From NCBI RefSeq assembly GCF_006476605.1, contig NZ_ML636801.1:372001-436000 (forward strand): a stretch of DNA of 64,000 nt, written 5' to 3'. Below, piece after piece: positions 1 to 64,000 of this stretch (position 1 is its first letter; each line of letters begins with the position of its first letter). Below the pieces are notes generated by a model, which was given only the letters and a program-made list of their open reading frames with translations, did no database searches and was not told the origin of the DNA. This stretch comes from Brucella gallinifaecis. Its GTDB lineage: Bacteria > Pseudomonadota > Alphaproteobacteria > Rhizobiales > Rhizobiaceae. The position numbers were made by a program, and so were the translations under genes.

Positions 1-2
1 CA

Positions 3-341
3 GACAATAGCGAATGGCTGCGCCACAAATTCAATGTCGTGCGCAGATTTCATGTTTCAAGCTATCGGCTTGTTCTGGAACAAGACCGCGAAGACAAGAT
101 ATTTGCCGCGCACAAGGCGCTGGATGTGGCTGATTATGCTCTGGCAGGCGGTGGCTTTCCTATCAATGTGAGAAAAGTGGGGGTGATCGGGGCAGCGATT
201 GTGTCAGGTCTTCCGCAGTGCGACGATCATAATCTCGTTGTGCGGGCCATTGCCGAACATCTGGAGCAAGATCCTGTCGCGCTGGCCTTGGCCGATGCCT
301 TATTTCGTGATTCATATCAGCCTGTTGAATCGTCTTTTTAA
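3..341 (+). CDS. UPF0303 / HbpS-like heme-domain protein, 5' truncated by window edge
   Basis: The reading frame is open to the left edge, so only the C-terminal ~112 residues are present. The sequence has the family pattern: an RRFHVSSY segment, then GGGFPI, then GVIGAAIVSGLPQCDDH before the C-terminal helix. This matches the UPF0303 (GlcG/HbpS-like, DUF336) family, whose members bind or degrade heme or act as small cofactor-binding proteins; the activity of this copy is not shown. A GTG at 39 could be mistaken for a start, but homologous sequence continues upstream of it in the same frame. Confidence 0.8.
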   Translation, partial: DNSEWLRHKFNVVRRFHVSSYRLVLEQDREDKIFAAHKALDVADYALAGGGFPINVRKVGVIGAAIVSGLPQCDDHNLVVRAIAEHLEQDPVALALADALFRDSYQPVESSF

Positions 342-354
342 GAAGGGGATTCAA

Positions 355-379
355 TGTCGCGGCTGAATCAGTCGCGACA
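355..379. repeat. 25-bp near-perfect palindrome between UPF0303 gene and AsmA gene
   Basis: TGTCGCG at 355-361 is the reverse complement of CGCGACA at 373-379, and the centre CTGA-A-TCAG is also symmetrical. The only break is a G/T pair, which RNA would tolerate. No T-run follows on either strand, so it is not a canonical intrinsic terminator. It could be a regulator site, an mRNA 3' stabilising hairpin or a small dispersed repeat. Confidence 0.6.
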
Positions 380-458
380 CGGGTAATTTGCCTTGTTATC
401 GCCGGATCGATCCCGCTATGTTGCATCGATAAAAATCGCGTGATTCAGCGATTGTGTC

Positions 459-3400
459 ATGTTGCATATATCGGAGTTTTGTTTGGGCCGCATATTCGTC
501 ATCGTCGGTGGATTTCTGGTGCTGCTTTTAACGGCGGCGCTGGTGGTGCCGCCATTTGTCGACTGGAGCGGCTATCGCGCCGAGTTTGAGCGTGAGGCAA
601 GTCAGGTACTTGGCCGTCCGGTTCATGTGGCTGGTGATGTCAGTGCGCGGCTGCTGCCGTTTCCTTCGGTGGCATTTTCTGATGTGCGTGTAGGTGCTGA
701 TGTTGAGCATCCGGTGATGAGCGTCGATACGTTTTCCATGGATGCGGAACTGATGCCGTTTCTGCGCGGCCAGTTGCTGATTTTCGATATGCGTGTCGAG
801 CGCCCGAATGTGGTTATCTCACTCGATAAGGATGGCAAGGTTGATTGGGCGATCCGTCCTTCCACACCCCTTGATCCGGCACAGATAAAAGTTGAAAGGC
901 TTTCGATTAGCGATGGAAGGGCGACGCTGGTTGATCGGGTCAGCGGTCGTTCATATGAAGCAACTCAAATCAATGCTATCATGTCAGCAAATAGCCTTGC
1001 CGGGCCTTGGCAGGCGAATGGTACAGTTGAAATTGATGGGCAAAAGCTGGCGCTTGATTTGAACAGTGGAGAGGCTCGGCCTGACGGTTCATTGCGGCTG
1101 CGTGCACGTATTGCACCTGAAGCCGTGCCTGCATCATTCGAGACTGATGGTGACATTACGCTTGATGATGGTCGTCTGAATTATGCCGGTCATTTCTCAC
1201 TGCGCTCGGCTGATATGATGGGAGCCGCTTCCAGGAATCAGAAGGCACCCACGCAGAAGCCATTTTTCAGTGACCTTCGGCTCAGCGGCAAGTTTACCGC
1301 TAACAGGAATCGTTTTGATGCGAGTGAGTTTCGCATGGAGCAAGGTCCGGCTGATCAGCCATATGTGGTGAATGGTAAGGCACTGATTGATTATGGTGAT
1401 AAACCGCATTTTGAAATCAGTGCCGATGGTCAGCAGATATTCTGGGGGCCAGTTGAGGGGGCACAGGATCAGCAGCCGGCTCCCATTGCTGAAGGTGACA
1501 GGCTGGCAACTGTGCGGCGTATGCTTGAGCAATTGCCCATACCGGGAATGCCCGGCAGCGTTGATCTGCGTTTACCGGCAGTTATTGCTGGCGGGACCAC
1601 AATTCGCTCCGTTACAATCAGCGCAGAACCTGATGGCAGTGGTTGGAATATCAAACAGTTTGAAGCGGATTTGCCGGGGCGAACGAAGGTAGAGGCCAAG
1701 GGCAGGCTGTCTGTTGGGCGCGATTTTGGCTTTGAGGGCGATATGCTGGTTGCTTCGCGTCAGCCTTCGGGTCTTGCTGCGTGGCTGAATGAGATGGTCG
1801 ATGAATCTATCCGCCAACTCGACAGTGTCGGTTTCTCGGGCAAGGTAGATTTGCGTGAAACCATGCAGAGCATTGACAGCCTTGAAGTGGGGATGGGCAA
1901 GACAACGCTGAAAGGAACTTTTCTCCGGCAAGTGGCAGGTTCTGCCGAGCCGGCGATTACATTGCAATTGCATGGTGGTGCAGTTGATAGCACTGCATTA
2001 CGGGCATTTATCGGGTTTTTCTCTGGCGGGCACGGCGTGACATCACTCGACGGGCAGGCGCTTGATGTCGTATTTAAAGCTGGGCCGGTTCAGTATGAGG
2101 ATATGGAAGCTGCAAATGTTGATCTTGCAGTCCGTATTCATAATGGGAATTTTGATTTTGACCGGCTGATGATCAATGATGTTGCGGGTACAACACTCAC
2201 TGCAACGGGTCGTTATGAGCCTTTTGTCAGGACGCCTTCTGGCAGGCTTGATGCGACTTTGCTTTCGGCTGATCTGTCACATTTTCTGTCGCTGGTTGCG
2301 CATCGTCATCCGCAGATTCCGTTTTTTCGTTCTCTTTCGGAACGGGCTGATAATTATCCGGGTCTGTTTGAGGATACGCAGATCAATATTATTGCCAATG
2401 CCATTGCGCCCTCTGATCCTGATATAGAACCAGCACCTGTCAGTGGAAATGCCAAAGGAGCACGCGCGATAGAGGTGCCTGCTAAAATACCTGCCAAGGG
2501 GGGTGAAGCATCATTTAGCGTGACAGGCAAAGCAGGTGGGATGAAGTTTGATCTGTCTGGCACCACCAGCGGCGGCAGTGCAGAAAATGATCCGATGCAA
2601 ATGCAGCTTAACGGCACAGCAACATCCATGGACGGCGAGAGCGTGCTTGCTTTATTGGGTGTTCCGGCATTACCGCTGGGGCTTGCTGGCGAGTTGACTG
2701 CCGATTTGACAATGCAGGGTGCGCCAAGTGCCGGTATGCGCACGCAACTCAGATTGACTGCGCCTGATGGAACCGCTGTTGCAGATGGTATTTTGTCGAT
2801 GGTCGGTGGGGATATTGCAGCAAGTGGCAAGGCTCAGATGAAGTCTGCCGATCTGCAACCCTTTATCGCAACTGCGGGCTACGTGCTTCCCGGATTTGGT
2901 GCGGGCTTGTCTGCTGATTTGTCCAGTGATTTCCAGTTTGCCAAAGGCTTGCTTCGTTTTCCCAATCTCAATGGCAAACTCGGTGGCGATGATATATCGG
3001 CGCGGATCGAGGCAAATTTTTCCGATAGTGGCCTGCCACAGATCAAGGGTGATGCAAAACTTTCTTCCATTGAACTGGGAAGCCTTGCAGCAATCATACT
3101 TGGCCAGGATGCGCTTGAGCCGTCTTCACCGCGCAAGGTATCAATCTGGCCTGACAGTCCTTTTGCAACACGCCCGTCTTTGCCCTTGCTGATGGATATA
3201 AAGCTTTCTGCGGCGCAAGCTGATATGAATGGCTTTGGATCGATGAGCGATTTCACGGCCCGCATTCAGAAGACTATGGATGGGCTGGCGCTTAATGAGC
3301 TGACCGGGCAATGGGCCGGTGGTTATCTGGTTGGCAATGTTTCCCTGCGTAACAATGATAAAACGGCTCTGCTTTCTTCTGATCTCAAATGGAGTGGTGC

Positions 3401-4262
3401 GCGGCTTGAGGATTTTTATCATTTGCCTGATGGTGACGCTCCACTGGATGGGACGCTGAAGGCTAATTTGACGCTCAATGGCAGCGGCTCGAATGTTTCA
3501 GAACTGGTGGCATCCCTTGCAGGCTCAGGGAGCATGGATGTCGAGAATTTTGCCATTAACGGGCTTGATCAGACGGCTTTTCAGTCAATGTTGAGCGCTG
3601 CTGATCAGATGGCGGATCAGCCGGCATCTACCACACAACTGGATGCCAAGGCTTTTGGCCTGCTGGCTGACAAGGCAATTGGTCATGGACGGTTTGCTGC
3701 GGGAAACCCACGCTTTGATTTTACTATTGCGGGTGGCGTTGTGCGGTTTGCCCCTATAAAGCTTGGCTCAGCTGATGCTACATTGAATGGCGATGTGCAG
3801 CTTAATCTTTCCACATTGGGCTTTAGTGGAGAGGGCAGTTTTTCTTATACGAAACCGGACATTTCACAGCCTGCAAATACAGCAAGCCTTCATTATGCAA
3901 TCGGCGGCACCTATGATGAACCCAAGGTTCAATTTGATCGTCAGCCGCTGGTACAGTTCTTGACGCAGCGTGCATTGGAGCGTGAACAGGAACGGGTTGA
4001 GGCGATGCAGGCCAGTATTATGGAGAAGCAGCGCCTTAGACGTCAACTTGACCTGCTGGAGCTGAATGCCAAAGAGCGTGAGCGCTTGAGGATTGAAAAA
4101 GAGGCGCGTGAGCAGGCAGCCAAAAATGTACAGGAAATGCAAAAACCTGCCAAAGAACCCAATCTGCCCTCGCAACTTAATGGGCAGGGTGGGCAGTCGC
4201 TCGGTGAATTCCTGAAAGAGCTTGAGCAGGCACCGGGGGCTGCACCAAATATTCAGCCTTGA
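459..4262 (+). CDS. AsmA-family giant inner-membrane/periplasmic protein
   Basis: A 1267-residue protein with one N-terminal membrane helix (about residues 10-32), then PPFVDWSGYRAEFEREAS followed by LGRPVHVAGDVSARLLP, the classic AsmA N-terminal signature. The long middle is rich in beta-strand repeats as in AsmA/TamB-like proteins, which bridge the envelope and are linked to phospholipid transport and outer-membrane assembly. An AsmA_2-like region lies near the C terminus, followed by a charged coiled coil (about residues 1160-1235) and a Pro/Gln-rich tail. It probably acts in the periplasm anchored in the inner membrane. The last 10 bases overlap the convergent ribbon-helix-helix gene. The N-terminal start is not certain, since the first ~8 residues precede the conserved part. 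Confidence 0.88.
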   Translation: MLHISEFCLGRIFVIVGGFLVLLLTAALVVPPFVDWSGYRAEFEREASQVLGRPVHVAGDVSARLLPFPSVAFSDVRVGADVEHPVMSVDTFSMDAELMPFLRGQLLIFDMRVERPNVVISLDKDGKVDWAIRPSTPLDPAQIKVERLSISDGRATLVDRVSGRSYEATQINAIMSANSLAGPWQANGTVEIDGQKLALDLNSGEARPDGSLRLRARIAPEAVPASFETDGDITLDDGRLNYAGHFSLRSADMMGAASRNQKAPTQKPFFSDLRLSGKFTANRNRFDASEFRMEQGPADQPYVVNGKALIDYGDKPHFEISADGQQIFWGPVEGAQDQQPAPIAEGDRLATVRRMLEQLPIPGMPGSVDLRLPAVIAGGTTIRSVTISAEPDGSGWNIKQFEADLPGRTKVEAKGRLSVGRDFGFEGDMLVASRQPSGLAAWLNEMVDESIRQLDSVGFSGKVDLRETMQSIDSLEVGMGKTTLKGTFLRQVAGSAEPAITLQLHGGAVDSTALRAFIGFFSGGHGVTSLDGQALDVVFKAGPVQYEDMEAANVDLAVRIHNGNFDFDRLMINDVAGTTLTATGRYEPFVRTPSGRLDATLLSADLSHFLSLVAHRHPQIPFFRSLSERADNYPGLFEDTQINIIANAIAPSDPDIEPAPVSGNAKGARAIEVPAKIPAKGGEASFSVTGKAGGMKFDLSGTTSGGSAENDPMQMQLNGTATSMDGESVLALLGVPALPLGLAGELTADLTMQGAPSAGMRTQLRLTAPDGTAVADGILSMVGGDIAASGKAQMKSADLQPFIATAGYVLPGFGAGLSADLSSDFQFAKGLLRFPNLNGKLGGDDISARIEANFSDSGLPQIKGDAKLSSIELGSLAAIILGQDALEPSSPRKVSIWPDSPFATRPSLPLLMDIKLSAAQADMNGFGSMSDFTARIQKTMDGLALNELTGQWAGGYLVGNVSLRNNDKTALLSSDLKWSGARLEDFYHLPDGDAPLDGTLKANLTLNGSGSNVSELVASLAGSGSMDVENFAINGLDQTAFQSMLSAADQMADQPASTTQLDAKAFGLLADKAIGHGRFAAGNPRFDFTIAGGVVRFAPIKLGSADATLNGDVQLNLSTLGFSGEGSFSYTKPDISQPANTASLHYAIGGTYDEPKVQFDRQPLVQFLTQRALEREQERVEAMQASIMEKQRLRRQLDLLELNAKERERLRIEKEAREQAAKNVQEMQKPAKEPNLPSQLNGQGGQSLGEFLKELEQAPGAAPNIQP

Positions 4263-4492
4263 GGCGGAATCCTTGATTTCAGCCAGTCAAGGATGTGGAG
4301 CCTCAGGGCAGAGGAGAGGTTGACGCTGCGATCACGCTGTTCGTCTATCTCGGTCACAAGATATGCCACAGAGATTTGCCGCGTTTTTGCAATTTCTTCA
4401 AGTTGTTCAAAGAACGGGTCTTCAAGCGTATAGCTTGTTGCGTGGCCGCGAATGTTGACAGAGCGCTTCTTGAGGCGAGACAGGCCGCTCAA
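4253..4492 (-). CDS. Ribbon-helix-helix domain protein (RHH_4 type)
   Basis: A 79-residue protein. KKRSVNIRGHATSYTLEDPF, then an ILDWLKSR end with LSSALRLHIL, matches the RHH_4 (PF13467) family common in Rhizobiales. These are small dimeric DNA-binding proteins by fold; targets are unknown. The start ATG overlaps the stop of the DUF4169 gene by four bases, so the two are translationally coupled. Its 3' end overlaps the convergent asmA-like gene by 10 bp. Confidence 0.85.
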   Translation of the reverse strand: MSGLSRLKKRSVNIRGHATSYTLEDPFFEQLEEIAKTRQISVAYLVTEIDEQRDRSVNLSSALRLHILDWLKSRIPPQG

Positions 4493-4689
4493 TCTTCTGC
4501 GTCCTGCTTGCTGACAGGTTCAAGCCTGTTGTTTTCCAAGAAGCTATTGGTCTTACGTGCTTTTTCTTTTGCAAAGCTTTTTTCAGCCTTTGTCTGGCCA
4601 AACAATATACGATTTTGGCTCGCTTGCTCTTCCCGGGAGGCGCGTGCCTTGTTCTTTTTGAACTGGCGCAGATTGATAATTTCACTCAT
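4489..4689 (-). CDS. DUF4169 family small basic protein
   Basis: A 66-residue highly charged protein starting MSEIINLRQFKKNKARA and containing RILFGQTKAEK, which is the DUF4169 pattern (NLR-x-K-K, then NR-x-x-FG-x-TKAE). Function is unknown. In alphaproteobacteria this family sits next to RHH_4 proteins, as here (4-bp overlap with the downstream gene). Charged and helical, it may bind nucleic acid or act as a partner of the ribbon-helix-helix protein, but that is inference. Confidence 0.85.
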   Translation of the reverse strand: MSEIINLRQFKKNKARASREEQASQNRILFGQTKAEKSFAKEKARKTNSFLENNRLEPVSKQDAED

Positions 4690-4722
4690 GGATATCTGCC
4701 ATTGCTTTGATCGGGTGCCGAT

Positions 4723-4899
4723 TTATTTGTCTGGCGATTTTGGATTGGTCAGCCACCAGATAAGCAGTGAAATTAGCACGAGCAGAAGCAGCCCGAAAGT
4801 CATCTGCCAGAGTGGGAAATTTGGTGTGTCTTTTGCAACGAAAAAACCGGCTATAATGCCACTGAACCATAAAACGATCTGAGCAATAATACGCAGCAT
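4723..4899 (-). CDS. 58-residue two-helix membrane protein
   Basis: Read directly from the minus strand: start ATG at 4899, stop TAA at 4723-4725. The product has one hydrophobic segment at residues 4-22 (IIAQIVLWFSGIIAGFFVA) and a second at about 34-50 (TFGLLLLVLISLLIWWL), with a PNFPLW loop between and a polar tail ending in KSPDK. It lies 33 bp upstream of the DUF4169 gene on the same strand, so the three genes probably form one operon. No family is recognised. Confidence 0.7.
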   Translation of the reverse strand: MLRIIAQIVLWFSGIIAGFFVAKDTPNFPLWQMTFGLLLLVLISLLIWWLTNPKSPDK

Positions 4900-4993
4900 G
4901 TTGAAGCCTGTCCTGATGGGTTCTCATTATGCTCATTATTATGGAGCAATTGTTTATATGCTTTGATTGAAGTCAAGAATAGGTGACTGATGT

Positions 4994-5029
4994 AAAAAAA
5001 CACCGGCAGAATGTTCTGCCGGTGTTTTT
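4994..5029. terminator. Bidirectional intrinsic terminator
   Basis: AAAACACCGGCAGAA (from 4997) pairs with TTCTGCCGGTGTTTTT (5014-5029). The A-run on one side and T-run on the other allow termination in both directions; on the minus strand it ends the sspB transcript. Confidence 0.85.
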
Positions 5030-5049
5030 GCATTGAATGAAACCATTGT

Positions 5050-5631
5050 TTATTTTTTACGGAAAGAATCGAGCGAAACGACATCTGCTGATGGTTTGGC
5101 TTCGGTTTCCTTGTCTTCAGAGGACGATTCGGCTTTTGCCTGTCCCTCATCCTTATCAGCAGCTTTCTTGCGCGATCTGGATTTGGGCTTGGCTTTTTCA
5201 GATGCATCGTCTGGCGCAATCAGTTCAATAGAAGAGACGTTGTCACCTTCATCATTATCACTTGTTGGCTGCAGAACGGATACATCAAATTCAAGTTCAA
5301 AGTTTACAGACGGGTCGTAAAAACCGCGAATGGCAGAGAACGGGATTGTCAGTTTCTCTGGAATGTCACCAAAAGATAAACCAATTTCAAACAGCTGATC
5401 AGTGACGACCATGTCCCAGTATTGATGCTGCAACACCACTGTCATCTGCTCAGGATATTTTTCCTTGAGACGAGACGAGATGCGCACACCGGGCGCTCCG
5501 GTGAGGAACGTGATGAAGAAGTGATGATTGCCAGGCAAGCCAGTCGCTGCCACTTCCGCAAGAACCTTGCGAATGACGCCACGGAGGGCTTCCTGTGCGA
5601 GAATATCGTAACGGATGAGATCCTGAACCAT
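5050..5631 (-). CDS. sspB: SspB-family ClpXP adaptor (alpha-type)
   Basis: A 193-residue protein. The first ~125 residues form the SspB fold (DLIRYDILAQEALRGVI at the N terminus, FFITFLTGAPGVRIS, IGLSFGDIPEKL and GFYDPSVNFELEF). A Lys/Glu/Ser-rich linker (about 135-180) follows, ending in VVSLDSFRKK, which resembles the short ClpX-binding tail of SspB proteins. Family role: it tethers ssrA-tagged proteins to the ClpXP protease. The ssrA gene lies only about 2.4 kb away. The transcript ends at the hairpin at 4994-5029. Confidence 0.9.
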   Translation of the reverse strand: MVQDLIRYDILAQEALRGVIRKVLAEVAATGLPGNHHFFITFLTGAPGVRISSRLKEKYPEQMTVVLQHQYWDMVVTDQLFEIGLSFGDIPEKLTIPFSAIRGFYDPSVNFELEFDVSVLQPTSDNDEGDNVSSIELIAPDDASEKAKPKSRSRKKAADKDEGQAKAESSSEDKETEAKPSADVVSLDSFRKK

Positions 5632-5733
5632 AAATTGCTTATCCCACGGATTCGCAGGTTGATGTCAAGTTTGTTCTCTTATGAATCTAAAATATATCAG
5701 GAAAAAAGCACATCCGGTCAGAAGTGACAATAA

Positions 5734-6480
5734 TTATGCACGCGTGCCAAAGGCCATTAAAAAGGTCCGCACTCCGTTGATTGCACTTTTTTCAATAACA
5801 GAGTCGTTAATCGGCTGGCCGGTCAGCTGATGATAGTGAATATCGGCATTGATGAGTGCCAGATAATGGCGTGCGGCAAGATCGGGGTCCTCAATGGCCA
5901 GATTTCCGGCCAATGCCAGACGTGCCAGATGTGCGGCGATTGCAGGCACGGCCTGAGCCGGCCCTTTATTGCCACATATATTAGCACGCAGTGGCAGGGC
6001 GTCTTCACCGGACTGAAATAGCTTGCGCAAGAATATGGTCGATGAATCATGCACGCAATTGCGGCTCATCCTGATCGAGAAAGCGATCAAATTCTCTTCA
6101 AGGTTTTCGCCGGATTGGGGAAAGGTAGCAAGAACAGCGAAAAGGCTGGATGACATCCTGTCGAACGCATCATCAACAACTGCTGCAAGCAGCGCTTCCT
6201 TGTCTCTGTAGTGGTTATAGATTGTCTGACGCGATACGCCTGACTCTGTGGCAATCAGATCAATGCTGGCGCCCTGAAAGCCATCCCGGTAAAAAACACG
6301 TGCGGCAGCACAAAGAATGAAGTCTCGCTTCATGCATTGACCTGGCTTTAATCCCGGACCTTGCTTCAACCCCGGACCTGGCTTTAACCCCGATTGGGCG
6401 GACGAAGATGTTTCCCCTTCGTAAAGAGGGGAATGCCTGTCTGCCATAACGGCACTATCGAGCATGTCAGTAGGTTTCAT
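5734..6480 (-). CDS. TetR/AcrR-family repressor with repeat-bearing N-terminal extension
   Basis: A 248-residue protein with a TetR helix-turn-helix at about residues 53-97 (FQGASIDLIATESGVSRQ, then TIYNHYRDKEALL). The ligand domain follows. It is unusual in having a ~49-residue extension before the normal TetR start: residues 31-48 are three copies of a hexapeptide GLK-P/Q-GP/Q, encoded by an 18-bp tandem repeat. If translation began at Met50 (6333) the protein would have normal TetR length. It is divergent from the Bcr/CflA exporter gene, the usual arrangement for a local repressor of an efflux pump, with a candidate operator at 6511-6522. Confidence 0.88.
   Translation of the reverse strand: MKPTDMLDSAVMADRHSPLYEGETSSSAQSGLKPGPGLKQGPGLKPGQCMKRDFILCAAARVFYRDGFQGASIDLIATESGVSRQTIYNHYRDKEALLAAVVDDAFDRMSSSLFAVLATFPQSGENLEENLIAFSIRMSRNCVHDSSTIFLRKLFQSGEDALPLRANICGNKGPAQAVPAIAAHLARLALAGNLAIEDPDLAARHYLALINADIHYHQLTGQPINDSVIEKSAINGVRTFLMAFGTRA
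6342..6395 (-). repeat. Three tandem 18-bp repeats inside the TetR gene
   Basis: Units at 6342-6359, 6360-6377 and 6378-6395 share the pattern CT-G/T-GCTT-T/C-AA-T/C-CCCG-ga-c. The 18-bp period keeps the frame, adding six residues per unit to the N-terminal arm of the repressor. Such in-frame minisatellites can change copy number between strains. Confidence 0.85.
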
Positions 6481-6499
6481 ATTTACAACATAAGGCGAC

Positions 6500-6528
6500 T
6501 TGACGGTTTGGACAATACTGTCTAATTT
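6500..6528 (+). promoter_or_regulatory. Promoter of the drug exporter with TetR operator in the spacer
   Basis: TTGACG (6500-6505) and TAATTT (6523-6528) are separated by exactly 17 bp and face the exporter gene. The spacer contains GACA-ATAC-TGTC (6511-6522), an inverted repeat of the kind TetR regulators bind. Occupancy there would block RNA polymerase directly. The divergent repressor start is 20 bp away, so autoregulation is likely. Confidence 0.55.
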
Positions 6529-6764
6529 TACACTCGTGTCAAAACAGTTATTGTAATTCGTCCATTATGGGGATGGCTGCACGTTTTTGAGAGATTGCGA
6601 TACCCGGTTGGGGGCTGGTGAAGTCGTATTGATCTTTAAATTATGCAGCATAAACATGTGGATAGTTGCCAATCTGCAATTTTTCATCCCGGTTTGCCCG
6701 TCTTCCCAAGCAATGCGCCGGTGTCAAAGTTGTAACAGGCGACTCACGAAACATTGATGAAAGT

Positions 6765-7982
6765 ATGCCCCCAATGAGCTCAAGTCTCGTGCGCAACGCG
6801 ATTATTCTTGGTCTTCTTTCGGCAATCGGCCCGTTTGCCATTGATATGTATCTGCCTGCTTTGCCAACGATTGCAACCGATCTTCATGCCGAGACGGGTG
6901 CCGTGCAGATGAGCCTTCTGGCGTTCTTTATTGCTTTAGCCATTGCGCAGCTTTTTATAGGACCGCTTTCGGATATGGTAGGCCGCAAGCTTCCGCTTTA
7001 TGCGGGGCTTGTATTGTTTGCATTTGGCAGTATTGGATCGGCGCTGGCGACCAATATCGATATTCTGGTGTTGTTTCGTTTCATTCAGGGGTTGGGCGCT
7101 GCGGCAAGCTCTGTCATTCCGCGAGCGATTGTCCGTGATCTTCATACGGGTGTCGATGCAGCAAGGCTGATGTCATTGCTGATGCTTGTCTTCTCTATTT
7201 CGCCTATTCTTGCACCTTTGAGCGGGTCGGTTCTTATCGATTTTTTCGGCTGGCGCGGTGTTTTCTGGGCAGTGCTGATAGCTGCAATAATCGGTATTGG
7301 GCTTGTTGCAATATTTCTTAAAGAAACGCGCGGCAGTGAGGCCCGGCTTGACAGCAATATCAGCAGTGCACTGGCAGGTTATGGGCGGTTGATCAAAGAT
7401 CGCTATTTTATGGGGCTGACCTGTATTGGTGGCTTCGGCATAGCTTCGTTTTTTGTTTATCTTGCGAATTCGTCATTTATTCTGATCGACCATTACGGTC
7501 TTAGCCCCAGCCAATATGCGATTGCGTTTTCGGTCAATGCAGTTTCTTTTTTCACAGTTTCGCAGCTCAATGGGGTGCTGGGTGCACGTTTTGGATTGCG
7601 ACGTGTGATGCAGGTGGCCGTATCGGGCTTTGCAGCCGTCATGCTTGCAATGTTTGTTACGGTTCTGCTGGGCTATGATGGCCTTTGGCTGATCGCCGGG
7701 TTCCTGTTTATTGGTTATGGTTTTCTGGGGCTGGTAATACCGACCACAGCTGTGCTGGCACTTGAAGATCATGGTGAAATCGCCGGAACGGCATCGGCAC
7801 TGCTTGGAACCTTGCATTTTGTTATTGGCGGCATTGCAATTGGTATAACCGGCACATTTTTTGATGGCTCTGCCCAGCCTATGATCGGTGGCATTGCAAT
7901 CTGTGCAGTTATTGCATTTTTGCTGAGTCTGACGGTGTTTGCAGGCAAAACGCGATCAGCTGCCGAAGCTGCAACAATATAA
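6765..7982 (+). CDS. Bcr/CflA-family MFS multidrug exporter
   Basis: About 405 residues from the ATG at 6765 (a second ATG at 6774 is equally possible; a longer frame from 6666 adds 33 residues with no membrane character). Twelve hydrophobic segments are visible. IGPFAIDMYLPALPTIATD in helix 1 and GPLSDMVGRKLPLYAG between helices 2 and 3 (MFS motif A) are diagnostic of the 12-TM drug:H+ antiporters of the Bcr/CflA group. It sits in the inner membrane and exports small toxic compounds by proton exchange; substrates cannot be told from sequence. The divergent TetR gene is the likely repressor. Confidence 0.9.
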   Translation: MPPMSSSLVRNAIILGLLSAIGPFAIDMYLPALPTIATDLHAETGAVQMSLLAFFIALAIAQLFIGPLSDMVGRKLPLYAGLVLFAFGSIGSALATNIDILVLFRFIQGLGAAASSVIPRAIVRDLHTGVDAARLMSLLMLVFSISPILAPLSGSVLIDFFGWRGVFWAVLIAAIIGIGLVAIFLKETRGSEARLDSNISSALAGYGRLIKDRYFMGLTCIGGFGIASFFVYLANSSFILIDHYGLSPSQYAIAFSVNAVSFFTVSQLNGVLGARFGLRRVMQVAVSGFAAVMLAMFVTVLLGYDGLWLIAGFLFIGYGFLGLVIPTTAVLALEDHGEIAGTASALLGTLHFVIGGIAIGITGTFFDGSAQPMIGGIAICAVIAFLLSLTVFAGKTRSAAEAATI

Positions 7983-7992
7983 GGAAACGAAG

Positions 7993-8337
7993 TGGAGGCT
8001 TCTGTTGCCAGGTGCCTCCGAACCCCGCCTCAAGGTGCTAACCAGAAGGACTTAGGTTGGGTTTCCCGCACCGCAATTAAGCAGCGAGAGCGTAACCCTG
8101 AGCTTTGTTGTCATTTGCAACTACTCAATTGACCCGATAACGGTGGTATCATGCCGAGCAAAAGAGCGATCTTTACACCCTTGTCGATCCTATTTCGCCC
8201 CCGCCACAGCGCAACTTGCGTTTAATGCTTCTTGCGTTGTGGTGGAGGCGCCGGGTACCGCCCCCGGGTCCAATAGGTTTATTACATCGTCCATTTATCG
8301 CCATAGTCAGCTTGCGCTGACGCAACGTATATAGGCG
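7993..8337 (-). ncRNA. ssrA: Transfer-messenger RNA, circularly permuted two-piece alphaproteobacterial form
   Basis: On the minus strand the acceptor piece comes first (about 8337-8240): a T-arm with stem CCGGG/CCCGG and acceptor strand CGCCTCC, then ACCA ending at 8240. A short intervening segment (8239-8203) is followed by the coding piece from 8202, starting GGGGGCG, which pairs with CGCCTCC (one G-U). The tag frame runs 8118-8077 and encodes ANDNKAQGYALAA then TAA, a normal alphaproteobacterial tag ending in the ClpXP degron ALAA. The 3' end is set near a GGAGGC/GCCTCC hairpin; both outer ends are approximate. Role: rescue of stalled ribosomes together with SmpB. Confidence 0.93.
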
Positions 8338-8363
8338 TCCTTTTTCATGATTGGAAGGGGGAC

Positions 8364-8369
8364 ATTATA
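8364..8369 (-). promoter_or_regulatory. Candidate -10 box of ssrA
   Basis: The minus strand reads a perfect TATAAT here, 27-32 bases upstream of the apparent 5' end of the acceptor piece. No good -35 is seen at 17 bp (TCCCCT), so other contacts may be used. Confidence 0.45.
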
Positions 8370-8545
8370 ATTTTCAAATTGTTGACAGGGGAGCATCTTC
8401 GTTTTTTGCTTTCATTTTTCATTGACAGCCAGTCTGGGCTGGTCAATCCTCATTATGGGATCGGTGCATGTCGGGCAGGAAACATAATCTTCCGGCAGTA
8501 CGAAGGTTTAATGGGGTAGATACCCAATCGAAGGAGAGTGGATTT

Positions 8546-8857
8546 ATGAGTGATTATCTCGCGGATGTCCGTCGTTATGACGCTGCTGCTGATGAAGCTG
8601 TTGTTGAGAAGATTGTTAAGCATCTCGGTATTGCATTGCGCAATCGCGATTCCTCTCTTGTTTCGGCAACCGATCCTGAAGAAATGAAGCGCGTACGTGA
8701 CAGCTGGGTTCATAAGAAGCTTGGTGTTGCAGATGAAGCCAAGGCGGTTGAAGTTGTCGATCACGTTGCTGAAGTCATGAAGGGTGATCGCAATAAAGGC
8801 CGCGTTACCTTTTATTATCTGGTTGCCAAGCAGCTTGGCAAGCTCGGCGACCTCTAG
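8546..8857 (+). CDS. DUF2853 family protein
   Basis: A 103-residue soluble helical protein starting MSDYLADVRRYDAAADE. The ATG at 8546 is chosen because AAGGAGAG lies 9 bases upstream; an in-frame start at 8468 has no such site. The pattern of an N-terminal helix, RDSSLVSATDPEE, VRDSWVHKKLG and a C-terminal YYLVAKQLGKL matches DUF2853, a family of unknown function in proteobacteria. It stands alone between ssrA (divergent) and thyA, and is followed by an intrinsic terminator. Confidence 0.85.
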   Translation: MSDYLADVRRYDAAADEAVVEKIVKHLGIALRNRDSSLVSATDPEEMKRVRDSWVHKKLGVADEAKAVEVVDHVAEVMKGDRNKGRVTFYYLVAKQLGKLGDL

Positions 8858-8880
8858 TTTTCGTCCACAGATGAGAATAG

Positions 8881-8910
8881 AAACCCCGGTGTCATATGCT
8901 GGGGTTTTTC
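8881..8910 (+). terminator. Intrinsic terminator after the DUF2853 gene
   Basis: AAACCCC (8881-8887) pairs with GGGGTTTTT (8901-8909) around a 13-base loop region, ending in a T-run, 23 bases after the stop codon. Confidence 0.85.
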
Positions 8911-8950
8911 CTATATTGGGTCAAGACGAATCGGCCCGGAGAATATCCCC

Positions 8951-9745
8951 ATGCGCACTTATCTTGATCTTCTCCAGCACGTGCTCGACAATGGGGCGGA
9001 TCGTGGTGATCGCACAGGGACGGGTACGCGGTCGGTCTTTGGCTATCAGATGCGCTATGATCTGGCTGAGGGATTTCCGGTTCTGACCACCAAGAAGCTG
9101 CATTTGCGCTCAATCATCCATGAGCTTTTGTGGTTTCTCAAAGGTGATACCAATATTGCCTATCTCAAGCAGAACGGTGTTTCGATCTGGGATGAATGGG
9201 CCGATGAGAACGGTGATCTTGGCCCGGTTTATGGCTATCAGTGGCGCTCATGGCCAGCACCTGATGGCCGCCACATTGATCAGATCGCTCAACTTTTGAA
9301 GATGTTGCGCGAAAATCCTCATTCAAGGCGTTTGATTGTATCCGCATGGAATCCGGCGCTGGTCGATGAAATGGCCTTGCCGCCATGTCATTGCCTGTTC
9401 CAGTTCTATGTTTCAAACGGCAAGCTATCTTGTCAGCTCTATCAGCGTTCGGCGGATATTTTCCTGGGCGTTCCGTTTAATATTGCATCCTATGCGCTGT
9501 TGACGATGATGATTGCGCAGGTGGTTGGTCTTGAGCCAGGCGATTTTGTGCATACGCTTGGGGATGCACATATTTACTCCAATCATTTTGAGCAGGCGCG
9601 ATTGCAACTGACCCGCACACCAAAACCTTTGCCGAGAATGCATATCAACAGACAAGTGAAAGACTTGTTTGCCTTCCGTTTTGAAGATTTTGAGCTGGTC
9701 GGTTATGAAGCCGATCCAACAATCAAGGCGCCGATTGCGGTGTAA
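8951..9745 (+). CDS. thyA: Thymidylate synthase
   Basis: 264 residues, the same length as the E. coli enzyme. It methylates dUMP to dTMP using methylene-tetrahydrofolate, leaving dihydrofolate. The catalytic cysteine is Cys146 in [23 protein letters not shown] near residue 22 and [18 protein letters not shown] (dUMP and folate site) are intact. The next gene, dihydrofolate reductase, starts at the base after this stop codon, so product and recycling enzyme are translationally coupled. Confidence 0.98.
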
Positions 9746-10270
9746 ATGACCATGAGCAAAGTTGTTGTTTCGATTGTTGTGGCTGCGTCTGAAAATAATG
9801 TCATTGGCCGTGACAATGATATGCCCTGGAAGCTTTCTACAGACCTTAAGCGGTTTAAGGCATTGACCCTTGGCAAACCTGTCATAATGGGTCGCAGGAC
9901 TTGGGAATCCATTGGGCGTCCTTTGCCGGGGCGACCTAATCTTGTGGTGAGCCGTGACACAGCTTTCAAAGCGGAGGGTGCGAGCGTTGTAAACTCGCTT
10001 GAGGCGGCGATTGAACTGGGGCGCAAGCTTGCGACCGAGTCGGGAGTGGATGAAATTTGCATTATCGGTGGCGGGAAAATTTATGCGCAGGCATTGCCGC
10101 TCGTTGATCAAGTGCACCTGACGCGCATTCTGGCAACAATTGATGGTGACACTTTTTTCCCTGCAATCGATTCGGAAATATGGCAACAAGTCAGTCTGGA
10201 AGAAGTGCCTGCGGGTGAGAAAGATAGTCACCCCACGCGCTATATCCGCTATGATCGGCGGGATATGTAA
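9746..10270 (+). CDS. folA: Dihydrofolate reductase
   Basis: 174 residues. It reduces dihydrofolate to tetrahydrofolate with NADPH, regenerating the cofactor consumed by thyA just upstream. Motifs: VIGRDNDMPWKL (substrate loop), catalytic Asp33 in STDLKRFK, PVIMGRRTWESIGRPLPGR (NADPH site) and EICIIGGGKIYAQAL. ATG follows the thyA stop with no gap; a second ATG at 9752 is possible. Confidence 0.97.
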   Translation: MTMSKVVVSIVVAASENNVIGRDNDMPWKLSTDLKRFKALTLGKPVIMGRRTWESIGRPLPGRPNLVVSRDTAFKAEGASVVNSLEAAIELGRKLATESGVDEICIIGGGKIYAQALPLVDQVHLTRILATIDGDTFFPAIDSEIWQQVSLEEVPAGEKDSHPTRYIRYDRRDM

Positions 10271-10393
10271 ATTATAACGCAGGAAATTTGCTGCTTCACG
10301 TTGAAAGCGGCCCTCGCGATGCCTATAAAACGGTAACATTAGTTGATGGCGGGAAGCTGAACAGGTTTTCCGTCTCCCGGACGAGAGGTGAGG

Positions 10394-11551
10394 ATGCCCT
10401 GGAGTAATCAGAATGGCGGCGGCGGTGGCCCATGGGGTGGCGGCGGCGACAATAATAATAATGGCGGCAAAGGCGGCGGCGGTCCTTGGGGGCAGGGGCC
10501 AAAAGGTCCACGCAATAGCGGCCAGAATACGCCTCCTGATCTTGAGGATATTCTTCGTAAAGGGCAGGATCGTCTGAAAAAAGTATTTCCGGGCGGCGGT
10601 GGCGGCAAGAGCGGCAGCAATCGCGGTGTGTTCTTCCTCATTGGTGCGGTGGTGCTTGGCCTTTGGCTTTACCAGTCCGTCTATACCGTGCAGCCAGACG
10701 AACTTGCTGTCGAACTTGTCTTTGGCAAGCCAAAGGCCGAAGTTTCCGAGCCTGGTTTGCATTTCCTTTTCTGGCCGGTCGAGACGGTTGAGAAGGCTCA
10801 GATCGTTGAAAAGCAGATCAATATCGGTGGTCAGGGATCGCGTAATGCAACGCAGGGCCTGATGCTGACCGGGGATCAGAACATCGTCAATGTTCAGTTC
10901 TCGGTTCTCTATCGTGTTTCCAACCCGCGCGATTATCTTTTCAATGTGGAAAGCCCTGATGACATGGTTCAACAGGTGTCAGAGAGTGCAATTCGTGAAA
11001 TCGTTGGTCGCAGACCTGCGCAGGATGTGTTCCGTGATAATCGTGCCGCGATTGCCCAGAGCGTTCGTGAGATTATTCAGGCAACGCTTGATCGTTATAA
11101 TGCCGGTATCCAGATCAATGCAGTTTCTATCGAGGATGCAGCACCGCCGCGTGAAGTGGCCGATGCGTTTGATGAAGTGCAGCGTGCTGAACAGGATGAA
11201 GATCGCTTTGTAGAAGAGTCGAACCAGTATTCAAACCAGAGGCTTGGTCAGGCGCGCGGTGAAGCAGCCCAGCTTCGTGAAGAAGCCGCAGCTTATAAGA
11301 ATCGTGTTGTGCAGGAAGCGGAAGGTGAGGCTCAGCGCTTTACCTCTGTCCATGAACAATATGTGAAGGCGCCGGAAGTGACGCGCAATCGTCTGTTCCT
11401 CGAAACCATGGAAGAGGTGCTCGGCAGCACCAAGAAGGTTATCGTGGAAGCGGGTAAGGATGTTGTTCCATATCTTCCTTTGAGTGAACTTATGCGTCAG
11501 CAGCCGCGTTCGGGTGCAAATGATGCAACGACGAATAGCGGAGGTAACTAA
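10394..11551 (+). CDS. hflK: FtsH protease modulator HflK
   Basis: About 385 residues. A Gly/Asn-rich cytoplasmic N terminus (residues 1-60), one membrane helix (about 75-95) and a band-7/SPFH domain facing the periplasm, then a helical region with EAEGEAQRF and a C-terminal PYLPLSELM. HflK and HflC form a large complex that surrounds FtsH and tunes its proteolysis of membrane proteins. The ATG at 10394 has GAGAGGTGAGG just upstream; a GTG at 10388 is in the same frame. hflC starts 2 bp after the stop. Confidence 0.95.
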   Translation: MPWSNQNGGGGGPWGGGGDNNNNGGKGGGGPWGQGPKGPRNSGQNTPPDLEDILRKGQDRLKKVFPGGGGGKSGSNRGVFFLIGAVVLGLWLYQSVYTVQPDELAVELVFGKPKAEVSEPGLHFLFWPVETVEKAQIVEKQINIGGQGSRNATQGLMLTGDQNIVNVQFSVLYRVSNPRDYLFNVESPDDMVQQVSESAIREIVGRRPAQDVFRDNRAAIAQSVREIIQATLDRYNAGIQINAVSIEDAAPPREVADAFDEVQRAEQDEDRFVEESNQYSNQRLGQARGEAAQLREEAAAYKNRVVQEAEGEAQRFTSVHEQYVKAPEVTRNRLFLETMEEVLGSTKKVIVEAGKDVVPYLPLSELMRQQPRSGANDATTNSGGN

Positions 11552-11553
11552 TC

Positions 11554-12456
11554 ATGGCCAGTAACAGGCTTCCGTTTATTGTCGGCATTATTGCCGTTGT
11601 TGCTTTTGCTATTTATTCGTCGATCTTCATCGTCAATGAACGCCAGCAGGCAATTGTTCTGCGTTTTGGTCAGATCGTTGATGTGAAGACCGATCCGGGC
11701 ATTTATTTCAAATTGCCGTTCGGTTTTCTTGATGCCGATACGGTTCAGTTGATTGATGATCGTTTGCTGCGCTTTGACCTTGACGATATCCGCGTTCAGG
11801 TCTCGGGCGGCAAGTTTTATGACGTTGATGCGTTCCTTGTTTACCGCATTACCGATCCGCGTAAATTCCGCGAAACGGTTTCGGGTAGCACTCTTCTTGC
11901 AGAACAGCGTCTTCGTACCCGTCTGGATGCTGCATTGCGTGGCGTTTATGGTCAGCGTGGCTTTGAAGCCGCTCTCTCCGAAGAGCGTGGCGATATGATG
12001 CGTGAGGTTGCCAACCAGCTTCGTGCTGATGCGACATCGCTTGGCATTACGATTGAAGATGTTCGCATTCGTCGTACAGATCTGACGGCGGAAGTTTCGC
12101 AGCAGACCTATGATCGCATGAAGGCAGAACGCCTTGCGGAAGCCGAGCGTCTGCGTGCACGAGGCCGTGAAGCAGCACAGCGTATTCGCGCTATTGCTGA
12201 TCGTCAGGTTGTTGAAGCTCTCGCTGAGGCGCGTAAGGAATCAGAAATCCTTCGCGGTGAAGGCGAAGCGAAGCGCAGTGAGATTTTTGCTGAATCTGCA
12301 TCAAAGGATCCTGGCTTCTATGCTTTCTATCGTTCGATGGCTGCATACCGCAAGGCCCTTGAAACGCCGGATACAACATTGGTTATTTCGCCGGATTCGG
12401 AATTCTTCAAGTTCTTCCGCGATGCTGGCGGGAAACTCCCAACTCCGTCGCAGTAA
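11554..12456 (+). CDS. hflC: FtsH protease modulator HflC
   Basis: 300 residues: membrane helix at about 5-25, then FIVNERQQAIVLRFGQI and a complete band-7 domain, with the HflC-type sequence RTDLTAEVSQQTYDRMKAER and GEGEAKRSEIFAESA near the end. Partner of HflK; the genes are 2 bp apart and certainly co-transcribed. Confidence 0.96.
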   Translation: MASNRLPFIVGIIAVVAFAIYSSIFIVNERQQAIVLRFGQIVDVKTDPGIYFKLPFGFLDADTVQLIDDRLLRFDLDDIRVQVSGGKFYDVDAFLVYRITDPRKFRETVSGSTLLAEQRLRTRLDAALRGVYGQRGFEAALSEERGDMMREVANQLRADATSLGITIEDVRIRRTDLTAEVSQQTYDRMKAERLAEAERLRARGREAAQRIRAIADRQVVEALAEARKESEILRGEGEAKRSEIFAESASKDPGFYAFYRSMAAYRKALETPDTTLVISPDSEFFKFFRDAGGKLPTPSQ

Positions 12457-12471
12457 GAGAGATTATCGCAG

Positions 12472-12657
12472 ATGAGCGATTTTCTGGCCGCCGTAGGACT
12501 TCTCTTCGTATTTGAAGGGCTGCTCTACGGCGGCTTTCCTTTGATCGCCAAAAAGCTTGCACGCGATGCATCTGAGGCACCTGAAAGCATGTTACGCATT
12601 GCCGGGCTTTGCGCATTGGCAATCGGCGTCTTTATAGTCTGGCTTGTCAGGGGATAA
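12472..12657 (+). CDS. DUF2065 small membrane protein
   Basis: 61 residues with two hydrophobic segments (about 4-20 and 40-58) and FEGLLYGGFPLIAKKLA, typical of DUF2065. The family is regularly found directly after hflC in proteobacteria, as here (15 bp), suggesting a role near the HflKC complex, though none is proven. Confidence 0.9.
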   Translation: MSDFLAAVGLLFVFEGLLYGGFPLIAKKLARDASEAPESMLRIAGLCALAIGVFIVWLVRG

Positions 12658-12774
12658 GCCAGTTCATTTATTATATTTCTGCTCTCCACCCTATGCGGGG
12701 CCGTAAACAGGCCGTATTTTGCAGCGATCTAATCTTTTCGCTTTCTCATGCATAAAGAAACGGAGCGGAGTTTC

Positions 12775-14370
12775 ATGGCAATTGCATCCAAGGCGGGTTT
12801 TGGCCGCACCCTTTTAGCAAGCGTTGCTCTTGGAGCGATTTGTCTTACTGGGACAGTTGCAATTGGTGTTTCTCCCTCTTTTGCTGAAGTGACAGCGCCT
12901 ATACGGCAAGGGCCAGGCTCTGTGGCCGATCTTGCCGAAGGTCTGCTTGATACGGTGGTGAATATTTCAACATCGCAGACTGTCAAGGACGATGACGAGG
13001 ACGATGGCGCTGTGCCAATGCCGCAAGTGCCGGAAGGGTCTCCGTTTCAGGAGTTCTTTAACGACTTTTTCAATGAAAAAGATGGTGACAAGAAAAGTGA
13101 CTCACGCAAGGTGCAGTCGCTGGGTTCGGGTTTTGTGATTGATGCCGAAAAGGGTTTCATTGTTACCAATAATCACGTCATTGCCGATGCTGATGAGATC
13201 GAAGTCAATTTTGTCGACGGTTCCAAGCTGAAAGCGGAACTGGTTGGCAAGGATATCAAGACGGATCTTGCCGTGCTGAAAGTCGATCCGGGTAAGCGCC
13301 AGCTTAAATCTGTCGAATTTGGCAATTCTGATAAGGCCCGGATTGGCGACTGGGTGCTGGCAATCGGTAATCCGTTTGGTCTTGGCGGTACGGTCACTGC
13401 CGGTATTATTTCTGCCCGTAAGCGTGATATTCAGTCCGGTCCTTATGATGATTTTATCCAGACGGATGCATCCATCAATCGTGGTAATTCCGGTGGACCG
13501 TTGTTTGATATGAACGGCAAGGTGATCGGTATCAATACGGCGATTTATTCGCCGTCAGGTGGATCGATCGGTATTGGTTTTGCTATACCGGCTGAAATGG
13601 CCGTTGGTGTTATCGATCAGCTTAAAGAGTTTGGTGAAGTCCGCCGCGGCTGGCTTGGCGTTCGTATCCAGCCTGTGACCGATGATATAGCACAAAGTTT
13701 TGGTCTGAAAGACGCCAAGGGTGCCCTTATTGCGGGGCTGATTGAAAATTCAGGCGCAGATAACAAGGCTATCCAGGCGGGGGATATTGTGATCCGCTAT
13801 GATGGCAAGCTGGTCGAACGTGCACGCGATCTACCGCGGCTGATTGCTGAAAGTGCTGTTGGTGATGAAGTTGAGGTCGTTGTTATACGCGACGGCAAAG
13901 AGCAGACTGTCAGGGTCAAGCTCGGTCGTTTGATCGAGGACGATAAGAGCACTGAAGAAGCAATCGAAGATCAGGCTCCTCCACCAGACATGGAGGAGGG
14001 GGAAGAAGGGCAGGAAGCGCCCGAGATTACAGAGCCTGATAGCCAGAAGAACGAGCAGCAAGAGCAGGTTGCGCTAACGGTTCTTGGCATGAAGCTTGCG
14101 GCAATTGACGATGATGTCCGCGGTGAATTTGGTATTGCTGAAGATGTCGAAGGCGTCGCTGTTCTTCATGTCATACCCGGATCGGCTGCGGGTGAAAAGC
14201 GCGTTGAAACGGGTGATGTGATTGTTGATATCGGTCAGGTTACGGTCAAGACGCCTGATGATGTGAAAAAGCGGATCGATGCGTTGCGCCGCGAGGGCCG
14301 AAAGAACGCATTGCTGATGCTGGCCTCGCGTTCTGGCGAGTTACGATTTGTGACAATCCGTATCGATTAA
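12775..14370 (+). CDS. degP: Periplasmic Do-type serine protease (DegP/HtrA)
   Basis: 531 residues from the ATG at 12775, preceded by GGAGCGGAG; an upstream ATG at 12748 would add nine residues. A signal peptide (hydrophobic core about 12-34, cleavage after SFA) sends it to the periplasm. The trypsin-like triad is complete: His134 in TNNHVI, Asp164 in TDLAVLK, Ser239 in GNSGGPL. Two PDZ domains follow (about 280-380 and 440-530), separated by an acidic Pro/Glu/Gln-rich linker. It degrades or chaperones misfolded envelope proteins. It follows hflKC, so cytoplasmic-membrane and periplasmic quality control are neighbours. Confidence 0.95.
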   Translation: MAIASKAGFGRTLLASVALGAICLTGTVAIGVSPSFAEVTAPIRQGPGSVADLAEGLLDTVVNISTSQTVKDDDEDDGAVPMPQVPEGSPFQEFFNDFFNEKDGDKKSDSRKVQSLGSGFVIDAEKGFIVTNNHVIADADEIEVNFVDGSKLKAELVGKDIKTDLAVLKVDPGKRQLKSVEFGNSDKARIGDWVLAIGNPFGLGGTVTAGIISARKRDIQSGPYDDFIQTDASINRGNSGGPLFDMNGKVIGINTAIYSPSGGSIGIGFAIPAEMAVGVIDQLKEFGEVRRGWLGVRIQPVTDDIAQSFGLKDAKGALIAGLIENSGADNKAIQAGDIVIRYDGKLVERARDLPRLIAESAVGDEVEVVVIRDGKEQTVRVKLGRLIEDDKSTEEAIEDQAPPPDMEEGEEGQEAPEITEPDSQKNEQQEQVALTVLGMKLAAIDDDVRGEFGIAEDVEGVAVLHVIPGSAAGEKRVETGDVIVDIGQVTVKTPDDVKKRIDALRREGRKNALLMLASRSGELRFVTIRID

Positions 14371-14390
14371 GCTTGAATGGTGTTGAAATG

Positions 14391-14424
14391 TAAAAGGCGC
14401 CGCAGAATATTGCGACGCCTTTTT
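14391..14424 (+). terminator. Intrinsic terminator after degP
   Basis: AAAAGGCG pairs with CGCCTTTTT, with an inner CGCA/TGCG extension closing a GAATAT loop. It lies 20 bases after the degP stop. Confidence 0.88.
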
Positions 14425-14476
14425 GATAGGTTCTTAATCCCTTAAGGGATTTGGTTCTGAATATGATTCAGACAAT

Positions 14477-15376
14477 CTATTCGACAAAATCCGATTTGCG
14501 ATAGCCTTGAATATAGAGAAGCGCAGTGAGATCGCCATGGTCAATGCGCATTTTGGCCTGTGCTGCGACTGCTGGCTTGGCATGAAGCGCAACGCCAGTT
14601 CCGGCAAGCTGGATCATGCCGAGATCATTGGCACCGTCGCCCACTGCGATTGCATCTTGTGGTGTGAGACCAAGACGCTCCGCGATTTCAAGCAGTTTTT
14701 CGACCTTTGCCTCACGCCCGAGAATCGGATCTGAAACCGTGCCGCTTAGATGGGTGCCATCATGCAGGAGCGTGTTGGCCCGGTCTTCATTGAAGCCGAT
14801 CATCTCTGCAACGCGTTTTGTGAAGGATGTGAAACCACCGGATACAAGTGCTGTATATGCACCGTGTTTGCGCATGGTGCGCACCAGTTCAACGCCACCT
14901 GGCATCAGCGAAATGCGGGTTGAGATAACCTTGTCGATAACCGTGAGGGGCAAGCCTCTGAGAAGTGCAACACGTTCACGAAGAGCGGGTTCAAATTCGA
15001 TTTCGCCATTCATTGCCCGGGCAGTAATGGCGGCAACATGTTCACGCAGGCCTGCTTCTTCTGCGAGTTCATCAATGCATTCCTGCTGGATCATGGTGGA
15101 ATCCATGTCTGCAATCAGAATTTTCTTGCGTCTGCTGTCCTGTTCCTGCACCACGACATCAATTGGTGAACCATCAAGGCTATTTCGCAATGCGAGACTG
15201 GCTTCTTCATGGCTGATTGTGGATGGCAGTGCTATGTCACAGGCAATGCCATCGGCCAGCCAGTAAAGTCCGGTTGCATTCACTGATGCCGCGGCTTTAA
15301 TCCCGAGTGAAGGAACAAGCTGTTCTTTGGCCGGGTTGGCAATCAGTGTAGCAATAAGGGGAACGGATCGAGACAT
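14477..15376 (-). CDS. serB: Phosphoserine phosphatase
   Basis: 299 residues from the ATG at 15376, chosen because AGGAA lies nine bases upstream; a longer frame to 15475 would run into the divergent miaA gene. It is a HAD-family phosphatase: DMDST at residues 90-94 holds the nucleophile Asp90 and acid/base Asp92, SGGFTSFT is motif II, and VGDGANDLGMI is motif IV. It performs the last step of serine synthesis. The N-terminal ~80 residues form the ACT-like regulatory part. Only about 17 bp separate its start from miaA, so the two promoters must overlap the opposing coding ends. Confidence 0.96.
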   Translation of the reverse strand: MSRSVPLIATLIANPAKEQLVPSLGIKAAASVNATGLYWLADGIACDIALPSTISHEEASLALRNSLDGSPIDVVVQEQDSRRKKILIADMDSTMIQQECIDELAEEAGLREHVAAITARAMNGEIEFEPALRERVALLRGLPLTVIDKVISTRISLMPGGVELVRTMRKHGAYTALVSGGFTSFTKRVAEMIGFNEDRANTLLHDGTHLSGTVSDPILGREAKVEKLLEIAERLGLTPQDAIAVGDGANDLGMIQLAGTGVALHAKPAVAAQAKMRIDHGDLTALLYIQGYRKSDFVE

Positions 15377-15393
15377 GAGGAGCATTTCCTGCG

Positions 15394-16305
15394 ATGAGTG
15401 AAGCGGCAAAGGGTGCAATCTTGATAGCTGGACCGACAGCCAGCGGCAAGTCGGCTCTTGCTCTTCATTTGGCAAAGAAGACCGGTGGTTTCATCGTAAA
15501 TACCGATTCCATGCAGGTTTATGATGTGCTCAATCTTTTGAGCGCCCGTCCGCAGGCTGATGAATTGCGTGAAGCTGCGCATTATCTTTATGGCCATATT
15601 TCTCCGTCTGTCTCTTATTCGACCGGCAAATGGTTTAATGATGTGCAGGCGTTACTGTTGCGCCGTGATCTTAAAGGCCGCACACCGATCTTTGTTGGTG
15701 GTACGGGATTGTATTTTCGTGCTCTTTTGGGTGGACTTTCACAAATGCCGGAAGTGCCGGTTGAGGTGCGTGATTATTGGCGCAACCGAATGAGCATGGA
15801 AGGTGCGGAAGCTCTTCATGCCATGCTCCTGAAACGTGATCCTGAAATCGCCGTCACCTTACGCTCTACTGACACTCAGCGCATTGTGCGGGCTCTGGAA
15901 GTATTTGAGGGAACCGGTAAATCTTTGCTGCACTGGCAGCAAGCAACAGGAACGGCCCTGGTCGATAATGCGAGTGCAACCAGGATTGTGTTGTTACCCG
16001 ATCGAAAATGGCTGGGTGAGAGGATTGCGCAGCGCTTTAATTTTATGTGGGATCATGGTGCGCTTGAAGAAGTGCGTGCATTAATGGCGCTGAACCTCGA
16101 TCCGGCGTTGCCGGCGTTAAAAGCGATTGGCGTGCGTGAGATTTCAGCGTTTTTTGCCGGTGATATGACGCGTGAGCGAGCCATTGAGCTTTCTGTTATT
16201 GCCACGCGTCAATATGCCAAACGGCAATCGACATGGTTCCGAAACCAGCTTGATGAGAGCTGGATGAGGTATAATTCCAGTGATGAAGCGCTTGAAAGGC
16301 AATAA
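15394..16305 (+). CDS. miaA: tRNA dimethylallyltransferase
   Basis: 303 residues. It adds the dimethylallyl group to A37 of tRNAs reading UNN codons. The P-loop GPTASGKS is at residues 13-20; [11 protein letters not shown] and SARP (substrate pocket), [20 protein letters not shown] and [12 protein letters not shown] are family hallmarks. The gene is divergent from serB. It lies just upstream of the ilv leader but is separated from it by its own promoter region. Confidence 0.97.
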
Positions 16306-16398
16306 TCTTATCGAGAAGACCTGTTATATATAAGAAAATATCGCATTTTGTGCATTTTCGCGTTGACTGTGCGATTTTCGCTGATTAGTCTCGCCGCC

Positions 16399-16455
16399 AT
16401 GAACAGAACAGCTCTTATTCTTGTGGTACGTACGCGCATGGGCAGGATGGTGTAA
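16399..16455 (+). CDS. ilvBN leader peptide
   Basis: An 18-residue frame, MNRTALILVVRTRMGRMV then TAA. Residues 5-10 read Ala-Leu-Ile-Leu-Val-Val, the branched-chain amino acids whose supply the downstream operon controls. It is followed at once by competing hairpins and a T-run. This is the classic layout of ribosome-mediated attenuation: stalling at the Leu/Ile/Val codons would favour antitermination. Confidence 0.8.
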   Translation: MNRTALILVVRTRMGRMV

Positions 16456-16511
16456 CCATCCGGCGAAAGCTCCCATGCGCGAAAGACAGGCTCCCTCGGG
16501 GGCCTTTTTTG
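16435..16511 (+). promoter_or_regulatory. Transcription attenuator of the ilvBN operon
   Basis: CGCGCATGGG (16435-16444), inside the leader frame, pairs with CCCATGCGCG (16472-16481). A later hairpin GGCTCCC/GGGGGCC (from 16489) is followed by TTTTTT at 16505-16510 and is the terminator. A smaller GGATGGT/ACCATCC hairpin lies inside. Charged-tRNA levels for Leu/Ile/Val would set ribosome position on the leader and decide between these structures. Confidence 0.75.
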
Positions 16512-16564
16512 TTATCCAAACACCAACGAAATTGAATATGTAAAGCAGACGGGAAGTGACGACG

Positions 16565-18370
16565 ATGACGGCAGCAAAAAGCGAGGCGGCAACGATCTCC
16601 GCAGGACAACGTGAAATGACCGGCGCGGAAATGGTCGTTCAGGCCATGATTGATCATGGCGTGGAACATCTTTTCGGCTATCCGGGCGGTGCCGTACTTC
16701 CGATCTATGACGAAATTTTTCAGCAGGACAAGGTTGAACATATTCTGGTTCGTCATGAGCAGGGCGCAGGCCATGCTGCTGAAGGCTATGCGCGTTCAAC
16801 CGGCAAGGTTGGCGTTATGCTGGTAACATCGGGTCCGGGTGCCACCAATGCGGTCACACCGTTGCAGGATGCCTTGATGGACTCGATTCCGCTGGTTTGC
16901 ATTTCCGGTCAGGTTCCGACATCGTTGATCGGCTCGGATGGTTTTCAGGAAGCGGACACCGTCGGCATCACCCGTCCTTGCACAAAGCACAATTGGCTGG
17001 TTCGGGACGTCAATGATCTTTCGCGTGTTCTGCACGAAGCGTTTCATATTGCGTCTACGGGTCGTCCGGGTCCGGTTCTGGTTGATATTCCAAAGGATAT
17101 TCAGTTTGCGACCGGCATTTATACGCCTCCGCAGACCGCGCCACGCACCAGTTATCGCCCAACCATTGAAGGCGACAAGGCGGCAATTGCGCAGGCTGTT
17201 GAAATGTTGTTGAGCGCCAGGAAGCCTGTTATTTATTCCGGTGGTGGCGTTATCAATTCCGGGCCAGCCGCAACAAAACTGTTGCGTGAACTGGTTGAGA
17301 TCAGCGATTTCCCGATCACATCAACCTTGATGGGACTGGGTGCCTATCCTGCATCGGGCAAAAACTGGCTTGGTATGCTGGGCATGCATGGCACTTATGA
17401 AGCCAACATGACGATGCATGATTGCGATGTCATGCTGTGCATTGGTGCGCGGTTTGATGACCGTATCACGGGCCGTCTTAATGCTTTCGCGCCGCATTCG
17501 CGCAAGATTCATATCGATATTGATCCATCGTCCATTAACAAGAATGTTCGCGTTGATGTGCCGATTATCGGTGATGTCGCCCATGTTCTGGAAGATATTG
17601 TTCGCCAGTTTCGCGCTGCCTCCAAAAAGCCGGATGCAAACGCGATTGGTGCATGGTGGGAGCAGATTGACCGCTGGCGTGCGCGTCAATCGCTGGCCTA
17701 TACATCGAACAAAGACATTATCATGCCGCAATATGCATTGCAGCGCCTGAACGAACTGACGAAAGGTCGCGATACCTACATTACGACTGAAGTTGGCCAG
17801 CATCAGATGTGGGCAGCGCAATTCATGGATTTTGAAGCGCCAAATCGCTGGATGACATCGGGCGGTCTTGGCACCATGGGCTATGGACTGCCAGCGGCTC
17901 TGGGTGTTCAGATTGCTCATCCTGATGCGCTGGTTATCGATATTGCGGGTGATGCATCGATCCAGATGTGTATTCAGGAAATGTCGGCTGCCATTCAGTA
18001 TAATGCTCCGATCAAGATATTTATTCTGAATAATCAATATATGGGCATGGTTCGTCAGTGGCAGCAATTATTGCATGGCAATCGTCTGTCGCATTCCTAC
18101 ACGGAGGCAATGCCAGATTTCGTCAAGCTTGCAGAAGCTTACGGCGCCCATGGCATTCGTTGTGACAAGCCAGCCTTGCTTGATGATGCAATCATGGAAA
18201 TGATCGAAGTCAACAAGCCGGTTATCTTTGATTGCCGTGTTGCCAATCTTGCCAATTGCTTCCCGATGATCCCGTCTGGCAAGGCGCATAATGAAATGTT
18301 GTTGCCTGATGAAGCGACTGATGAAGCTGTTGCAAATGCTATTGACGCCAAGGGCCGTTCCCTCGTCTGA
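16565..18370 (+). CDS. ilvB: Acetolactate synthase large (catalytic) subunit
   Basis: About 601 residues from the ATG at 16565 (GTG at 16556 also in frame; GGGAAG lies just before). It joins two pyruvates, or pyruvate and 2-oxobutyrate, in the first common step of valine, leucine and isoleucine synthesis. The catalytic Glu is in RHEQGAGHAAEGYAR; the TPP/Mg site is GDASIQMC with the following NN; FGYPGGAVLPIYD and SGPGATNAVT are family motifs. The small subunit follows after 15 bp. Expression is controlled by the attenuator upstream. Confidence 0.97.
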   Translation: MTAAKSEAATISAGQREMTGAEMVVQAMIDHGVEHLFGYPGGAVLPIYDEIFQQDKVEHILVRHEQGAGHAAEGYARSTGKVGVMLVTSGPGATNAVTPLQDALMDSIPLVCISGQVPTSLIGSDGFQEADTVGITRPCTKHNWLVRDVNDLSRVLHEAFHIASTGRPGPVLVDIPKDIQFATGIYTPPQTAPRTSYRPTIEGDKAAIAQAVEMLLSARKPVIYSGGGVINSGPAATKLLRELVEISDFPITSTLMGLGAYPASGKNWLGMLGMHGTYEANMTMHDCDVMLCIGARFDDRITGRLNAFAPHSRKIHIDIDPSSINKNVRVDVPIIGDVAHVLEDIVRQFRAASKKPDANAIGAWWEQIDRWRARQSLAYTSNKDIIMPQYALQRLNELTKGRDTYITTEVGQHQMWAAQFMDFEAPNRWMTSGGLGTMGYGLPAALGVQIAHPDALVIDIAGDASIQMCIQEMSAAIQYNAPIKIFILNNQYMGMVRQWQQLLHGNRLSHSYTEAMPDFVKLAEAYGAHGIRCDKPALLDDAIMEMIEVNKPVIFDCRVANLANCFPMIPSGKAHNEMLLPDEATDEAVANAIDAKGRSLV

Positions 18371-18385
18371 TCCGGAGTAAAAAAC

Positions 18386-18958
18386 ATGAATGCACAAAAT
18401 CTAGCATCCGGCTCGGCATATTTCATTGCAGCCGATACCCAGACACCAGAAACGCATACGCTTTCGGTTCTCGTTGATAACGAACCGGGTGTTCTGGCTC
18501 GCGTGATTGGCCTGTTTTCTGGCCGTGGCTATAATATTGAAAGTCTCACTGTTTCTGAAACAGAGCATGAGCAGCATCTGTCACGTATTACGATTGTAAC
18601 GCGTGGCACGCCCAGCGTACTTGATCAGATACGGCATCAGCTTGAGCGTATCGTGCCGGTGCATCGGGTGGTCGATATGACTTATCGTGCTGCCGAGCTT
18701 GGTCATGAACGTCCGATCGAGCGTGAGCTTGCGCTGATCAAGGTTGCAGGCAAGGGGGAGGCTCGTGCCGAAACGCTGAGGTTGACTGATGCTTTCAACG
18801 CGAAGATCGTGGATGCGACAACCGAGCATTTTATTGTCGAGATTACCGGGAAAACGGCCAAGATTGATCAGTTCATTTCGCTGATGAAGCCGCTTGGTCT
18901 GGTGGAAATCTGCCGGACTGGTGTGGCTGCAATGAATCGTGGTCCACAGGGCTTATAG
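18386..18958 (+). CDS. ilvN: Acetolactate synthase small (regulatory) subunit
   Basis: 190 residues. An ACT domain begins TLSVLVDNEPGVLARVIGLF and continues GRGYNIESLTVSETE, the valine-binding fold that gives feedback inhibition. The C-terminal domain carries FIVEITGKTAKIDQFI. The length fits the long IlvH-type subunit. It follows the large subunit in the same transcript, which ends at the hairpin 18988-19018. Confidence 0.96.
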   Translation: MNAQNLASGSAYFIAADTQTPETHTLSVLVDNEPGVLARVIGLFSGRGYNIESLTVSETEHEQHLSRITIVTRGTPSVLDQIRHQLERIVPVHRVVDMTYRAAELGHERPIERELALIKVAGKGEARAETLRLTDAFNAKIVDATTEHFIVEITGKTAKIDQFISLMKPLGLVEICRTGVAAMNRGPQGL

Positions 18959-18985
18959 ACTGATTATAGGCTGATGAATTGAAAG

Positions 18986-19018
18986 AGCCGGCGCAGCAAT
19001 CTGGTTGCGCCGGTTTTT
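18986..19018 (+). terminator. Intrinsic terminator of ilvBN
   Basis: CCGGCGCA (18988-18995) pairs with TGCGCCGG (19006-19013) and is followed by TTTTT. Confidence 0.9.
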
Positions 19019-19081
19019 ATGTCGGCATTTTGATCACGGTTTGATCTTGTCTTTGAGTGCCGAATCCTGTCTGAACAGGGA

Positions 19082-20203
19082 ATGCAGTTTTCACCGGAAC
19101 AGGATCAGGCTTTAAAAGCCGTTGGCAAGTGGCTGAAGGAAGGGCGTTCACCTATCTTCAGACTGTTTGGTTATGCCGGAACAGGCAAGACCACACTTGC
19201 ACGTTATTTTGCCGAGCATGTGGATGGCGATGTGCAGTTTGCAGCCTTTACCGGCAAGGCAGCGCAGGTACTGCGTTCAAAGGGGGCAAACAATGCCCGT
19301 ACGCTGCATTCGTTGATTTATCGCCCACGTGGTGAAGAAGCCATTGAGGATGAAACGACCGGCAAGACATCAATTGCGCCGACCTTTTCGCTCAACAGGC
19401 AAAGTCCCGTTGCCAAGGCTGCACTGATTGTTGTTGACGAATGTTCCATGGTGGATGAGCAGCTTGGCCGCGACCTGATGACATTTGGAACACCTATTCT
19501 GGTGCTGGGTGATCCGGGTCAGTTGCCGCCGATTTCCGGTGGCGGTTTCTTTACAGAGCATGAACCGGATTATCTGCTGACCGAAATTCATCGTCAGGCA
19601 CGTGATAATCCGATCATCCGTATGGCGCTGGATGTTCGTGAGGGCAGGGAACTCAGCTATTGCGATGAGGGCCGTGCAAAAATCATTTCCAAATCTGAGG
19701 TCAATCAGGATCTGGTGCTTTCTGCCGATCAGGTTCTTGTGGGGACTAACCGCACGCGCAAGCGCTATAATCAGCGTTTACGTGAGCTGAAGGGCTTTAC
19801 TGCCGATTATCCGCAGGCAGGTGACAAGCTGGTCTGTCTGCGCAATGATCCTGCCAAGGGCTTGCTGAATGGTTCTCTGTGGAAGGTGATGACCTCATCC
19901 AAGGAGACTGTCAAACCCGGTATTAATCTGCTGGTGTCACCGGAAGATGAAGATCGTGGTGTGGCCAAGATCAAGCTTCTCAAAGCACAGTTTGAAGATC
20001 CCGATGCTGAAATTGCCTGGCAGATTAAAAAACGCTTTGATGATTTTGATTATGGCTATGCGCTGACTGTACACAAAGCTCAGGGCTCGCAGTGGGATAA
20101 TGTTGTCCTGTTTGACGAAAGTTATGCTTTCCGCGACACCCGCGAACGCTGGTTGTATACAGCTATAACCCGCGCGGCAGAGCAGCTTACAATCGTCAAA
20201 TAA
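19082..20203 (+). CDS. RecD-like / Dda-like superfamily 1B DNA helicase
   Basis: 373 residues. Walker A is FGYAGTGKTT (about 29-38) and Walker B is VVDECSMVD (117-125); GDPGQLPPISGGGFF is helicase motif III; the C-terminal TVHKAQGSQWDNVVLFDE and YTAITRAAEQLTIV are the UvrD_C_2 motifs. This is a compact ATP-dependent 5'-3' helicase without the RecD2 N-terminal region, resembling phage T4 Dda. It may act in recombination or replication restart; that is inferred from the family. It is convergent with the next gene; their ends abut with no gap. Confidence 0.88.
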   Translation: MQFSPEQDQALKAVGKWLKEGRSPIFRLFGYAGTGKTTLARYFAEHVDGDVQFAAFTGKAAQVLRSKGANNARTLHSLIYRPRGEEAIEDETTGKTSIAPTFSLNRQSPVAKAALIVVDECSMVDEQLGRDLMTFGTPILVLGDPGQLPPISGGGFFTEHEPDYLLTEIHRQARDNPIIRMALDVREGRELSYCDEGRAKIISKSEVNQDLVLSADQVLVGTNRTRKRYNQRLRELKGFTADYPQAGDKLVCLRNDPAKGLLNGSLWKVMTSSKETVKPGINLLVSPEDEDRGVAKIKLLKAQFEDPDAEIAWQIKKRFDDFDYGYALTVHKAQGSQWDNVVLFDESYAFRDTRERWLYTAITRAAEQLTIVK

Positions 20204-20614
20204 TTATTGGTCAGCGGGTTTGGCATTTAGCCATTCCCAAGCTTGCGGCTCCTCTTCGGCTTCAAAAGTCTTCATTTCGATGGAGAGGAATGGCTGCATC
20301 AGAGTAACGCTTGCCTGCACCCATAATGGTCCGCCGACAATTGCGTAACGCCGCAGATGGCGCAGTGATTTTGCTCTCATTGACAACATGCTTTCTGAAA
20401 AAGCAGATCCCCAATCAACGCCCTCATAGCCGGTCAGCCGAATGAGCAAGTCGATTTCATCATGACCTTCATAGGCTGCATCAAGCAGGCCATAAAGATT
20501 TTCGAGGGCAGCATCATCCAGATGCCCCTCAATTGCGAAGGCAAATACATCTTCACGATTGGTTGGAATGCGACGAACGACAGGAACGTCTTCATTACGC
20601 ATCAGGATCTCCAT
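20204..20614 (-). CDS. STAS/SEC14 (SpoIIAA-like) domain protein
   Basis: 136 residues. The order of segments (FAFAIEGHLDDAALENLYGL, then IDLLIRLTGYEGVDW, then LRRYAIVGGPLWV and a C-terminal FEAEEEPQAWEWL) matches the SpoIIAA-like/STAS-SEC14 small-protein family. Members may bind lipid or nucleotide, but the role is not known. Start may be Met1 at 20614 or Met5. The stop codon abuts that of the helicase gene. Confidence 0.8.
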   Translation of the reverse strand: MEILMRNEDVPVVRRIPTNREDVFAFAIEGHLDDAALENLYGLLDAAYEGHDEIDLLIRLTGYEGVDWGSAFSESMLSMRAKSLRHLRRYAIVGGPLWVQASVTLMQPFLSIEMKTFEAEEEPQAWEWLNAKPADQ

Positions 20615-20815
20615 TTTCTGAATATTGGCTTTGTCAAAATGTTATATGTTTTATTCGCCTAAACGCTTTCGGCATGGCAAAAGTTGCGTTTCGATGAGTA
20701 AAATTTCAGCGATCAATATATTGATGATTCATTGTGGTGTGCGAGCGGAAAGTACTGACATTTTTTACCAGTGCGGGATATAAAGCCATATCCTTATCTG
20801 TGGGAGCTATGCTCT

Positions 20816-21556
20816 ATGCCTGCAAAACTGTCCGTCAATCTTAACGCTATAGCTATGTTGCGCAATCGCCGCGATCTTCCGTGGCCAAGTGTAACCGGGC
20901 TTGGTCGGGCAGCTCTTGCAGCCGGTGCTGCTGGTTTGACAGTGCATCCGCGTCCTGACCAGCGTCACATTCGTTTTTCTGATCTTGGCGAAATTCGTGC
21001 GCTTATTGATGATGAATATCCGCAGGCAGAGTTTAATATTGAAGGCTTTCCGACAGAAGCATTTCTTGATCTTGTTGAGAAACATCAGCCTGAGCAAGTG
21101 ACGCTGGTGCCTGATGATCCGATGCAGGCGACGTCTGATCATGGCTGGGATTTTGAAACCAAATCCGATTATCTGGCTCCTATTGTCCAGCGTTTGAAGG
21201 CAAAGGGGATGCGTGTGTCGCTGTTCGCTGATCCTGACCCGATCGGTTATGAAAAAGCCAGGGCCATTGGTGCGGATCGTATTGAACTTTATACCGGACC
21301 CTATGGCGCGACCTATGATGACCCTGCTGCTGCAGCACGCGAACTGGGCCGTCTTGGTAAGGCTGCTGATGTTGCAACGACACTTGGGCTTGCAATCAAT
21401 GCCGGGCACGATCTGACGGTTGCTAATCTGCCAGCGCTGGTTAAACAAGTGCCACAGCTAAGCGAGGTCTCCATCGGACATGGCTTGACTGCAGATGCGT
21501 TGATGTATGGTATGCCGGTTACGGTCAGTCGCTTTATTGCTGCGCTGGCCGGATAG
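20816..21556 (+). CDS. pdxJ: Pyridoxine 5'-phosphate synthase
   Basis: 246 residues from the ATG at 20816, with GGGAG eight bases upstream; a longer frame from 20771 lacks conserved sequence. It condenses 1-deoxyxylulose 5-phosphate with 3-amino-2-oxopropyl phosphate in vitamin B6 synthesis. [15 protein letters not shown] at the N terminus, [20 protein letters not shown] and [15 protein letters not shown] are family signatures forming the TIM-barrel active site. Confidence 0.97.
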
Positions 21557-21827
21557 GGATGCATAAATGCATGGATGCTTATCCACTTATGCCAAATATG
21601 CATTTGTGGGTGAGCATAACATTGTATAGACCGCGCATCTGATATTTTTGGACTGGAAGACTGGGTACGCAGGATCATCGAGAAACTGCCTCTATCCGGT
21701 CTAACCGGATGGGCACTGATTTTTTATTCTATAGCCAGTGTTTTTAATTGGCTGGCATTTTTTGGCGAAGCTTTTTCTTTTCTTTTTTCTTCAGATATAA
21801 AATTACGATCTCGTGAGGTGTTTACAC
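21557..21827 (+). other. Intergenic/leader region upstream of kup with two hairpins
   Basis: No gene is seen in these 271 bases. ATCCGGT-CTA-ACCGGAT (21694-21710) is a perfect hairpin. AGCCA (21733-21737) can pair with TGGCT (21749-21753), followed by TTTTTT, so it may terminate pdxJ transcription or act as an attenuator in a kup leader. Confidence 0.5.
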
Positions 21828-23807
21828 ATGAGCAGCGAGCATAGCGACCAGAACCAGCCGGTTGCTGATAAGGTACAGGCGGGTTCTCAGAACACGCTGC
21901 CGGTTGGTGTTACTCCCGAAAACGGCACTGCCTCTGAAGAAGATGATCATTCCAAAGACAGTATGAAAGTTCTGGTGCTGGGCGCATTGGGGGTTGTCTA
22001 TGGTGATATTGGAACCAGTCCGATTTATGCATTTCGCGAGGCATTGCATGCAGCGACATCGGATGGATTTCTGGCCCGAAGCGATATTCTTGGTGTCGTT
22101 TCCCTGATCTTCTGGGCGCTTTTGCTGGTTGTCACGATCAAATATGTGATCTTCGTTCTGCGTGCCGACAATAATGGTGAAGGTGGTATTCTTTCTTTAA
22201 TGGCACTGGTGCGTGCTGCCCTGAAAGGGCGGCCCGATGTCATTCTGGCTGCGGGTATTTGCGGTGCGGCACTGTTTTTTGGTGATGCAGTTATTACGCC
22301 CGCAATTTCGGTGCTCTCTGCTGTGGAGGGGGTGCAGATTGTTGCACCTCATATGACGCCCTTTGTAGTGCCGATCACACTGGTTATTCTGGTGGTGCTG
22401 TTTTCTATCCAGAGATATGGGACAGGAAAGGTTGCGATTGTTTTCGGGCCGATTATGGCGGTGTGGTTTCTGGCGCTTGGTGCTTCGGGCCTTTGGCACA
22501 TCTTTGACGATCCGACGGTTATGGCGGCGCTCAATCCCTATTACGCGTTGCGTTTTCTTGTGGTCAGTCCCGGTGTGGCCTTTGTGACCGTTGGGGCGGT
22601 TTTTCTGGCTATGACGGGTGCCGAAGCGCTCTATGCCGATCTTGGCCATTTTGGGCGCAAGCCGATTGTGCGGGCATGGCTGTGGATTGTGTTCCCGTGT
22701 CTGTTGCTCAATTATTTCGGGCAGGCGGCATTCGTGCTTTCCCATGGTGAAGCGGCTGCTTTGCCTTTTTTCCAGATGATGCCTGAATTTGCGCTCTGGC
22801 CGATGGTGTTGCTTGCAACTGCTGCAACCGTGATTGCCAGTCAGGCGGTTATCAGTGGCGCGTTTTCCGTTGCGCGTCAGGCGGTGCAGCTAAATATCCT
22901 GCCACGTCTGGAAATTCAGCATACATCCGAAAAACTGCACGGGCAGATTTATATTCCGCGCGTTAATCTGCTGCTTGGCTTGACGGTGATCATTCTGGTG
23001 CTTGGGTTTGAGAAATCCAATAATCTGGCTTCGGCTTACGGTATTGCCGTGACCGGCAATATGCTGGTGACAACCGGATTGCTTTATTTTGTCATGACAC
23101 GCATCTGGCACTGGCGTGTCAGTCGCGCATTGCCGATTATTATCGGCTTTCTGATCATTGATCTCCTTTTCTTCAGCGCCAATATTATCAAGGTGCAGGA
23201 TGGTGGCTGGGCGTCGATGTTGTTTGCCGCAATTTTGGTAATCATCATGTGGACATGGGTGCGCGGCACGCGCCATTTGTTCCAGAAAACACGCAAGGCG
23301 GAAGTGCCGCTCGATCTGATCGTTGAGCAGATGAACAAGCGCCCTCCGATTATTGTTCCGGGCACGGCTGTGTTTCTGACAGGTGATCCCAAAAGTGCTC
23401 CAACTGCACTGATGCATAGTCTCAAACATTATAAGGTTTTGCATCAGAACAATGTGATTTTGACTGTGGTGACGGCTTCCAAACCATGGGTTTCAAGTGC
23501 TGACCGGGTGCGTGTCTCGCAATATAATGAACGTTTCATGCAGGTGAAACTGACTTTTGGCTATATGCAGCAGCCCAATATCCCGCGGGCATTGGGGCTT
23601 TGCCGCAGACTGGGATGGCAGTTCGATATTATGACGACATCATTTTTTCTGTCGCGTCGCTGGCTGAAAGCATCCGTACATTCGGAAATGCCGCTCTGGC
23701 AGGACAAGTTGTTTATTCTGCTGGCAAGGACCGCATCCGATGCAACGGAATATTTCCAGATTCCAACGGGGCGGGTTGTGGAAATCGGAACACAGGTGAA
23801 TATCTGA
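21828..23807 (+). CDS. kup: Kup potassium uptake protein
   Basis: 659 residues from the ATG at 21828 (a GTG at 21813 would add five). After a polar N terminus come LGALGVVYGDIGTSPIYAF, the defining Kup motif, and about twelve membrane helices with ADNNGEGG in the first loop and FFGDAVITPAISVLSA. A ~150-residue cytoplasmic tail with VPGTAVFLTG follows. It imports K+, probably with H+. A terminator hairpin follows at 23829. Confidence 0.95.
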   Translation: MSSEHSDQNQPVADKVQAGSQNTLPVGVTPENGTASEEDDHSKDSMKVLVLGALGVVYGDIGTSPIYAFREALHAATSDGFLARSDILGVVSLIFWALLLVVTIKYVIFVLRADNNGEGGILSLMALVRAALKGRPDVILAAGICGAALFFGDAVITPAISVLSAVEGVQIVAPHMTPFVVPITLVILVVLFSIQRYGTGKVAIVFGPIMAVWFLALGASGLWHIFDDPTVMAALNPYYALRFLVVSPGVAFVTVGAVFLAMTGAEALYADLGHFGRKPIVRAWLWIVFPCLLLNYFGQAAFVLSHGEAAALPFFQMMPEFALWPMVLLATAATVIASQAVISGAFSVARQAVQLNILPRLEIQHTSEKLHGQIYIPRVNLLLGLTVIILVLGFEKSNNLASAYGIAVTGNMLVTTGLLYFVMTRIWHWRVSRALPIIIGFLIIDLLFFSANIIKVQDGGWASMLFAAILVIIMWTWVRGTRHLFQKTRKAEVPLDLIVEQMNKRPPIIVPGTAVFLTGDPKSAPTALMHSLKHYKVLHQNNVILTVVTASKPWVSSADRVRVSQYNERFMQVKLTFGYMQQPNIPRALGLCRRLGWQFDIMTTSFFLSRRWLKASVHSEMPLWQDKLFILLARTASDATEYFQIPTGRVVEIGTQVNI

Positions 23808-23828
23808 GGTTTTGGCGATAAAATCTCT

Positions 23829-23875
23829 AAGGGCGTCTTCTCAGGAATTGATTCCAGAAGCCGCCCTTTCTTTTT
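23829..23875 (+). terminator. Intrinsic terminator after kup
   Basis: AAGGGCG pairs with CGCCCTTT around a loop containing the small GAAT hairpin GGAATTGATTCC, followed by CTTTTT. Confidence 0.75.
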
Positions 23876-23957
23876 GAATTTGCTGGTTTCTTTTTAACGT
23901 CCGCCGGTTCGTTCGGATCACAATTCTAAAATCTGCATGCGCTTTAAAAAATCCTGC

Positions 23958-24008
23958 TTGACGATAACGATATCCCGGACTAATAAACGGAACCGTACCG
24001 TACGGTAC
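23958..24008 (+). promoter_or_regulatory. Promoter and palindromic operator of the TetR gene before ilvC
   Basis: TTGACG (23958-23963), 17-bp spacer, TAATAA (23981-23986). Downstream, GTACCGTACGGTAC (23995-24008) is a perfect 14-bp palindrome lying between the -10 and the start codon, ideally placed for autorepression by the TetR protein encoded next. Confidence 0.65.
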
Positions 24009-24027
24009 AAGGTGGAGGGATTAATCG

Positions 24028-24669
24028 GTGGCTGATATACGCGAAGAATTGCAGGCTCAGAAACAGCCGTCTTTTTCGCCGCGTCAGAACGAAGTTCTGG
24101 AGCAGGCGTTGCGCCTTCTTGTTGAGGGCGGAGATCGCGCTTTGACAACGGCAAGCATTGCCCGTGCCGCTAACTGCTCCAAGGAAAGCCTCTATAAATG
24201 GTTTGGTGACCGTGATGGTTTGCTGACTGCGATGGTCCGCTGGCAGGCATCCAAGGTTCGTGTCGTGCCCGTGGCGCGTGAGAAGCTGGATGCGGAATCG
24301 CTGTTTTCAAGTCTTGAGCATTTTGCCCGTGACTGGTTGCTGGTTCTGTCGGGGCGTACATCGGTTGCCCTGAACCGCCTTGCCGTCAGTCATTCTGCCT
24401 CTGGCAAGTCTGGATTGGGAGAGATCGTTCTCTCAAACGGTCCGGTTGCCATGGCCAGGCGTCTCAAGCCGGTCCTTGAAATGGGACAGGATGCGAAGCT
24501 TCTGGCTTTTGATGATATCGACGAAGCTTTTCGTGCATTTTTCGGGCTGGTTGTCCGCGATATGCAGATCCGGTTGCTGCTTGGCGACCGGCAGGAACTG
24601 ACTGATGCGGAGGTTATCCGGGACGCCCGGCGGGCCACCAAGCAGTTTTTCGCTCTTTATGGAGCTTAG
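24028..24669 (+). CDS. TetR/AcrR-family regulator
   Basis: 213 residues. The helix-turn-helix is at about 35-65 (ALTTASIARAANCSKESLYK, then WFGDRDGLLTAMV). The C-terminal domain resembles those of short TetR proteins with TetR_C-like helices. A GTG start at 24028 follows GGTGGAGGG. A 14-bp palindrome upstream is a likely self-operator. ilvC starts 53 bp downstream in the same direction, so it may regulate or be co-transcribed with ilvC; this is inference. Confidence 0.85.
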   Translation: MADIREELQAQKQPSFSPRQNEVLEQALRLLVEGGDRALTTASIARAANCSKESLYKWFGDRDGLLTAMVRWQASKVRVVPVAREKLDAESLFSSLEHFARDWLLVLSGRTSVALNRLAVSHSASGKSGLGEIVLSNGPVAMARRLKPVLEMGQDAKLLAFDDIDEAFRAFFGLVVRDMQIRLLLGDRQELTDAEVIRDARRATKQFFALYGA

Positions 24670-24722
24670 TTTTCTGCGGATACGAGGATGCTGCAGAGTA
24701 ATCTGAATGAAGGGAATATTAA

Positions 24723-25742
<1,020 letters not shown>

Positions 25743-25855
25743 AAATCTGCGATATACAGGCTTTCGCTGTCTGCAAATGGCGCTTTGTTACGCTTACCTA
25801 GGCTCACATACTTTATGTATGCCCGCTCCGGTTCTCACAAAACACCATTTTCGAG

Positions 25856-25897
25856 TAGAGCGCCGTGCGCCCGAATGGGCGCACAAAGGTCGCTCTA
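25856..25897. repeat. Palindromic intergenic element
   Basis: TAGAGCG (25856-25862) pairs with CGCTCTA (25891-25897), and inside GTGCGCCC-GAAT-GGGCGCAC (25865-25884) is a perfect 8-bp stem. The 518 bases between ilvC and the aminotransferase gene hold no convincing gene; they contain this element, a second inverted repeat and a terminator. This looks like a dispersed palindromic repeat rather than a terminator. Confidence 0.6.
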
Positions 25898-25910
25898 ATT
25901 TTAAAATAGG

Positions 25911-25956
25911 CGCATCAACTTATCCAAAAATCGAAAATGATTTTTGGGTCGATGCG
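25911..25956. repeat. Second inverted repeat in the ilvC downstream region
   Basis: CGCATC (25911-25916) pairs with GATGCG (25951-25956), and CCAAAAATC (25924-25932) pairs with GATTTTTGG (25939-25947). Together with 25856-25897 it could form a compound cruciform element. Confidence 0.6.
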
Positions 25957-26011
25957 TCGGCGAAAGACCTGAATCTTGCTAGATTTTGGGTGTTCGATGA
26001 TCAGATAAAAA

Positions 26012-26035
26012 GAGGGGCGTTTCTTACGCCCCTTT
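26012..26035 (+). terminator. Intrinsic terminator, probably ending ilvC transcription
   Basis: GGGGCGT (26014-26020) and ACGCCCC (26026-26032) form a stem with a TTCTT loop. A short AAAAAGA tract precedes it and TTT follows. Confidence 0.65.
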
Positions 26036-26260
26036 GATGCATAGGGCTTTCGTCGTGTGAAACGTGGCGCACGAAAAGATCGCCTGATGCTTTTGGAATT
26101 TATGTTGTGTACGTCTTTTGGCCAAAACAATTCAGAATATCCTTATTCCATGTAAGCATGGAAAGAGGTGTTCTCGTTAGCAAGAAAATGCGCTATCGCT
26201 AGAGCTTTATCTGGCAAAGTTTGAGGGGGCTTTGCCTCCATTGTAGTGAGGAGATTTCCG

Positions 26261-27493
26261 GTGCTGGACTGGGAAACTGTATTTGCAACGCGCTCGAAGC
26301 GTATGCGCGCTTCGGAAATCCGTGAGCTTCTGAAATTACTGGAGCGCCCGGATATTATTTCCTTTGCTGGCGGTATTCCCGATCCGGCATTGTTCCCGCA
26401 TGCTGAATTCCAGAGCGCTTATCAGGATATTTTTAACGGTCCTGAAGCCAATGCAGCTCTGCAATATTCAGTATCTGAAGGCTATAAGCCGCTGCGCACA
26501 TGGCTGGTGGGCGAGCTTGCTAAGATCGGCATTCCCTGCACTGAAGAAAATGTTTTCATTACGTCCGGTTCGCAGCAGGCGCTTGATTATCTCGGCAAGC
26601 TGTTCATTTCGCCCAATGATACGGCTTTGGTGGCTGCGCCTACCTATCTTGGTGCTTTGCAGGCATTCAATGCCTATGAGCCGACCTATGATATTCTCTC
26701 ACTCAATGGAAACCGTACGCCGGATTCTTATAAGCAGCATGCGAAAGATGCTGGCGGTCAGGTAAAATTTGCCTATCTTTCGGCAGATTTCAGTAATCCA
26801 ACGGGTGAAACGGTTGATCTTGCAGGCCGTAACAAGCTCATAGCAGATGCAGATGAGCTTGATATTCCGATTATTGAAGATGCAGCTTACCAGTATCTGC
26901 GTTACAATGGCGAAGCCGTTGCACCGATCTTGTCGCTGGATATTGCACGCAATGGCGGCGACATTGAAAAGACCCGCACGATCTATTGTGGTTCGTTTTC
27001 CAAGACCCTCGCACCGGGTCTGCGTGTTGGCTATGTCGTCGCTTCGCAGTCGGTTATCCGTAAGCTGGTTTTGATGAAACAGGCGGCTGATCTTCATTCT
27101 TCGACGATCAATCAGATTGCAATTCATCGCGTGGCTTCAACCGGCTTTGAAAACCAGGTTGCAAAGCTGCATGGTGTTTATAAACACCGTCGTGACAAAA
27201 TGCTGGAAGCGCTGGCAAAATATATGCCGGAGGGCACAGACTGGACCAAGCCAGAAGGCGGTATGTTCATATGGGTTACGCTGCCAAAAGGGATGGATGG
27301 TGCTGCACTGCTTGCAGCATCTATTGAAAGCGAGAAGGTGGCCTTTGTGCCGGGTAAGGCATTTTTTGCCGATGCCAGCGGCGCGAATACCCTGCGTTTG
27401 AGCTATTCCTGCGCCAATGATGAAATGATCGATGAAGGCATTATGCGTCTGGGACGCCTGATCCGCACACATTTCAAGTCGGATGCAGCATAA
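26261..27493 (+). CDS. PLP-dependent aminotransferase, class I/II (2-aminoadipate transaminase-like)
   Basis: About 410 residues from the GTG at 26261, chosen because GAGGAGA lies seven bases upstream; the frame is open to GTG 26246. It is a fold-type I aminotransferase: FAGGIPDPALFP, ITSGSQQALDYLGKLF, SNPTGETV and the PLP lysine (about residue 248) in GSFSKTLAPGLRVGYV. The sequence style is that of stand-alone MocR/LysN-like enzymes without a GntR domain; the substrate may be 2-aminoadipate, aromatic or branched-chain amino acids. It is monocistronic, with a terminator at 27516. Confidence 0.85.
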   Translation: MLDWETVFATRSKRMRASEIRELLKLLERPDIISFAGGIPDPALFPHAEFQSAYQDIFNGPEANAALQYSVSEGYKPLRTWLVGELAKIGIPCTEENVFITSGSQQALDYLGKLFISPNDTALVAAPTYLGALQAFNAYEPTYDILSLNGNRTPDSYKQHAKDAGGQVKFAYLSADFSNPTGETVDLAGRNKLIADADELDIPIIEDAAYQYLRYNGEAVAPILSLDIARNGGDIEKTRTIYCGSFSKTLAPGLRVGYVVASQSVIRKLVLMKQAADLHSSTINQIAIHRVASTGFENQVAKLHGVYKHRRDKMLEALAKYMPEGTDWTKPEGGMFIWVTLPKGMDGAALLAASIESEKVAFVPGKAFFADASGANTLRLSYSCANDEMIDEGIMRLGRLIRTHFKSDAA

Positions 27494-27515
27494 GGATATC
27501 GTTTCTTTTAAAAAA

Positions 27516-27547
27516 AATACCGACCAAGATATTGATCGGTATTTTTT
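27516..27547. terminator. Intrinsic terminator after the aminotransferase
   Basis: ATACCGA (27518-27524) pairs with TCGGTAT (27536-27542), flanked by A-run on the left and TTTTTT on the right, so it can act in both directions. Confidence 0.85.
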
Positions 27548-27661
27548 GATGGTCTTTTTTATTTAGGTATTACTTGTAATTCCAATATCCGTATTCTTCT
27601 CTATATTTTATCATGCGTGAAGATTTTCGCGTGATCATCTTGAATTGAAGGATTTATAGTG

Positions 27662-27862
27662 ATGATTAATATAGCACGTTTTATAGCTGCATTTGCAATT
27701 GCTGCTGTTCCTCTGGCATCACAGGCAGCATCCCTGCAATCACAACCTTTAACGAAGCATGCAGCAAGTCATTCTGTCAAAAAGAATAAACCTGTTGCGA
27801 ATATTGATAATAGTAATAAATATAAAAATAATATGAATAAAAGCAGTGTGTCTAAAAAATAA
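27662..27862 (+). CDS. Small secreted Lys/Asn-rich protein
   Basis: 66 residues from the ATG at 27662, with AAGGA upstream. Residues 1-23 are a signal peptide (hydrophobic core IARFIAAFAIAAVPLA, cleavage after SQAA). The mature part is short, basic and Asn/Lys/Ser-rich with no cysteine. No family is recognised. Its AT-rich composition differs from neighbouring genes. It lies beside the BA14K gene on the other strand, which is also secreted. Confidence 0.5.
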   Translation: MINIARFIAAFAIAAVPLASQAASLQSQPLTKHAASHSVKKNKPVANIDNSNKYKNNMNKSSVSKK

Positions 27863-27900
27863 TATCTAGATTGTAATATTAAAATTTATATTGTTTGTTT

Positions 27901-28317
27901 TTATTGAAATGGTGAATTGCAACCTGTGCGCGGGCCCGCCAAAGGTTGGTATGTGTTATCAGAACTACGATAGCTTCGATAATGGTTTGAGCACCATTGA
28001 ATATGATTGCTGCTGGGGCCGAGAGTTGTAACAGGTTGACGATTGGATGGGCGAACCTCAAGTGGATCGCCATTCTTATAAATCGGGATGCCTTCTCGTG
28101 AGATATAATTGCCGCTGTCACGGCAGCCCACACCATAGCATTTTCCAGACCCTGCTTTTGGCTGATAGGAGCGCGGCAATCCGCCAGTAATGGCTGGAGT
28201 GCTTGGGCGCAAGGATGGCACGTAAGGTGTGTTCAGCTCAATCGCGACAGCGCTGCCAGCAAAGCTTGCTGTAAACAGCCCTGTACAAAATGCGATCCAG
28301 CGTATTTTTTCAAGCAT
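27901..28317 (-). CDS. BA14K-family secreted protein
   Basis: 138 residues from the ATG at 28317 (TTG at 28323 also in frame). Signal peptide with cleavage near GSAVA. The C-terminal motif HIQWCSNHYRSYRSSDNTY followed by GPRTGCNSPF is the BA14K signature (WC..RYRSYD..TNTY....G....C.SP). The prototype is a 14-kDa immunoreactive Brucella protein reported to bind sugars; the family is nearly limited to Rhizobiales. Two cysteines (KCYGVGC) occur mid-protein. Confidence 0.85.
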   Translation of the reverse strand: MLEKIRWIAFCTGLFTASFAGSAVAIELNTPYVPSLRPSTPAITGGLPRSYQPKAGSGKCYGVGCRDSGNYISREGIPIYKNGDPLEVRPSNRQPVTTLGPSSNHIQWCSNHYRSYRSSDNTYQPLAGPRTGCNSPFQ

Positions 28318-28436
28318 GATCAATGTTCCGGTGTTCAGGAATTATATGGCTGTTTTTCTGATCAAAACCAGTGTTGCTGTATTTTTTGAAAAGAACCACT
28401 TGCCAATTCTGACGCAAGTCGCGAAATTGCGCAGAC

Positions 28437-29546
28437 ATGTTTACAATAGCCACATTTAATGTCGAAAATCTGATGCGCCGGTTTGATTTTTCCGGCTTTC
28501 GCAATGAATTGTATCAGGATCGCTCGCTCAAGCTCTTTGAGATCAATGATGAAACACAATATCGTCTGCTGGAGCAGGCGCGGGCGATTGCCCATGCTGA
28601 CGATACAAGGCAGATGACGGCTCTGGCTATCGCTGAAACGCGGGCCGATGTGCTTTGTTTGCAAGAGGTTGATAATCTGGCAGCGCTTAATGCGTTTGAA
28701 TATGGCTATCTTTTCAAGATGGTCGGGCAGGGTTATCGCAATAAATATCTGATCGATGGCAATGACAGTCGCGGCATTGATGTGGCCGTTATGGCGCGTG
28801 ACACAACGCGCGATGGTCAGCGTATTGAAGTGCTGGAAGTGACCAGTCACGCGCATCTGACCTATAAGGAGCTTGATCTTTATCAGCCCGTGCTGGCGGA
28901 GCTGGGGCTTGAGCCGGGGGACCGCATTTTCAAGCGCGACTGCTTGTGTCTTGATCTGCGTATTGACGGCAAGCCGCTGACACTTTTTGTGGTGCATTTG
29001 AAATCAATGGGTGGTTCTCGCAATGGTCTTGACGGGCGTACGGCATCCTATCCTGTAAGGCAGGCCGAAACACGTGCGATACGCCATATTATCGAAGAAA
29101 AGTTCGGTGCGAATAAGACGGCGAATAAACGCTGGCTTATTTGTGGTGATTTTAATGATTATCGTGAGCGGATCATTATCGAAGGCGATGAATGGAATGG
29201 TTATCAGTTTTCGCCCGTGAAAGAAGCGGCCAGCGCACTTGATACTCTGTTGAGTGATGGTTTTGCCATCAATCTTGTGGAGCGCCGTCCTGAAATGGAT
29301 CGCTGGACGCTTTATCACACTCGCGGACCGCAAGAGCGTCATCTTTGCCAGCTTGATTACATTCTTGCATCGCCTGCACTGGCAGACAAAAATGGCGGTG
29401 CGATTCCTCAAATTATCAGACGTGGACAGCCCTGGCGTACGGTTTTTCCTCCAGAACAGGAGGTGGAGCGTTATCCACGGACAGGATGGGATCGCCCGAA
29501 AGCCAGCGATCATTGCCCTGTTTCTGTGACGCTGAACATTGTTTGA
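28437..29546 (+). CDS. Endonuclease/exonuclease/phosphatase family protein
   Basis: 369 residues. TIATFNVENLMRRFD at the N terminus, LCLQEVDNLAAL (metal-binding Glu), FVVHLKS, ICGDFND and a C-terminal KASDHCPVSVTL are the conserved EEP motifs with all catalytic residues. Members cleave phosphodiester bonds in DNA, RNA or small metabolites; the substrate here is unknown and no signal peptide is seen. The NUDIX gene follows after 8 bp, so both are probably one transcript. Confidence 0.88.
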   Translation: MFTIATFNVENLMRRFDFSGFRNELYQDRSLKLFEINDETQYRLLEQARAIAHADDTRQMTALAIAETRADVLCLQEVDNLAALNAFEYGYLFKMVGQGYRNKYLIDGNDSRGIDVAVMARDTTRDGQRIEVLEVTSHAHLTYKELDLYQPVLAELGLEPGDRIFKRDCLCLDLRIDGKPLTLFVVHLKSMGGSRNGLDGRTASYPVRQAETRAIRHIIEEKFGANKTANKRWLICGDFNDYRERIIIEGDEWNGYQFSPVKEAASALDTLLSDGFAINLVERRPEMDRWTLYHTRGPQERHLCQLDYILASPALADKNGGAIPQIIRRGQPWRTVFPPEQEVERYPRTGWDRPKASDHCPVSVTLNIV

Positions 29547-29554
29547 GGTAGCGG

Positions 29555-30268
29555 ATGCATCATGTGAAAGAAAATACGGTTTATGAAATTGACCGTGTTG
29601 ATGTTGAAGTTTTGCCGGGAAGTCTTGATTATGGGCAGGTGCATAAGCTGGCTATTGCTGAAAACTGGCAGCGGGAATGCCAGCTCAATCCGACTTTGTT
29701 TGATGGTGAGATTTATCTGGCACCTGAAGCAAGGCTGGAAGGGCGTTCCTTTGCAGCGAGTTTTTATCGTACCAGTTTTGCAACGCTGATGTATTGGCGC
29801 AAGGATACCCAACCGGTAAAGCCCTGGCATATTTTTGGTGTGGGTGTCATGGTCTCTGCTGATGGGCATCTGATGGCTGCACGCATGAGTTCGCATAATG
29901 CGGTGGCCGGTCGTGTCTATTTTCCGGCAGGCTCAATAGACGATAATGATATTGTTGACGGACGCGCGAATTATGAAAACAATATGGCTCGCGAAGTCTT
30001 TGAGGAAACAGGTGTAAATCTTGGTGATGCCAGGAGAGAAGAAAAAATCCATCTGGTAATGGCTGATAGAAGCATTGCGCTTTTTCGTCGTTATTACTTC
30101 GATCTTTCAACTGCCGATCTGTTGAAACGAATTGAGACCAATCTTGCTTTACAGGCAGTGCCTGAGCTTGCGGAAATCATTCCAGTTACGAAGGCAGGTG
30201 CGATGGGGCAAGCTACGCCCTCCTATGTGCGGACATTTGCTGACTGGCATTTTGAGAATCTGAGCTAA
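29555..30268 (+). CDS. NUDIX hydrolase
   Basis: 237 residues. The Nudix box is GSIDDNDIVDG, then REVFEETGVNLGD, with the REUXEE core intact (about residues 125-155). The ~100-residue N-terminal region is not typical of small MutT proteins and may set specificity. It cleaves nucleoside-diphosphate-linked substrates by family. Operon-like spacing with the preceding EEP gene. Confidence 0.85.
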   Translation: MHHVKENTVYEIDRVDVEVLPGSLDYGQVHKLAIAENWQRECQLNPTLFDGEIYLAPEARLEGRSFAASFYRTSFATLMYWRKDTQPVKPWHIFGVGVMVSADGHLMAARMSSHNAVAGRVYFPAGSIDDNDIVDGRANYENNMAREVFEETGVNLGDARREEKIHLVMADRSIALFRRYYFDLSTADLLKRIETNLALQAVPELAEIIPVTKAGAMGQATPSYVRTFADWHFENLS

Positions 30269-30357
30269 CGATTTGTTCTTATAGATGACAGCGCCACGAA
30301 ATTGATTATGCTCGCAACTCAAGGCCATTGCCGACAGATGTGAGGGAGACGTGACAG

Positions 30358-31284
30358 ATGACCGAAACTGCCAGTATTGGCCGGTATTATGAGATTTTCG
30401 ACGTTTTTGCCGATAAGGCACTGGCGGGAAATCCGTTGGCAGTCGTGCATGAATGTGAAGGGCTGAGCGATACGCGCATGCAGGCCATCGCACGTGAGTT
30501 TAATTTATCCGAGACTGTGTTTATTTTTCCGGCGGAAAATCCGGTTCATGAAGCAGCGGTACGTATTTTTACGCCTCATTATGAACTCCCCTTTGCCGGC
30601 CATCCGACTGTCGGCGCTGCCGTATCATTGGCGCGTCATCGCAGGACAGGTGATGAATCTGACCGGATTGTTACTTTGGAAGAAAAAGTCGGTATAGTTC
30701 GTTGTGGGGTAACTCTGGGAGAAAACAGCGCATTTGCAGAGTTTGATCTGCCACGCCTGCCAGAAAAAATTGATGTAAAAATCGAAAAGGAAGAGGCGGC
30801 TGCGGCTGTCGGGCTTGGAACGCATGAAATTGGTTTCGAGAATCATATTCCAGCCATCTGGAGTGCAGGTACTCCCTATCTTTTTGTGCCGGTGCATAAT
30901 CTGATCGCCGCCGCGAAGGTTTCGATTGACCCGGTTTATGTGAGTGAAAGCCTGCCGCATGTGGGCGACCGTTCATTGCCGATCTATGTTTATTGTCGAG
31001 AAACGATCCTGTTTGACAGCAATTATCACGTACGCATGTTTGTGACCGGGTCGAATGTCTATGAAGACCCTGCAACCGGTTCTGCGGCAGCAGCATTTGC
31101 GGGGATGATCATGGCCAAGGACAAACCGGTTGATGGAAGCGCACAAGTCTGGATTGAGCAGGGCATGGAGATGGGGCGCCCATCACGCATTCGGCTTGAA
31201 CTTGATGTTTCCAAACAGGTTCTTACGGGCGCACGTATTGGCGGAACAGCGGTCAAGATTGCCGAAGGGCGCCTGTTTGTTTGA
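30358..31284 (+). CDS. PhzF-family isomerase-like protein
   Basis: 308 residues. YEIFDVFADKALAGNPLAVV, then FNLSETVFIFPA (catalytic Glu region), LPFAGHPTVGAA and EDPATGSAAAAFAG are the PhzF hallmarks. The fold resembles diaminopimelate epimerase, and most members outside phenazine clusters have no known substrate. No phenazine genes are nearby. The next gene follows after 39 bp. Confidence 0.88.
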   Translation: MTETASIGRYYEIFDVFADKALAGNPLAVVHECEGLSDTRMQAIAREFNLSETVFIFPAENPVHEAAVRIFTPHYELPFAGHPTVGAAVSLARHRRTGDESDRIVTLEEKVGIVRCGVTLGENSAFAEFDLPRLPEKIDVKIEKEEAAAAVGLGTHEIGFENHIPAIWSAGTPYLFVPVHNLIAAAKVSIDPVYVSESLPHVGDRSLPIYVYCRETILFDSNYHVRMFVTGSNVYEDPATGSAAAAFAGMIMAKDKPVDGSAQVWIEQGMEMGRPSRIRLELDVSKQVLTGARIGGTAVKIAEGRLFV

Positions 31285-31323
31285 CTGAAGTTTAACAAAT
31301 ATAAAAAATGAGGTGTGGCTGCC

Positions 31324-31758
31324 ATGCTAATCAAGGAAATGTCTGAAATTGATATCCGTGATATGATCCAGCATACCGAGGTCGGGCGGCTGGGTTATAT
31401 TCTTGATAATCGGCCCTATGTTGTGCCACTGGGGTTTCGGTTTAGCGGTGGTGCGCTTTATTCTTTCACGACCGATGGCCAAAAAACCGAGGCTATGCGC
31501 AAGAATGGCGCGGTTTGCATCCTCTTCGATCACATTGTTTCAAAAACGCAATGGCGCAGCGTTGTGGTGAATGGTCATTATCGTGAACTGATGCGTGATG
31601 AGGAGAAGACAGCCATTGCCAAGCTGCTTTCCAATGAGCCAACCTGGTGGGAGCCTGCCTATACTAAAACGATTACCAGTGGCGGCACACAACGCAAACT
31701 GGAGCCAGTTTTCTTCCGCGTTGATATTGAAAGCGCCACCGGTCATCAAACTGCGTGA
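31324..31758 (+). CDS. Pyridoxamine 5'-phosphate oxidase-like flavin-binding protein
   Basis: 144 residues from the ATG at 31324 (GTG at 31315 in frame, GAGG before). [20 protein letters not shown], then [14 protein letters not shown] and VCILFDHI fit the split beta-barrel FMN-binding family (PNPOx-like, NimA-like). Such proteins reduce small molecules or bind flavin; no specific reaction can be assigned. Confidence 0.82.
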
Positions 31759-31775
31759 ATCCCAGGGTCCTGACC

Positions 31776-32219
31776 CTAGCGAACCACCAGCACCGGAATT
31801 TTGCTCTGTGCCACGACTTCATAGGTCTGGCTGCCAAGCAACATGCCTTTCAACCCGCGATGACCGTGCGATGCCATAACAATCAGGTCGTTGCCCAGTT
31901 CTTTTGCTGTCTCAATTATTGATGTCGCTGGATGCTGTGCCACAACATGCAAAGTGTGAATTTCAACCCCTGCTTTGTTTGCCAGCTCACGTGCGCGTGC
32001 AAGCGCTTTATCAGCATATTCATTCCATTCTTCTTCATAGCGCTCAATGAAGGATGGGCTGTCGACAAAGCCGCCGGGCAGACCGGAAAGTGAATAGGGA
32101 GCTGTCACAGTGAGAACAGTCACTTTGCTGCCCATGGCCTTTGCTGCATCAAATCCATGAACAAGGCCGCGTTCGGCAAAATCTGAACCGTCGGTAGTGA
32201 CCAGAATATTCTTATACAT
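31776..32219 (-). CDS. Universal stress protein (UspA family)
   Basis: 147 residues, single Usp domain. MYKNILVTTDGSDFAERG at the start and VMASHGHRGLKGMLLGS near the end supply the ATP-binding G-2x-G-9x-G(S/T) motif, so it is probably an ATP-binding type. It is monocistronic and convergent with the PNPOx-like gene. Confidence 0.9.
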   Translation of the reverse strand: MYKNILVTTDGSDFAERGLVHGFDAAKAMGSKVTVLTVTAPYSLSGLPGGFVDSPSFIERYEEEWNEYADKALARARELANKAGVEIHTLHVVAQHPATSIIETAKELGNDLIVMASHGHRGLKGMLLGSQTYEVVAQSKIPVLVVR

Positions 32220-32323
32220 CGTGCCCTCGCTTTGACTTTATGTGTTTATAAAGTAGGTATTCGGTTGCTTATGTCAAACGGGATATGTCCTTGATATAAA
32301 ATAGAATAGGGCTGCGCTAATCC

Positions 32324-33517
32324 ATGCCACTTGATTGCGATACATTTAATGCGAGCTGGGTTGCAACAGTTCTTAATCTGGATTGGCCATCGAGAGCTTC
32401 AACACAGATTGAAAATGATTCAGAGCGTGTTGCTGCTCAAAAAAGGGAAATGGTGCGGATGTTTGATGAGGCATCCGCTCATGGTATCAATGCCGTGATT
32501 TTTCAGGTGTCGCCTGCGGCTGACGCTTTTTATAAATCAGAATATCTGCCGTGGTCGTCCTATCTGACAGGCAGGCTTGGAAAAGCCCCGGGGTTTGATC
32601 CGCTGCGCTTTGCAATATCAGAAGCGCATAAACGTGGAATCGAGCTTCATGCATGGCTTAATCCATATCGTGTTTCGATGGATATTCGACCTGCTACACA
32701 CGAAGAGCTGAAGAATTCTTCTCCTGATTCTCCACCAAGCATTTATAAAACAAAGCCGGAATGGGTTGGCATATCAGCGGATCGCTATGTGCTGGATCCG
32801 GGTATTCCGGCGGTGCGCGAATGGGTGAGTAACATCACGGCGGAAGTGGTTCAGAAATATGATGTCGACGGTGTCCAGTTCGATGATTATTTCTATTATG
32901 AAACACAAGGTTCCCCGCTTGAGGATGATAAAATTTTCAAGCGTTTCGGGACAAAATTTGCCAGTAAATATGACTGGCGGCGCGATAATACCTATAGGTT
33001 GGTGCGGGAAATTTCGGACCGGATCAAGGCGATCAAACCGCATGTGCGTTTTGGTATCAGTCCGGGTGGTGTCTGGCGTAATCAGGTGGACGATCCGCGA
33101 GGCTCTCCGACGCGTGCGGGTAAAACCAATTATGATGGTGATTTTGCTGATACGCGAGCTTGGGTCAAAGATGGTCTGATCGACTATATTGCGCCACAGG
33201 TCTACTGGTCGTCGGGTCGCAAAGATGTGCCTTATGGTTCGATTGTCAAATGGTGGGCGGATACAGTGCGTGGCACGAAGACCGATCTCTATATAGGCAT
33301 GGCGCTTTATCGGGCTGGCACGCAATCCAAATCCGAACCAGAGTGGTTTGACGGAAATGGCGTGGATGAAATCAAGCGTCAGCTTGATCTCAACAGCGCT
33401 ATAGCAGAGGTCACAGGCAGCATTCTTTTCAGGCAAGGTTTTCTGTCTGATCCCAGACTGAAAAATGTGTCTGCCTATCTGAAACAAAGCTGGGGCAAGT
33501 GCCGTGTAAAAAAATAG
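32324..33517 (+). CDS. Glycosyl-hydrolase-like 10 (GHL10, YngK-type) protein lacking the usual signal peptide
   Basis: 397 residues. ASWVATVLNLDWPSRAS, GINAVIFQVSPAADAFY, ELHAWLNPYR and VDGVQFDDYFYY mark the GHL10 (PF02638) TIM-barrel domain, usually a lipoprotein or secreted protein acting on cell-wall or exopolysaccharide glycans. Here the domain begins at about residue 9, and a stop codon lies two codons upstream of the ATG, so no export signal is encoded. Either it is cytoplasmic or the signal has been lost. Confidence 0.82.
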   Translation: MPLDCDTFNASWVATVLNLDWPSRASTQIENDSERVAAQKREMVRMFDEASAHGINAVIFQVSPAADAFYKSEYLPWSSYLTGRLGKAPGFDPLRFAISEAHKRGIELHAWLNPYRVSMDIRPATHEELKNSSPDSPPSIYKTKPEWVGISADRYVLDPGIPAVREWVSNITAEVVQKYDVDGVQFDDYFYYETQGSPLEDDKIFKRFGTKFASKYDWRRDNTYRLVREISDRIKAIKPHVRFGISPGGVWRNQVDDPRGSPTRAGKTNYDGDFADTRAWVKDGLIDYIAPQVYWSSGRKDVPYGSIVKWWADTVRGTKTDLYIGMALYRAGTQSKSEPEWFDGNGVDEIKRQLDLNSAIAEVTGSILFRQGFLSDPRLKNVSAYLKQSWGKCRVKK

Positions 33518-33908
33518 TGGGTGCGATTGCCAATATTTATTATCTAATTGATTTAAATCAAAGAAACTATCTATGCGCTGGTGCTAGTAATCACCCGTTG
33601 TCAGCTTCCACCAGAACTGACAATCCGGGATGTCGAGGCCCAACCTATAACGATATCCCGGCTAAGAATTTCTCATCCAAGGATCTGTCGAGCGCACCAG
33701 CGCGATCTTTTTTTGCAATGTTGCCCTGATCGACAGTCAGCGGGTGCTGTCAGCATTGCCCTCCATCTCTCTCAATCAGCACCCGCGAAAACTTTTTTCT
33801 TTAAAACATGATTTGATTCAATGGCTTTTGTTCGTTTGCTGTGAATGTGATTCAGATGGGCATTATGTTGCAGTTGATAATCTGCCAGCCCCTTGCTATC
33901 GCTTTTAG
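33518..33908. other. Intergenic region before the cobalamin riboswitch
   Basis: About 390 bases with no supported gene. It is AT-rich in its first part and must carry the promoter of the btu operon near its right end. Short open frames here have no ribosome-binding site or family resemblance. Confidence 0.5.
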
Positions 33909-34110
33909 CGGAAACGGTTCTGCCAGTAATGGCGGATGAAAAGGGAACACGGTGAGGCATTGGAATGCTGATACCGCGACTGCCCCCGCAACTGTGACCG
34001 GTGAGTCACTCTCTCATGATCGTATGATGCGATCATAGCCACTGAACGTCCGGTTCGGGAAGGCTGAGGGCTGATGAAGACCCGGAAGTCAGGAGACCTG
34101 CCGTATCCGG
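33909..34110 (+). promoter_or_regulatory. Cobalamin (B12) riboswitch
   Basis: The conserved blocks are in order: AAAAGGGAACACGGTGAGGC (33940-33959), GCGACTGCCCCCGCAACTGTG, TAGCCACTG, and GAAGTCAGGAGACCTGCC (34085-34102), the B12-box region. Between them lies a variable hairpin arm around ATGATCGTATGATGCGATCAT. Adenosylcobalamin binding would shut off the B12 uptake genes downstream. It lies about 120 bases before the btuB start. Confidence 0.95.
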
Positions 34111-34232
34111 TCACCCATGGCTGACACGAGGGGTGTTTGGTCGCGGCCGTCCGTAGCGGTGACATTGTGAAATGTTGCCGTGGGACAAAAGCGGGTGGTT
34201 TGCATCCTGTTTTCTGACGCTTGCGGTGAGAA

Positions 34233-36125
34233 ATGACTCGCATGCAGGAAACAGAACTTATGCATATTCAGAAATTAGCGGCTTTTTTTGCATCTACCAT
34301 TCTGGTGGCAATCCCCTTTGACACATTGGCCCAGACCAGAGTTTCTGAGCCGGATGGTGTGATACTTGATACGATTGTTGTTACGCCATTGCGTAGAGCA
34401 ACTTCGTTGCAGCGCTCGACATCTTCCGTCACGGTGATCGATCGGGATGAAATTAATCGTTCGGCAGCACCTGATCTGCAATCCTTGTTGCAATATTATC
34501 CGGGAATTTCGATCACCGCCAATGGCGGGCAGGGCTCGTCTTCCAATCTTTACATACGGGGCATGTCATCAAAACAAACGGTTGTTCTGGTCAATGGAGT
34601 ACGAACTGCATCTGCCACGACCGGCGCGACATCGCTTGCCAATATTCCGCTAAGTTCGATTGATCGTATTGAAATTGCCAAAGGTGCGCATTCTTCGCAA
34701 TATGGTGCGGATGCGATGGGCGGCGTGATCAATATCATCACCAGTCAGGGCGGTGCCTGTGGTGAACGTTCCTTCTGCGGCAGCATCACGACAGGCGTCA
34801 CGCATCCATGGGGTGGTTATGCATCGGGTTCGTTGCAGGGGCGCAGTCAAGACGGTATCGATTATGCTGTTGGTGCTGCGGTTATTGGCACGCAGGGTTA
34901 CAATTTCAAACAGCCGGGAACATTGGGCTACGAGCCGGATCGTGACGGCTTTTTGCAAGGCTCATTCAATTTCTTATTTGCAAAGGATTTTGATTGGGGC
35001 CGGATTTATACGGATGGTTTGTTGAGCCGCGGACGCAATCAGTATGACGCTGCCGCGCCATCTTTCAATGAAGCCTATACAACTGCTTTCAGTGGCAAGC
35101 TTGGTGCACGGATTGATCACACGAGCGACTGGTCTTCGATGATCGAGTTCAGCTCAGGCCTTGATCATAGCCGGAATTTCCGTAAGGGAGTTAGCGGAAC
35201 AGATCTGTTTGAAACCAAGCGCTATGGTGTCTTTGCTTCGAGCGAAAAACAGTTTGAAACCGGTAATGTATCGCATGTTTTGACAGGTGGGGTTGAAGCC
35301 TATCGTGAAGAGGTAAATGCCACGACGGTTTTTGCCGAAACCAGCCGCAATCTGGCGGCATTATTCGGGCAATATTCGCTTGAATATGATGCACTGAGCT
35401 TTGATGGCGGTTTGCGTTATGACTATAATGAGCAATTTGGTGACGTTGTAACTTATAATCTTGGCGCAAGTTATGAGATATTGCCTGATCTGGTGATACG
35501 TTCGTCATTTGGCACAGGTTTTCGTGCGCCGACCTTCAATGAGCTTTATTATCCCGGTTATGCAAATCCCGATCTGCAACCGGAAAAATCCCGTTCATAT
35601 GAAGTTGGTCTCAATTGGCAGCTGACAGAAAATACCAGCATTGATATGGCCTTTTACCAAACCTGGTTGCGGGATGCGGTTATGAGCACGGCACCATCCT
35701 ATCTGCCTTATAATGTTGCGCGAGCAGAAGTGACTGGTTTTGAAGCGGCATTGTCGCATCGCTTTAACGAATTGTGGTCGGTTAAAGGTTCTCTTGATCT
35801 TAAAAAGCCAATTGATGAGGAAACGGGCAAGGATCTGGCATATCGTGAGCGGGTGAAGGCCACGGCTGAGGTGAATTTCAAACCAGTCGACAAGCTCGAT
35901 CTGACCGGGAGGCTGCTTTATGGTGGTTCGCGCTATACCAGTGCGGCGAATACCACAAAACTCGATCCTTATGTGACGGCAGATTTTATCGCTCTTTATG
36001 ACATTGATGCGCAGTCACAGCTCAAGTTCTCGGTGGAGAATATTTTTGACAAGGATTACCAGACGACATCCGGCTATAACGCGCCGGGACGCAGCTTTAA
36101 TATCGGGCTGACGCGGAATTTCTGA
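34233..36125 (+). CDS. btuB: TonB-dependent cobalamin receptor BtuB
   Basis: 630 residues. The ATG at 34233 has GGTGAG upstream; ATG 34260 would give the tighter signal peptide MHIQKLAAFFASTIL. After cleavage near TLAQ comes the TonB box DTIVVTP (46-52), the plug domain (IDRDEINRSAAPDLQSLLQ, IYIRG-like LYIRGMSS, GADAMGGVINI) and a beta-barrel ending in aromatic Phe. It transports B12 across the outer membrane. The upstream riboswitch and downstream btuFCD fix its specificity. Confidence 0.93.
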   Translation: MTRMQETELMHIQKLAAFFASTILVAIPFDTLAQTRVSEPDGVILDTIVVTPLRRATSLQRSTSSVTVIDRDEINRSAAPDLQSLLQYYPGISITANGGQGSSSNLYIRGMSSKQTVVLVNGVRTASATTGATSLANIPLSSIDRIEIAKGAHSSQYGADAMGGVINIITSQGGACGERSFCGSITTGVTHPWGGYASGSLQGRSQDGIDYAVGAAVIGTQGYNFKQPGTLGYEPDRDGFLQGSFNFLFAKDFDWGRIYTDGLLSRGRNQYDAAAPSFNEAYTTAFSGKLGARIDHTSDWSSMIEFSSGLDHSRNFRKGVSGTDLFETKRYGVFASSEKQFETGNVSHVLTGGVEAYREEVNATTVFAETSRNLAALFGQYSLEYDALSFDGGLRYDYNEQFGDVVTYNLGASYEILPDLVIRSSFGTGFRAPTFNELYYPGYANPDLQPEKSRSYEVGLNWQLTENTSIDMAFYQTWLRDAVMSTAPSYLPYNVARAEVTGFEAALSHRFNELWSVKGSLDLKKPIDEETGKDLAYRERVKATAEVNFKPVDKLDLTGRLLYGGSRYTSAANTTKLDPYVTADFIALYDIDAQSQLKFSVENIFDKDYQTTSGYNAPGRSFNIGLTRNF

Positions 36126-36138
36126 TGGGATGCGCAAT

Positions 36139-36978
36139 ATGAAAGTGCAGCCTTGGGCGTGGATAATCAGGTTTAGCCTGCTGGTTGGCCTGTGTTTCGC
36201 GGCACTTACGCCATCTCATGCGGATAAGCTGCCTCAGCGTGTGGTGTCAATCAATGTTTGCACTGATCAGTTGGCAATGTTGCTGGCTGACCCCATGCAA
36301 TTAGAATCGGTGTCTTATCTTTCACGCGATCCGCTGCTTTCGGTGATGAGTGAAAAGGCAAAGCAACTGCCGGTCAACCACGCACAGGCTGAGGAAGTCT
36401 TTCTTATGAAGCCTGATCTGGTGCTGGCAGGCACGTTTTCTTCACGCGCTACGGTCAGGCTTTTGCGTGATCTGGGCGTGCGGGTTGAGGAGTTTGCGCC
36501 TGCACGCTCTTTTGAGGATATTAAAGTGAATATGAAGCGGCTGGGGGAGCTGTTGGGCCGTGAGGAAGAGGCCGAGCGCCAGATTGCGGCTATGGATGCT
36601 GAAATGCTGGCGATCAGCAGGCCGGATCGCAAGCAGACTGTCGCATTATATTACGCCAATAGTTATACGGCAGGACGCGGGACATTGATTGACGAGGTCA
36701 TTCGTCTTGCGGGGCTTGATAATATTGCTGATAAGGTGGGCGTGCGGGGTTCTGCGATGTTGCCGCTGGAAATGCTGCTTATGGAAAAGCCCGATATTCT
36801 GGTGCGCGGATCACGTGGACGTCCACCTGCACTGGCATTCGAAAATTTCGAGCATCCGGCATTACGCAGCCTTGAAAGTCATACGCGAATGCTCGCACTC
36901 AACGATAATCTGACAGTATGCGGTGGGCCGTTCAGCGTTGAAGCTGTAGCGAAGCTTGCGGAGGCTGCGCATGAGTGA
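36139..36978 (+). CDS. btuF: Periplasmic cobalamin-binding protein BtuF
   Basis: About 279 residues from ATG 36139, with GGGA eight bases upstream (ATG 36130 is also in frame). Signal peptide ends near SHA. RVVSINVCTDQLAMLL and KPDLVLAGTFSSRA belong to the type III (helical-backbone) metal/B12 binding proteins. It delivers B12 to BtuCD. It starts 13 bp after btuB and its stop overlaps the btuC start. Confidence 0.9.
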   Translation: MKVQPWAWIIRFSLLVGLCFAALTPSHADKLPQRVVSINVCTDQLAMLLADPMQLESVSYLSRDPLLSVMSEKAKQLPVNHAQAEEVFLMKPDLVLAGTFSSRATVRLLRDLGVRVEEFAPARSFEDIKVNMKRLGELLGREEEAERQIAAMDAEMLAISRPDRKQTVALYYANSYTAGRGTLIDEVIRLAGLDNIADKVGVRGSAMLPLEMLLMEKPDILVRGSRGRPPALAFENFEHPALRSLESHTRMLALNDNLTVCGGPFSVEAVAKLAEAAHE

Positions 36979-37972
36979 GACTGTAAGATATTATCTTCTG
37001 TTATTCATGCTCGGATGTCTGGTGGCTGCGCTTTTTATGCTGTCCCTGCTGGTTGGTCCGGCCTCGATTGGTGTGGGGGACAGTGTTCGGGCGCTCTTCA
37101 CCGGGCAGGGGGATGTGATTGTTCTGATCATGCGTGAAATACGGCTGCCACGCGCTCTGCTTGCGCTGCTGATTGGTGCTTCGCTTGGTCTTTCTGGTGC
37201 AGCATTGCAAGGCTATTTGCGTAATCCCTTGGCAGAACCGGGCCTGCTTGGGGTGAGTTCTTCCGCTTCACTTGGTGCGGTGCTTGCCATTTATACCGGG
37301 CTGTCGCAGGTTTTCCCGCTTGCTTTGCCCTTATTGGCGCTGGTTGGTGCGTTTGTATCGGTCTTTTTAGTGAAGGCTCTCGCTGGTCGTCATTCGGACA
37401 CACTTACGGTCATTCTTGCAGGGATTGCTGTTACAAGTCTTGCCGGGGCGCTGACGGCGCTGGCGCTTAATCTGTCACCCAATCCATTTGCCGCAATGGA
37501 GATCGTGTTCTGGATGCTCGGTTCTCTGGCTGATCGCTCCATGACACATGTGTGGCTTGCTGCACCATTTATACTGATTGGCTGGGGGATGCTGTTTTCG
37601 CTGGGACGAGCGCTTGACAGTCTTACATTGGGATCGGATGCAGCGGCCAGTATGGGCGTCAATCTTTCCCGAATTCAGATTCTGGCAGTTCTTGGCACTG
37701 CGGCCTGTGTCGGTGCATCGACGGCAGTGGCGGGTTCTATCGGTTTTGTGGGGCTGGTTGTGCCGCATATATTGCGCCCTCTGGTTGGTGCGCGACCATC
37801 ACGTCTGTTGTTTGCAAGTGCTTTTGGTGGAGCAGCGCTGTTATTGGCTGCCGATGTTCTGGTCAGAGTCATTATGCCGGGACGCGAATTGAAGCTTGGT
37901 GTGTTGACGGCAATTATCGGTGCTCCATTCTTCCTGTGGCTTGTCTTCAAATATCGGAGGCAGCTCGTATGA
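36971..37972 (+). CDS. btuC: Cobalamin ABC transporter permease BtuC (FecCD family)
   Basis: 333 residues from ATG 36971, which overlaps the btuF stop. About ten membrane helices. IRLPRALLALLIGASLGLSG and LAEPGLLGVSSSASLGA, then GSIGFVGLVVPHILRPLVG, are the FecCD/BtuC signatures, the last being the coupling helix to the ATPase. Confidence 0.93.
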   Translation: MSETVRYYLLLFMLGCLVAALFMLSLLVGPASIGVGDSVRALFTGQGDVIVLIMREIRLPRALLALLIGASLGLSGAALQGYLRNPLAEPGLLGVSSSASLGAVLAIYTGLSQVFPLALPLLALVGAFVSVFLVKALAGRHSDTLTVILAGIAVTSLAGALTALALNLSPNPFAAMEIVFWMLGSLADRSMTHVWLAAPFILIGWGMLFSLGRALDSLTLGSDAAASMGVNLSRIQILAVLGTAACVGASTAVAGSIGFVGLVVPHILRPLVGARPSRLLFASAFGGAALLLAADVLVRVIMPGRELKLGVLTAIIGAPFFLWLVFKYRRQLV

Positions 37973-38742
37973 GTATTCTTTCAGTCCATAATCTTGATGT
38001 GTCACTGGGGCGCAAGGCCGTTCTTGAAGCTGTTGATTTTGAGGCAGGAGAAGGCGAGTTTATTGGTCTGATAGGCCCGAACGGTGCCGGCAAGACAACG
38101 CTCTTGCGGGCAATGCTGGCGCTGACACCTGCAACAGGTCACATGTTTCTTGATGGCGTGGACCTTCGACGAATGCATGCCGTGGATCGTGCCAAAATCA
38201 TTTCTTATCTGCCACAGGAACGCGATGTTGCCTGGTCTGTTACGGTCAAAATGCTGGTTTCACTCGGGCGTTCGGCATTGAAACCGGTATTTGTTGGGTT
38301 GGATGATCATGATGAAGCTGTAATTGAGACAGCAATGCAGCATATGGGCGTGGCCGAACTTGCATCCCGACCGGCTAATGAGCTGTCGGGTGGTGAGCGT
38401 GCTCGGGCTTTGATTGCACGTGTTCTTGCACAGGATACATCTGTTATTCTGGCTGATGAGCCGGTGGCCGGGTTGGACCCGGCTCATCAACTGGAATTGA
38501 TGGAAATATTTTCCGGGCTGGCAAGGCAGAAAAAGACAGTGATTGTCTCGCTGCATGATCTTGGTTTGGCTGCGAAATATTGCACAAGGTTGATTGTGCT
38601 TGATCAAGGCCGGTTAGTTGCCGACGGAGCGCCACAAGAGGTGCTCAATCCGGTGTTATTGCAAGATATTTATGGTATCGATGCGCAACTGATCCAGATT
38701 GATGATGATTTCATTCTGCATATACGCAAGCGTTTGCGATAG
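37969..38742 (+). CDS. btuD: Cobalamin ABC transporter ATPase BtuD
   Basis: 257 residues; ATG 37969 overlaps the btuC stop by four bases. Walker A GPNGAGKTT, signature LSGGERARALIAR, Walker B VILADEPVAGLD and switch His in VSLHD are all intact. Last gene of the B12-uptake operon; with BtuF and BtuC it powers import across the inner membrane. Confidence 0.93.
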   Translation: MSILSVHNLDVSLGRKAVLEAVDFEAGEGEFIGLIGPNGAGKTTLLRAMLALTPATGHMFLDGVDLRRMHAVDRAKIISYLPQERDVAWSVTVKMLVSLGRSALKPVFVGLDDHDEAVIETAMQHMGVAELASRPANELSGGERARALIARVLAQDTSVILADEPVAGLDPAHQLELMEIFSGLARQKKTVIVSLHDLGLAAKYCTRLIVLDQGRLVADGAPQEVLNPVLLQDIYGIDAQLIQIDDDFILHIRKRLR

Positions 38743-38863
38743 TTTTCCACGAAATGGCTAAAAACTCCAAATAGCTGTCAATCCTGCTTGCTCTTATAAT
38801 TTCTTCTGATTAACCAATCGACTATTAGATATAATTGAAAATGCGCTAAAAGGATGAGAAATC

Positions 38864-40897
38864 GTGGAGCAGGCTTCGGGCGGAAAACGCAAGAGCGGAC
38901 GTAAAGCGCTTTGGGCAGCGGTAGCAGTGATTGCCATTGCAGCCGCAGGCGCCGTTGGATACAAGATCACACTTGAAAAGACGATCAGTGCGCAGCTTGA
39001 AAAGCGTGGTGGCAAAGCGGCTTCTGTTTCGGCTGATTTTTTTGGACGGATCAAGCTGACTGATGTGGTGTTGCCCCTCAAAGAAGGGACAGACATTACA
39101 ATTGGCTCAATTGAAGGGCGCCCCAAAATCCTGTTCCTAGATGGCATGCTGGATGCCACGGATATCAAAACGGAAGTGGCGCAGTTCAGGATTTCTCTGC
39201 CAAGCGTGCGCATTGATGATGCCAATTTCGATATTGGTATGTTGCGCGATACTTTCGGCAATAGCGCATTGAGCCTGGCTGAGCGCGTTGGTCGCTTTTC
39301 AGCAAAGCGTGTATTGGTTCCGGAAATCAATATTGTTCAGATGTTGAACGATAAGGAACAAAAGACTTCCTATAAGGATGTGATATTGGAAGACATCGTG
39401 AATGGTCACGTTGCACAATATACATCGACCGGTGCGAGCTTTGACCTTGACCTTACATTACCGAATGAAACAGGTGGTACTAAAGAAGAGCGCATGGCTG
39501 GAACAATCGGTGTTTCAGAGGGTAAAGATATTGACGGTGTATTTATTGCTCGTCTTTACACCGATGCCGCCGGCCCGGATGACAAGGAGGCAAAGCCGGT
39601 CTATGGGCCGTTTTCTGCAAAAGATATTGTCATTGAGAGCGCACAGGCAAAGTTCAGCTATGACGAAATTCGCAGTAACGGTTTTACCATGCGCCTGCCT
39701 GCGGTGCCATTGACTGAAACGCTGCAGAAACTCGAAGCCGATAATGACATTCAAGCCCTGTCGCCCGAAGAACGTAAGGAGTTCTTTGTTCGTTTGATCA
39801 GTATCTTTGATACGATTGGAAAGGGTGATGTTGAATTGCTCGGCATGAAGGTTGAGCCTTCTGATGCTGAAAAAGGGAAGGGCAGCATCGATAAAATTTC
39901 GATGTTATTCGACAATAAGAGCCTTGATATTTCTCTCAATGGCTTCATGGCTGGCAATAGTCAGGATTACGTCAAGCTGGACGAATTTTCGCTCAAAGGC
40001 TTCAATTGGGAACCTTCGGTAGAGGCGATCACAAAATTTGCCGCTTTGAACGAAGAGGAAATGGAGAATTTCCCATTCACGACAATGCTGCCGGAATTTG
40101 GGACAACTGTCATCAAAGGTATTGAAGCCGATGTTCCTTATGACAACAATGTTAATGACGATATTGATATTGTGGATGAGGACGGCAATCCTGCACCAAA
40201 GCCGGATGGTCTGCCACATCGTTTGAAAATCGGTGTTAAAAGCTATGAAATTGCACTGAATAAGCCCGTGAATGGCATTCCGTCCGATATTCGTATTGCT
40301 TATGAAGATATGTCTTTGCCTGTCCCTGCCGACAGCAATGAAGAAATGTATCAACAGCTTCGCAAGCTTGGGTTTGATCGGGTTACGATTTCCTCGAACG
40401 TTGAAGCAAACTGGGATGAGCCAACCCAGAGCCTTGTCATCAAGGATATTTCCATGAGCGGAAAGGATATGGGCAAGGTTTCCATGTCCGGTTTAATGGG
40501 CGGATTCACCAAAGAGTTTTTCTCTGGCGATAAGGTGCTTGCTCAGGTTGCGCTTCTTGGCGTGAAAGCGCGTGAAGTGAAGCTGACGATTGAGAATGAG
40601 GGACTCGCTGAAAAAGCGCTTCAGCTCTATGCTGATGAACACAATATGTCTGTGGACGAGTTGCGAAGCACGCTTCTGCTGGTCGCGAATGGAGTTTTGC
40701 AGGAACTTGCTGCCGAACAGCCGCAGCTTCAGGGTGTAATCTCTGCGTTTAATACGTTTGTAGCGAAACCGAAGAGCTTTGAAGTGCGTGTGACGTCGAA
40801 GTCTGAACGCGGTATCGGTGCATTGGAAATGATTGCGGCTTCGCAAAACCCGCTGTTGATCCTTGACAAGGTCAATATTGAAGCGACTGCTGATTGA
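38864..40897 (+). CDS. Large membrane-anchored periplasmic protein of unknown function
   Basis: 677 residues. A basic N terminus (KRKSGRK) precedes one membrane helix (about 14-34), so the bulk is probably periplasmic. The rest is beta-rich with repeated I/V-x-I/L-x patterns such as VSADFFGRIKLTDVVLPL and ISMSGKDMGKVSMSGLM, recalling AsmA/DUF945-like proteins, but I cannot place it in a named family. It starts GTG with GGATGAGAAATC upstream. A terminator follows at 40927. Rhizobiales-type conserved hypothetical is the most that can be said. Confidence 0.75.
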   Translation: MEQASGGKRKSGRKALWAAVAVIAIAAAGAVGYKITLEKTISAQLEKRGGKAASVSADFFGRIKLTDVVLPLKEGTDITIGSIEGRPKILFLDGMLDATDIKTEVAQFRISLPSVRIDDANFDIGMLRDTFGNSALSLAERVGRFSAKRVLVPEINIVQMLNDKEQKTSYKDVILEDIVNGHVAQYTSTGASFDLDLTLPNETGGTKEERMAGTIGVSEGKDIDGVFIARLYTDAAGPDDKEAKPVYGPFSAKDIVIESAQAKFSYDEIRSNGFTMRLPAVPLTETLQKLEADNDIQALSPEERKEFFVRLISIFDTIGKGDVELLGMKVEPSDAEKGKGSIDKISMLFDNKSLDISLNGFMAGNSQDYVKLDEFSLKGFNWEPSVEAITKFAALNEEEMENFPFTTMLPEFGTTVIKGIEADVPYDNNVNDDIDIVDEDGNPAPKPDGLPHRLKIGVKSYEIALNKPVNGIPSDIRIAYEDMSLPVPADSNEEMYQQLRKLGFDRVTISSNVEANWDEPTQSLVIKDISMSGKDMGKVSMSGLMGGFTKEFFSGDKVLAQVALLGVKAREVKLTIENEGLAEKALQLYADEHNMSVDELRSTLLLVANGVLQELAAEQPQLQGVISAFNTFVAKPKSFEVRVTSKSERGIGALEMIAASQNPLLILDKVNIEATAD

Positions 40898-40926
40898 TAA
40901 TGTTGCTTTTTCGTTGATGAATAAAA

Positions 40927-40955
40927 GCGCCGGCTCATGCAGCCGGCGTTTGCAT
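40927..40955 (+). terminator. Intrinsic terminator
   Basis: GCCGGCT (40929-40935) pairs with AGCCGGC (40941-40947), followed by GTTTGCATTTT, 30 bases after the preceding stop. Confidence 0.75.
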
Positions 40956-41013
40956 TTTCAGTGGCGTTTCAGATAGGGTGGTGAAAGTAAAGTTCATCAT
41001 TTGGAATTCATCA

Positions 41014-41436
41014 ATGCTCAAGAATATAAACCCTCTGCTGACTGGTTCCCTTCTCGAAGTGCTGGCAGATATGGGCCACGGCGACGATCTGGTTATCGTT
41101 GATGCGAATTACCCTGCGCAGGCTTCCGGCGTTCAGGTTATTGATCTGCCGGGCATCAGCGCAACCGATGTTGCGGAAGCTGTGCTGTCGCTCCTGCCGC
41201 TTGATGACTTTGTCGACAAGCCCGCGGCTGTCATGGAAGCTCCGAATGAAACACCAGCGATTTTTGCCGAGTTTGAGGCGATCATCGAAAAGGCTGAAGG
41301 TCGCAGGATTACCGTTGAGCCAATTGAGCGCTTTGCATTTTATGATCGTGCGAGCGCAGCTTATGCTGTTATCCGTTCCGGTGAAAAGCGTCTTTACGGT
41401 AATATTATTTTCAAGAAGGGCGTTATTCGCTCGTAA
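41014..41436 (+). CDS. RbsD/FucU-family sugar mutarotase-like protein
   Basis: 140 residues from the ATG at 41014 (TTGGAA upstream; an in-frame GTG at 40978 adds unconserved residues). MLKNINPLLTGSLLEVLADM, GHGDDLVIVDANYPA and the C-terminal YGNIIFKKGVI are the RbsD/FucU signatures. Members interconvert sugar anomers such as fucose or ribose. No sugar transporter or catabolic genes are adjacent, so it is an orphan copy. Confidence 0.9.
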   Translation: MLKNINPLLTGSLLEVLADMGHGDDLVIVDANYPAQASGVQVIDLPGISATDVAEAVLSLLPLDDFVDKPAAVMEAPNETPAIFAEFEAIIEKAEGRRITVEPIERFAFYDRASAAYAVIRSGEKRLYGNIIFKKGVIRS

Positions 41437-41445
41437 TTGAAATTG

Positions 41446-41471
41446 AAAAGCCCCGCAGTGCGGGGCTTTTT
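41446..41471. terminator. Bidirectional intrinsic terminator
   Basis: AAAAGCCCCGCA pairs with TGCGGGGCTTTTT; placed between the convergent fucU-like and EF-hand genes. Confidence 0.9.
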
Positions 41472-41485
41472 AAAATCATGCAGAC

Positions 41486-41986
41486 TTACTGCTGGGGCTT
41501 TGGCTGATGATGCTCCATCTTGCCTTTGCCGCCATGATGCGGGCCCTTTGGACCGTGGTGGAATTTCTTGCCTGCACGCAGTTCATGACGGTCAAGTTTG
41601 CCATCCTCATTGCGATCAAGGGCTGCAAATTCCTTCTGACGCTGCTTTTCAATCGCTTCCAGGGTGATTTTACCATCGCCTTTGACGTCAAGACGGCGCT
41701 CGAGGCGGTCTGCCGCGCGGTTTACCATGCGCTTGAGGGCCAGTGCTTCGATTTCATCGCGGGAGAGAATGCCATCGCCATTGGTATCAGCGGCTTTCAG
41801 CTCATCCATACGCGAGAACTTCTCAAGATCAATTGGCCCACGTTTTCCTTTGGTTCCATCCGTTTGTGTAATGGAGGTATCCGTTGCCGAGTTGCTTGTA
41901 TTCTCGCTCTTTTTTTCCTGCGCAAATGCGGCAGTAGAGAACAATGCTGAGGCGATAACGGCAACATACAAGGTCTTCGATTTCAT
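41486..41986 (-). CDS. Secreted EF-hand calcium-binding protein
   Basis: 166 residues from ATG 41986. Signal peptide with core LYVAVIASALFSTAAFAQ. Three EF-hand-like loops: DTNGDGILSRDE (canonical), DVKGDGKITLEA and DRNEDGKLDRHE. The tail is His/Lys/Pro-rich (HHGPKGPHHGG), which may bind metal. Likely periplasmic; function in calcium buffering or sensing is inferred only. Confidence 0.88.
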   Translation of the reverse strand: MKSKTLYVAVIASALFSTAAFAQEKKSENTSNSATDTSITQTDGTKGKRGPIDLEKFSRMDELKAADTNGDGILSRDEIEALALKRMVNRAADRLERRLDVKGDGKITLEAIEKQRQKEFAALDRNEDGKLDRHELRAGKKFHHGPKGPHHGGKGKMEHHQPKPQQ

Positions 41987-42096
41987 GGTTCTATAACTCC
42001 ATCCACTCATTACAAAACACCATTAATTGGTGTGTGGGTAATGTGGTGCATCTTAGGTGAACCTGAAATGAATGGGTCGATTAATAATTGGTAATG

Positions 42097-42966
42097 TTAT
42101 GATGCCCGTTTTGAGCGCAGGTGTTCGCGGAACATGGAAAAGAGGCCTGCTGCCACAACGATGCTGGCACCGGCTATGATATTCCAGGTCAGGTTCTCAT
42201 GGAAGACGACGACAGCAATCAGAGCACCGATGACGAGCTGCAAATAGGTGAGGGGCTGTACTTCAACTGCTTCCAGAATATCATAGGCGCGAATGAGGCA
42301 GTAATGGCTTGCCATTCCGCAGGCACAAAGCGCGGCCATCCATGGCCAGTCATGCGGTGCAATAGGTTCCAAATGAAATACACCAACTACTGTAAGTACG
42401 ACCGCGCCACCAACGCCTGTATAAAAGAAGCTGGTCATTGAGCTGTCTGTTTTGCTCACAGCTCGTGTGGCGATTGCATAAAATGCAAACATGATTGTGG
42501 CGGTGATCGGAAACATGAGTTCCCAGTCAAATTGGACATGTGTCGGGTCAATGATCAGCATGACACCGAGCAGGCCGACGAAGATCGCTATCCAGCGGCG
42601 CCAGCCGACTTTTTCACCAAGAAGCGGCACAGAAAGCATCGTGATAAGCAGTGGAGCTGCTTGAAATATGGATTGGGTCATTGCCATTCCGACACGGCTC
42701 AGACCATACACCAGTATAACAATTTCGGCAGCAAGCAGAATTCCGCGCAAAATTTGCAGAACTGGACGCTTGGTCGAAGCTGCGCGTGCTATCCCCCCGG
42801 AACGGGTTGCAATCAGGATCACAAAGATTGCAAAAACCCAATAACGCACCATCGTTATGAAGATGGGCGAATAATGTGAACCGAGATACTTCGAAATGCC
42901 GTCTTGCGAAGCAAAAATTATGACGGCGAGAAGTGTGAAAGTGTAGCCAAGGCTTTTGGGTTTCAT
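42097..42966 (-). CDS. EamA/DMT-family transporter
   Basis: 289 residues from ATG 42966. Ten hydrophobic segments in two EamA halves: one starting FASQDGISKYLGSHYSPIFI and a second after YAIATRAVSK, with PLTYLQLVIGALIAVVVFHE near the end. It is a drug/metabolite exporter by family; substrate unknown. It is the last chromosomal gene before the prophage. Confidence 0.88.
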   Translation of the reverse strand: MKPKSLGYTFTLLAVIIFASQDGISKYLGSHYSPIFITMVRYWVFAIFVILIATRSGGIARAASTKRPVLQILRGILLAAEIVILVYGLSRVGMAMTQSIFQAAPLLITMLSVPLLGEKVGWRRWIAIFVGLLGVMLIIDPTHVQFDWELMFPITATIMFAFYAIATRAVSKTDSSMTSFFYTGVGGAVVLTVVGVFHLEPIAPHDWPWMAALCACGMASHYCLIRAYDILEAVEVQPLTYLQLVIGALIAVVVFHENLTWNIIAGASIVVAAGLFSMFREHLRSKRAS

Positions 42967-43132
42967 AAGGCACTCATAGTACCGCTGCGCCAATTGCGCT
43001 ATGCTTAATTATGCATGTAACAGTTTTGGATTTGAGAATAACCAAGCGAAATTATACAAAATAATTTGATAATTTTCAGTTATTTATCAATGTTCTGGAT
43101 AATCAGCGGTAATTGCTCTTAAAAAGAGAAAA

Positions 43133-43177
43133 TGGTGGGTGATGTAGGGATCGAACCTACGACCCGCTGATTAAGAG
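43133..43177 (-). other. Prophage attachment core (attL): 3' part of tRNA-Lys(CTT)
   Basis: The minus strand reads CTCTTAATCAG, then CGGGTCGTAGGTTCGATCC, then CTACATCACCCACCA: the anticodon loop (CTT), 3' anticodon strand, variable loop, T-arm and acceptor of tRNA-Lys with encoded CCA. The 5' half (acceptor, D-arm) is absent; sequence to the right is phage DNA. A tRNA 3' end beside an integrase gene is the usual integration scar. The intact gene should be regenerated at the other end of the prophage, beyond this window. Confidence 0.88.
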
Positions 43178-43251
43178 ACATGTGCTTTTTATTGATTTCA
43201 TTAGACATTTTTCTAAAATGGTAACAAAATCGCTCTAGCAAAAACAAGGGC

Positions 43252-44295
43252 TTACAAACCGTTTGTAAACTGTTCTAGCTTGGAAATAGCGATTTCGGCA
43301 AGCTCAATTTTGCCTCCCAGATAGTGCGCGTCAAGGATAGCTTCGGCATCCTTTTGGCTGTGGCCTGTAATTGAAGCAATCTGGCTTGTATTACACCCGG
43401 CAAGCGCCAGTCTTGTCACCGCTGTGCCTCTCAGATCGTGAAAATTTAAATCATCGATCCCCGCCTTGGCACAAGCTTTTCTCCAAGAAGTTCTAAACCC
43501 GTCTTCCGTCCAAGCCTTGCCATGTGAGTTTATCAGGATCGTGTCAAAGCTCTTTTCTCCATCACCAAGCAATATCTTGAGTGGCTGCCCAACGGGGATT
43601 GTCACTCTCGCGCCTGTTTTTCCCTGCTTGATGCGCAGTGTCTTGCCGTCATAGGAAGGCCAGCTGACCCGCAATAGGTCGCCTTGGCGTTGTCCGGTCC
43701 AAAGCCCCATCATAAGAGCAAGCTGTAATTCCTTCGATGCGACCTTGATAAATCGCTCGATCACGTCTGGCGTCCATATCTTTTCAGCACGTTCGGATTT
43801 ATAAAGCCTACCACCGCGCTCACAGACGTTCACTGAGATGTGGCCCCGGTCTTTTGAGAATGACAAGACACGGCTTAGCACAGACCAAGCATAATCGGCA
43901 GTTCTCGGCCTGTCAGACATGGTATCGCGCCACTGCTTGAATTTTCCTCGTGCGCGTGGGTTTTCCAGATACGCAAATGACAAATCGCCGAATACGTCCT
44001 CAATCTCCTTGAGGTATCGGATATAGTCTTTGCGGGTTTTATCAGATTTGCCGGTGAATTCGGACGCTTTGGAAAATTCCTTGATCAGGAAAGAAAGCGT
44101 CTGTTTCTTGCCTGATGTTAGCTGCTTACAGGCTTCGCTATACACTGCATGAAATTCTGGATCTGATGGAGATAGCAGTTTCCCATCTTCACCGCGTAGA
44201 AGCGGACCGCCACGCCATGCGTAATAATAGAAACGCTCCTCGCCATTAGCGAGAAGCTTTTTTACCCTGTGTACGCCTTTGAGCGAGACGCGCAT
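43252..44295 (-). CDS. int: Tyrosine recombinase (prophage integrase)
   Basis: 347 residues. An arm-binding/core-binding N-terminal half, then the catalytic domain with Arg203 (TGQRQGDLLR), Lys226, His286/Arg289 (HDLRG), His312 (GHSQ) and the nucleophile Tyr325 (AHYLG): all residues are present. It catalyses integration into the adjacent tRNA-Lys. Its start overlaps the excisionase-like gene by 50 bp, an unusually long overlap in a different frame. It ends the long leftward operon. Confidence 0.95.
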   Translation of the reverse strand: MRVSLKGVHRVKKLLANGEERFYYYAWRGGPLLRGEDGKLLSPSDPEFHAVYSEACKQLTSGKKQTLSFLIKEFSKASEFTGKSDKTRKDYIRYLKEIEDVFGDLSFAYLENPRARGKFKQWRDTMSDRPRTADYAWSVLSRVLSFSKDRGHISVNVCERGGRLYKSERAEKIWTPDVIERFIKVASKELQLALMMGLWTGQRQGDLLRVSWPSYDGKTLRIKQGKTGARVTIPVGQPLKILLGDGEKSFDTILINSHGKAWTEDGFRTSWRKACAKAGIDDLNFHDLRGTAVTRLALAGCNTSQIASITGHSQKDAEAILDAHYLGGKIELAEIAISKLEQFTNGL

Positions 44296-44521
44296 CTATT
44301 GCAGCCTCCATTTCATCGAAATTAGTATCATCATTCGTTTGTATCTGTAGGCCTGATAAGCGGTCTATTCTGGCGTCGATCGCTTTACGATCCCATCTGT
44401 TTGTACCAGGAACCGAGTTCGGCAATACGCCACGTTTCACCCAGCTTGAAAAGCCTGACGGTGTAAGACCGCAATACTGTGCGGCCTCCATCTTGGAAAT
44501 CATGCGAGGCTGGTTACTCAC
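44246..44521 (-). CDS. Excisionase-like helix-turn-helix protein
   Basis: 91 residues, GTG start at 44521. MISKMEAAQYCGLTPSGFSS, then WVKRGVLPNSVPGTNRWDR is a winged-helix MerR/AlpA-type DNA-binding motif like phage excisionases. The C-terminal ~40 residues are charged and helical. Placement directly upstream of int with overlap supports an Xis role, i.e. directing the integrase toward excision. Confidence 0.8.
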   Translation of the reverse strand: MSNQPRMISKMEAAQYCGLTPSGFSSWVKRGVLPNSVPGTNRWDRKAIDARIDRLSGLQIQTNDDTNFDEMEAAIDARLAQRRTQGKKASR

Positions 44522-44676
44522 TCTCTCCCCCTTTCTTGCAGTGCTGTGCGGTCTGAAAGGATGCGCTTCACTTCGTTGGATGCCTCCGCGTCAGTTGGCT
44601 TTCTGCCCAATCGCGTTTCAAGCTTGCCGTAGATCGTATGCGGCCCGGCGTTGTGCCATGTGATTGTAACGTCCAT
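44518..44676 (-). CDS. 52-residue phage protein
   Basis: Read directly: ATG at 44676, TGA at 44518-44520. It begins MDVTITWHNAGPHTIYGKLE and continues with a polar helix containing GRKPTDAEASNEVKRIL. Start and stop each overlap the neighbouring genes by 1-4 bases, so the whole gap between the 85-residue gene and xis is filled, and GGGGAT lies upstream. No family recognised. Confidence 0.7.
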   Translation of the reverse strand: MDVTITWHNAGPHTIYGKLETRLGRKPTDAEASNEVKRILSDRTALQERGRE

Positions 44677-44933
44677 CAATCCCCGCCTTTCAGGGCTTGG
44701 CGCTGCGCCGTCTCTCCGCTGATTTCGATGTGATCCGCAATCTCGCGAAGCAATGACGCCATCTGGCGAAGCTTCTCTTGGTTCGGATCGCTGTCGAGAT
44801 AGGGGCGAGAGCTAGGGACATCACCAATCAGCGCAGAAAAGTAAGTCCGCGTTGGGTTGTGAAGATGGCAATATTCTCCGGTAGGGAACAGGCTGTCCAC
44901 AAAAGCCTGCGCTTGTTCACGTGTCAGCTTCAT
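44676..44933 (-). CDS. Phage protein of unknown function (85 residues)
   Basis: Starts MKLTREQAQAFVDSLFPTGE and includes a motif CHLHNPTRTYFSALIGDVPS followed by an amphipathic helix. No family recognised. Its start overlaps the upstream gene stop by four bases in the leftward operon. Confidence 0.72.
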   Translation of the reverse strand: MKLTREQAQAFVDSLFPTGEYCHLHNPTRTYFSALIGDVPSSRPYLDSDPNQEKLRQMASLLREIADHIEISGETAQRQALKGGD

Positions 44934-45193
44934 TCGCTCTGCTCCCCTAGTGCGGATGCGGCGAGCATCTTAGGCCACAGTACTTGCCCGTATCGCCAAG
45001 CATCGCTGCATTCCTCTAGCATCTCCTCTGTCGGGTCCTGTAGAGCGGCGAGGAAAGATTTGCGCGCCGCCTCTGCATCGTCCAAGTACGGTACCTTATG
45101 CGACCACGGCAATTGCGACCACGGCGTGCGCCCTGCACCGTTACGGCTTTCATAGATTGCCTTCGCGGCGTTCGTGACTTCCTTACTCGCCAT
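44930..45193 (-). CDS. Phage protein of unknown function (87 residues)
   Basis: The ATG at 45193 is preceded by AGGAGG, a perfect Shine-Dalgarno; a longer in-frame start at 45244 lacks one. The product begins MASKEVTNAAKAIYESRNG and is mostly helical with DPTEEMLEECSDAW. A similar helical style appears in the 225-residue protein upstream (both start with a short helix with AA and A-x-x-I), suggesting a common phage domain of the type seen in many alphaproteobacterial phages. Confidence 0.75.
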   Translation of the reverse strand: MASKEVTNAAKAIYESRNGAGRTPWSQLPWSHKVPYLDDAEAARKSFLAALQDPTEEMLEECSDAWRYGQVLWPKMLAASALGEQSE

Positions 45194-45353
45194 GGTTGCT
45201 GCCTCCTGTCGGGCGGGTGGAAGAGGTCCATGCGTCACGGTCAAGGACGCGCTGCAAACGTTGAGCTTTACGCTCTAACTCTGCGGCCTCTTCGGTGAGC
45301 GCGTAAATTTCCTGCTGTATTTTCGATCTTTGCGCTTGCGTCAGCTTACTCAT
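45183..45353 (-). CDS. 56-residue coiled-coil phage protein
   Basis: Read directly: ATG at 45353 overlapping the stop of the 225-residue gene (ATGA), TAA at 45183-45185. MSKLTQAQRSKIQQEIYALT, then EEAAELERKAQRLQRVLDRD is a continuous heptad-patterned helix (about 5-42). The C-terminal end overlaps the start of the next gene by 11 bases. Confidence 0.7.
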   Translation of the reverse strand: MSKLTQAQRSKIQQEIYALTEEAAELERKAQRLQRVLDRDAWTSSTRPTGGSNHGE

Positions 45354-46027
45354 TCCGACGCTCCCGGTGAGGCTGGGAGGATGGATGAGCCGCCTGATAC
45401 GGGGTTAAAAGCAAGGATGTCCGGTTTCTCACCGCCATTGAACAGCCAGTTGTATTCAGCCGCTTCGTAATCGGCGTGGTGCTTTTGCTGCCATTTGCGG
45501 ATAGACAATTCCCGGTCGCCAGACTTAATCATGACGAAATAGTCAATACCGGCAAAAGTCTTCATTTCTGCAACATACGCCTTGCACCCATCCGCTACAG
45601 GCTGGGACGAGAGGGTGCGGATTGCGGCTGTGTGTGCCGTGTAAACCTTCTGGATGGTCGCTAAAGGTATCTCGCCTTCAAACTTTTCATCGTGTTTTTG
45701 CATTAGGGTTACGGCATCGAAAAGATCCTCCAACGCCTGCGCACGCGGGGATGGGGCCAGATAAAGAGGGACTACTTTGCCACGACCGCAAGATGAAACA
45801 TAGTTTTCTGCTGCTTGCTTCGTCTTGAATGTGGTTTCGCAGTTAACTCCGTAATGGTCTGAGAAAATTATAGACCATGCTACTGGCTCTTGCTTCACCC
45901 CTTGCAGGAAAGGCAGGGCGGCTGTGAGGGCGGCGCGAACTGCTGTTTCACCTACGCAATTCGGCGTGTCGTAATACTCGTCTATGCGCTTGCTTGCCGC
46001 CTGTACTGCTTCATCTGGGATGGTCAT
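45350..46027 (-). CDS. Phage protein of unknown function (225 residues)
   Basis: The N terminus (IPDEAVQAASKRIDEYYDTP, then AALTAALPFLQGVK) resembles a short domain often found in alphaproteobacterial phage proteins. A middle segment EPVAWSIIFSDHYGVNCETT and a C-terminal part with YNWLFNGGEKPDILAFNP follow. I cannot assign a function. It overlaps both neighbours by four bases. Confidence 0.75.
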   Translation of the reverse strand: MTIPDEAVQAASKRIDEYYDTPNCVGETAVRAALTAALPFLQGVKQEPVAWSIIFSDHYGVNCETTFKTKQAAENYVSSCGRGKVVPLYLAPSPRAQALEDLFDAVTLMQKHDEKFEGEIPLATIQKVYTAHTAAIRTLSSQPVADGCKAYVAEMKTFAGIDYFVMIKSGDRELSIRKWQQKHHADYEAAEYNWLFNGGEKPDILAFNPVSGGSSILPASPGASE

Positions 46028-46413
46028 GGCTTCCTCGCATTCCGAATAATCACGATTGCGGCTTCATCGTCGCCGGATACGCCATGCAGGGCTAAGGCCA
46101 CTTGGCACGGATCGATTTTGTGCTGTTCCCAGAACTTTTGCTCATTCATCGAATGCTGTGAACGGTGCATTTCAGGGCTAAGGGGAACCGTCCAACGGTC
46201 ATCCGGCTTCTCAGCCTTCCCGGTTTCTCGCTTGCCGTATGCTGGTGCCGCGTACCGGATATGAGCGGCTTCAACGCCATACTGACCAGTCACCAAGCAG
46301 GGCAGGGTTCTAATCCATGCCAGATGCTTGCCGTCCTGTTTCCTTGGTCGCTTCTGTCCCTTGGATGGGGCAGTGCTGAATGCTTCGGGGTGTCTGCGGA
46401 CTGCTGAGGCCAT
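46024..46413 (-). CDS. DUF968-like putative nuclease
   Basis: 129 residues from ATG 46413, overlapping the recT stop. KHLAWIRTLPCLVTGQYGVE, AAHIRYAAPAYGKRETGKAEK, VPLSPEMHRSQHS and MNEQKFWEQHKIDP form the HNH-like pattern of DUF968 (C...AH...G.K..D....PL....H...H). Such proteins are phage recombination-associated nucleases of the YbcO/NinG kind. Location right after recT agrees with a recombination role. Confidence 0.75.
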   Translation of the reverse strand: MASAVRRHPEAFSTAPSKGQKRPRKQDGKHLAWIRTLPCLVTGQYGVEAAHIRYAAPAYGKRETGKAEKPDDRWTVPLSPEMHRSQHSMNEQKFWEQHKIDPCQVALALHGVSGDDEAAIVIIRNARKP

Positions 46414-47660
46414 CACTTCACCTCGCTCGGATCGATACCGATCACGCCACAGGTGTAATCAATCGCAGCATCCAGATCGGCATTGCCTTCACAGACCGAT
46501 TTAAACGACCGTGTGATCGCCCCAGCTTTGTCTCGTGCAAGTTTGCTAACCAGAGCGCCGCCAGCGTCCAGCCCCTTCGCAGAGTTGACGATTATGGACG
46601 GGTCAAGCTGATAGCCTTCTGCCGGTGTCGATGCACCAATGCAGCCAATAATGAACTGCTTCAATGCTTCCCGTTCGTCATCGCTAAGCTTTGCTTCATC
46701 ACAATCGTAGACGGCTCCACCGTGCTGTTCTATTGCGCTGGAGGTGACGCTATCAGATGCGGTTGTATTTTGAGTATCCGGGGCTCTGGCTGGCGTTTGT
46801 GTCTGTTCCGGCTGATGGTCAATCTGAAAGCCCTCGTGTGACTGCTGGCCAATCTGCGCGGTATCTGGCTTGCTCTGCAAAAGCTGAGAAAGGGTGCCAC
46901 GCTGCTGGATGCGGTTCTGCTGAGCGTCCACATCGTTACGGCGACCACTGAAATCATAAAGATCGTCATCACGGCGCATCAGATCATCAAGATCGCTTGA
47001 CATTGGCAGGCGCTTAGCAAGGCGGCGAATGACTGTTTTCTTAGCCATTTCATCCCACCAGTCAGCCCACGGGCCGAATTTGCCAGTCTTGGAAACAGCG
47101 CGAACCTTTTCCACGTCTTTCAACGTCATTATTTCGCGGTAAATGCCGCCGTCCTTGGTCTTGGCAATCGCATAAACAAGCTTCGCATCGCCTCGGTTAC
47201 TGTCGAGGCAAGGTCGGTGAACGATAGTTTCTTCATCGCCAAGAGTGTATTGGAACTCGTCGTTTTCGTAGACGACATAGGCGGATAGAGACAGAAGCTC
47301 GCCTGAGTTACGAATTTTCTTGAGGATGCCGCCAACCATGGGCATCCATTGGACCTTCTTAATCCAAACGTCTTTGCCACCTTCCTTGGCCTTTGCATTG
47401 AAGATCACGAGCGCACCATCGCGACCGTCTGGCAGCAAACCGTCCTGCGCGGCCTTCATAGCGCTTTCAAACAGCGAACGGCGATCAGCATTCATCAGGT
47501 CGGCATTGCCACCCACAGCCGTCATAACAACGCGCATGAAGCGCTCTACGGGGATATGAGGCGGAAGGGCGACTGCAACTTCGCTTTCCTGCTTGGTCCA
47601 CTGGTCGCGGAAGCTTTCAGCAGGAGTTCGCGTTTGATTGGTCTGGGTAACAGCGTTCAT
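46413..47660 (-). CDS. recT: RecT-family single-strand annealing protein
   Basis: 415 residues. The RecT core is residues ~30-235: RFMRVVMTAVGGNADLMNAD, SLFESAMKAAQDGLLPDGRD, VQWMPMVGGILKKIRNSGE and the end KKTVIRRLAKRLPMS. The C-terminal third is Gln/Asp-rich and variable, followed by a folded end. It anneals single strands produced by the neighbouring exonuclease, giving the phage its own recombination. 13 bp separate it from the recE-like gene. Confidence 0.92.
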   Translation of the reverse strand: MNAVTQTNQTRTPAESFRDQWTKQESEVAVALPPHIPVERFMRVVMTAVGGNADLMNADRRSLFESAMKAAQDGLLPDGRDGALVIFNAKAKEGGKDVWIKKVQWMPMVGGILKKIRNSGELLSLSAYVVYENDEFQYTLGDEETIVHRPCLDSNRGDAKLVYAIAKTKDGGIYREIMTLKDVEKVRAVSKTGKFGPWADWWDEMAKKTVIRRLAKRLPMSSDLDDLMRRDDDLYDFSGRRNDVDAQQNRIQQRGTLSQLLQSKPDTAQIGQQSHEGFQIDHQPEQTQTPARAPDTQNTTASDSVTSSAIEQHGGAVYDCDEAKLSDDEREALKQFIIGCIGASTPAEGYQLDPSIIVNSAKGLDAGGALVSKLARDKAGAITRSFKSVCEGNADLDAAIDYTCGVIGIDPSEVK

Positions 47661-47673
47661 GTTTCAACGCCTC

Positions 47674-48666
47674 CTATGCTGCAATTTGATGTTGATATGC
47701 GATGAACTGGTCAAGCGTTTGCCGGGACCAAGGTTTCATCTTGATAAAGCGCTCGCCTGCGCTGAATGGGAGCTTGCCGGGCCAGTAACCGCTATCGAGA
47801 CATTCGCGGATCGTGCGCAGCGCATACCGAATGATGTCTTCGCCACGGTCGATGTCTTCCTCGTCAATCTCGACGTGTGAAGTGTCAGGAACATCGTCGT
47901 TCAGCACGTACAGCAGAACGAATGTCTTGAACGGAAGCCGAAGCCCACGGCAGGCCATGCGGGTCATTGCAGCCTGTAGGTAATAGCTGGCATCCACGAT
48001 CTGACGGGACAGGAAGTCCTCATCAAAGCTGCTGGCTGTTTTCAGGTCCGCATAGACTGCATCTGCATTCGGGATCACGTCAGGACGCGCCTTAAGCCAG
48101 ATACCCGTTTCAGGGTCTTTCCAAAGCATCGATCGTTCGACACGACCAGTCATCAAGCCTTGCTGCACAAGCGGGTACTGGTTCGCATCATCCCGCATAC
48201 GTGCAATCCGCTCGAACTGTTCAGGTGTGACGATGGTCTTGCCTGCCGCGATCTGTTCGGCTTTCCACTCCTGCGCTTCCTTCTTCTTGTAATCCGGGTA
48301 TTTCTCAGGGCGGATCACAAAGGCCGCGTCAAAATCTTCATCGCCAAGAAGCAAGCAATGCGTTGCCTTGCCGAAGTCCAGAGCATCAGACGGCTTTGGC
48401 TTCACATGATCGGGGTTAAACTTCCAACGGCCCCAGAACGCTTTCGGGCTGCTGTTCTTCTGGATCGGATCAAGCCACTTCAAAGCGCTCTTGGAAACTG
48501 CCGGCGCATCCAACAAATCGAGATTGTTGTGATAATCGTCCAGGCTGATGCCGCGATAGATGCCGTTCTCTGAAATCGGTGTCTTTCCGTCCCAAGTTTT
48601 CTCTGGTGACAGGCGGTCCATAATTTCATTCACAGGTTCGCTGATATGCTGGAAGGTGTCAGTCAT
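47674..48666 (-). CDS. RecE-like PD-(D/E)XK exonuclease
   Basis: 330 residues from ATG 48666; the frame is open further upstream but that part overlaps the Arc-like gene. GISLDDYHNNLDLLDAPAVS, ALDFGKATHCLLL, WLKARPDVIPN followed by VYADLKTASSFDED (the PD...D-x-K active site: Asp, Asp, Lys) and YYLQAAMTRMA match the RecE C-terminal nuclease. It resects double-stranded ends to single strands for RecT. Confidence 0.9.
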   Translation of the reverse strand: MTDTFQHISEPVNEIMDRLSPEKTWDGKTPISENGIYRGISLDDYHNNLDLLDAPAVSKSALKWLDPIQKNSSPKAFWGRWKFNPDHVKPKPSDALDFGKATHCLLLGDEDFDAAFVIRPEKYPDYKKKEAQEWKAEQIAAGKTIVTPEQFERIARMRDDANQYPLVQQGLMTGRVERSMLWKDPETGIWLKARPDVIPNADAVYADLKTASSFDEDFLSRQIVDASYYLQAAMTRMACRGLRLPFKTFVLLYVLNDDVPDTSHVEIDEEDIDRGEDIIRYALRTIRECLDSGYWPGKLPFSAGERFIKMKPWSRQTLDQFIAYQHQIAA

Positions 48667-48967
48667 GCTGCACCTCACGAGCGCGAAGCATTGCGTCAGC
48701 AAACACATATGAGAGCATAGCAATGGACATCACGTAATGAGAGTTTGCTTCATCGCTAATCGTCGCCTTGTAGTTGCCAGCAAAAACGGATAATGCCGCG
48801 ATTGCTATTTCATCCCGCAATGTCTTCTCCGGTGCTGAATTGGCTATTCTGGCGACAATCTCAGCGTTCATGCTGCGGCCCTTAGCCTTGGCATCTGCGG
48901 CTATCTGGTCGCGCATACCGTCAGGAAGACGGACAACGAATTGGTCTTGGTCACGAACCTTGGTCAT
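48659..48967 (-). CDS. Arc-family ribbon-helix-helix DNA-binding protein
   Basis: 102 residues. DQFVVRLPDGMRDQIAADAK, then AKGRSMNAEIVARI is the Arc/Mnt ribbon-helix-helix (residues 7-45). A C-terminal helical part follows. By analogy with P22 Arc it may repress phage genes; targets unknown. Four-base overlap with the gene upstream, eight with recE-like. Confidence 0.85.
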   Translation of the reverse strand: MTKVRDQDQFVVRLPDGMRDQIAADAKAKGRSMNAEIVARIANSAPEKTLRDEIAIAALSVFAGNYKATISDEANSHYVMSIAMLSYVFADAMLRAREVQHD

Positions 48968-49152
48968 GTCTTCAACTCTCCCGGAAACTCTTGTGCCAGT
49001 GCCACCTCGACTGCGAGGACGAAGCTTGCGTCTATCTCGGTCTGTATCTGGCTGGCTGTTGCGATCTGTTCTGGTGTGAACCGTGGGCGCTTCTCATCGC
49101 CCTTGACTGACTGGCGGCGCACATAGCCGCTTACTTGGAGGAGGGCGGTCAT
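48964..49152 (-). CDS. Phage protein of unknown function (62 residues)
   Basis: A short helical protein starting MTALLQVSGYVRRQSVKGDE, with RFTPEQIATASQIQTEIDAS. Both ends overlap neighbours by four bases, supporting translation as part of the operon. No family recognised. Confidence 0.65.
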   Translation of the reverse strand: MTALLQVSGYVRRQSVKGDEKRPRFTPEQIATASQIQTEIDASFVLAVEVALAQEFPGELKT

Positions 49153-49529
49153 TCGGCCCTCGCTCGTATCTCGAAGCCTTTGAAACGGCTGTCGTACTCA
49201 CCTTCCAGAACTCGGAAAATCGTCTCATGGTCGCCACTGCGGAGCATTGGTTCGATCATCGGCCATAGAGTTTCGCTTGCATAAAGGCTCGTACCATCGT
49301 GCCAGCATGGTTGACCGATTAGGGGGCAGTTGATGCGGTCTGGCGCTTCGTCGCAGCGATAACCCGATGAAGCGGCGTGATGAAATTCTAGGCCGGCAGA
49401 CGGTCCATAACCTTCTGTGATGGATACGTGAAAATGAACTCCGCCCATAGGGCCTACGAGTTCCCAGCAATGGCGAGCCGAACCGAAAGGCTTGGTCCAT
49501 GTGTATTTGTGGTGACGGAAACGGGCCAT
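49149..49529 (-). CDS. Phage protein of unknown function (126 residues)
   Basis: ATG 49529 has GAGG upstream. It contains CWELVGPMGGVHFHVSITEG, a HHAASSGYRCDEAPDRINCP segment and a Cys/His pattern (C-x6-C-x3-PCWH) that may bind metal, then a C-terminal helix SGDHETIFRVLEGEYDS. No family recognised. Confidence 0.7.
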   Translation of the reverse strand: MARFRHHKYTWTKPFGSARHCWELVGPMGGVHFHVSITEGYGPSAGLEFHHAASSGYRCDEAPDRINCPLIGQPCWHDGTSLYASETLWPMIEPMLRSGDHETIFRVLEGEYDSRFKGFEIRARAE

Positions 49530-49537
49530 ATCGAGCC

Positions 49538-49633
49538 TCACACTTTCTCGGCTAGAGCGGCCCAATACAGGAACACGCCACAGAAGGTTGAAACGGCAAC
49601 AAAGCCAGCGATGTCTTCGATAAGGTCACGCAT
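49538..49633 (-). CDS. 31-residue single-helix membrane protein
   Basis: Read directly: ATG 49633, TGA 49538-49540. MRDLIEDIAGFVAVSTFCGV, then FLYWAALAEKV has a hydrophobic stretch from about 8 to 27. GGAGGCTCC lies upstream, its start overlaps the stop of the 192-residue gene by eight bases, and its stop is 8 bp before the next start. Small membrane peptides of this kind are common in phage early operons. Confidence 0.6.
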   Translation of the reverse strand: MRDLIEDIAGFVAVSTFCGVFLYWAALAEKV

Positions 49634-50204
49634 TGGAGCCTCCTACCGGCGCGGCTTTAGGCTTGATCATGCTACGATCCTGCCGGTTTAGTTCCTCATC
49701 GCCCTTACTTCTGACGTAGAAAACTTCCGAAAGAAGACCGTTGACTGTCTCGTGTAACTGCTTCCGCAGGTGATCCTTGAGCGATCCACCCAGGTTGATG
49801 ACGTGCTGCTTCATCTCGCCTTTGAAGTCATCGGCAACAAGTTGCGTCATCATCCATTCCGCACGGGTCATGTCTGCGCCGTAGCCAGTTGATGGCTTGC
49901 CTTGACGGTCGACCTTCGTATTCCAATAGCCGCCGATCTGCTTTTCCAACTCGGCACGAATGGAAGTTTTCTCACCATTCTGCATGCCGAAGCCGTCAAC
50001 CTTGCAATATTCACGCTCAAGTCCGTTTGTGATTGCCAGTTCGATTTCAGAGCGCAGGCGGGTTTCAGCGACTTCCGTCCAGAGCTTTTCGATGCGAGCA
50101 TCAAATGCACGTTTCGCACGGTCCCATAGGCTTTCATCGCTGATTAAATCGGAAGCGACTTGCTGGATAATGGCGTCTTCAATTCTCTTTTTGTCGATTT
50201 CCAT
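49626..50204 (-). CDS. Phage protein of unknown function (192 residues)
   Basis: Mostly alpha-helical and charged: IEDAIIQQVASDLISDESLW, then RIEKLWTEVAETRLRSEIEL. A Gly-rich stretch GGYWNTKVDRQGKPSTGYGA precedes a second helical half with LVADDFKGEMKQHVINLGG. No family recognised; possibly a DNA-associated early protein. Confidence 0.75.
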   Translation of the reverse strand: MEIDKKRIEDAIIQQVASDLISDESLWDRAKRAFDARIEKLWTEVAETRLRSEIELAITNGLEREYCKVDGFGMQNGEKTSIRAELEKQIGGYWNTKVDRQGKPSTGYGADMTRAEWMMTQLVADDFKGEMKQHVINLGGSLKDHLRKQLHETVNGLLSEVFYVRSKGDEELNRQDRSMIKPKAAPVGGSNA

Positions 50205-50214
50205 GTCGTTCCCC

Positions 50215-50439
50215 TTAGAAAGGAATTTCGTCAGCTTTGATCAGCTTGACGGTGTTGATCGGAGGAATGTCAGCATGAAATCCTGAAACGGCTTTGACGA
50301 CGAAGAACACTGCTCCCGGTTCCTTCAATGCCAGCCTTCCGGCTTCCTTCTCAGCTTTGTCCTTGCTGAAATGCTTATAGGTTGGAGCTGAGCCGCCACT
50401 GCGCCAGACAAGCCAGAACCTGCTAAATTCCAGAGCCAT
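50215..50439 (-). CDS. Phage protein of unknown function (74 residues)
   Basis: ATG 50439 shares one base with the stop of the gene upstream (TGATG). EFSRFWLVWRSGGSAPTYKH, a short helix KDKAEKEAGRLA, then VFFVVKAVSGFHAD: the alternation suits a small alpha/beta fold common to phage proteins whose N terminus reads FWLVW..G. Function unknown. Confidence 0.72.
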   Translation of the reverse strand: MALEFSRFWLVWRSGGSAPTYKHFSKDKAEKEAGRLALKEPGAVFFVVKAVSGFHADIPPINTVKLIKADEIPF

Positions 50440-50783
50440 CAAGCAGCCCTCCCATGTACGTAATCGTTGATTGTCTCGATGGCCTTGTCGATCAGATCCA
50501 GAACGTCCTCAGAGCGTTTCAGGCGGTAATCCCGGCGCTCTTTGTCGCTCATTGGCGGCTCACTTCCGAACCCGCGCAGGTAGTCGATCAACCGGATTTC
50601 ATCGTCACAGTTCTTTTCAAGAAACCGGCCAAGCAAGCGGCGAACCTCAAGCCCACTCTCGCCCTGATCCTTCAAGGTGAAACACGAAAGCCCAACCGAT
50701 CCGGCAATGCCCTCAATGGCTTCAACAGCCGCCGTGTGGTTCTTGAAAATCGCCAGTAGTTCGGCTCGGTCTGACATTTCCAT
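50439..50783 (-). CDS. Phage early protein of unknown function (114 residues)
   Basis: First gene of the leftward operon, next to the left operator. Helical: AELLAIFKNHTAAVEAIEGI, VRRLLGRFLEKNCDDEIRLI, DVLDLIDKAIETINDYVHG. GGGGTG lies upstream of the start (ATG 50783 or 50777). First-position genes in such operons often act on host functions, but nothing specific can be read here. Confidence 0.72.
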   Translation of the reverse strand: MEMSDRAELLAIFKNHTAAVEAIEGIAGSVGLSCFTLKDQGESGLEVRRLLGRFLEKNCDDEIRLIDYLRGFGSEPPMSDKERRDYRLKRSEDVLDLIDKAIETINDYVHGRAA

Positions 50784-50849
50784 TCACCCCATGTTGTCGG
50801 CCAGATCAGCGTTTGCTTCTTCGTGGCCGTGTTCGGTATGTGAGTGAAG

Positions 50850-50888
50850 ATACCAGATTGGTATAGACTGTCAATACCAAAATGGTAT
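50850..50888. promoter_or_regulatory. Left operator region (OL-like): two ATACCA-N3-TGGTAT sites
   Basis: ATACCAGATTGGTAT (50850-50864) and ATACCAAAATGGTAT (50874-50888) are perfect inverted repeats with centres 24 bp apart. Extra half-sites CGGTAT occur at 50834-50839 and 50895-50900. The same site occurs between the repressor and cro genes, so the repressor should control both this divergent region and its own. Confidence 0.85.
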
Positions 50889-50898
50889 AGAAAACGGT

Positions 50899-51207
50899 AT
50901 GAGCAAAAAACCTTCCAACCCCGCAGCCATCTATTTGCAGAACCGTGACAACTGGATCAGGCTATTAGTTGATGATCTTGATATGGCCCATACAGCCGTG
51001 CGCGTGGGGCTTCACCTTGCTATGCGCATCAATGCCACAGACAAGGATGCATGGCCTTCCACGGCCACTATTGCGAAGATGACAGGGGTTAGCGTTCGCT
51101 CTGTTATAAGCGCGCTTCAATCTCTGGAAGATGGCGGATATTTGCTTTGTGCTCGAAAACGAAACATCGGAAACAGATACTGGCTTCGTTTCAAGTGGGC
51201 TGAATAA
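50899..51207 (+). CDS. Helix-turn-helix protein beside the left operator
   Basis: 102 residues. AHTAVRVGLHLAMRINATDK, then WPSTATIAKMTGVSVRSVIS and ALQSLEDGGYLLCARK make a winged helix-turn-helix like the N-terminal domain of phage replication initiator or DnaD-like proteins; the C-terminal domain those proteins carry is missing. Transcription runs rightward from the operator region. Two copies of a short inverted repeat lie just after its stop. Confidence 0.75.
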   Translation: MSKKPSNPAAIYLQNRDNWIRLLVDDLDMAHTAVRVGLHLAMRINATDKDAWPSTATIAKMTGVSVRSVISALQSLEDGGYLLCARKRNIGNRYWLRFKWAE

Positions 51208-51208
51208 G

Positions 51209-51244
51209 TGCAACCATTGCAGTTATATAAGTGCAACCATTGCA
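51209..51244. repeat. Two tandem copies of TGCAA-CCA-TTGCA
   Basis: Identical 13-bp inverted repeats at 51209-51221 and 51232-51244, within a longer direct repeat TAAGTGCAACCATTGCA, spaced 23 bp. They differ from the ATACCA operators. They lie directly after the helix-turn-helix gene, so they could be its operator pair or short iterons. The rest of 51245-51338 is very AT-rich and holds no gene. Confidence 0.6.
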
Positions 51245-51338
51245 TATGAATAACGGAAAGCTGAATAACGTTAAGTTATATATCTTAGATATAATTCTCT
51301 GAGGTATAAATTATATACACAAGGAAATTGATCAGATC

Positions 51339-51560
51339 ATGGACAGTTTGGATTACATAAAAACGCAATCTCATCGACTGAATGATGATCAACGAGGCTT
51401 CGTTATGTTGATGGATGAATTGCCAGAAGGGTCAGTGCCAACGAAAACCGACAGCGAACGCATCGCGCAGTTGTATCTCTGGCTGCATATGGACAAAGGT
51501 TCGATTGCGCATCGAAGGTTTTCATCTTCCGTTCCCGTTAAGGGCAGGCGCAAACGATAG
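51339..51560 (+). CDS. Phage protein of unknown function (73 residues)
   Basis: MDSLDYIKTQSHRLNDDQRG, then MLMDELPEGSVPTKTDSERI and LYLWLHMDKGS, ending in a basic KGRRKR tail. GGAAATT lies upstream. Convergent with the DUF2335 gene, sharing the hairpin at 51563-51590. No family recognised. Confidence 0.6.
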   Translation: MDSLDYIKTQSHRLNDDQRGFVMLMDELPEGSVPTKTDSERIAQLYLWLHMDKGSIAHRRFSSSVPVKGRRKR

Positions 51561-51562
51561 CC

Positions 51563-51590
51563 AAACAAAAACCCCGCCGAAGCGGGGCTG
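51563..51590 (-). terminator. Intrinsic terminator of the lysogen-expressed genes
   Basis: On the minus strand CCCCGC (from 51587) and GCGGGG flank a TTCG loop and are followed by TTTTTGTTT. It lies 4 bases after the DUF2335 stop codon. Confidence 0.88.
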
Positions 51591-51593
51591 GTG

Positions 51594-52040
51594 TTAGTTT
51601 TTATTTGGACGATTGACCTTTACAAAGGCCCAAACAATCGATCCGATCATTGTGCCTCCGAGTATTGCGGCTATCCAATTTGCATCCATGCTGATTGCAT
51701 ATGCAGTCACTGCCAATACCGATAAGACAAAAATTATCGCGAGGGATTTACCATAGATACTCTCGAAAATAGTCCATCGGATCTCTTTCTTTTCAAGCTC
51801 GCGCCGATGTTTTGACTCTTCTTCCCAAGCTGTAAAAATACGTTCAGCGCCATTATTGACGATCTGATCATATTTCAGCATATCGGAAGGCGCGGGCAGA
51901 GGTCCAGACCAAGATGATTGTTCAACGCTTACTTTCATAGCTATACGTTGATTATCTTGATTTGCATGTTGATGATGTTGCGCTTGAGGAGGTGACGCTC
52001 GTTTAGCGGCTGGTTTCTTCACGGCTTTTTTCTTTCGCAA
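51594..52040 (-). CDS. DUF2335 membrane protein
   Basis: 148 residues from a TTG at 52040 (GAGAG upstream); the next in-frame ATG is 51938. A basic Lys/Ala/Pro-rich N terminus precedes the DUF2335 core: SGPLPAPSDMLKYDQIVNNG, then AERIFTAWEEESKHRRELEK, a helix, and two membrane helices (ALAIIFVLSVLAVTAYAI-like region about 96-114 and WIAAILGGTMIGSIVWAFV). The family occurs in prophages and bacteria with no proven role. It ends the repressor-strand gene set, so it is probably made in lysogens. Confidence 0.85.
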   Translation of the reverse strand: MRKKKAVKKPAAKRASPPQAQHHQHANQDNQRIAMKVSVEQSSWSGPLPAPSDMLKYDQIVNNGAERIFTAWEEESKHRRELEKKEIRWTIFESIYGKSLAIIFVLSVLAVTAYAISMDANWIAAILGGTMIGSIVWAFVKVNRPNKN

Positions 52041-52251
52041 TGGCCGCTCTCATGTCTGCGCCCAATCGAACAAAGTCACCGCGAAGTGCTTTGTTGGCCG
52101 AAACGCCACGAGAGTTGGCCGAGACATTGCTCGGTCCAGCCAAAGTCAGAAGAGCCGCTAATCCGGTCACAAAGCTACCGGCGACACCTTTACGGCGTCG
52201 TTTAGGCTGATAGCGGGTGTTGTACCGTTCTTTTAAAGCGATCTTGGACAT
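52003..52251 (-). CDS. Small basic protein with a hydrophobic segment (82 residues)
   Basis: KRRRKGVAGSFVTGLAALLT, then LAGPSNVSANSRGVSANKAL: a strongly basic start, a short hydrophobic run (about 22-40) and a charged tail. It overlaps the DUF2335 start by 38 bp and lies in the same direction, so the pair is likely coupled. No family recognised. Confidence 0.65.
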   Translation of the reverse strand: MSKIALKERYNTRYQPKRRRKGVAGSFVTGLAALLTLAGPSNVSANSRGVSANKALRGDFVRLGADMRAAIAKEKSREETSR

Positions 52252-52345
52252 GGCCCGAATATATTCCCCTGATCCTGAAAATCAAATTAACATTTTGTTA
52301 CGCGGTAAATTCCTCATTCCCCATCCCCTTTATCCCCGCGTGGGG

Positions 52346-52966
52346 TTACCACTTGCATGCTGAACGAATTGGCTTCACCGCTTCATCGAAGCCTCTGATG
52401 TCAAAGGTCACAGTGATGGCCGACTGGTTGAATGGTGTTACCCGTACGACCAATTGTTTATGACCTTCCAGAGATTTCAGGAAAGGAATTGCTGATCCGC
52501 CACTCCACAGTCCTAAGCCTGTGTTGTCGGTTGATACGTTAAAGCCCTTAGTTACGGCTTTGTCGGTATCGAGGCGGTATGTGATCTTCCCGTAATTCTG
52601 GATGTCGGATAGGAACTGGTCTGCGAAGGTAAAGTAAGCAGAGGTTTTGTTTTCTTTGCAGCGCATGTGTATCTGCGCATATCCGGTGCCACCAAACCTC
52701 TTGGAAAGCTTATCTTCGGATTGGAGGGCAGCGTAATGATCTGCCGTGTCGGCTATCTTAGAAACATCGGTCTGGCTACGCCATTTGCCAGTGCCTTCTG
52801 TGATCGGATCGGTTTTTATCTCGTTTCTGAAAATACCGTCATAGCAAAGAAGGCGCTTGGCTGCATCGTTCTCTTTCGCGCATGAATTGCCACTATCCTC
52901 TGCCTGTACTGGCACGACAACAATCACTGCAATCAAGGCGACCCCCGCCGCTCTAAATCCCCGCAT
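52346..52966 (-). CDS. Secreted TagO/VasI-like protein
   Basis: 206 residues. Signal peptide ends near VQAEDSG. CAKENDAAKRLLCYDGIF is a disulfide-type CA...RL.CYD motif as in TagO/VasI proteins; then KWRSQTDVSKIADTADHYAA, IHMRCKENKTSAYFTF and a C-terminal Cys. TagO-like proteins were first described with type VI secretion, but relatives occur in prophages. ATG 52966 follows the repressor stop by 17 bp, with GGGGATT upstream, so it is likely co-expressed with the repressor in lysogens. Periplasmic location is inferred. Confidence 0.75.
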   Translation of the reverse strand: MRGFRAAGVALIAVIVVVPVQAEDSGNSCAKENDAAKRLLCYDGIFRNEIKTDPITEGTGKWRSQTDVSKIADTADHYAALQSEDKLSKRFGGTGYAQIHMRCKENKTSAYFTFADQFLSDIQNYGKITYRLDTDKAVTKGFNVSTDNTGLGLWSGGSAIPFLKSLEGHKQLVVRVTPFNQSAITVTFDIRGFDEAVKPIRSACKW

Positions 52967-52983
52967 GTAATCCCCTGTAAAGT

Positions 52984-53709
52984 TTAGCGTCTTGCTACGT
53001 GACCGCAGATACGGCCAATGATTTGAACCCGCTCTAAATCCACCTCAAACGTCTCAAGAGCTGGATTGTCGGAAATGATTTTCACTCTGGCTGGGTCGGA
53101 GAATGGAACGCGCTGTAGGCGTTTTATCTGCGGCTCGCTGACACCGTCGCTGATTGCGTAGACCGTATCAGACACATGATCTGTCTGGCTTAGGTCAACG
53201 ATAACCCTGTCTCCAGGTTGATACGTTGGCGACATGCTATCCCCAACGACTTCCATCACCACGGTTGATTTGCGCGAGCTGCGCAATTCCTGCGTTACGA
53301 AATCATCTGGCATCACCCATTCCGCGACTACCCGATGACCTGCAACCCTCTCCCCGCCATGTTCCACGCTGATAACCTCACCAATGGAGCCAAGACCAGC
53401 CCCCAGCTTTACATCAATCTCAGGTATGGCCCCTGGCGTCGATGGGGTCCAATGTTCCCTGCTGTATGCTTTTTTGTCGAAGTCAGGATCGTAGCTATGC
53501 ACTAAGCTGCTGCGTGTATTCGCCTCTGGAAACATCAGATCACCAGCCGAAACGCCGAGGTGCGGGGCTATTTTTGTTGCCCACTCTTTAGTCAATTTAC
53601 GCTGCGTCCCCTCAAGCCTTTGAATTTGAGGCTGAGAAGTCCCGACCAACTCCGCAAGCTGCGATTGGCTAAGTTTTTTTAGTTCGCGGAGGCGCTTAAT
53701 TTCATTCAT
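52984..53709 (-). CDS. Phage repressor with LexA-type S24 peptidase
   Basis: 241 residues. N-terminal XRE helix-turn-helix: KKLSQSQLAELVGTSQPQIQ, then RLEGTQRKLT (about 10-40). The C-terminal S24 domain has Ser158 in VVGDSMSPTYQPGDRV and Lys196 in PQIKRLQR, the catalytic dyad; Ala104-Gly105 in KLGAGLG is the probable self-cleavage site. It should be inactivated by RecA after DNA damage, inducing the phage. It binds, by inference, the ATACCA-N3-TGGTAT sites next to cro and at 50850-50888. Confidence 0.92.
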   Translation of the reverse strand: MNEIKRLRELKKLSQSQLAELVGTSQPQIQRLEGTQRKLTKEWATKIAPHLGVSAGDLMFPEANTRSSLVHSYDPDFDKKAYSREHWTPSTPGAIPEIDVKLGAGLGSIGEVISVEHGGERVAGHRVVAEWVMPDDFVTQELRSSRKSTVVMEVVGDSMSPTYQPGDRVIVDLSQTDHVSDTVYAISDGVSEPQIKRLQRVPFSDPARVKIISDNPALETFEVDLERVQIIGRICGHVARR

Positions 53710-53720
53710 GGCGGGACGTT

Positions 53721-53791
53721 ATTCCGGCTTGGTATGAAAATCAAAAACCATAATGGTATTTTTTGCTTGCAATGCGATACCAAACTGGTAT
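53721..53791. promoter_or_regulatory. Right operator region (OR-like) between repressor and cro
   Basis: ATACCAAACTGGTAT (53777-53791) is perfect; AAACCATAATGGTAT (53745-53759) has one weaker half; ATTCCGGCTTGGTAT (53721-53735) is a still weaker copy 24 bp further left, the spacing seen at the left operator. One more half-site TGGTAT (53797-53802) runs into the cro start codon. Three graded sites between divergent repressor and cro genes mirror the lambda OR plan. Confidence 0.82.
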
Positions 53792-53800
53792 GTTGCTGGT

Positions 53801-54007
53801 ATGGAAAAGCTGAAAACATACCTCAAAGACAACGGCCTATCGCACGATGCCTTCGCAAAGGAGGTTGATGCGACACAGGCGACCATCACGAGATACGTGC
53901 GCGGGGATCGCTTCCCGACACCACAGATGATTGTGAAGATCGCCAAGGCTACTAATGGCGAAATTACAGCGTCTGATTGGTATGCAAGCTCTGCTGGTGC
54001 AGCATGA
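53801..54007 (+). CDS. Cro-like helix-turn-helix protein
   Basis: 68 residues from ATG 53801. MEKLKTYLKDNGLSHDAFAK, then EVDATQATITRYVRGDRFPT is an XRE helix-turn-helix with no further domain. Divergent from the repressor across shared operators and first in the rightward operon, it fits the Cro role. The start codon overlaps an operator half-site. Its stop overlaps the next start (ATGA). Confidence 0.88.
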   Translation: MEKLKTYLKDNGLSHDAFAKEVDATQATITRYVRGDRFPTPQMIVKIAKATNGEITASDWYASSAGAA

Positions 54008-54471
54008 GTATTCACCAGTTCCCGCGGTGCGCTGCCTATCTCAAGGGCATGCGTGTGAACCTGAATGATCCAGAAATGACGGATTATTGGTTCGCGGTGA
54101 TCCTTGGCGACAGAATGCCAAAAGAAGAATTGGAACGTGACGGGATCAACTTCAATCGACACGAACGCGACGGCATCAAGCTTTTGCAGGGCATAGAGCG
54201 CATTCTGGTTGAAGGTCGCAACAAGAGCAAGGTTTGGGCCAGTGAAGCTCTCAAAGCATTTATCGGCTCTCGTGGCGTGAAAGCCTCGAAGCTGAAAACC
54301 ATAGAAGATTTTTGGAAGGTTGCGGCCATTCTCTGGCCTCAGCACATCAAAGGAAAGATCGGCAGTCTCGATCAGCTTGAGGCTCATATCCGGTCCTTAT
54401 CCAAGAAACAAAGACAAGCGGCGCGTGAGAACCTCAAGCGGGTTCCTGCTGAGTTTCGCACAGCTTTTTAA
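54004..54471 (+). CDS. Phage protein of unknown function (155 residues)
   Basis: ATG 54004 overlaps the cro stop by four bases. Helical throughout: FPRCAAYLKGMRVNLNDPEM, HERDGIKLLQGIERILVEGR, FWKVAAILWPQHIKGKIGSL, then a basic LSKKQRQAARENLKRV. Position second after cro is where lambda has cII, but no cII similarity is seen. Confidence 0.7.
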   Translation: MSIHQFPRCAAYLKGMRVNLNDPEMTDYWFAVILGDRMPKEELERDGINFNRHERDGIKLLQGIERILVEGRNKSKVWASEALKAFIGSRGVKASKLKTIEDFWKVAAILWPQHIKGKIGSLDQLEAHIRSLSKKQRQAARENLKRVPAEFRTAF

Positions 54472-54477
54472 CCAATT

Positions 54478-54547
54478 GCCTGCCTCCCTCCCTGTTTGGG
54501 GCAGGCGATAATCCCGGAACTCTGGCTTCCCCTGTCGGGGTTCCGGG
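54478..54547 (+). other. Two tandem RNA hairpins in the rightward operon
   Basis: GCCTGCC (from 54478) pairs with GGCAGGC ending at 54508. Then CCCGGAAC pairs with GTTCCGGG (54513-54547), with an inner CCCC/GGGG stem. Neither is followed by a T-run. This looks like an RNA structure for antitermination or processing rather than a plain terminator. Confidence 0.5.
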
Positions 54548-54570
54548 AGCCAATTTCAAAGGAAACAATC

Positions 54571-54822
54571 ATGAAGCCAGAACCTAAGCTGCTAATCGCT
54601 TTGGAAAGCATCCCCCATGTGATCGGGGAACGCCAGTTTCGCACTCTTTGCCTTGCTTTAGGCATTGAGGAAGAGATTTTTCGGCACAAGGAATACGAAT
54701 TGTCTGGCTTGAGCCGTGAGGGATATTTCGCCCGTCATGTTGAGAACAAAGCAGCTTCCGTAGTCCAAGCACGTGTCGCAGACGAGATTAAACCTTCCCG
54801 TCAACCTTTCGCAGGTTTGTAG
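54571..54822 (+). CDS. Phage protein of unknown function (83 residues)
   Basis: ATG 54571 follows AAAGGAAAC. MKPEPKLLIALESIPHVIGE, RTLCLALGIEEEIFRHKEYE, then YFARHVENKAASVV: a small helical protein with no recognised family. Its 3' end overlaps the convergent 92-residue gene by 35 bp. Confidence 0.65.
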   Translation: MKPEPKLLIALESIPHVIGERQFRTLCLALGIEEEIFRHKEYELSGLSREGYFARHVENKAASVVQARVADEIKPSRQPFAGL

Positions 54823-55066
54823 TTGATTGTTCTAGGAGGGATTGCAGTGCTTTGTGTGCCTTTTCCCTCAGTCTTGTTGCGGCAACTTCAGCAGTAATTG
54901 TCTGCTCGTAGCCGTCAAACTCACCAACACTGGCATGGTCTGAAATGGAAACCCTGATCTTAAATCGCGAACATTCGGGAGTTTTAGCAACAAACTCACC
55001 TGTCCATGCGCCAGAAGAGCGTTCGTATGAAACGTTCTCAAGATCAAACACAACATTATCGGCCAT
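54788..55066 (-). CDS. Phage protein of unknown function (92 residues), opposite strand
   Basis: MADNVVFDLENVSYERSSGA, then WTGEFVAKTPECSRFKIRVS is a beta-rich start, followed by a helical end with EVAATRLREKAHKALQSLLE. AAGGAACC lies 8-15 bases upstream. It runs against the rightward operon, so it may be regulated separately or expressed in lysogens. Confidence 0.6.
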   Translation of the reverse strand: MADNVVFDLENVSYERSSGAWTGEFVAKTPECSRFKIRVSISDHASVGEFDGYEQTITAEVAATRLREKAHKALQSLLEQSTTNLRKVDGKV

Positions 55067-55449
55067 TCTAATCGGTTCCTTCTCGGATTTGGTATTTCGA
55101 GTTTTGACACCTCTTTATGCCGCTTTCGGGAAGGGCCGTCCATCTAACAGCCAGAGAAACATCACCGGAAAGGATCGAAAGGATTGTGCGCCTGCAAGCT
55201 GCTTCCCTTCGGATTTCGTGGTGAGTTTTCAGGCCAAGTCCATAAGACAAGCTGAATGCCTGTGTCAGTTTTCCAAGCTCTCCGGGCAATCCGCTTCATC
55301 TTCATCACTTCAGTTCCTTCGTTCTGGCCGCTCCCTGATTGGTGCGACCCACGGTTCAATCAATAACCGTGGAGCCACCCAAGATCATGGGAACATTGTC
55401 CAAGAACGTGGAAATCTCACCCAAGCACATTTCGCAGGATCGTACCTCA
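55067..55449. other. Stretch without a confident gene in the prophage
   Basis: On the minus strand a 47-residue frame (55305-55162, starting MKMKRIARRAWKTDTGIQLV with AAGGAACTG upstream) is possible, and another open frame ends two bases before the 55066 start. A plus-strand frame from 54945 is Ser-rich and lacks a ribosome-binding site. None has a recognisable family, so I leave the stretch unassigned. Confidence 0.4.
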
Positions 55450-55782
55450 ATGTCTGACGCTGACTTAGCTGCCGACCTTCTGGATGAACTGATTGGCTAC
55501 CGCGGTGTACGCGAGCCGATCAAGGCCATGCTCGATAGAGCTTACGATAAGCTTTCCAGAAAAAGCCCGAAATGGACGCGCCGCAGGGTGAGGGCAATTT
55601 TCAACAAAGAAGCCAACCGCATTGAAAACCGGGAAATCTCGGACTTGGAAATGCTTATCGCAGAAAGAGAGCGTCATGCTGCCTACAAAGCAGAAACCGC
55701 CCGTATGGCTCAGATGGCTGTCGCTCCGGCGACGAATATTGCTCGCCGCTATGCTCCGAAGGAAGGCAGTCAGCTTAGCTGA
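55450..55782 (+). CDS. Phage protein of unknown function (110 residues)
   Basis: From ATG 55450 (GCAGGA upstream; longer in-frame starts lack a ribosome-binding site). MSDADLAADLLDELIGYRGV, REPIKAMLDRAYDKLSRKSP and KWTRRRVRAIFNKEANRIEN form a basic helical protein, possibly DNA-binding. No family recognised. Confidence 0.68.
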   Translation: MSDADLAADLLDELIGYRGVREPIKAMLDRAYDKLSRKSPKWTRRRVRAIFNKEANRIENREISDLEMLIAERERHAAYKAETARMAQMAVAPATNIARRYAPKEGSQLS

Positions 55783-55861
55783 ATACGTCTGCCCGGAGTT
55801 GGCCGATTACCCAACGATTGAAGAAGAATTCAACATTCCAACATCGGGAGAACGGAAATGA
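55676..55861 (+). CDS. Short frame overlapping the preceding gene, coupled to the next
   Basis: 61 residues if started at 55676; a start at 55751 would leave 36. The non-overlapping end reads EYVCPELADYPTIEEEFNIP and looks coding. It ends ATGA-coupled to the next gene. It could be a separate small gene, or the C terminus of the preceding gene reached by frameshift. The call is tentative. Confidence 0.4.
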   Translation: MLPTKQKPPVWLRWLSLRRRILLAAMLRRKAVSLAEYVCPELADYPTIEEEFNIPTSGERK

Positions 55862-56382
55862 ACGCAGGACATAATTCCAAACTCACACAAGGCGAGTATG
55901 ACGCGCTCCTGATGGATTGTGCGCGGAAGGAAAGCATTCACCTTGCCCGTATCGCGGCGTTGCAGGCGGATCGCAAAGCAGACCGTAAGATATTCCAAAG
56001 CTACGGCTATACGCTCCATGAAGTTGATACCGTTGTGAAGGGCATGAATGCCGAGGATAAGGACAAGGTTGCTGAAAAGCACCGCCGTCAGGCCAACGCC
56101 TTGTCGCTTCTGGGTATTGTCAAAAAGCAGGGCGACTTGTTCGAGGACGAGCGTGATTATCTCGATAAGGTTTTCGATGACGGCAAGATTGCAGGCTTGA
56201 AGGCTCTGGACCGTGTCAGCGGGTTTATGGCTGGCACTGACGAGGATCAGGCTTGGTTACGTGGTTACGACGCGGGGCAGGAAGAACAGCGTAAAAACCT
56301 CGTCTCTGCGATGGAAAAGATCAATTCAGCATCGGACGAAGACCACGGCGACCCTGACTTCCCAGACGCGGAGGCGGCGTAA
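55858..56382 (+). CDS. Phage protein of unknown function (174 residues)
   Basis: KLTQGEYDALLMDCARKESI, then a long charged helix with LQADRKADRKIFQSYGYTL and KHRRQANALSLLGIVKKQGD, and a C-terminal WLRGYDAGQEEQRKN. The GY-D-AG turn recalls ribosome-modulation-factor-like domains in phage proteins, weakly. CGGGAGAACGG lies before the ATG. Confidence 0.75.
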   Translation: MNAGHNSKLTQGEYDALLMDCARKESIHLARIAALQADRKADRKIFQSYGYTLHEVDTVVKGMNAEDKDKVAEKHRRQANALSLLGIVKKQGDLFEDERDYLDKVFDDGKIAGLKALDRVSGFMAGTDEDQAWLRGYDAGQEEQRKNLVSAMEKINSASDEDHGDPDFPDAEAA

Positions 56383-56685
56383 ATGTCAGAAGCCAAAATT
56401 ACACCTGAGCCGTGGCAAGTAGATGTCGTTCTGTATGAGGACGAAGTTAAGAAGACTGCGAATGTTTATAAGATGTCCGGTGAGTTTAAGGTGTCGGATT
56501 TTATCTGCACTTCAAATTACGAACATTCGCATCTGATCGCCGCAGCGCCTGAATTATACGAAGCCCTATACCGTCTCGTTCGTGATTGTGAAATCGCAGG
56601 GCTGCAAGAACAGGCTGGCTTCGATTGCTGGATCAACATGGCAAATAAAGCCCTCGCCAAGGCAAGAGGTGAGGGGGAATTATGA
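56383..56685 (+). CDS. Phage protein of unknown function (100 residues)
   Basis: Contains HLIAAAPELYEALYRLVRDC and WINMANKALAKARGE, a C-terminal motif shared by many small phage proteins. The N-terminal half is beta-rich. It starts right after the previous stop and overlaps the next gene by four bases. Function unknown. Confidence 0.78.
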   Translation: MSEAKITPEPWQVDVVLYEDEVKKTANVYKMSGEFKVSDFICTSNYEHSHLIAAAPELYEALYRLVRDCEIAGLQEQAGFDCWINMANKALAKARGEGEL

Positions 56686-56999
56686 CCTCCACCACACGCC
56701 GCCAGAAACAGGCCTACGACTTCATACGGTCGTTCATCGATAAGGAGGGCTACGGCCCTTCATATCAAGAAATAGGGGACGCCTTGGGCATCGTATCCCG
56801 TTCCAGCATTCACCGGCTTGTTCACGGTCTCAAGGAACGCGGTCTGATCGAACTGATCCCAAACCGAGCAAGATGCATCGCCCTGAAATTCGATGCTGCA
56901 TATCACCTTCGCCGGGTACTGAGCGCAATAGATGGCTCCCCGGTTTCCGACAATGAAGCTGTCCAAGAAGCAGCGAGATATTTAGCCGAGGCCGCGTAA
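56682..56999 (+). CDS. LexA-type DNA-binding domain protein without peptidase
   Basis: 105 residues. TTRRQKQAYDFIRSFIDKEG, YGPSYQEIGDALGIVSRSSI and HRLVHGLKERGLI match the LexA N-terminal winged helix. No S24 peptidase follows: the rest is a short helical tail. It therefore cannot self-cleave and could act as a constitutive SOS-box or phage-operator binder. Overlaps neighbours at both ends. Confidence 0.85.
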   Translation: MTSTTRRQKQAYDFIRSFIDKEGYGPSYQEIGDALGIVSRSSIHRLVHGLKERGLIELIPNRARCIALKFDAAYHLRRVLSAIDGSPVSDNEAVQEAARYLAEAA

Positions 57000-57718
57000 T
57001 GGTTGATTTAACACCCGGCAGCAGAAGAAAGCTTCTGCGCCACATTGATGAGGGCAGGCATATCAATGAGCTTGCCGGGTTGATGCAAATCAGCCGCCCT
57101 GCCATCCGCAAGATCATTCTAGCCGATGCGGAACTAAGCCAAGCCTGCAAGGACAACGGTACGCTGACAAATGATGATGAGTTCGTCGTTGCTCGTGTCG
57201 AGTTGTCCAGAGTGCCAGAGGGTTTAAACCCGACATTCGTTCGTAAGGTCTGGTCCAAGCGCCGCAAGGAAGCTGAACGTGAAGACATCAGACAACGTGA
57301 GATGGACCGTGAAGAACGCCACGAGCGCGTTGCTGAGGCCGAACTAGCGGCAGATGCGGCAGTAGCATTCAGAACGCTCACTATCCGCACTGCTGGCGAT
57401 CCTGTCGAGGTGGTGAGTTGCACAGGTGAGCCAATCATCCTTGATAGCAAACCGACCATCCGCAAGATCATCGAAGACGTGATCCGTGGAACGTCAGTAA
57501 CCTACGAGGATATTATCGGCAAGCGGCGCACAAGAGACATCATCCCGCTACGCCACACCGCAATCGCAAATGCAGTGGCAATTCGGCAAGATTTGAGCCT
57601 TCCCACCATTGGCAGACTTTTTGGCGGTCGTGACCACACAACAATCCTTCACGCTGCACAGAAAATGGGTGTCAGTAATCGCCGGTTTAAATCCGATGCA
57701 GCACAGAGGGCCGCTTGA
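56999..57718 (+). CDS. Replication protein with DnaA domain-IV-like C terminus
   Basis: 239 residues. An N-terminal helix-turn-helix (HINELAGLMQISRPAIRKII), a charged coiled coil (about 85-120), and a C-terminal DnaA-box-binding domain: HTAIANAVAIRQDLSLPTIG, RLFGGRDHTTILHAAQKMG, the DnaA signature. No AAA+ domain is present. Sitting before the phage DnaB helicase, it probably recognises an origin and recruits helicase; this is inference from the fold. Confidence 0.82.
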   Translation: MVDLTPGSRRKLLRHIDEGRHINELAGLMQISRPAIRKIILADAELSQACKDNGTLTNDDEFVVARVELSRVPEGLNPTFVRKVWSKRRKEAEREDIRQREMDREERHERVAEAELAADAAVAFRTLTIRTAGDPVEVVSCTGEPIILDSKPTIRKIIEDVIRGTSVTYEDIIGKRRTRDIIPLRHTAIANAVAIRQDLSLPTIGRLFGGRDHTTILHAAQKMGVSNRRFKSDAAQRAA

Positions 57719-57885
57719 TGACGCCAGATGTGAAGCAACAGGCCGCAGCTTTGAAGGCTGCAATCCCCGCTGACAATCGAGACAAGACCGCCCGGATATG
57801 TGGCGATCCAGTTTTTGAAAGGTCAGCTCTGTTCCAGAAGCTCAAAGAGCAAGGCTCCACGCCGATACGGAGGCATCATGAGTAG
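57718..57885 (+). CDS. 55-residue phage protein
   Basis: Read directly: ATG 57718 (shares one base with the previous stop), TAG 57883-57885. MTPDVKQQAAALKAAIPADN, then DKTARICGDPVFERSALFQK and a basic end. The next small gene starts eight bases before this stop. No family recognised. Confidence 0.65.
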   Translation: MTPDVKQQAAALKAAIPADNRDKTARICGDPVFERSALFQKLKEQGSTPIRRHHE

Positions 57886-57976
57886 CCTTTCCCTCGCACT
57901 ATTAACCCTTGGCGTCACCGCTCTTTGTCTCGCCGTAATTCTCGCACCAGTGGCGTACTTCTTGGGGAGGTTTTGA
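57878..57976 (+). CDS. 32-residue single-helix membrane protein
   Basis: Read directly: ATG 57878, TGA 57974-57976. MSSLSLALLTLGVTALCLAV, then ILAPVAYFLGRF is nearly all hydrophobic. GGAGGCATC lies just upstream of the ATG and the next gene starts 2 bp after the stop. Confidence 0.6.
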   Translation: MSSLSLALLTLGVTALCLAVILAPVAYFLGRF

Positions 57977-57978
57977 AA

Positions 57979-59265
57979 ATGAATGAGATTTCACTCGGTC
58001 GCCGCCTCTCTGATGTTGTTGCCGAATACGAGCACAAGAAGGCTGCTATTCCAGACGTGCTGGAAACCTTCAATAAGGCTGGCACTGCCCTGAAAATGGC
58101 TTGCTCGATTGCGGGTACGCATGGGCGTGAAAACATCAATACTGGCCATGTCCACAGCAGCACCATGGAACAGAACCTGCTTAAATCTTCGTGGTTCTTT
58201 GTCTATGACAAGTTGCAGATTTCTTATCTGGCATCGGCAAACGACAAGCGTCGATTTGAGCAGAGCATGGCTTCGCCGCCAGAGTTCACGATTGACAATC
58301 TACGCGCCACCTTTGGCGATTACTTGCTTGATCCTCGTGGCAATATCCTGCGCGGTTTGGCTGAGGTCTTTTGTGAACTCGATCAAGCATACAAGAGCCA
58401 CGACAAGGTGAAGATCGGCGTTAAGGGTCTTCCTAAGCGCGTTATCCTGTCCAATGTTGGCGGATATGGATCATATGGCCGGGATCGGCTGATTAATCTT
58501 CTGAATGCATTGGCCGCTTATCAGGGCAAGGCGCTTGTCGAATACGACGAGCTTAAGCCGGTCGATAATTATTACAGCTACGTAAAAGGCCACAGCGTTG
58601 GAGAGGTTAAAATCGAAGGCCGTGGCGTAAGCGTTCGCAAGTTCATGAACGGCAACGCTCATGTGATCTTTGATGAGCAGGCGCTTCGCGACATCAATAT
58701 GGCTTTGGCCGAATACTATGGCGATGTGCTGCCGGACGTGAGCGAAGATAAGCCGGAAAAGCGCCAAGAAAGCACAGCAGTAGCGAAAGACCTTCAATAC
58801 TACCCAACGCCGCAAGCGGTTGTTGATCGCGTTGTTGGGGCCATCTACGGCTTGGAGGGGCAGCGCATTCTTGAGCCCTCATGTGGCTGCGGTCGCTTCA
58901 TGGATGCATTGCGCTCTGCTGGCGCTGATGTGGTCGGATGCGAGATTGATCCGGTTCGCGTTTCGATGTGCCAAGCCAAGGGCCACCGCGTCATGCGCAT
59001 GAACTTCCTTGAGACAGTGCCAAAGCCTGAATTTGACCGTGTGATTATGAACCCGCCATTTTACGGGACGCATTACGCCAAGCACGTCAATCATGCACTG
59101 CGCTTCCTTAAGCCGGGCGGCACACTGACAGCAATCCTGCCGGTAACAGCTCGATATGACCATGGATTGCTTGATGGACGCTGGGACGACCTGCCTGTCG
59201 GCTCATTTCGTGAGAGCGGCACCAACATCAACACGACAATTCTGACGATGAGGGCGGCGGCATGA
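57979..59265 (+). CDS. DUF4942 protein with C-terminal adenine-methyltransferase domain
   Basis: 428 residues from ATG 57979 (GGGGAGG upstream). The N-terminal ~190 residues follow the DUF4942 pattern (LKSSWFFVYDKLQISYLASA, GLAEVFCELDQAYKSHDKVK). The C-terminal half is an SAM methyltransferase: ILEPSCGCGRFMDAL (motif I, ~297) and the catalytic MNPPFYG (~357), typical of N6-adenine enzymes. It may protect phage DNA from restriction; its target site is unknown. Confidence 0.87.
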   Translation: MNEISLGRRLSDVVAEYEHKKAAIPDVLETFNKAGTALKMACSIAGTHGRENINTGHVHSSTMEQNLLKSSWFFVYDKLQISYLASANDKRRFEQSMASPPEFTIDNLRATFGDYLLDPRGNILRGLAEVFCELDQAYKSHDKVKIGVKGLPKRVILSNVGGYGSYGRDRLINLLNALAAYQGKALVEYDELKPVDNYYSYVKGHSVGEVKIEGRGVSVRKFMNGNAHVIFDEQALRDINMALAEYYGDVLPDVSEDKPEKRQESTAVAKDLQYYPTPQAVVDRVVGAIYGLEGQRILEPSCGCGRFMDALRSAGADVVGCEIDPVRVSMCQAKGHRVMRMNFLETVPKPEFDRVIMNPPFYGTHYAKHVNHALRFLKPGGTLTAILPVTARYDHGLLDGRWDDLPVGSFRESGTNINTTILTMRAAA

Positions 59266-59816
59266 TCATTCTTGGCTTAGACATCGCAACCACAACCGGC
59301 TTTGCTTGGTATGATCCGAGTGCGTCAATGTCCACGATCCGCACAGGCATTATCACGTCGATCGGCGACAACGCCGAGGATAAAGCGGCGTCGATCGCCA
59401 CTCAGCTTGTGACCATGCTCAAGGCAGAACGTCCTGATTTCGTGGCTATCGAGCAGCCGATGCGCAATGTCGTGACCTTCAAGAAGAAGAAAACCGACAT
59501 GGCAGGCGACAAGGACGAAACAACGATCAACCCGAATGCCTTGCAGCTTTCCAGCCTGTCAGGTGCTGCCGTGGCGATTATCTCAGCCTATCGCATACCT
59601 TGGCTGACAATCCCGTCATCTACATGGCGTTCACAATTCCTCGGTTATGGACGCAAGCCCGGCTTCGCAAGCAAGGACTGGAAGAAAGCCGCAATGGAAC
59701 GCTGCCAGATGCTCAAGATACCAGTGAAGAAGCACGACGCGGCGGAAGCTGTCGGGATTGCCTTCGCGGCATCAGGTTCACAGCAGTTCAAAATGCTTCA
59801 GAGGCAGGCAGCATGA
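59262..59816 (+). CDS. RuvC-like Holliday-junction resolvase
   Basis: 184 residues. ILGLDIATTTGFAWYD (Asp6), FVAIEQPMRN (Glu64) and KKHDAAEAVGIAFA near the end provide the RNase H-fold acids of RuvC. It likely resolves branched DNA made by the phage replication and RecET recombination. Overlaps neighbours by four bases at each end. Confidence 0.85.
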   Translation: MIILGLDIATTTGFAWYDPSASMSTIRTGIITSIGDNAEDKAASIATQLVTMLKAERPDFVAIEQPMRNVVTFKKKKTDMAGDKDETTINPNALQLSSLSGAAVAIISAYRIPWLTIPSSTWRSQFLGYGRKPGFASKDWKKAAMERCQMLKIPVKKHDAAEAVGIAFAASGSQQFKMLQRQAA

Positions 59817-61243
59817 GACACGAAGCCCCTGACGTTGCCAAAGCCCTGCCGCATAACATCGAAGCGGAACAAGCCATGCTTGGCGCTGTATTCATCAACA
59901 ACGCTGCCTATGACGTTGTTTCGCCATTCCTAAAGGCTGATCATTTCTATGAACCATTCCATAAGAGGTTGTGGGAGGTTATCGGCCGAGTAATCCAGAG
60001 CGGGAAGAACGCGAACCCGATCACGCTCAAGCACTTCATTGATGCGAATGAACCGATCACGCCGGATATGAATGCATTCCAATACACAGCGCGTCTGGCA
60101 ACGGAAGCTGTCACAGTATTGAACGCAACTGATTACGCTCATGCGATTGTCGATCTGGCACAGCACCGTGAGCTCAACTCGATCTTCCTTGATGGCAACG
60201 ATCAGGTGAACAATCCTTCGCCCGATAGATCAGCAGCCCAGATCGCAGCCGACATTGAAGAACGTCTTGCAGCAATAAGAGCGGAAAGCCCAAAAGCAGA
60301 GGGACCGGGAACGGCTAAGGCGGCAGTTGCCCGGATCATGGATCAAGACGCCAAGGGCGCGGTTGTCCCAACAATCAAGTTGCCACTCGATCAGATCACA
60401 GAGGTTCTTAATGGTGATTTGGAAGCCGGGAACTATTACGGGCTTCTATCATCGTCAGGAGAGGGCAAGACAAGCCTTCTGGTGCAGATCGTGGATCATG
60501 TGGCTGCAACTGGACACCCGGCGCTTGTGATCAGCTATGACCAGTCGCCGGAACAGATTTTTCAACAGATGGCGTCACAGCGCACCGGGATAGATGGCCC
60601 ACGTATCAGACAGAAGCAGCTCACCGATAAGGAAAAGGAACGCTATTACAAGGAGCTGCTCACAATCTCTCGTCTGCCGATCGAAGTAAAGCGATGCACC
60701 CGCGAAGGCACAGCACAGCTTGGCGGATATGTCAGGCAGTTTCGCAAGCGTTTCCCCCAAGGCTATCCGATGATCTTTCTCGACCATGTACGCAAGGTCA
60801 CGCCGCGCGATCCGAAAGCTCACGAAGGACGCATTGCTTCCGAGATTAACGGCTTTTGCAAGGCCATGGCGGTTGAAATGAATGCAGTCTGGTTAAGCCT
60901 CATGCAGCGCAACAGTGCCGGTATGAAGCGCGACAATCCCCGGCCCATATCCAGCGACATATTCGGCGGTGAACAGGCTAAGGAAGACTTTGACGGCATT
61001 CTCTATCTGTACCGGCCCGACAAGTACAAGGAAGACCAGTTGCGGATTGCCAAGAACGAAAAGGAAAAGGACGAAATCGAACGCCGGTTTGAAGGCTGGG
61101 AGGATCAAGCAGAGATAGGGGCTTTGAAGGTCCGCTTCGGTGACAGCACAGTGAGACGTCGCTTGCGGTTTGAAAAGGAATGCACCCGGTACGTGTCTAT
61201 GCGGAACCAAGGCGATGCAACATTTGAGGGGATGGGTTTCTGA
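59813..61243 (+). CDS. dnaB: Replicative DNA helicase (DnaB family)
   Basis: 476 residues from ATG 59813. N-terminal domain LPHNIEAEQAMLGAVFINNA, then the RecA-like ATPase with Walker A SSSGEGKTSLLV (~213), FLDHVRKVTP (Walker B) and QRNSAGMKRDNPRPISSD, then DADGILYLYRP-like FDGILYLYRPD. It unwinds DNA at the phage fork; loader is not obvious, the DnaA-like protein being a candidate partner. 1-bp overlap with the next gene. Confidence 0.92.
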   Translation: MRHEAPDVAKALPHNIEAEQAMLGAVFINNAAYDVVSPFLKADHFYEPFHKRLWEVIGRVIQSGKNANPITLKHFIDANEPITPDMNAFQYTARLATEAVTVLNATDYAHAIVDLAQHRELNSIFLDGNDQVNNPSPDRSAAQIAADIEERLAAIRAESPKAEGPGTAKAAVARIMDQDAKGAVVPTIKLPLDQITEVLNGDLEAGNYYGLLSSSGEGKTSLLVQIVDHVAATGHPALVISYDQSPEQIFQQMASQRTGIDGPRIRQKQLTDKEKERYYKELLTISRLPIEVKRCTREGTAQLGGYVRQFRKRFPQGYPMIFLDHVRKVTPRDPKAHEGRIASEINGFCKAMAVEMNAVWLSLMQRNSAGMKRDNPRPISSDIFGGEQAKEDFDGILYLYRPDKYKEDQLRIAKNEKEKDEIERRFEGWEDQAEIGALKVRFGDSTVRRRLRFEKECTRYVSMRNQGDATFEGMGF

Positions 61244-61551
61244 TGAACCACTTCGCAGCCTATGTTCAGAAAGTACCGAGAGGATACCGCGTCATGGTCC
61301 GCTTTGCTCAGCATGGCAGGCCAAACCCGATCCTATGCAAGGGCGGCGCACCAATCGTCTACCCAACCAAGCTGGAAGCCACAGAGGAAGCGCTCAAGCA
61401 CCTTCTGGCATACATGAACAACGAATACCTTCGGGTAGGTGAAACCGCGTCCAGCGCCCGCACAGAGGCAGAGAAGCTATTCCCGTCACTCCAGCCGATA
61501 CGGAAGAACGGGAAGGTTATCCAGGTGGAACGGAAAAGGGCGGCGGCATGA
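61243..61551 (+). CDS. Phage protein of unknown function (102 residues)
   Basis: FAAYVQKVPRGYRVMVRFAQ, then PTKLEATEEALKHLLAYMNN; a small alpha/beta protein with a basic C terminus (KVIQVERKRAAA). Shares bases with dnaB and the next gene. No family recognised. Confidence 0.75.
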   Translation: MNHFAAYVQKVPRGYRVMVRFAQHGRPNPILCKGGAPIVYPTKLEATEEALKHLLAYMNNEYLRVGETASSARTEAEKLFPSLQPIRKNGKVIQVERKRAAA

Positions 61552-62198
61552 GAAAGCTTGCAGCAATATTCCTCTATGAAAAGAGCGGTCGCACCGCGCA
61601 GCCATGGGCAGATGCTGGGATTGAATGCTGGTGTGTGGATATAGATCATTCGATCCGCCGGGATAAGAAGATCGGAAACATCAATTTCGTCTGGGGTGAT
61701 GCCCGTTCGTGGCGTCCACCGTCTGGCCTGGATATCGTGTTTGTCGCTTCTATGTCGCCATGTACCGATGTCAGCGGAGCCGGTGCACGTGATTTCGTCA
61801 AGAAGGGCGGGATAATGCTTCGGGATGCTATCGAGATGTTCGAAGCTGGCCGTCAGGTGGCGGCATGGTCAGGCGCTCCATACTTCTGCGAAAACCCGGT
61901 CGGCGTCCTGTCCAGCATTCCGCACATAGGCAAGCCCGACTTCTATTTCCATCCGTCAGACTATGCAGGGTATGCCGACGATCCCAGCAGCGAGGCCTAC
62001 ACGAAGAAAACGTGTCTCTGGACCGGAAACGGCTTTGTGATGCCAGCCAAGAAACCAGTCGACCCAGTGCTTGGATCGAAGATGTGGAAACTCACCCCCA
62101 GCGATGACCGGGCTGACTTGAGAAGCGCAACACCACAGGGCTTTGCCCGCGCAGTATTTGAGGCGAATTGCCCGTTTGAGATGAGGAAGGCGGCATGA
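61548..62198 (+). CDS. C5-cytosine-methyltransferase-like protein
   Basis: 216 residues. An SAM-binding start, IFLYEKSGRTAQPWADAGIE; motif IV MSPCTDVSGAGAR with catalytic Cys72; FCENPVGVLSSI as motif VI; a C-terminal SDDRADLRSATPQGFARAVF. It is shorter than typical Dcm enzymes and has little room for a target-recognition domain. It could methylate or otherwise modify phage cytosines; specificity unknown. Confidence 0.8.
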   Translation: MRKLAAIFLYEKSGRTAQPWADAGIECWCVDIDHSIRRDKKIGNINFVWGDARSWRPPSGLDIVFVASMSPCTDVSGAGARDFVKKGGIMLRDAIEMFEAGRQVAAWSGAPYFCENPVGVLSSIPHIGKPDFYFHPSDYAGYADDPSSEAYTKKTCLWTGNGFVMPAKKPVDPVLGSKMWKLTPSDDRADLRSATPQGFARAVFEANCPFEMRKAA

Positions 62199-62689
62199 GA
62201 CATCCAAATGTATACTTGGACCTTGATGGCGTCATGGCAGATTTTGACGCCTATTTCCCGGCGCTTTTCGGCGTCGATCACCGTGGAATGGCAGACGACG
62301 ACATGTGGGCGACGATCAATGCTCACCCGTCATACTTCCGCGACATGCCGATGTGCCCCGGCGCGAAGATGTTCTTCGACCGGATTGCATGGCTTGATCC
62401 GATCATTCTCACGGCCTGCCCAAAGTCGAACTATGCCCACGTGGCGCGACAGAAGCGGGAATGGGTGAGGGAGCACCTTTCGACCCGGTGCCATGTTCTT
62501 CCAGTGATGGGCGGTCGCAATAAGCCGCTGTTCATGCATTCCCGTGGCGACATCCTGATTGATGATTTCGAACGAAACACCACGGCCTGGAAGCTGGAAG
62601 GCGGTTTCGCGATCCTGCACCGGGATTTCGAGACCACGCGAGACGAGCTTGAAAATGAAATCGTGAGGCGAGGGAAGGCGTACATATGA
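62195..62689 (+). CDS. HAD-family 5'-nucleotidase-like hydrolase
   Basis: 164 residues. VYLDLDGVMADFDAYFPALF holds the DxDGV nucleophile motif of the NT5C (deoxyribonucleotidase) group; ILTACPKS is motif II and ILIDDFERNTTAW is motif IV. It may dephosphorylate deoxynucleotides, adjusting pools during phage replication. Four-base overlaps on both sides. Confidence 0.82.
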   Translation: MRHPNVYLDLDGVMADFDAYFPALFGVDHRGMADDDMWATINAHPSYFRDMPMCPGAKMFFDRIAWLDPIILTACPKSNYAHVARQKREWVREHLSTRCHVLPVMGGRNKPLFMHSRGDILIDDFERNTTAWKLEGGFAILHRDFETTRDELENEIVRRGKAYI

Positions 62690-63132
62690 CAGTTGACCCT
62701 CGTGTTTATTTGATATGCGCAGAGTACGGCATCAAGATCGTGGATGCCCACCGATACCCGGATATTGGCGAAACACGGGCGGTCGCCACACTGGACCGGA
62801 TACTGCGCAACTATGGAGAGGGCCATTTCCGCTTGGTCATGACCACACTGGCGGAAACGGCCAACAACAAGGCTTGTCTCGATGAATTTGGCCTCTGGAT
62901 GGCTTCCGACATGGTGATTGCAAACCGGGGCCTGATTGAGCGTGATACGTCAGCATGGCTGGAATTATGGGATGCAATACCGCTAGGGCGCCTTCAATTC
63001 ATCGCCAATGACCTTTCAGGCATCACCCCACAACGACATGCTATCTCTGGCATGGTATACGAAAGGGTGTTCCGCCGATTTGGACCGAACGCCGAACAAC
63101 TCGACCTTTTGGACGATAGGAGGACAGCATGA
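62686..63132 (+). CDS. Phage protein of unknown function (148 residues)
   Basis: YLICAEYGIKIVDAHRYPDI, then LDRILRNYGEGHFRLVMTTL, AETANNKACLDEFGLWMASD and ELWDAIPLGRLQFIANDLSG: a helical protein typical of alphaproteobacterial phages, with no assigned function. Overlaps the next gene by four bases. Confidence 0.78.
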   Translation: MTVDPRVYLICAEYGIKIVDAHRYPDIGETRAVATLDRILRNYGEGHFRLVMTTLAETANNKACLDEFGLWMASDMVIANRGLIERDTSAWLELWDAIPLGRLQFIANDLSGITPQRHAISGMVYERVFRRFGPNAEQLDLLDDRRTA

Positions 63133-63758
63133 CGCCGTTGGAAATAGCTGAACTGTTCATCCGAGGCGCAGAAGTTGACCGGCGGTTGCCACAGACAGCG
63201 AAGCCGAAGCAGTTGAAGGCGCAGAGCCTGGGTTATGTCCATAGCTGGGAAGAAATGCGGGAATGGGGCGATGCACGGCACAAGGAACACCGTGCGGAAA
63301 TGTTCGCCAAGACCAAGCTGACCACACAGGACGTTTCAGAGTGGGAGCGCTGCAACCAGCTTATTCTATCCGTTCAGGATGAAACCCGCCGCCGCTGTCT
63401 CTGGAATTGGGCAATCGCACAGGCTGGTGGCCTGTCATTTACGAAGTGGTGTGCCTCCCAAGGCTTCACCAGAGAAACGGGAAGAAGGAAGAAAAACCGC
63501 GCAATATTGGAGATTTTCGGCGAGATTGTCCGCATTAACGGCCAAAATTACAAAACAGCCCTAAATGGGGAGTTGCAAGTTTGCGCCGAAACAGGGCAAA
63601 TTCAGGTCACAATCGGAGATGATGCGACAGAGAAACAACCGCTAAATTGGCGGATGGATCGGGCAATCTCCAGCGAAGAAGATCGAAGCTTTGAATGGGC
63701 AGAAGCCCGAAACGAAAGACGCCGCCAGAAGTATGCTGAAAGGCGCAAGGCGGCATGA
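63129..63758 (+). CDS. DUF6362-like phage protein
   Basis: 209 residues. RGAEVDRRLPQTAKPKQLKA, then VSEWERCNQLILSVQDETRR, LWNWAIAQAGGLSFTKWCAS and the helix-turn-helix-like GFTRETGRRKKNRAILEIFG match the W...R.lW.wa...k.......R.TG.RR plan of DUF6362. Possible DNA-binding late regulator. Last rightward gene in view. Confidence 0.65.
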   Translation: MTPLEIAELFIRGAEVDRRLPQTAKPKQLKAQSLGYVHSWEEMREWGDARHKEHRAEMFAKTKLTTQDVSEWERCNQLILSVQDETRRRCLWNWAIAQAGGLSFTKWCASQGFTRETGRRKKNRAILEIFGEIVRINGQNYKTALNGELQVCAETGQIQVTIGDDATEKQPLNWRMDRAISSEEDRSFEWAEARNERRRQKYAERRKAA

Positions 63759-63783
63759 TTAGAGGCACTGCCTCAACGGAATG

Positions 63784-64000
63784 CTACTCTATCAGCTTAG
63801 CCAGTTCCGCTGCTCTTTGCGCAGCTATTTCTGGATCATGCTTACTGTCTTCAAACGTTCTCATCACTGCACGGGCTAAGCGGTCCCGGTCTTTGTGTGT
63901 GGCAGGGCAGCGGCCCAGAAGTTCACAGCATCGATTGTAAGCATCCTGCAAGAGAGCCAGTTCGTTCGGATTATAATTCCCGCGGTAGTCAGCGCTTCTA
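63784..64000 (-). CDS. Small conserved protein, 5' end beyond the window
   Basis: Read directly on the minus strand; open to the right edge, stop TAG at 63784-63786. 71 residues are visible: NELALLQDAYNRCCELLGRC, then THKDRDRLARAVMRTFEDSK and EIAAQRAAELAKLIE. The DRLAR-x-V-M/L-x-x-F/Y pattern is shared by small Rhizobiales proteins of unknown role, which occur in chromosomes and prophages. It is convergent with the rightward operon. Confidence 0.7.
   Translation of the reverse strand, partial: RSADYRGNYNPNELALLQDAYNRCCELLGRCPATHKDRDRLARAVMRTFEDSKHDPEIAAQRAAELAKLIE

What the first reader, a model, noticed from the sequence alone, without database searches (positions are those of the whole stretch)
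51594..53709. Repressor-linked cargo: TagO-like secreted protein, small basic protein and DUF2335 membrane protein
Three genes follow the prophage repressor on the same strand and end at a strong terminator 4 bp after the last stop. The first starts 17 bp after the repressor stop. Genes expressed with a repressor in lysogens are often exclusion or host-modifying factors. The set combines a periplasmic protein and two membrane-associated proteins, which fits blocking of phage DNA entry or change of the cell surface. No such role is known to me for this trio.
Basis: partly seen in the sequence, partly recalled or inferred. Interest (0 to 1): 0.75.

Follow-up and report, generated by a model that had tools for sequence, protein, structure and literature searches.

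The report
Prophage cargo with unrecognised two-gene module
A bacterial prophage carries, right behind its repressor gene, a variable cargo: an exported protein, and a two-gene module (a small protein plus a membrane protein) that turns up in many bacterial phyla and phages and for which we found no description, so its job, perhaps keeping out rival phages, is open to test.

Summary
Three genes follow the S24 repressor on the minus strand: a VasI/TagO-like protein, a small basic protein and a DUF2335 membrane protein, ending at a terminator. The prophage looks complete: 45-bp att repeats 47.3 kb apart at tRNA-Lys. Two prophages of the same genus suggest a cargo slot: G029 has nothing there, G014 has five other ORFs, one VasI-like. 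Their repressors differ too, so the borders are not clean.

The trio is not a unit; it is two modules. VasI-like genes stand directly behind HTH regulators in 4 of 15 viral clusters inspected (27 in all); none of 73 such loci holds DUF2335. The small protein and DUF2335 form a conserved pair of their own: 187 of 187 pattern-selected loci encode DUF2335 and 161 carry the small partner upstream, 129 in one reading-frame phase; genome copies come from 24 named phyla. The eight partners tested have no Pfam match and scatter over unlinked PHROGs. Only two held papers name DUF2335.

Function is not shown. The likeliest reading is a lysogen-expressed phage-control cargo: a VasI-like exported protein plus a two-protein membrane device. 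Support is indirect: cargo positions in phages, patchy spread, one TIR-DUF2335 fusion. Toxin-antitoxin or envelope roles remain open.

The parts
52984..53709 (-). S24-type prophage repressor (HTH_3 + Peptidase_S24), first gene of the unit
   Evidence: phrog_4
52346..52966 (-). VasI/TagO-like protein, 206 aa; signal-like hydrophobic N-terminus (hydropathy only); predicted IalB/MotY-N fold
   Evidence: (phrog_1848)
52003..52251 (-). small partner of DUF2335, 82 aa, basic; member of a family for which no Pfam model was found
51594..52040 (-). DUF2335 membrane protein, 148 aa from TTG; overlaps the small gene by 38 bp; predicted long helix plus hairpin
   Evidence: (phrog_3996)
51570..51589 (-). 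intrinsic terminator closing the unit
53721..53791 (.). three repressor-operator-like palindromes ATACCANNNTGGTAT (53721 with 2 mismatches, 53745 with 1, 53777 with 0) between repressor and Cro-like gene
50850..50888 (.). two exact copies of the same palindrome beyond the far end of the cargo
53753..54007 (+). Cro-like regulator (HTH_3), divergent from the repressor (ATG at 53801 is an alternative start)
50899..51207 (+). HTH_36 gene; flank of the cargo place, conserved in G029
43133..43177 (.). left att repeat (45 bp), part of tRNA-Lys; right copy at window-equivalent 90476-90520, outside the window
43252..44295 (-). tyrosine integrase-like ORF at the left end of the prophage (named by eye; no family search run on it)

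Best explanation
The region is the lysogeny unit of a temperate prophage that looks complete. SHOWN by sequence: an S24 repressor gene is followed on the same strand by genes that differ between related prophages and that end here at a terminator. They form two modules: a VasI-like protein, and an independent overlapping pair, small partner plus DUF2335, found in many bacteria and phages. INFERRED: the cargo is made in the lysogen from the repressor's transcript. INFERRED, weaker: it is a phage-control cargo. DUF2335 stands in the inner membrane by a C-terminal hairpin with a long helix in the cytoplasm. The small protein, made in coupled translation, binds it and sets whether it is on or off; when another phage enters, the complex disturbs the membrane or blocks the infection. 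The VasI-like protein, exported, acts on the periplasmic side of the same barrier.
For: Layout and families. Slot comparison: G029 empty, G014 with S24 repressor + five ORFs including PF11319 (64.1 bits). Prophage: 45-bp att repeats 47,343 bp apart at tRNA-Lys, plus terminase, head, portal, tape measure, fibre and endolysin genes. Operator-like palindromes on both sides, 5 in the window against 1.26 expected. Pair: first profile (12 sequences) hits 127 of 19,422 ORFs, 124 next to DUF2335 by a strict rule and 3 within 300 nt upstream, and 0 of 3,730 ORFs in 19 control loci; the iterated profile, trained on hits from the same loci, pairs 161 of 187 loci (101 of 119 genome, 60 of 68 viral) with no hit elsewhere. 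129 of 161 share one frame phase and in 135 a DUF2335 start codon lies inside the small gene; the window's 38-nt overlap has that phase. DUF2335 model pLDDT 87.6: helices 51-60, 64-117, 121-142. Phage-control lead: cargo places in temperate phages; one TIR_2-DUF2335 protein near an integron-type integrase ORF; patchy spread, 26 of 398 phylum genomes, own included.
Against: No expression, binding or phage data. No PADLOC model matches the three proteins; among eight pair proteins of relatives there was one weak hit, E 0.022. The TIR fusion was the only one seen; 295 genomes of that order gave no second full-length one. A link of chromosomal copies to phages is not shown: integrase-like ORFs in 3 of 119 genome and 3 of 68 viral loci, so the test is insensitive. 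No third gene recurs beside the pair. In the 27 loci of the phylum search the first partner profile finds the small gene in only 15 at E 0.1, and 26 of 187 pattern loci lack a detectable partner. In G014 and G029 the repressor differs as well (28.8% and 31.3%), so cargo exchange is not separated from exchange of the immunity region.
Confidence: 0.4

Rival explanations
1. The pair is a toxin-antitoxin or addiction module: DUF2335 is a membrane toxin, the small upstream protein its antidote, and it serves to keep the prophage rather than to fight phages.
For: Two overlapping genes, small one first, no recurrent third gene, wide patchy spread, also in bacterial genomes. A weak profile match of DUF2335 to a helical pore-forming toxin chain (7nmq, E 0.048), not significant.
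Against: No toxin or antitoxin family matched the DUF2335 or small proteins scanned. 26 of 187 loci have DUF2335 without a detectable partner (at least one, L275, begins at a contig edge), which a toxin would hardly tolerate unless the partner is merely too divergent to detect.
Confidence: 0.2
2. One reading: the three proteins work together as one entry-blocking superinfection-exclusion set at the periplasm and inner membrane.
For: All three stand together behind the repressor; the VasI-like protein has a signal-like hydrophobic N-terminus.
Against: The trio was found nowhere else in the searches made: 0 of 73 VasI-pattern viral loci hold DUF2335; the pair occurs in phages of Gram-positive hosts with no VasI-like gene annotated in the stretches seen.
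Confidence: 0.12
3. The cargo changes the host envelope for reasons other than phages (stress, surface, host interaction). The VasI-like protein acts like IalB or MotY-N as a periplasmic or outer-membrane factor.
Against: A shared fold shows no function. Recurrence behind HTH regulators and in other phage cargo places fits phage biology as well.
Confidence: 0.18
4. The VasI-like protein is an accessory part of the host's type VI secretion system that the prophage has captured or supplies.
For: The host has a T6SS sheath gene (VipB, E 5.3e-136), and the prophage copy is the only PF11319 match in that genome.
Against: The VasI equivalog model is not reached (44.1 bits against 124.2); the gene is in a prophage on another contig; relatives stand in many phages.
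Confidence: 0.08

Closest known systems
DUF2335 (PF10097) / phrog_3996 'membrane protein', moron category
   Same: The window protein passes the Pfam cut-off and matches phrog_3996 at 4.9e-29.
   Different: These models describe DUF2335 alone; here it is half of an overlapping pair whose small partner matched no Pfam model.
VasI / TagO / EvfG (PF11319), T6SS accessory protein; phrog_1848
   Same: Passes the Pfam cut-off and matches phrog_1848 at 9.6e-33.
   Different: Below the NCBIfam equivalog cut-off, placed behind a phage repressor and not in a T6SS cluster.
IalB of Bartonella (3dtd) and MotY N-terminal domain (2zf8, 8z5n)
   Different: 7-13% identity in those alignments; fold only, no functional link shown.
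Superinfection-exclusion genes near a repressor, e.g. Pseudomonas phage Fc02 olg1 and gene 10 (PMC9936078; abstract and passages seen)
   Same: Overlapping small genes at the repressor; olg1 lies in the repressor transcript and excludes phages.
   Different: No DUF2335 or VasI-like protein is named in the abstract and passages seen; the authors relate olg1 to a DEDDh exonuclease domain; gene 10 is on the other strand, in the lytic operon.
Thoeris / TIR-effector defences (known through PADLOC models)
   Same: One relative fuses a TIR_2 domain to DUF2335.
   Different: The window protein has no TIR domain; a single fusion was found.

Membership tests
DUF2335 (PF10097) | curated Pfam score cut-off | tested here: met
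   47.3 bits against 25
small partner + DUF2335 pair (defined here) | small-partner homologue directly upstream | tested here: met
   profile of 113 partners without the window's own: 8.1e-11, only hit of 854 ORFs; the gathering of those partners was seeded with a set that included it
small partner + DUF2335 pair (defined here) | overlap in the common reading-frame phase | tested here: met
   38-nt overlap (2 modulo 3) in the window; 129 of 161 pairs share this phase
VasI (PF11319) | curated Pfam score cut-off | tested here: met
   62.9 bits against 26.5
T6SS protein VasI (TIGR03360, equivalog) | curated NCBIfam cut-off | tested here: not met
   44.1 bits against 124.2
T6SS protein VasI (TIGR03360, equivalog) | location in a T6SS gene cluster | tested here: not met
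   gene lies in the prophage immunity region on contig C2; the T6SS sheath gene is on contig C19
IalB / MotY-N fold | structural similarity over most of the domain | tested here: met
known anti-phage defence proteins (PADLOC-DB 2.0.0) | match to a PADLOC model | tested here: not met
   0 matches at E 0.1 for the three window proteins
superinfection exclusion factor | protects the lysogen from other phages without repressor immunity | not testable with these tools
   needs phage plating
toxin-antitoxin module | one product toxic, the other neutralises it | not testable with these tools
   needs expression

The most novel reading that the evidence does not exclude
The small partner plus DUF2335 is an undescribed, bacteria-wide two-protein membrane system against phages (or a membrane toxin held by a small partner), carried by temperate phages of Gram-negative and Gram-positive hosts as cargo; the TIR-DUF2335 fusion is a variant in which an NADase-type domain replaces or drives the partner. 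In this prophage it shares a variable place behind the repressor with an exported IalB/MotY-fold protein.
Probability: 0.33. Interest if true: 0.82.

Novelty: new variant of a known kind. Interest (0 to 1): 0.62.

Why it matters
Prophage cargo made with the repressor can decide what a lysogen does and which phages infect it. Here the cargo holds half of an orphan membrane family (DUF2335) together with a partner for which no Pfam model was found, being short and fast-changing. Pairing the two turns a lone domain of unknown function into a defined two-gene system that can be cloned from phages of laboratory-friendly hosts. The related prophages with an empty and with a different place behind the repressor suggest where cargo is exchanged and show a VasI-like gene recurring there.

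Full report
WHAT IS THERE. The window's minus strand from 53709 to 51594 reads: S24-type repressor, 17-bp gap, VasI/TagO-like gene, 94-bp gap, small basic gene, DUF2335 gene overlapping the small one by 38 bp, then 4 nt to a terminator stem. The unit lies between two groups of a 15-bp palindrome, ATACCANNNTGGTAT: two exact copies at 50850 and 50874, and copies with 2, 1 and 0 mismatches at 53721, 53745 and 53777; five in the window against 1.26 expected, reached in 2 of 100 shuffles. They are likely the operators of this repressor (inference).

THE PROPHAGE LOOKS COMPLETE. A 45-bp direct repeat lies at 43133-43177 and again 47,343 bp further on, the right copy inside a tRNA-Lys(CTT) gene. Beyond the window's end are terminase, major head, portal, tape measure, tail fibre and endolysin genes. 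Whether it can be induced is not known.

THE PLACE BEHIND THE REPRESSOR VARIES. A DNA search of the genus (35 genomes) with 50439-54471 gave a match in 14, the window's own included; only three others (G014, G029, G003) match over more than 200 bp, and I fetched two. In G029 (L414) flanking genes are shared (HTH_36 gene at 85% identity, the gene after Cro at 75%), the repressor is of the same type (31%), and directly behind it lies a convergent ORF: no cargo. In G014 (L415) one neighbour gene is 99% and another 94% identical; behind its S24 repressor (29%) stand five ORFs on the same strand: two with lipobox-like starts (read by eye), a VasI-like protein (25% identity to the window's, PF11319 64.1 bits), and two more. 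Apart from the VasI-like one they have no Pfam match over cut-off (one hits DUF4386 at E 0.016) and no PHROG match at E 0.001. The first 29 bp of G014's first cargo ORF match the start of the window's VasI gene at 93%, which hints at an exchange point there. Because the repressors differ as well, exchange of the cargo cannot be told from exchange of the whole immunity region.

THE PAIR. I opened 13 of the 22 phage records with a DUF2335 relative. In all 13 a short ORF overlaps the DUF2335 frame at its start and matches the first partner profile (11 of these 13 helped to build that profile). The named hosts range from Pseudomonas, Klebsiella, Escherichia and Alteromonas to Leptospira, Staphylococcus, Streptococcus, Lactococcus and Lacticaseibacillus. 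All 187 encode DUF2335. The first partner profile (12 sequences, the window's included) hits 127 of 19,422 ORFs, 124 next to DUF2335 by a strict rule and 3 a little further upstream (within 300 nt), and none of 3,730 ORFs in 19 control loci. After three rounds, trained on hits from these same loci, the profile finds a partner in 161 of 187 loci (101 of 119 genome, 60 of 68 viral) and still has no hit elsewhere. At 70% identity there are 136 clusters, 117 of them with a partner. The genome loci come from 25 named phyla by record title, the paired ones from 24; 4 loci are unnamed. The loci are not all independent: some contigs recur in both collections. In the 27 loci of the phylum search, some of which recur in the pattern scan, the first profile finds a partner in 15 at E 0.1; two others (L039, L046) start near a contig end, one (L025) is the fused frame, and four (L031, L034, L035, L036) have a similar-looking ORF that I did not count.

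The pair behaves as a unit. In 129 of 161 cases DUF2335 lies in the same frame relative to the small gene, and in 135 a DUF2335 start codon lies inside the small gene. The distances among the small proteins follow those among the DUF2335 proteins (Mantel r 0.33 against at most 0.11 in 2,000 permutations, 105 loci); adjacency alone would give some of this. A profile of 113 partners without the window's own finds the window's small gene and nothing else in 854 ORFs (E 8.1e-11). Eight partners were scanned against PHROGs: six match families of unknown function (26284, 27385, 29944, 10654, weakly 23666) and two match none; none of the eight has a Pfam match at E 0.01. Their common sequence is a short hydrophobic stretch, then 'DW..vG.Dl..A'. 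They are not transmembrane by hydropathy: 2 of 105 reach 1.6, against 96 of 105 DUF2335 proteins. The DUF2335 model has a 54-residue helix running into a hairpin, with no solved relative by Foldseek.

WHAT IT MAY DO. Nothing here measures function. Leads: the pair sits in cargo positions of temperate phages (beside integrases or behind lysis genes); in two Klebsiella phages the interval between major tail and tape-measure genes holds either a VasI-like gene (L004) or the pair (L016), as if the two were alternatives; the spread is patchy (1 of 35 in the genus, 26 of 398 in the phylum sample, own included in both; 69 of 5,426 E. coli genomes for one version); and one genome carries a TIR_2-DUF2335 protein near an integron-type integrase ORF (the integron reading is by eye). 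I therefore put phage control first and toxin-antitoxin or envelope roles as rivals. That fusion was the only one seen.

WHAT IS IN PRINT. Searches of the held library for DUF2335 (two papers) and for COG5346/PF10097/pfam10097 (one paper) show no study of the family. PMC6267618: passage seen, probably a naming slip for another DUF. PMC8809351: passage seen; it lists a DUF2335 gene among Dickeya genes tested for maceration. PMC3879021: search listing only. Searches for the exclusion theme, VasI/TagO with prophages, integron cassettes with TIR, and VasI with T6SS were seen as listings, except PMC9936078 (abstract and passages), whose exclusion genes are not shown to be related.

HOST. No call names the host. 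For that reason bench tests are proposed with other phages' copies only.

Noticed in passing
window 43133-43177 and window-equivalent 90476-90520 (L405 8076-8120): 45-bp att repeats of a prophage of about 47.3 kb in a tRNA-Lys(CTT) gene; ARAGORN finds a whole tRNA gene only at the right copy.
   Followed up: yes
window 50850-50888 and 53721-53791: Repressor-operator-like palindromes on both sides of the cargo, suggesting that the repressor also controls the divergent genes at 50783(-)/50899(+).
   Followed up: partly
L105 6870-7610 (G352): TIR_2-DUF2335 fusion near an integron-type integrase ORF (by eye), with a repeated neighbouring gene.
   Followed up: partly
L004 and L016: Two Klebsiella phages carry either a VasI-like gene or the small-DUF2335 pair in the same interval between major tail and tape-measure genes.
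   Followed up: no
L311, L324, L332: VasI-like genes lie next to tape-measure or minor-tail genes on the opposite strand in several viral contigs.
   Followed up: partly
G000 contig C19 15694-16602: The host has a type VI sheath gene, yet its only PF11319 (VasI) match is the prophage one.
   Followed up: no
L025 (G052): Small partner and DUF2335 read as one 315-residue open frame; a real fusion or an indel in the overlap.
   Followed up: no
window 51339-51560: 73-aa ORF on the plus strand without Pfam or PHROG match at E 0.1, convergent with the cargo at its terminator.
   Followed up: no
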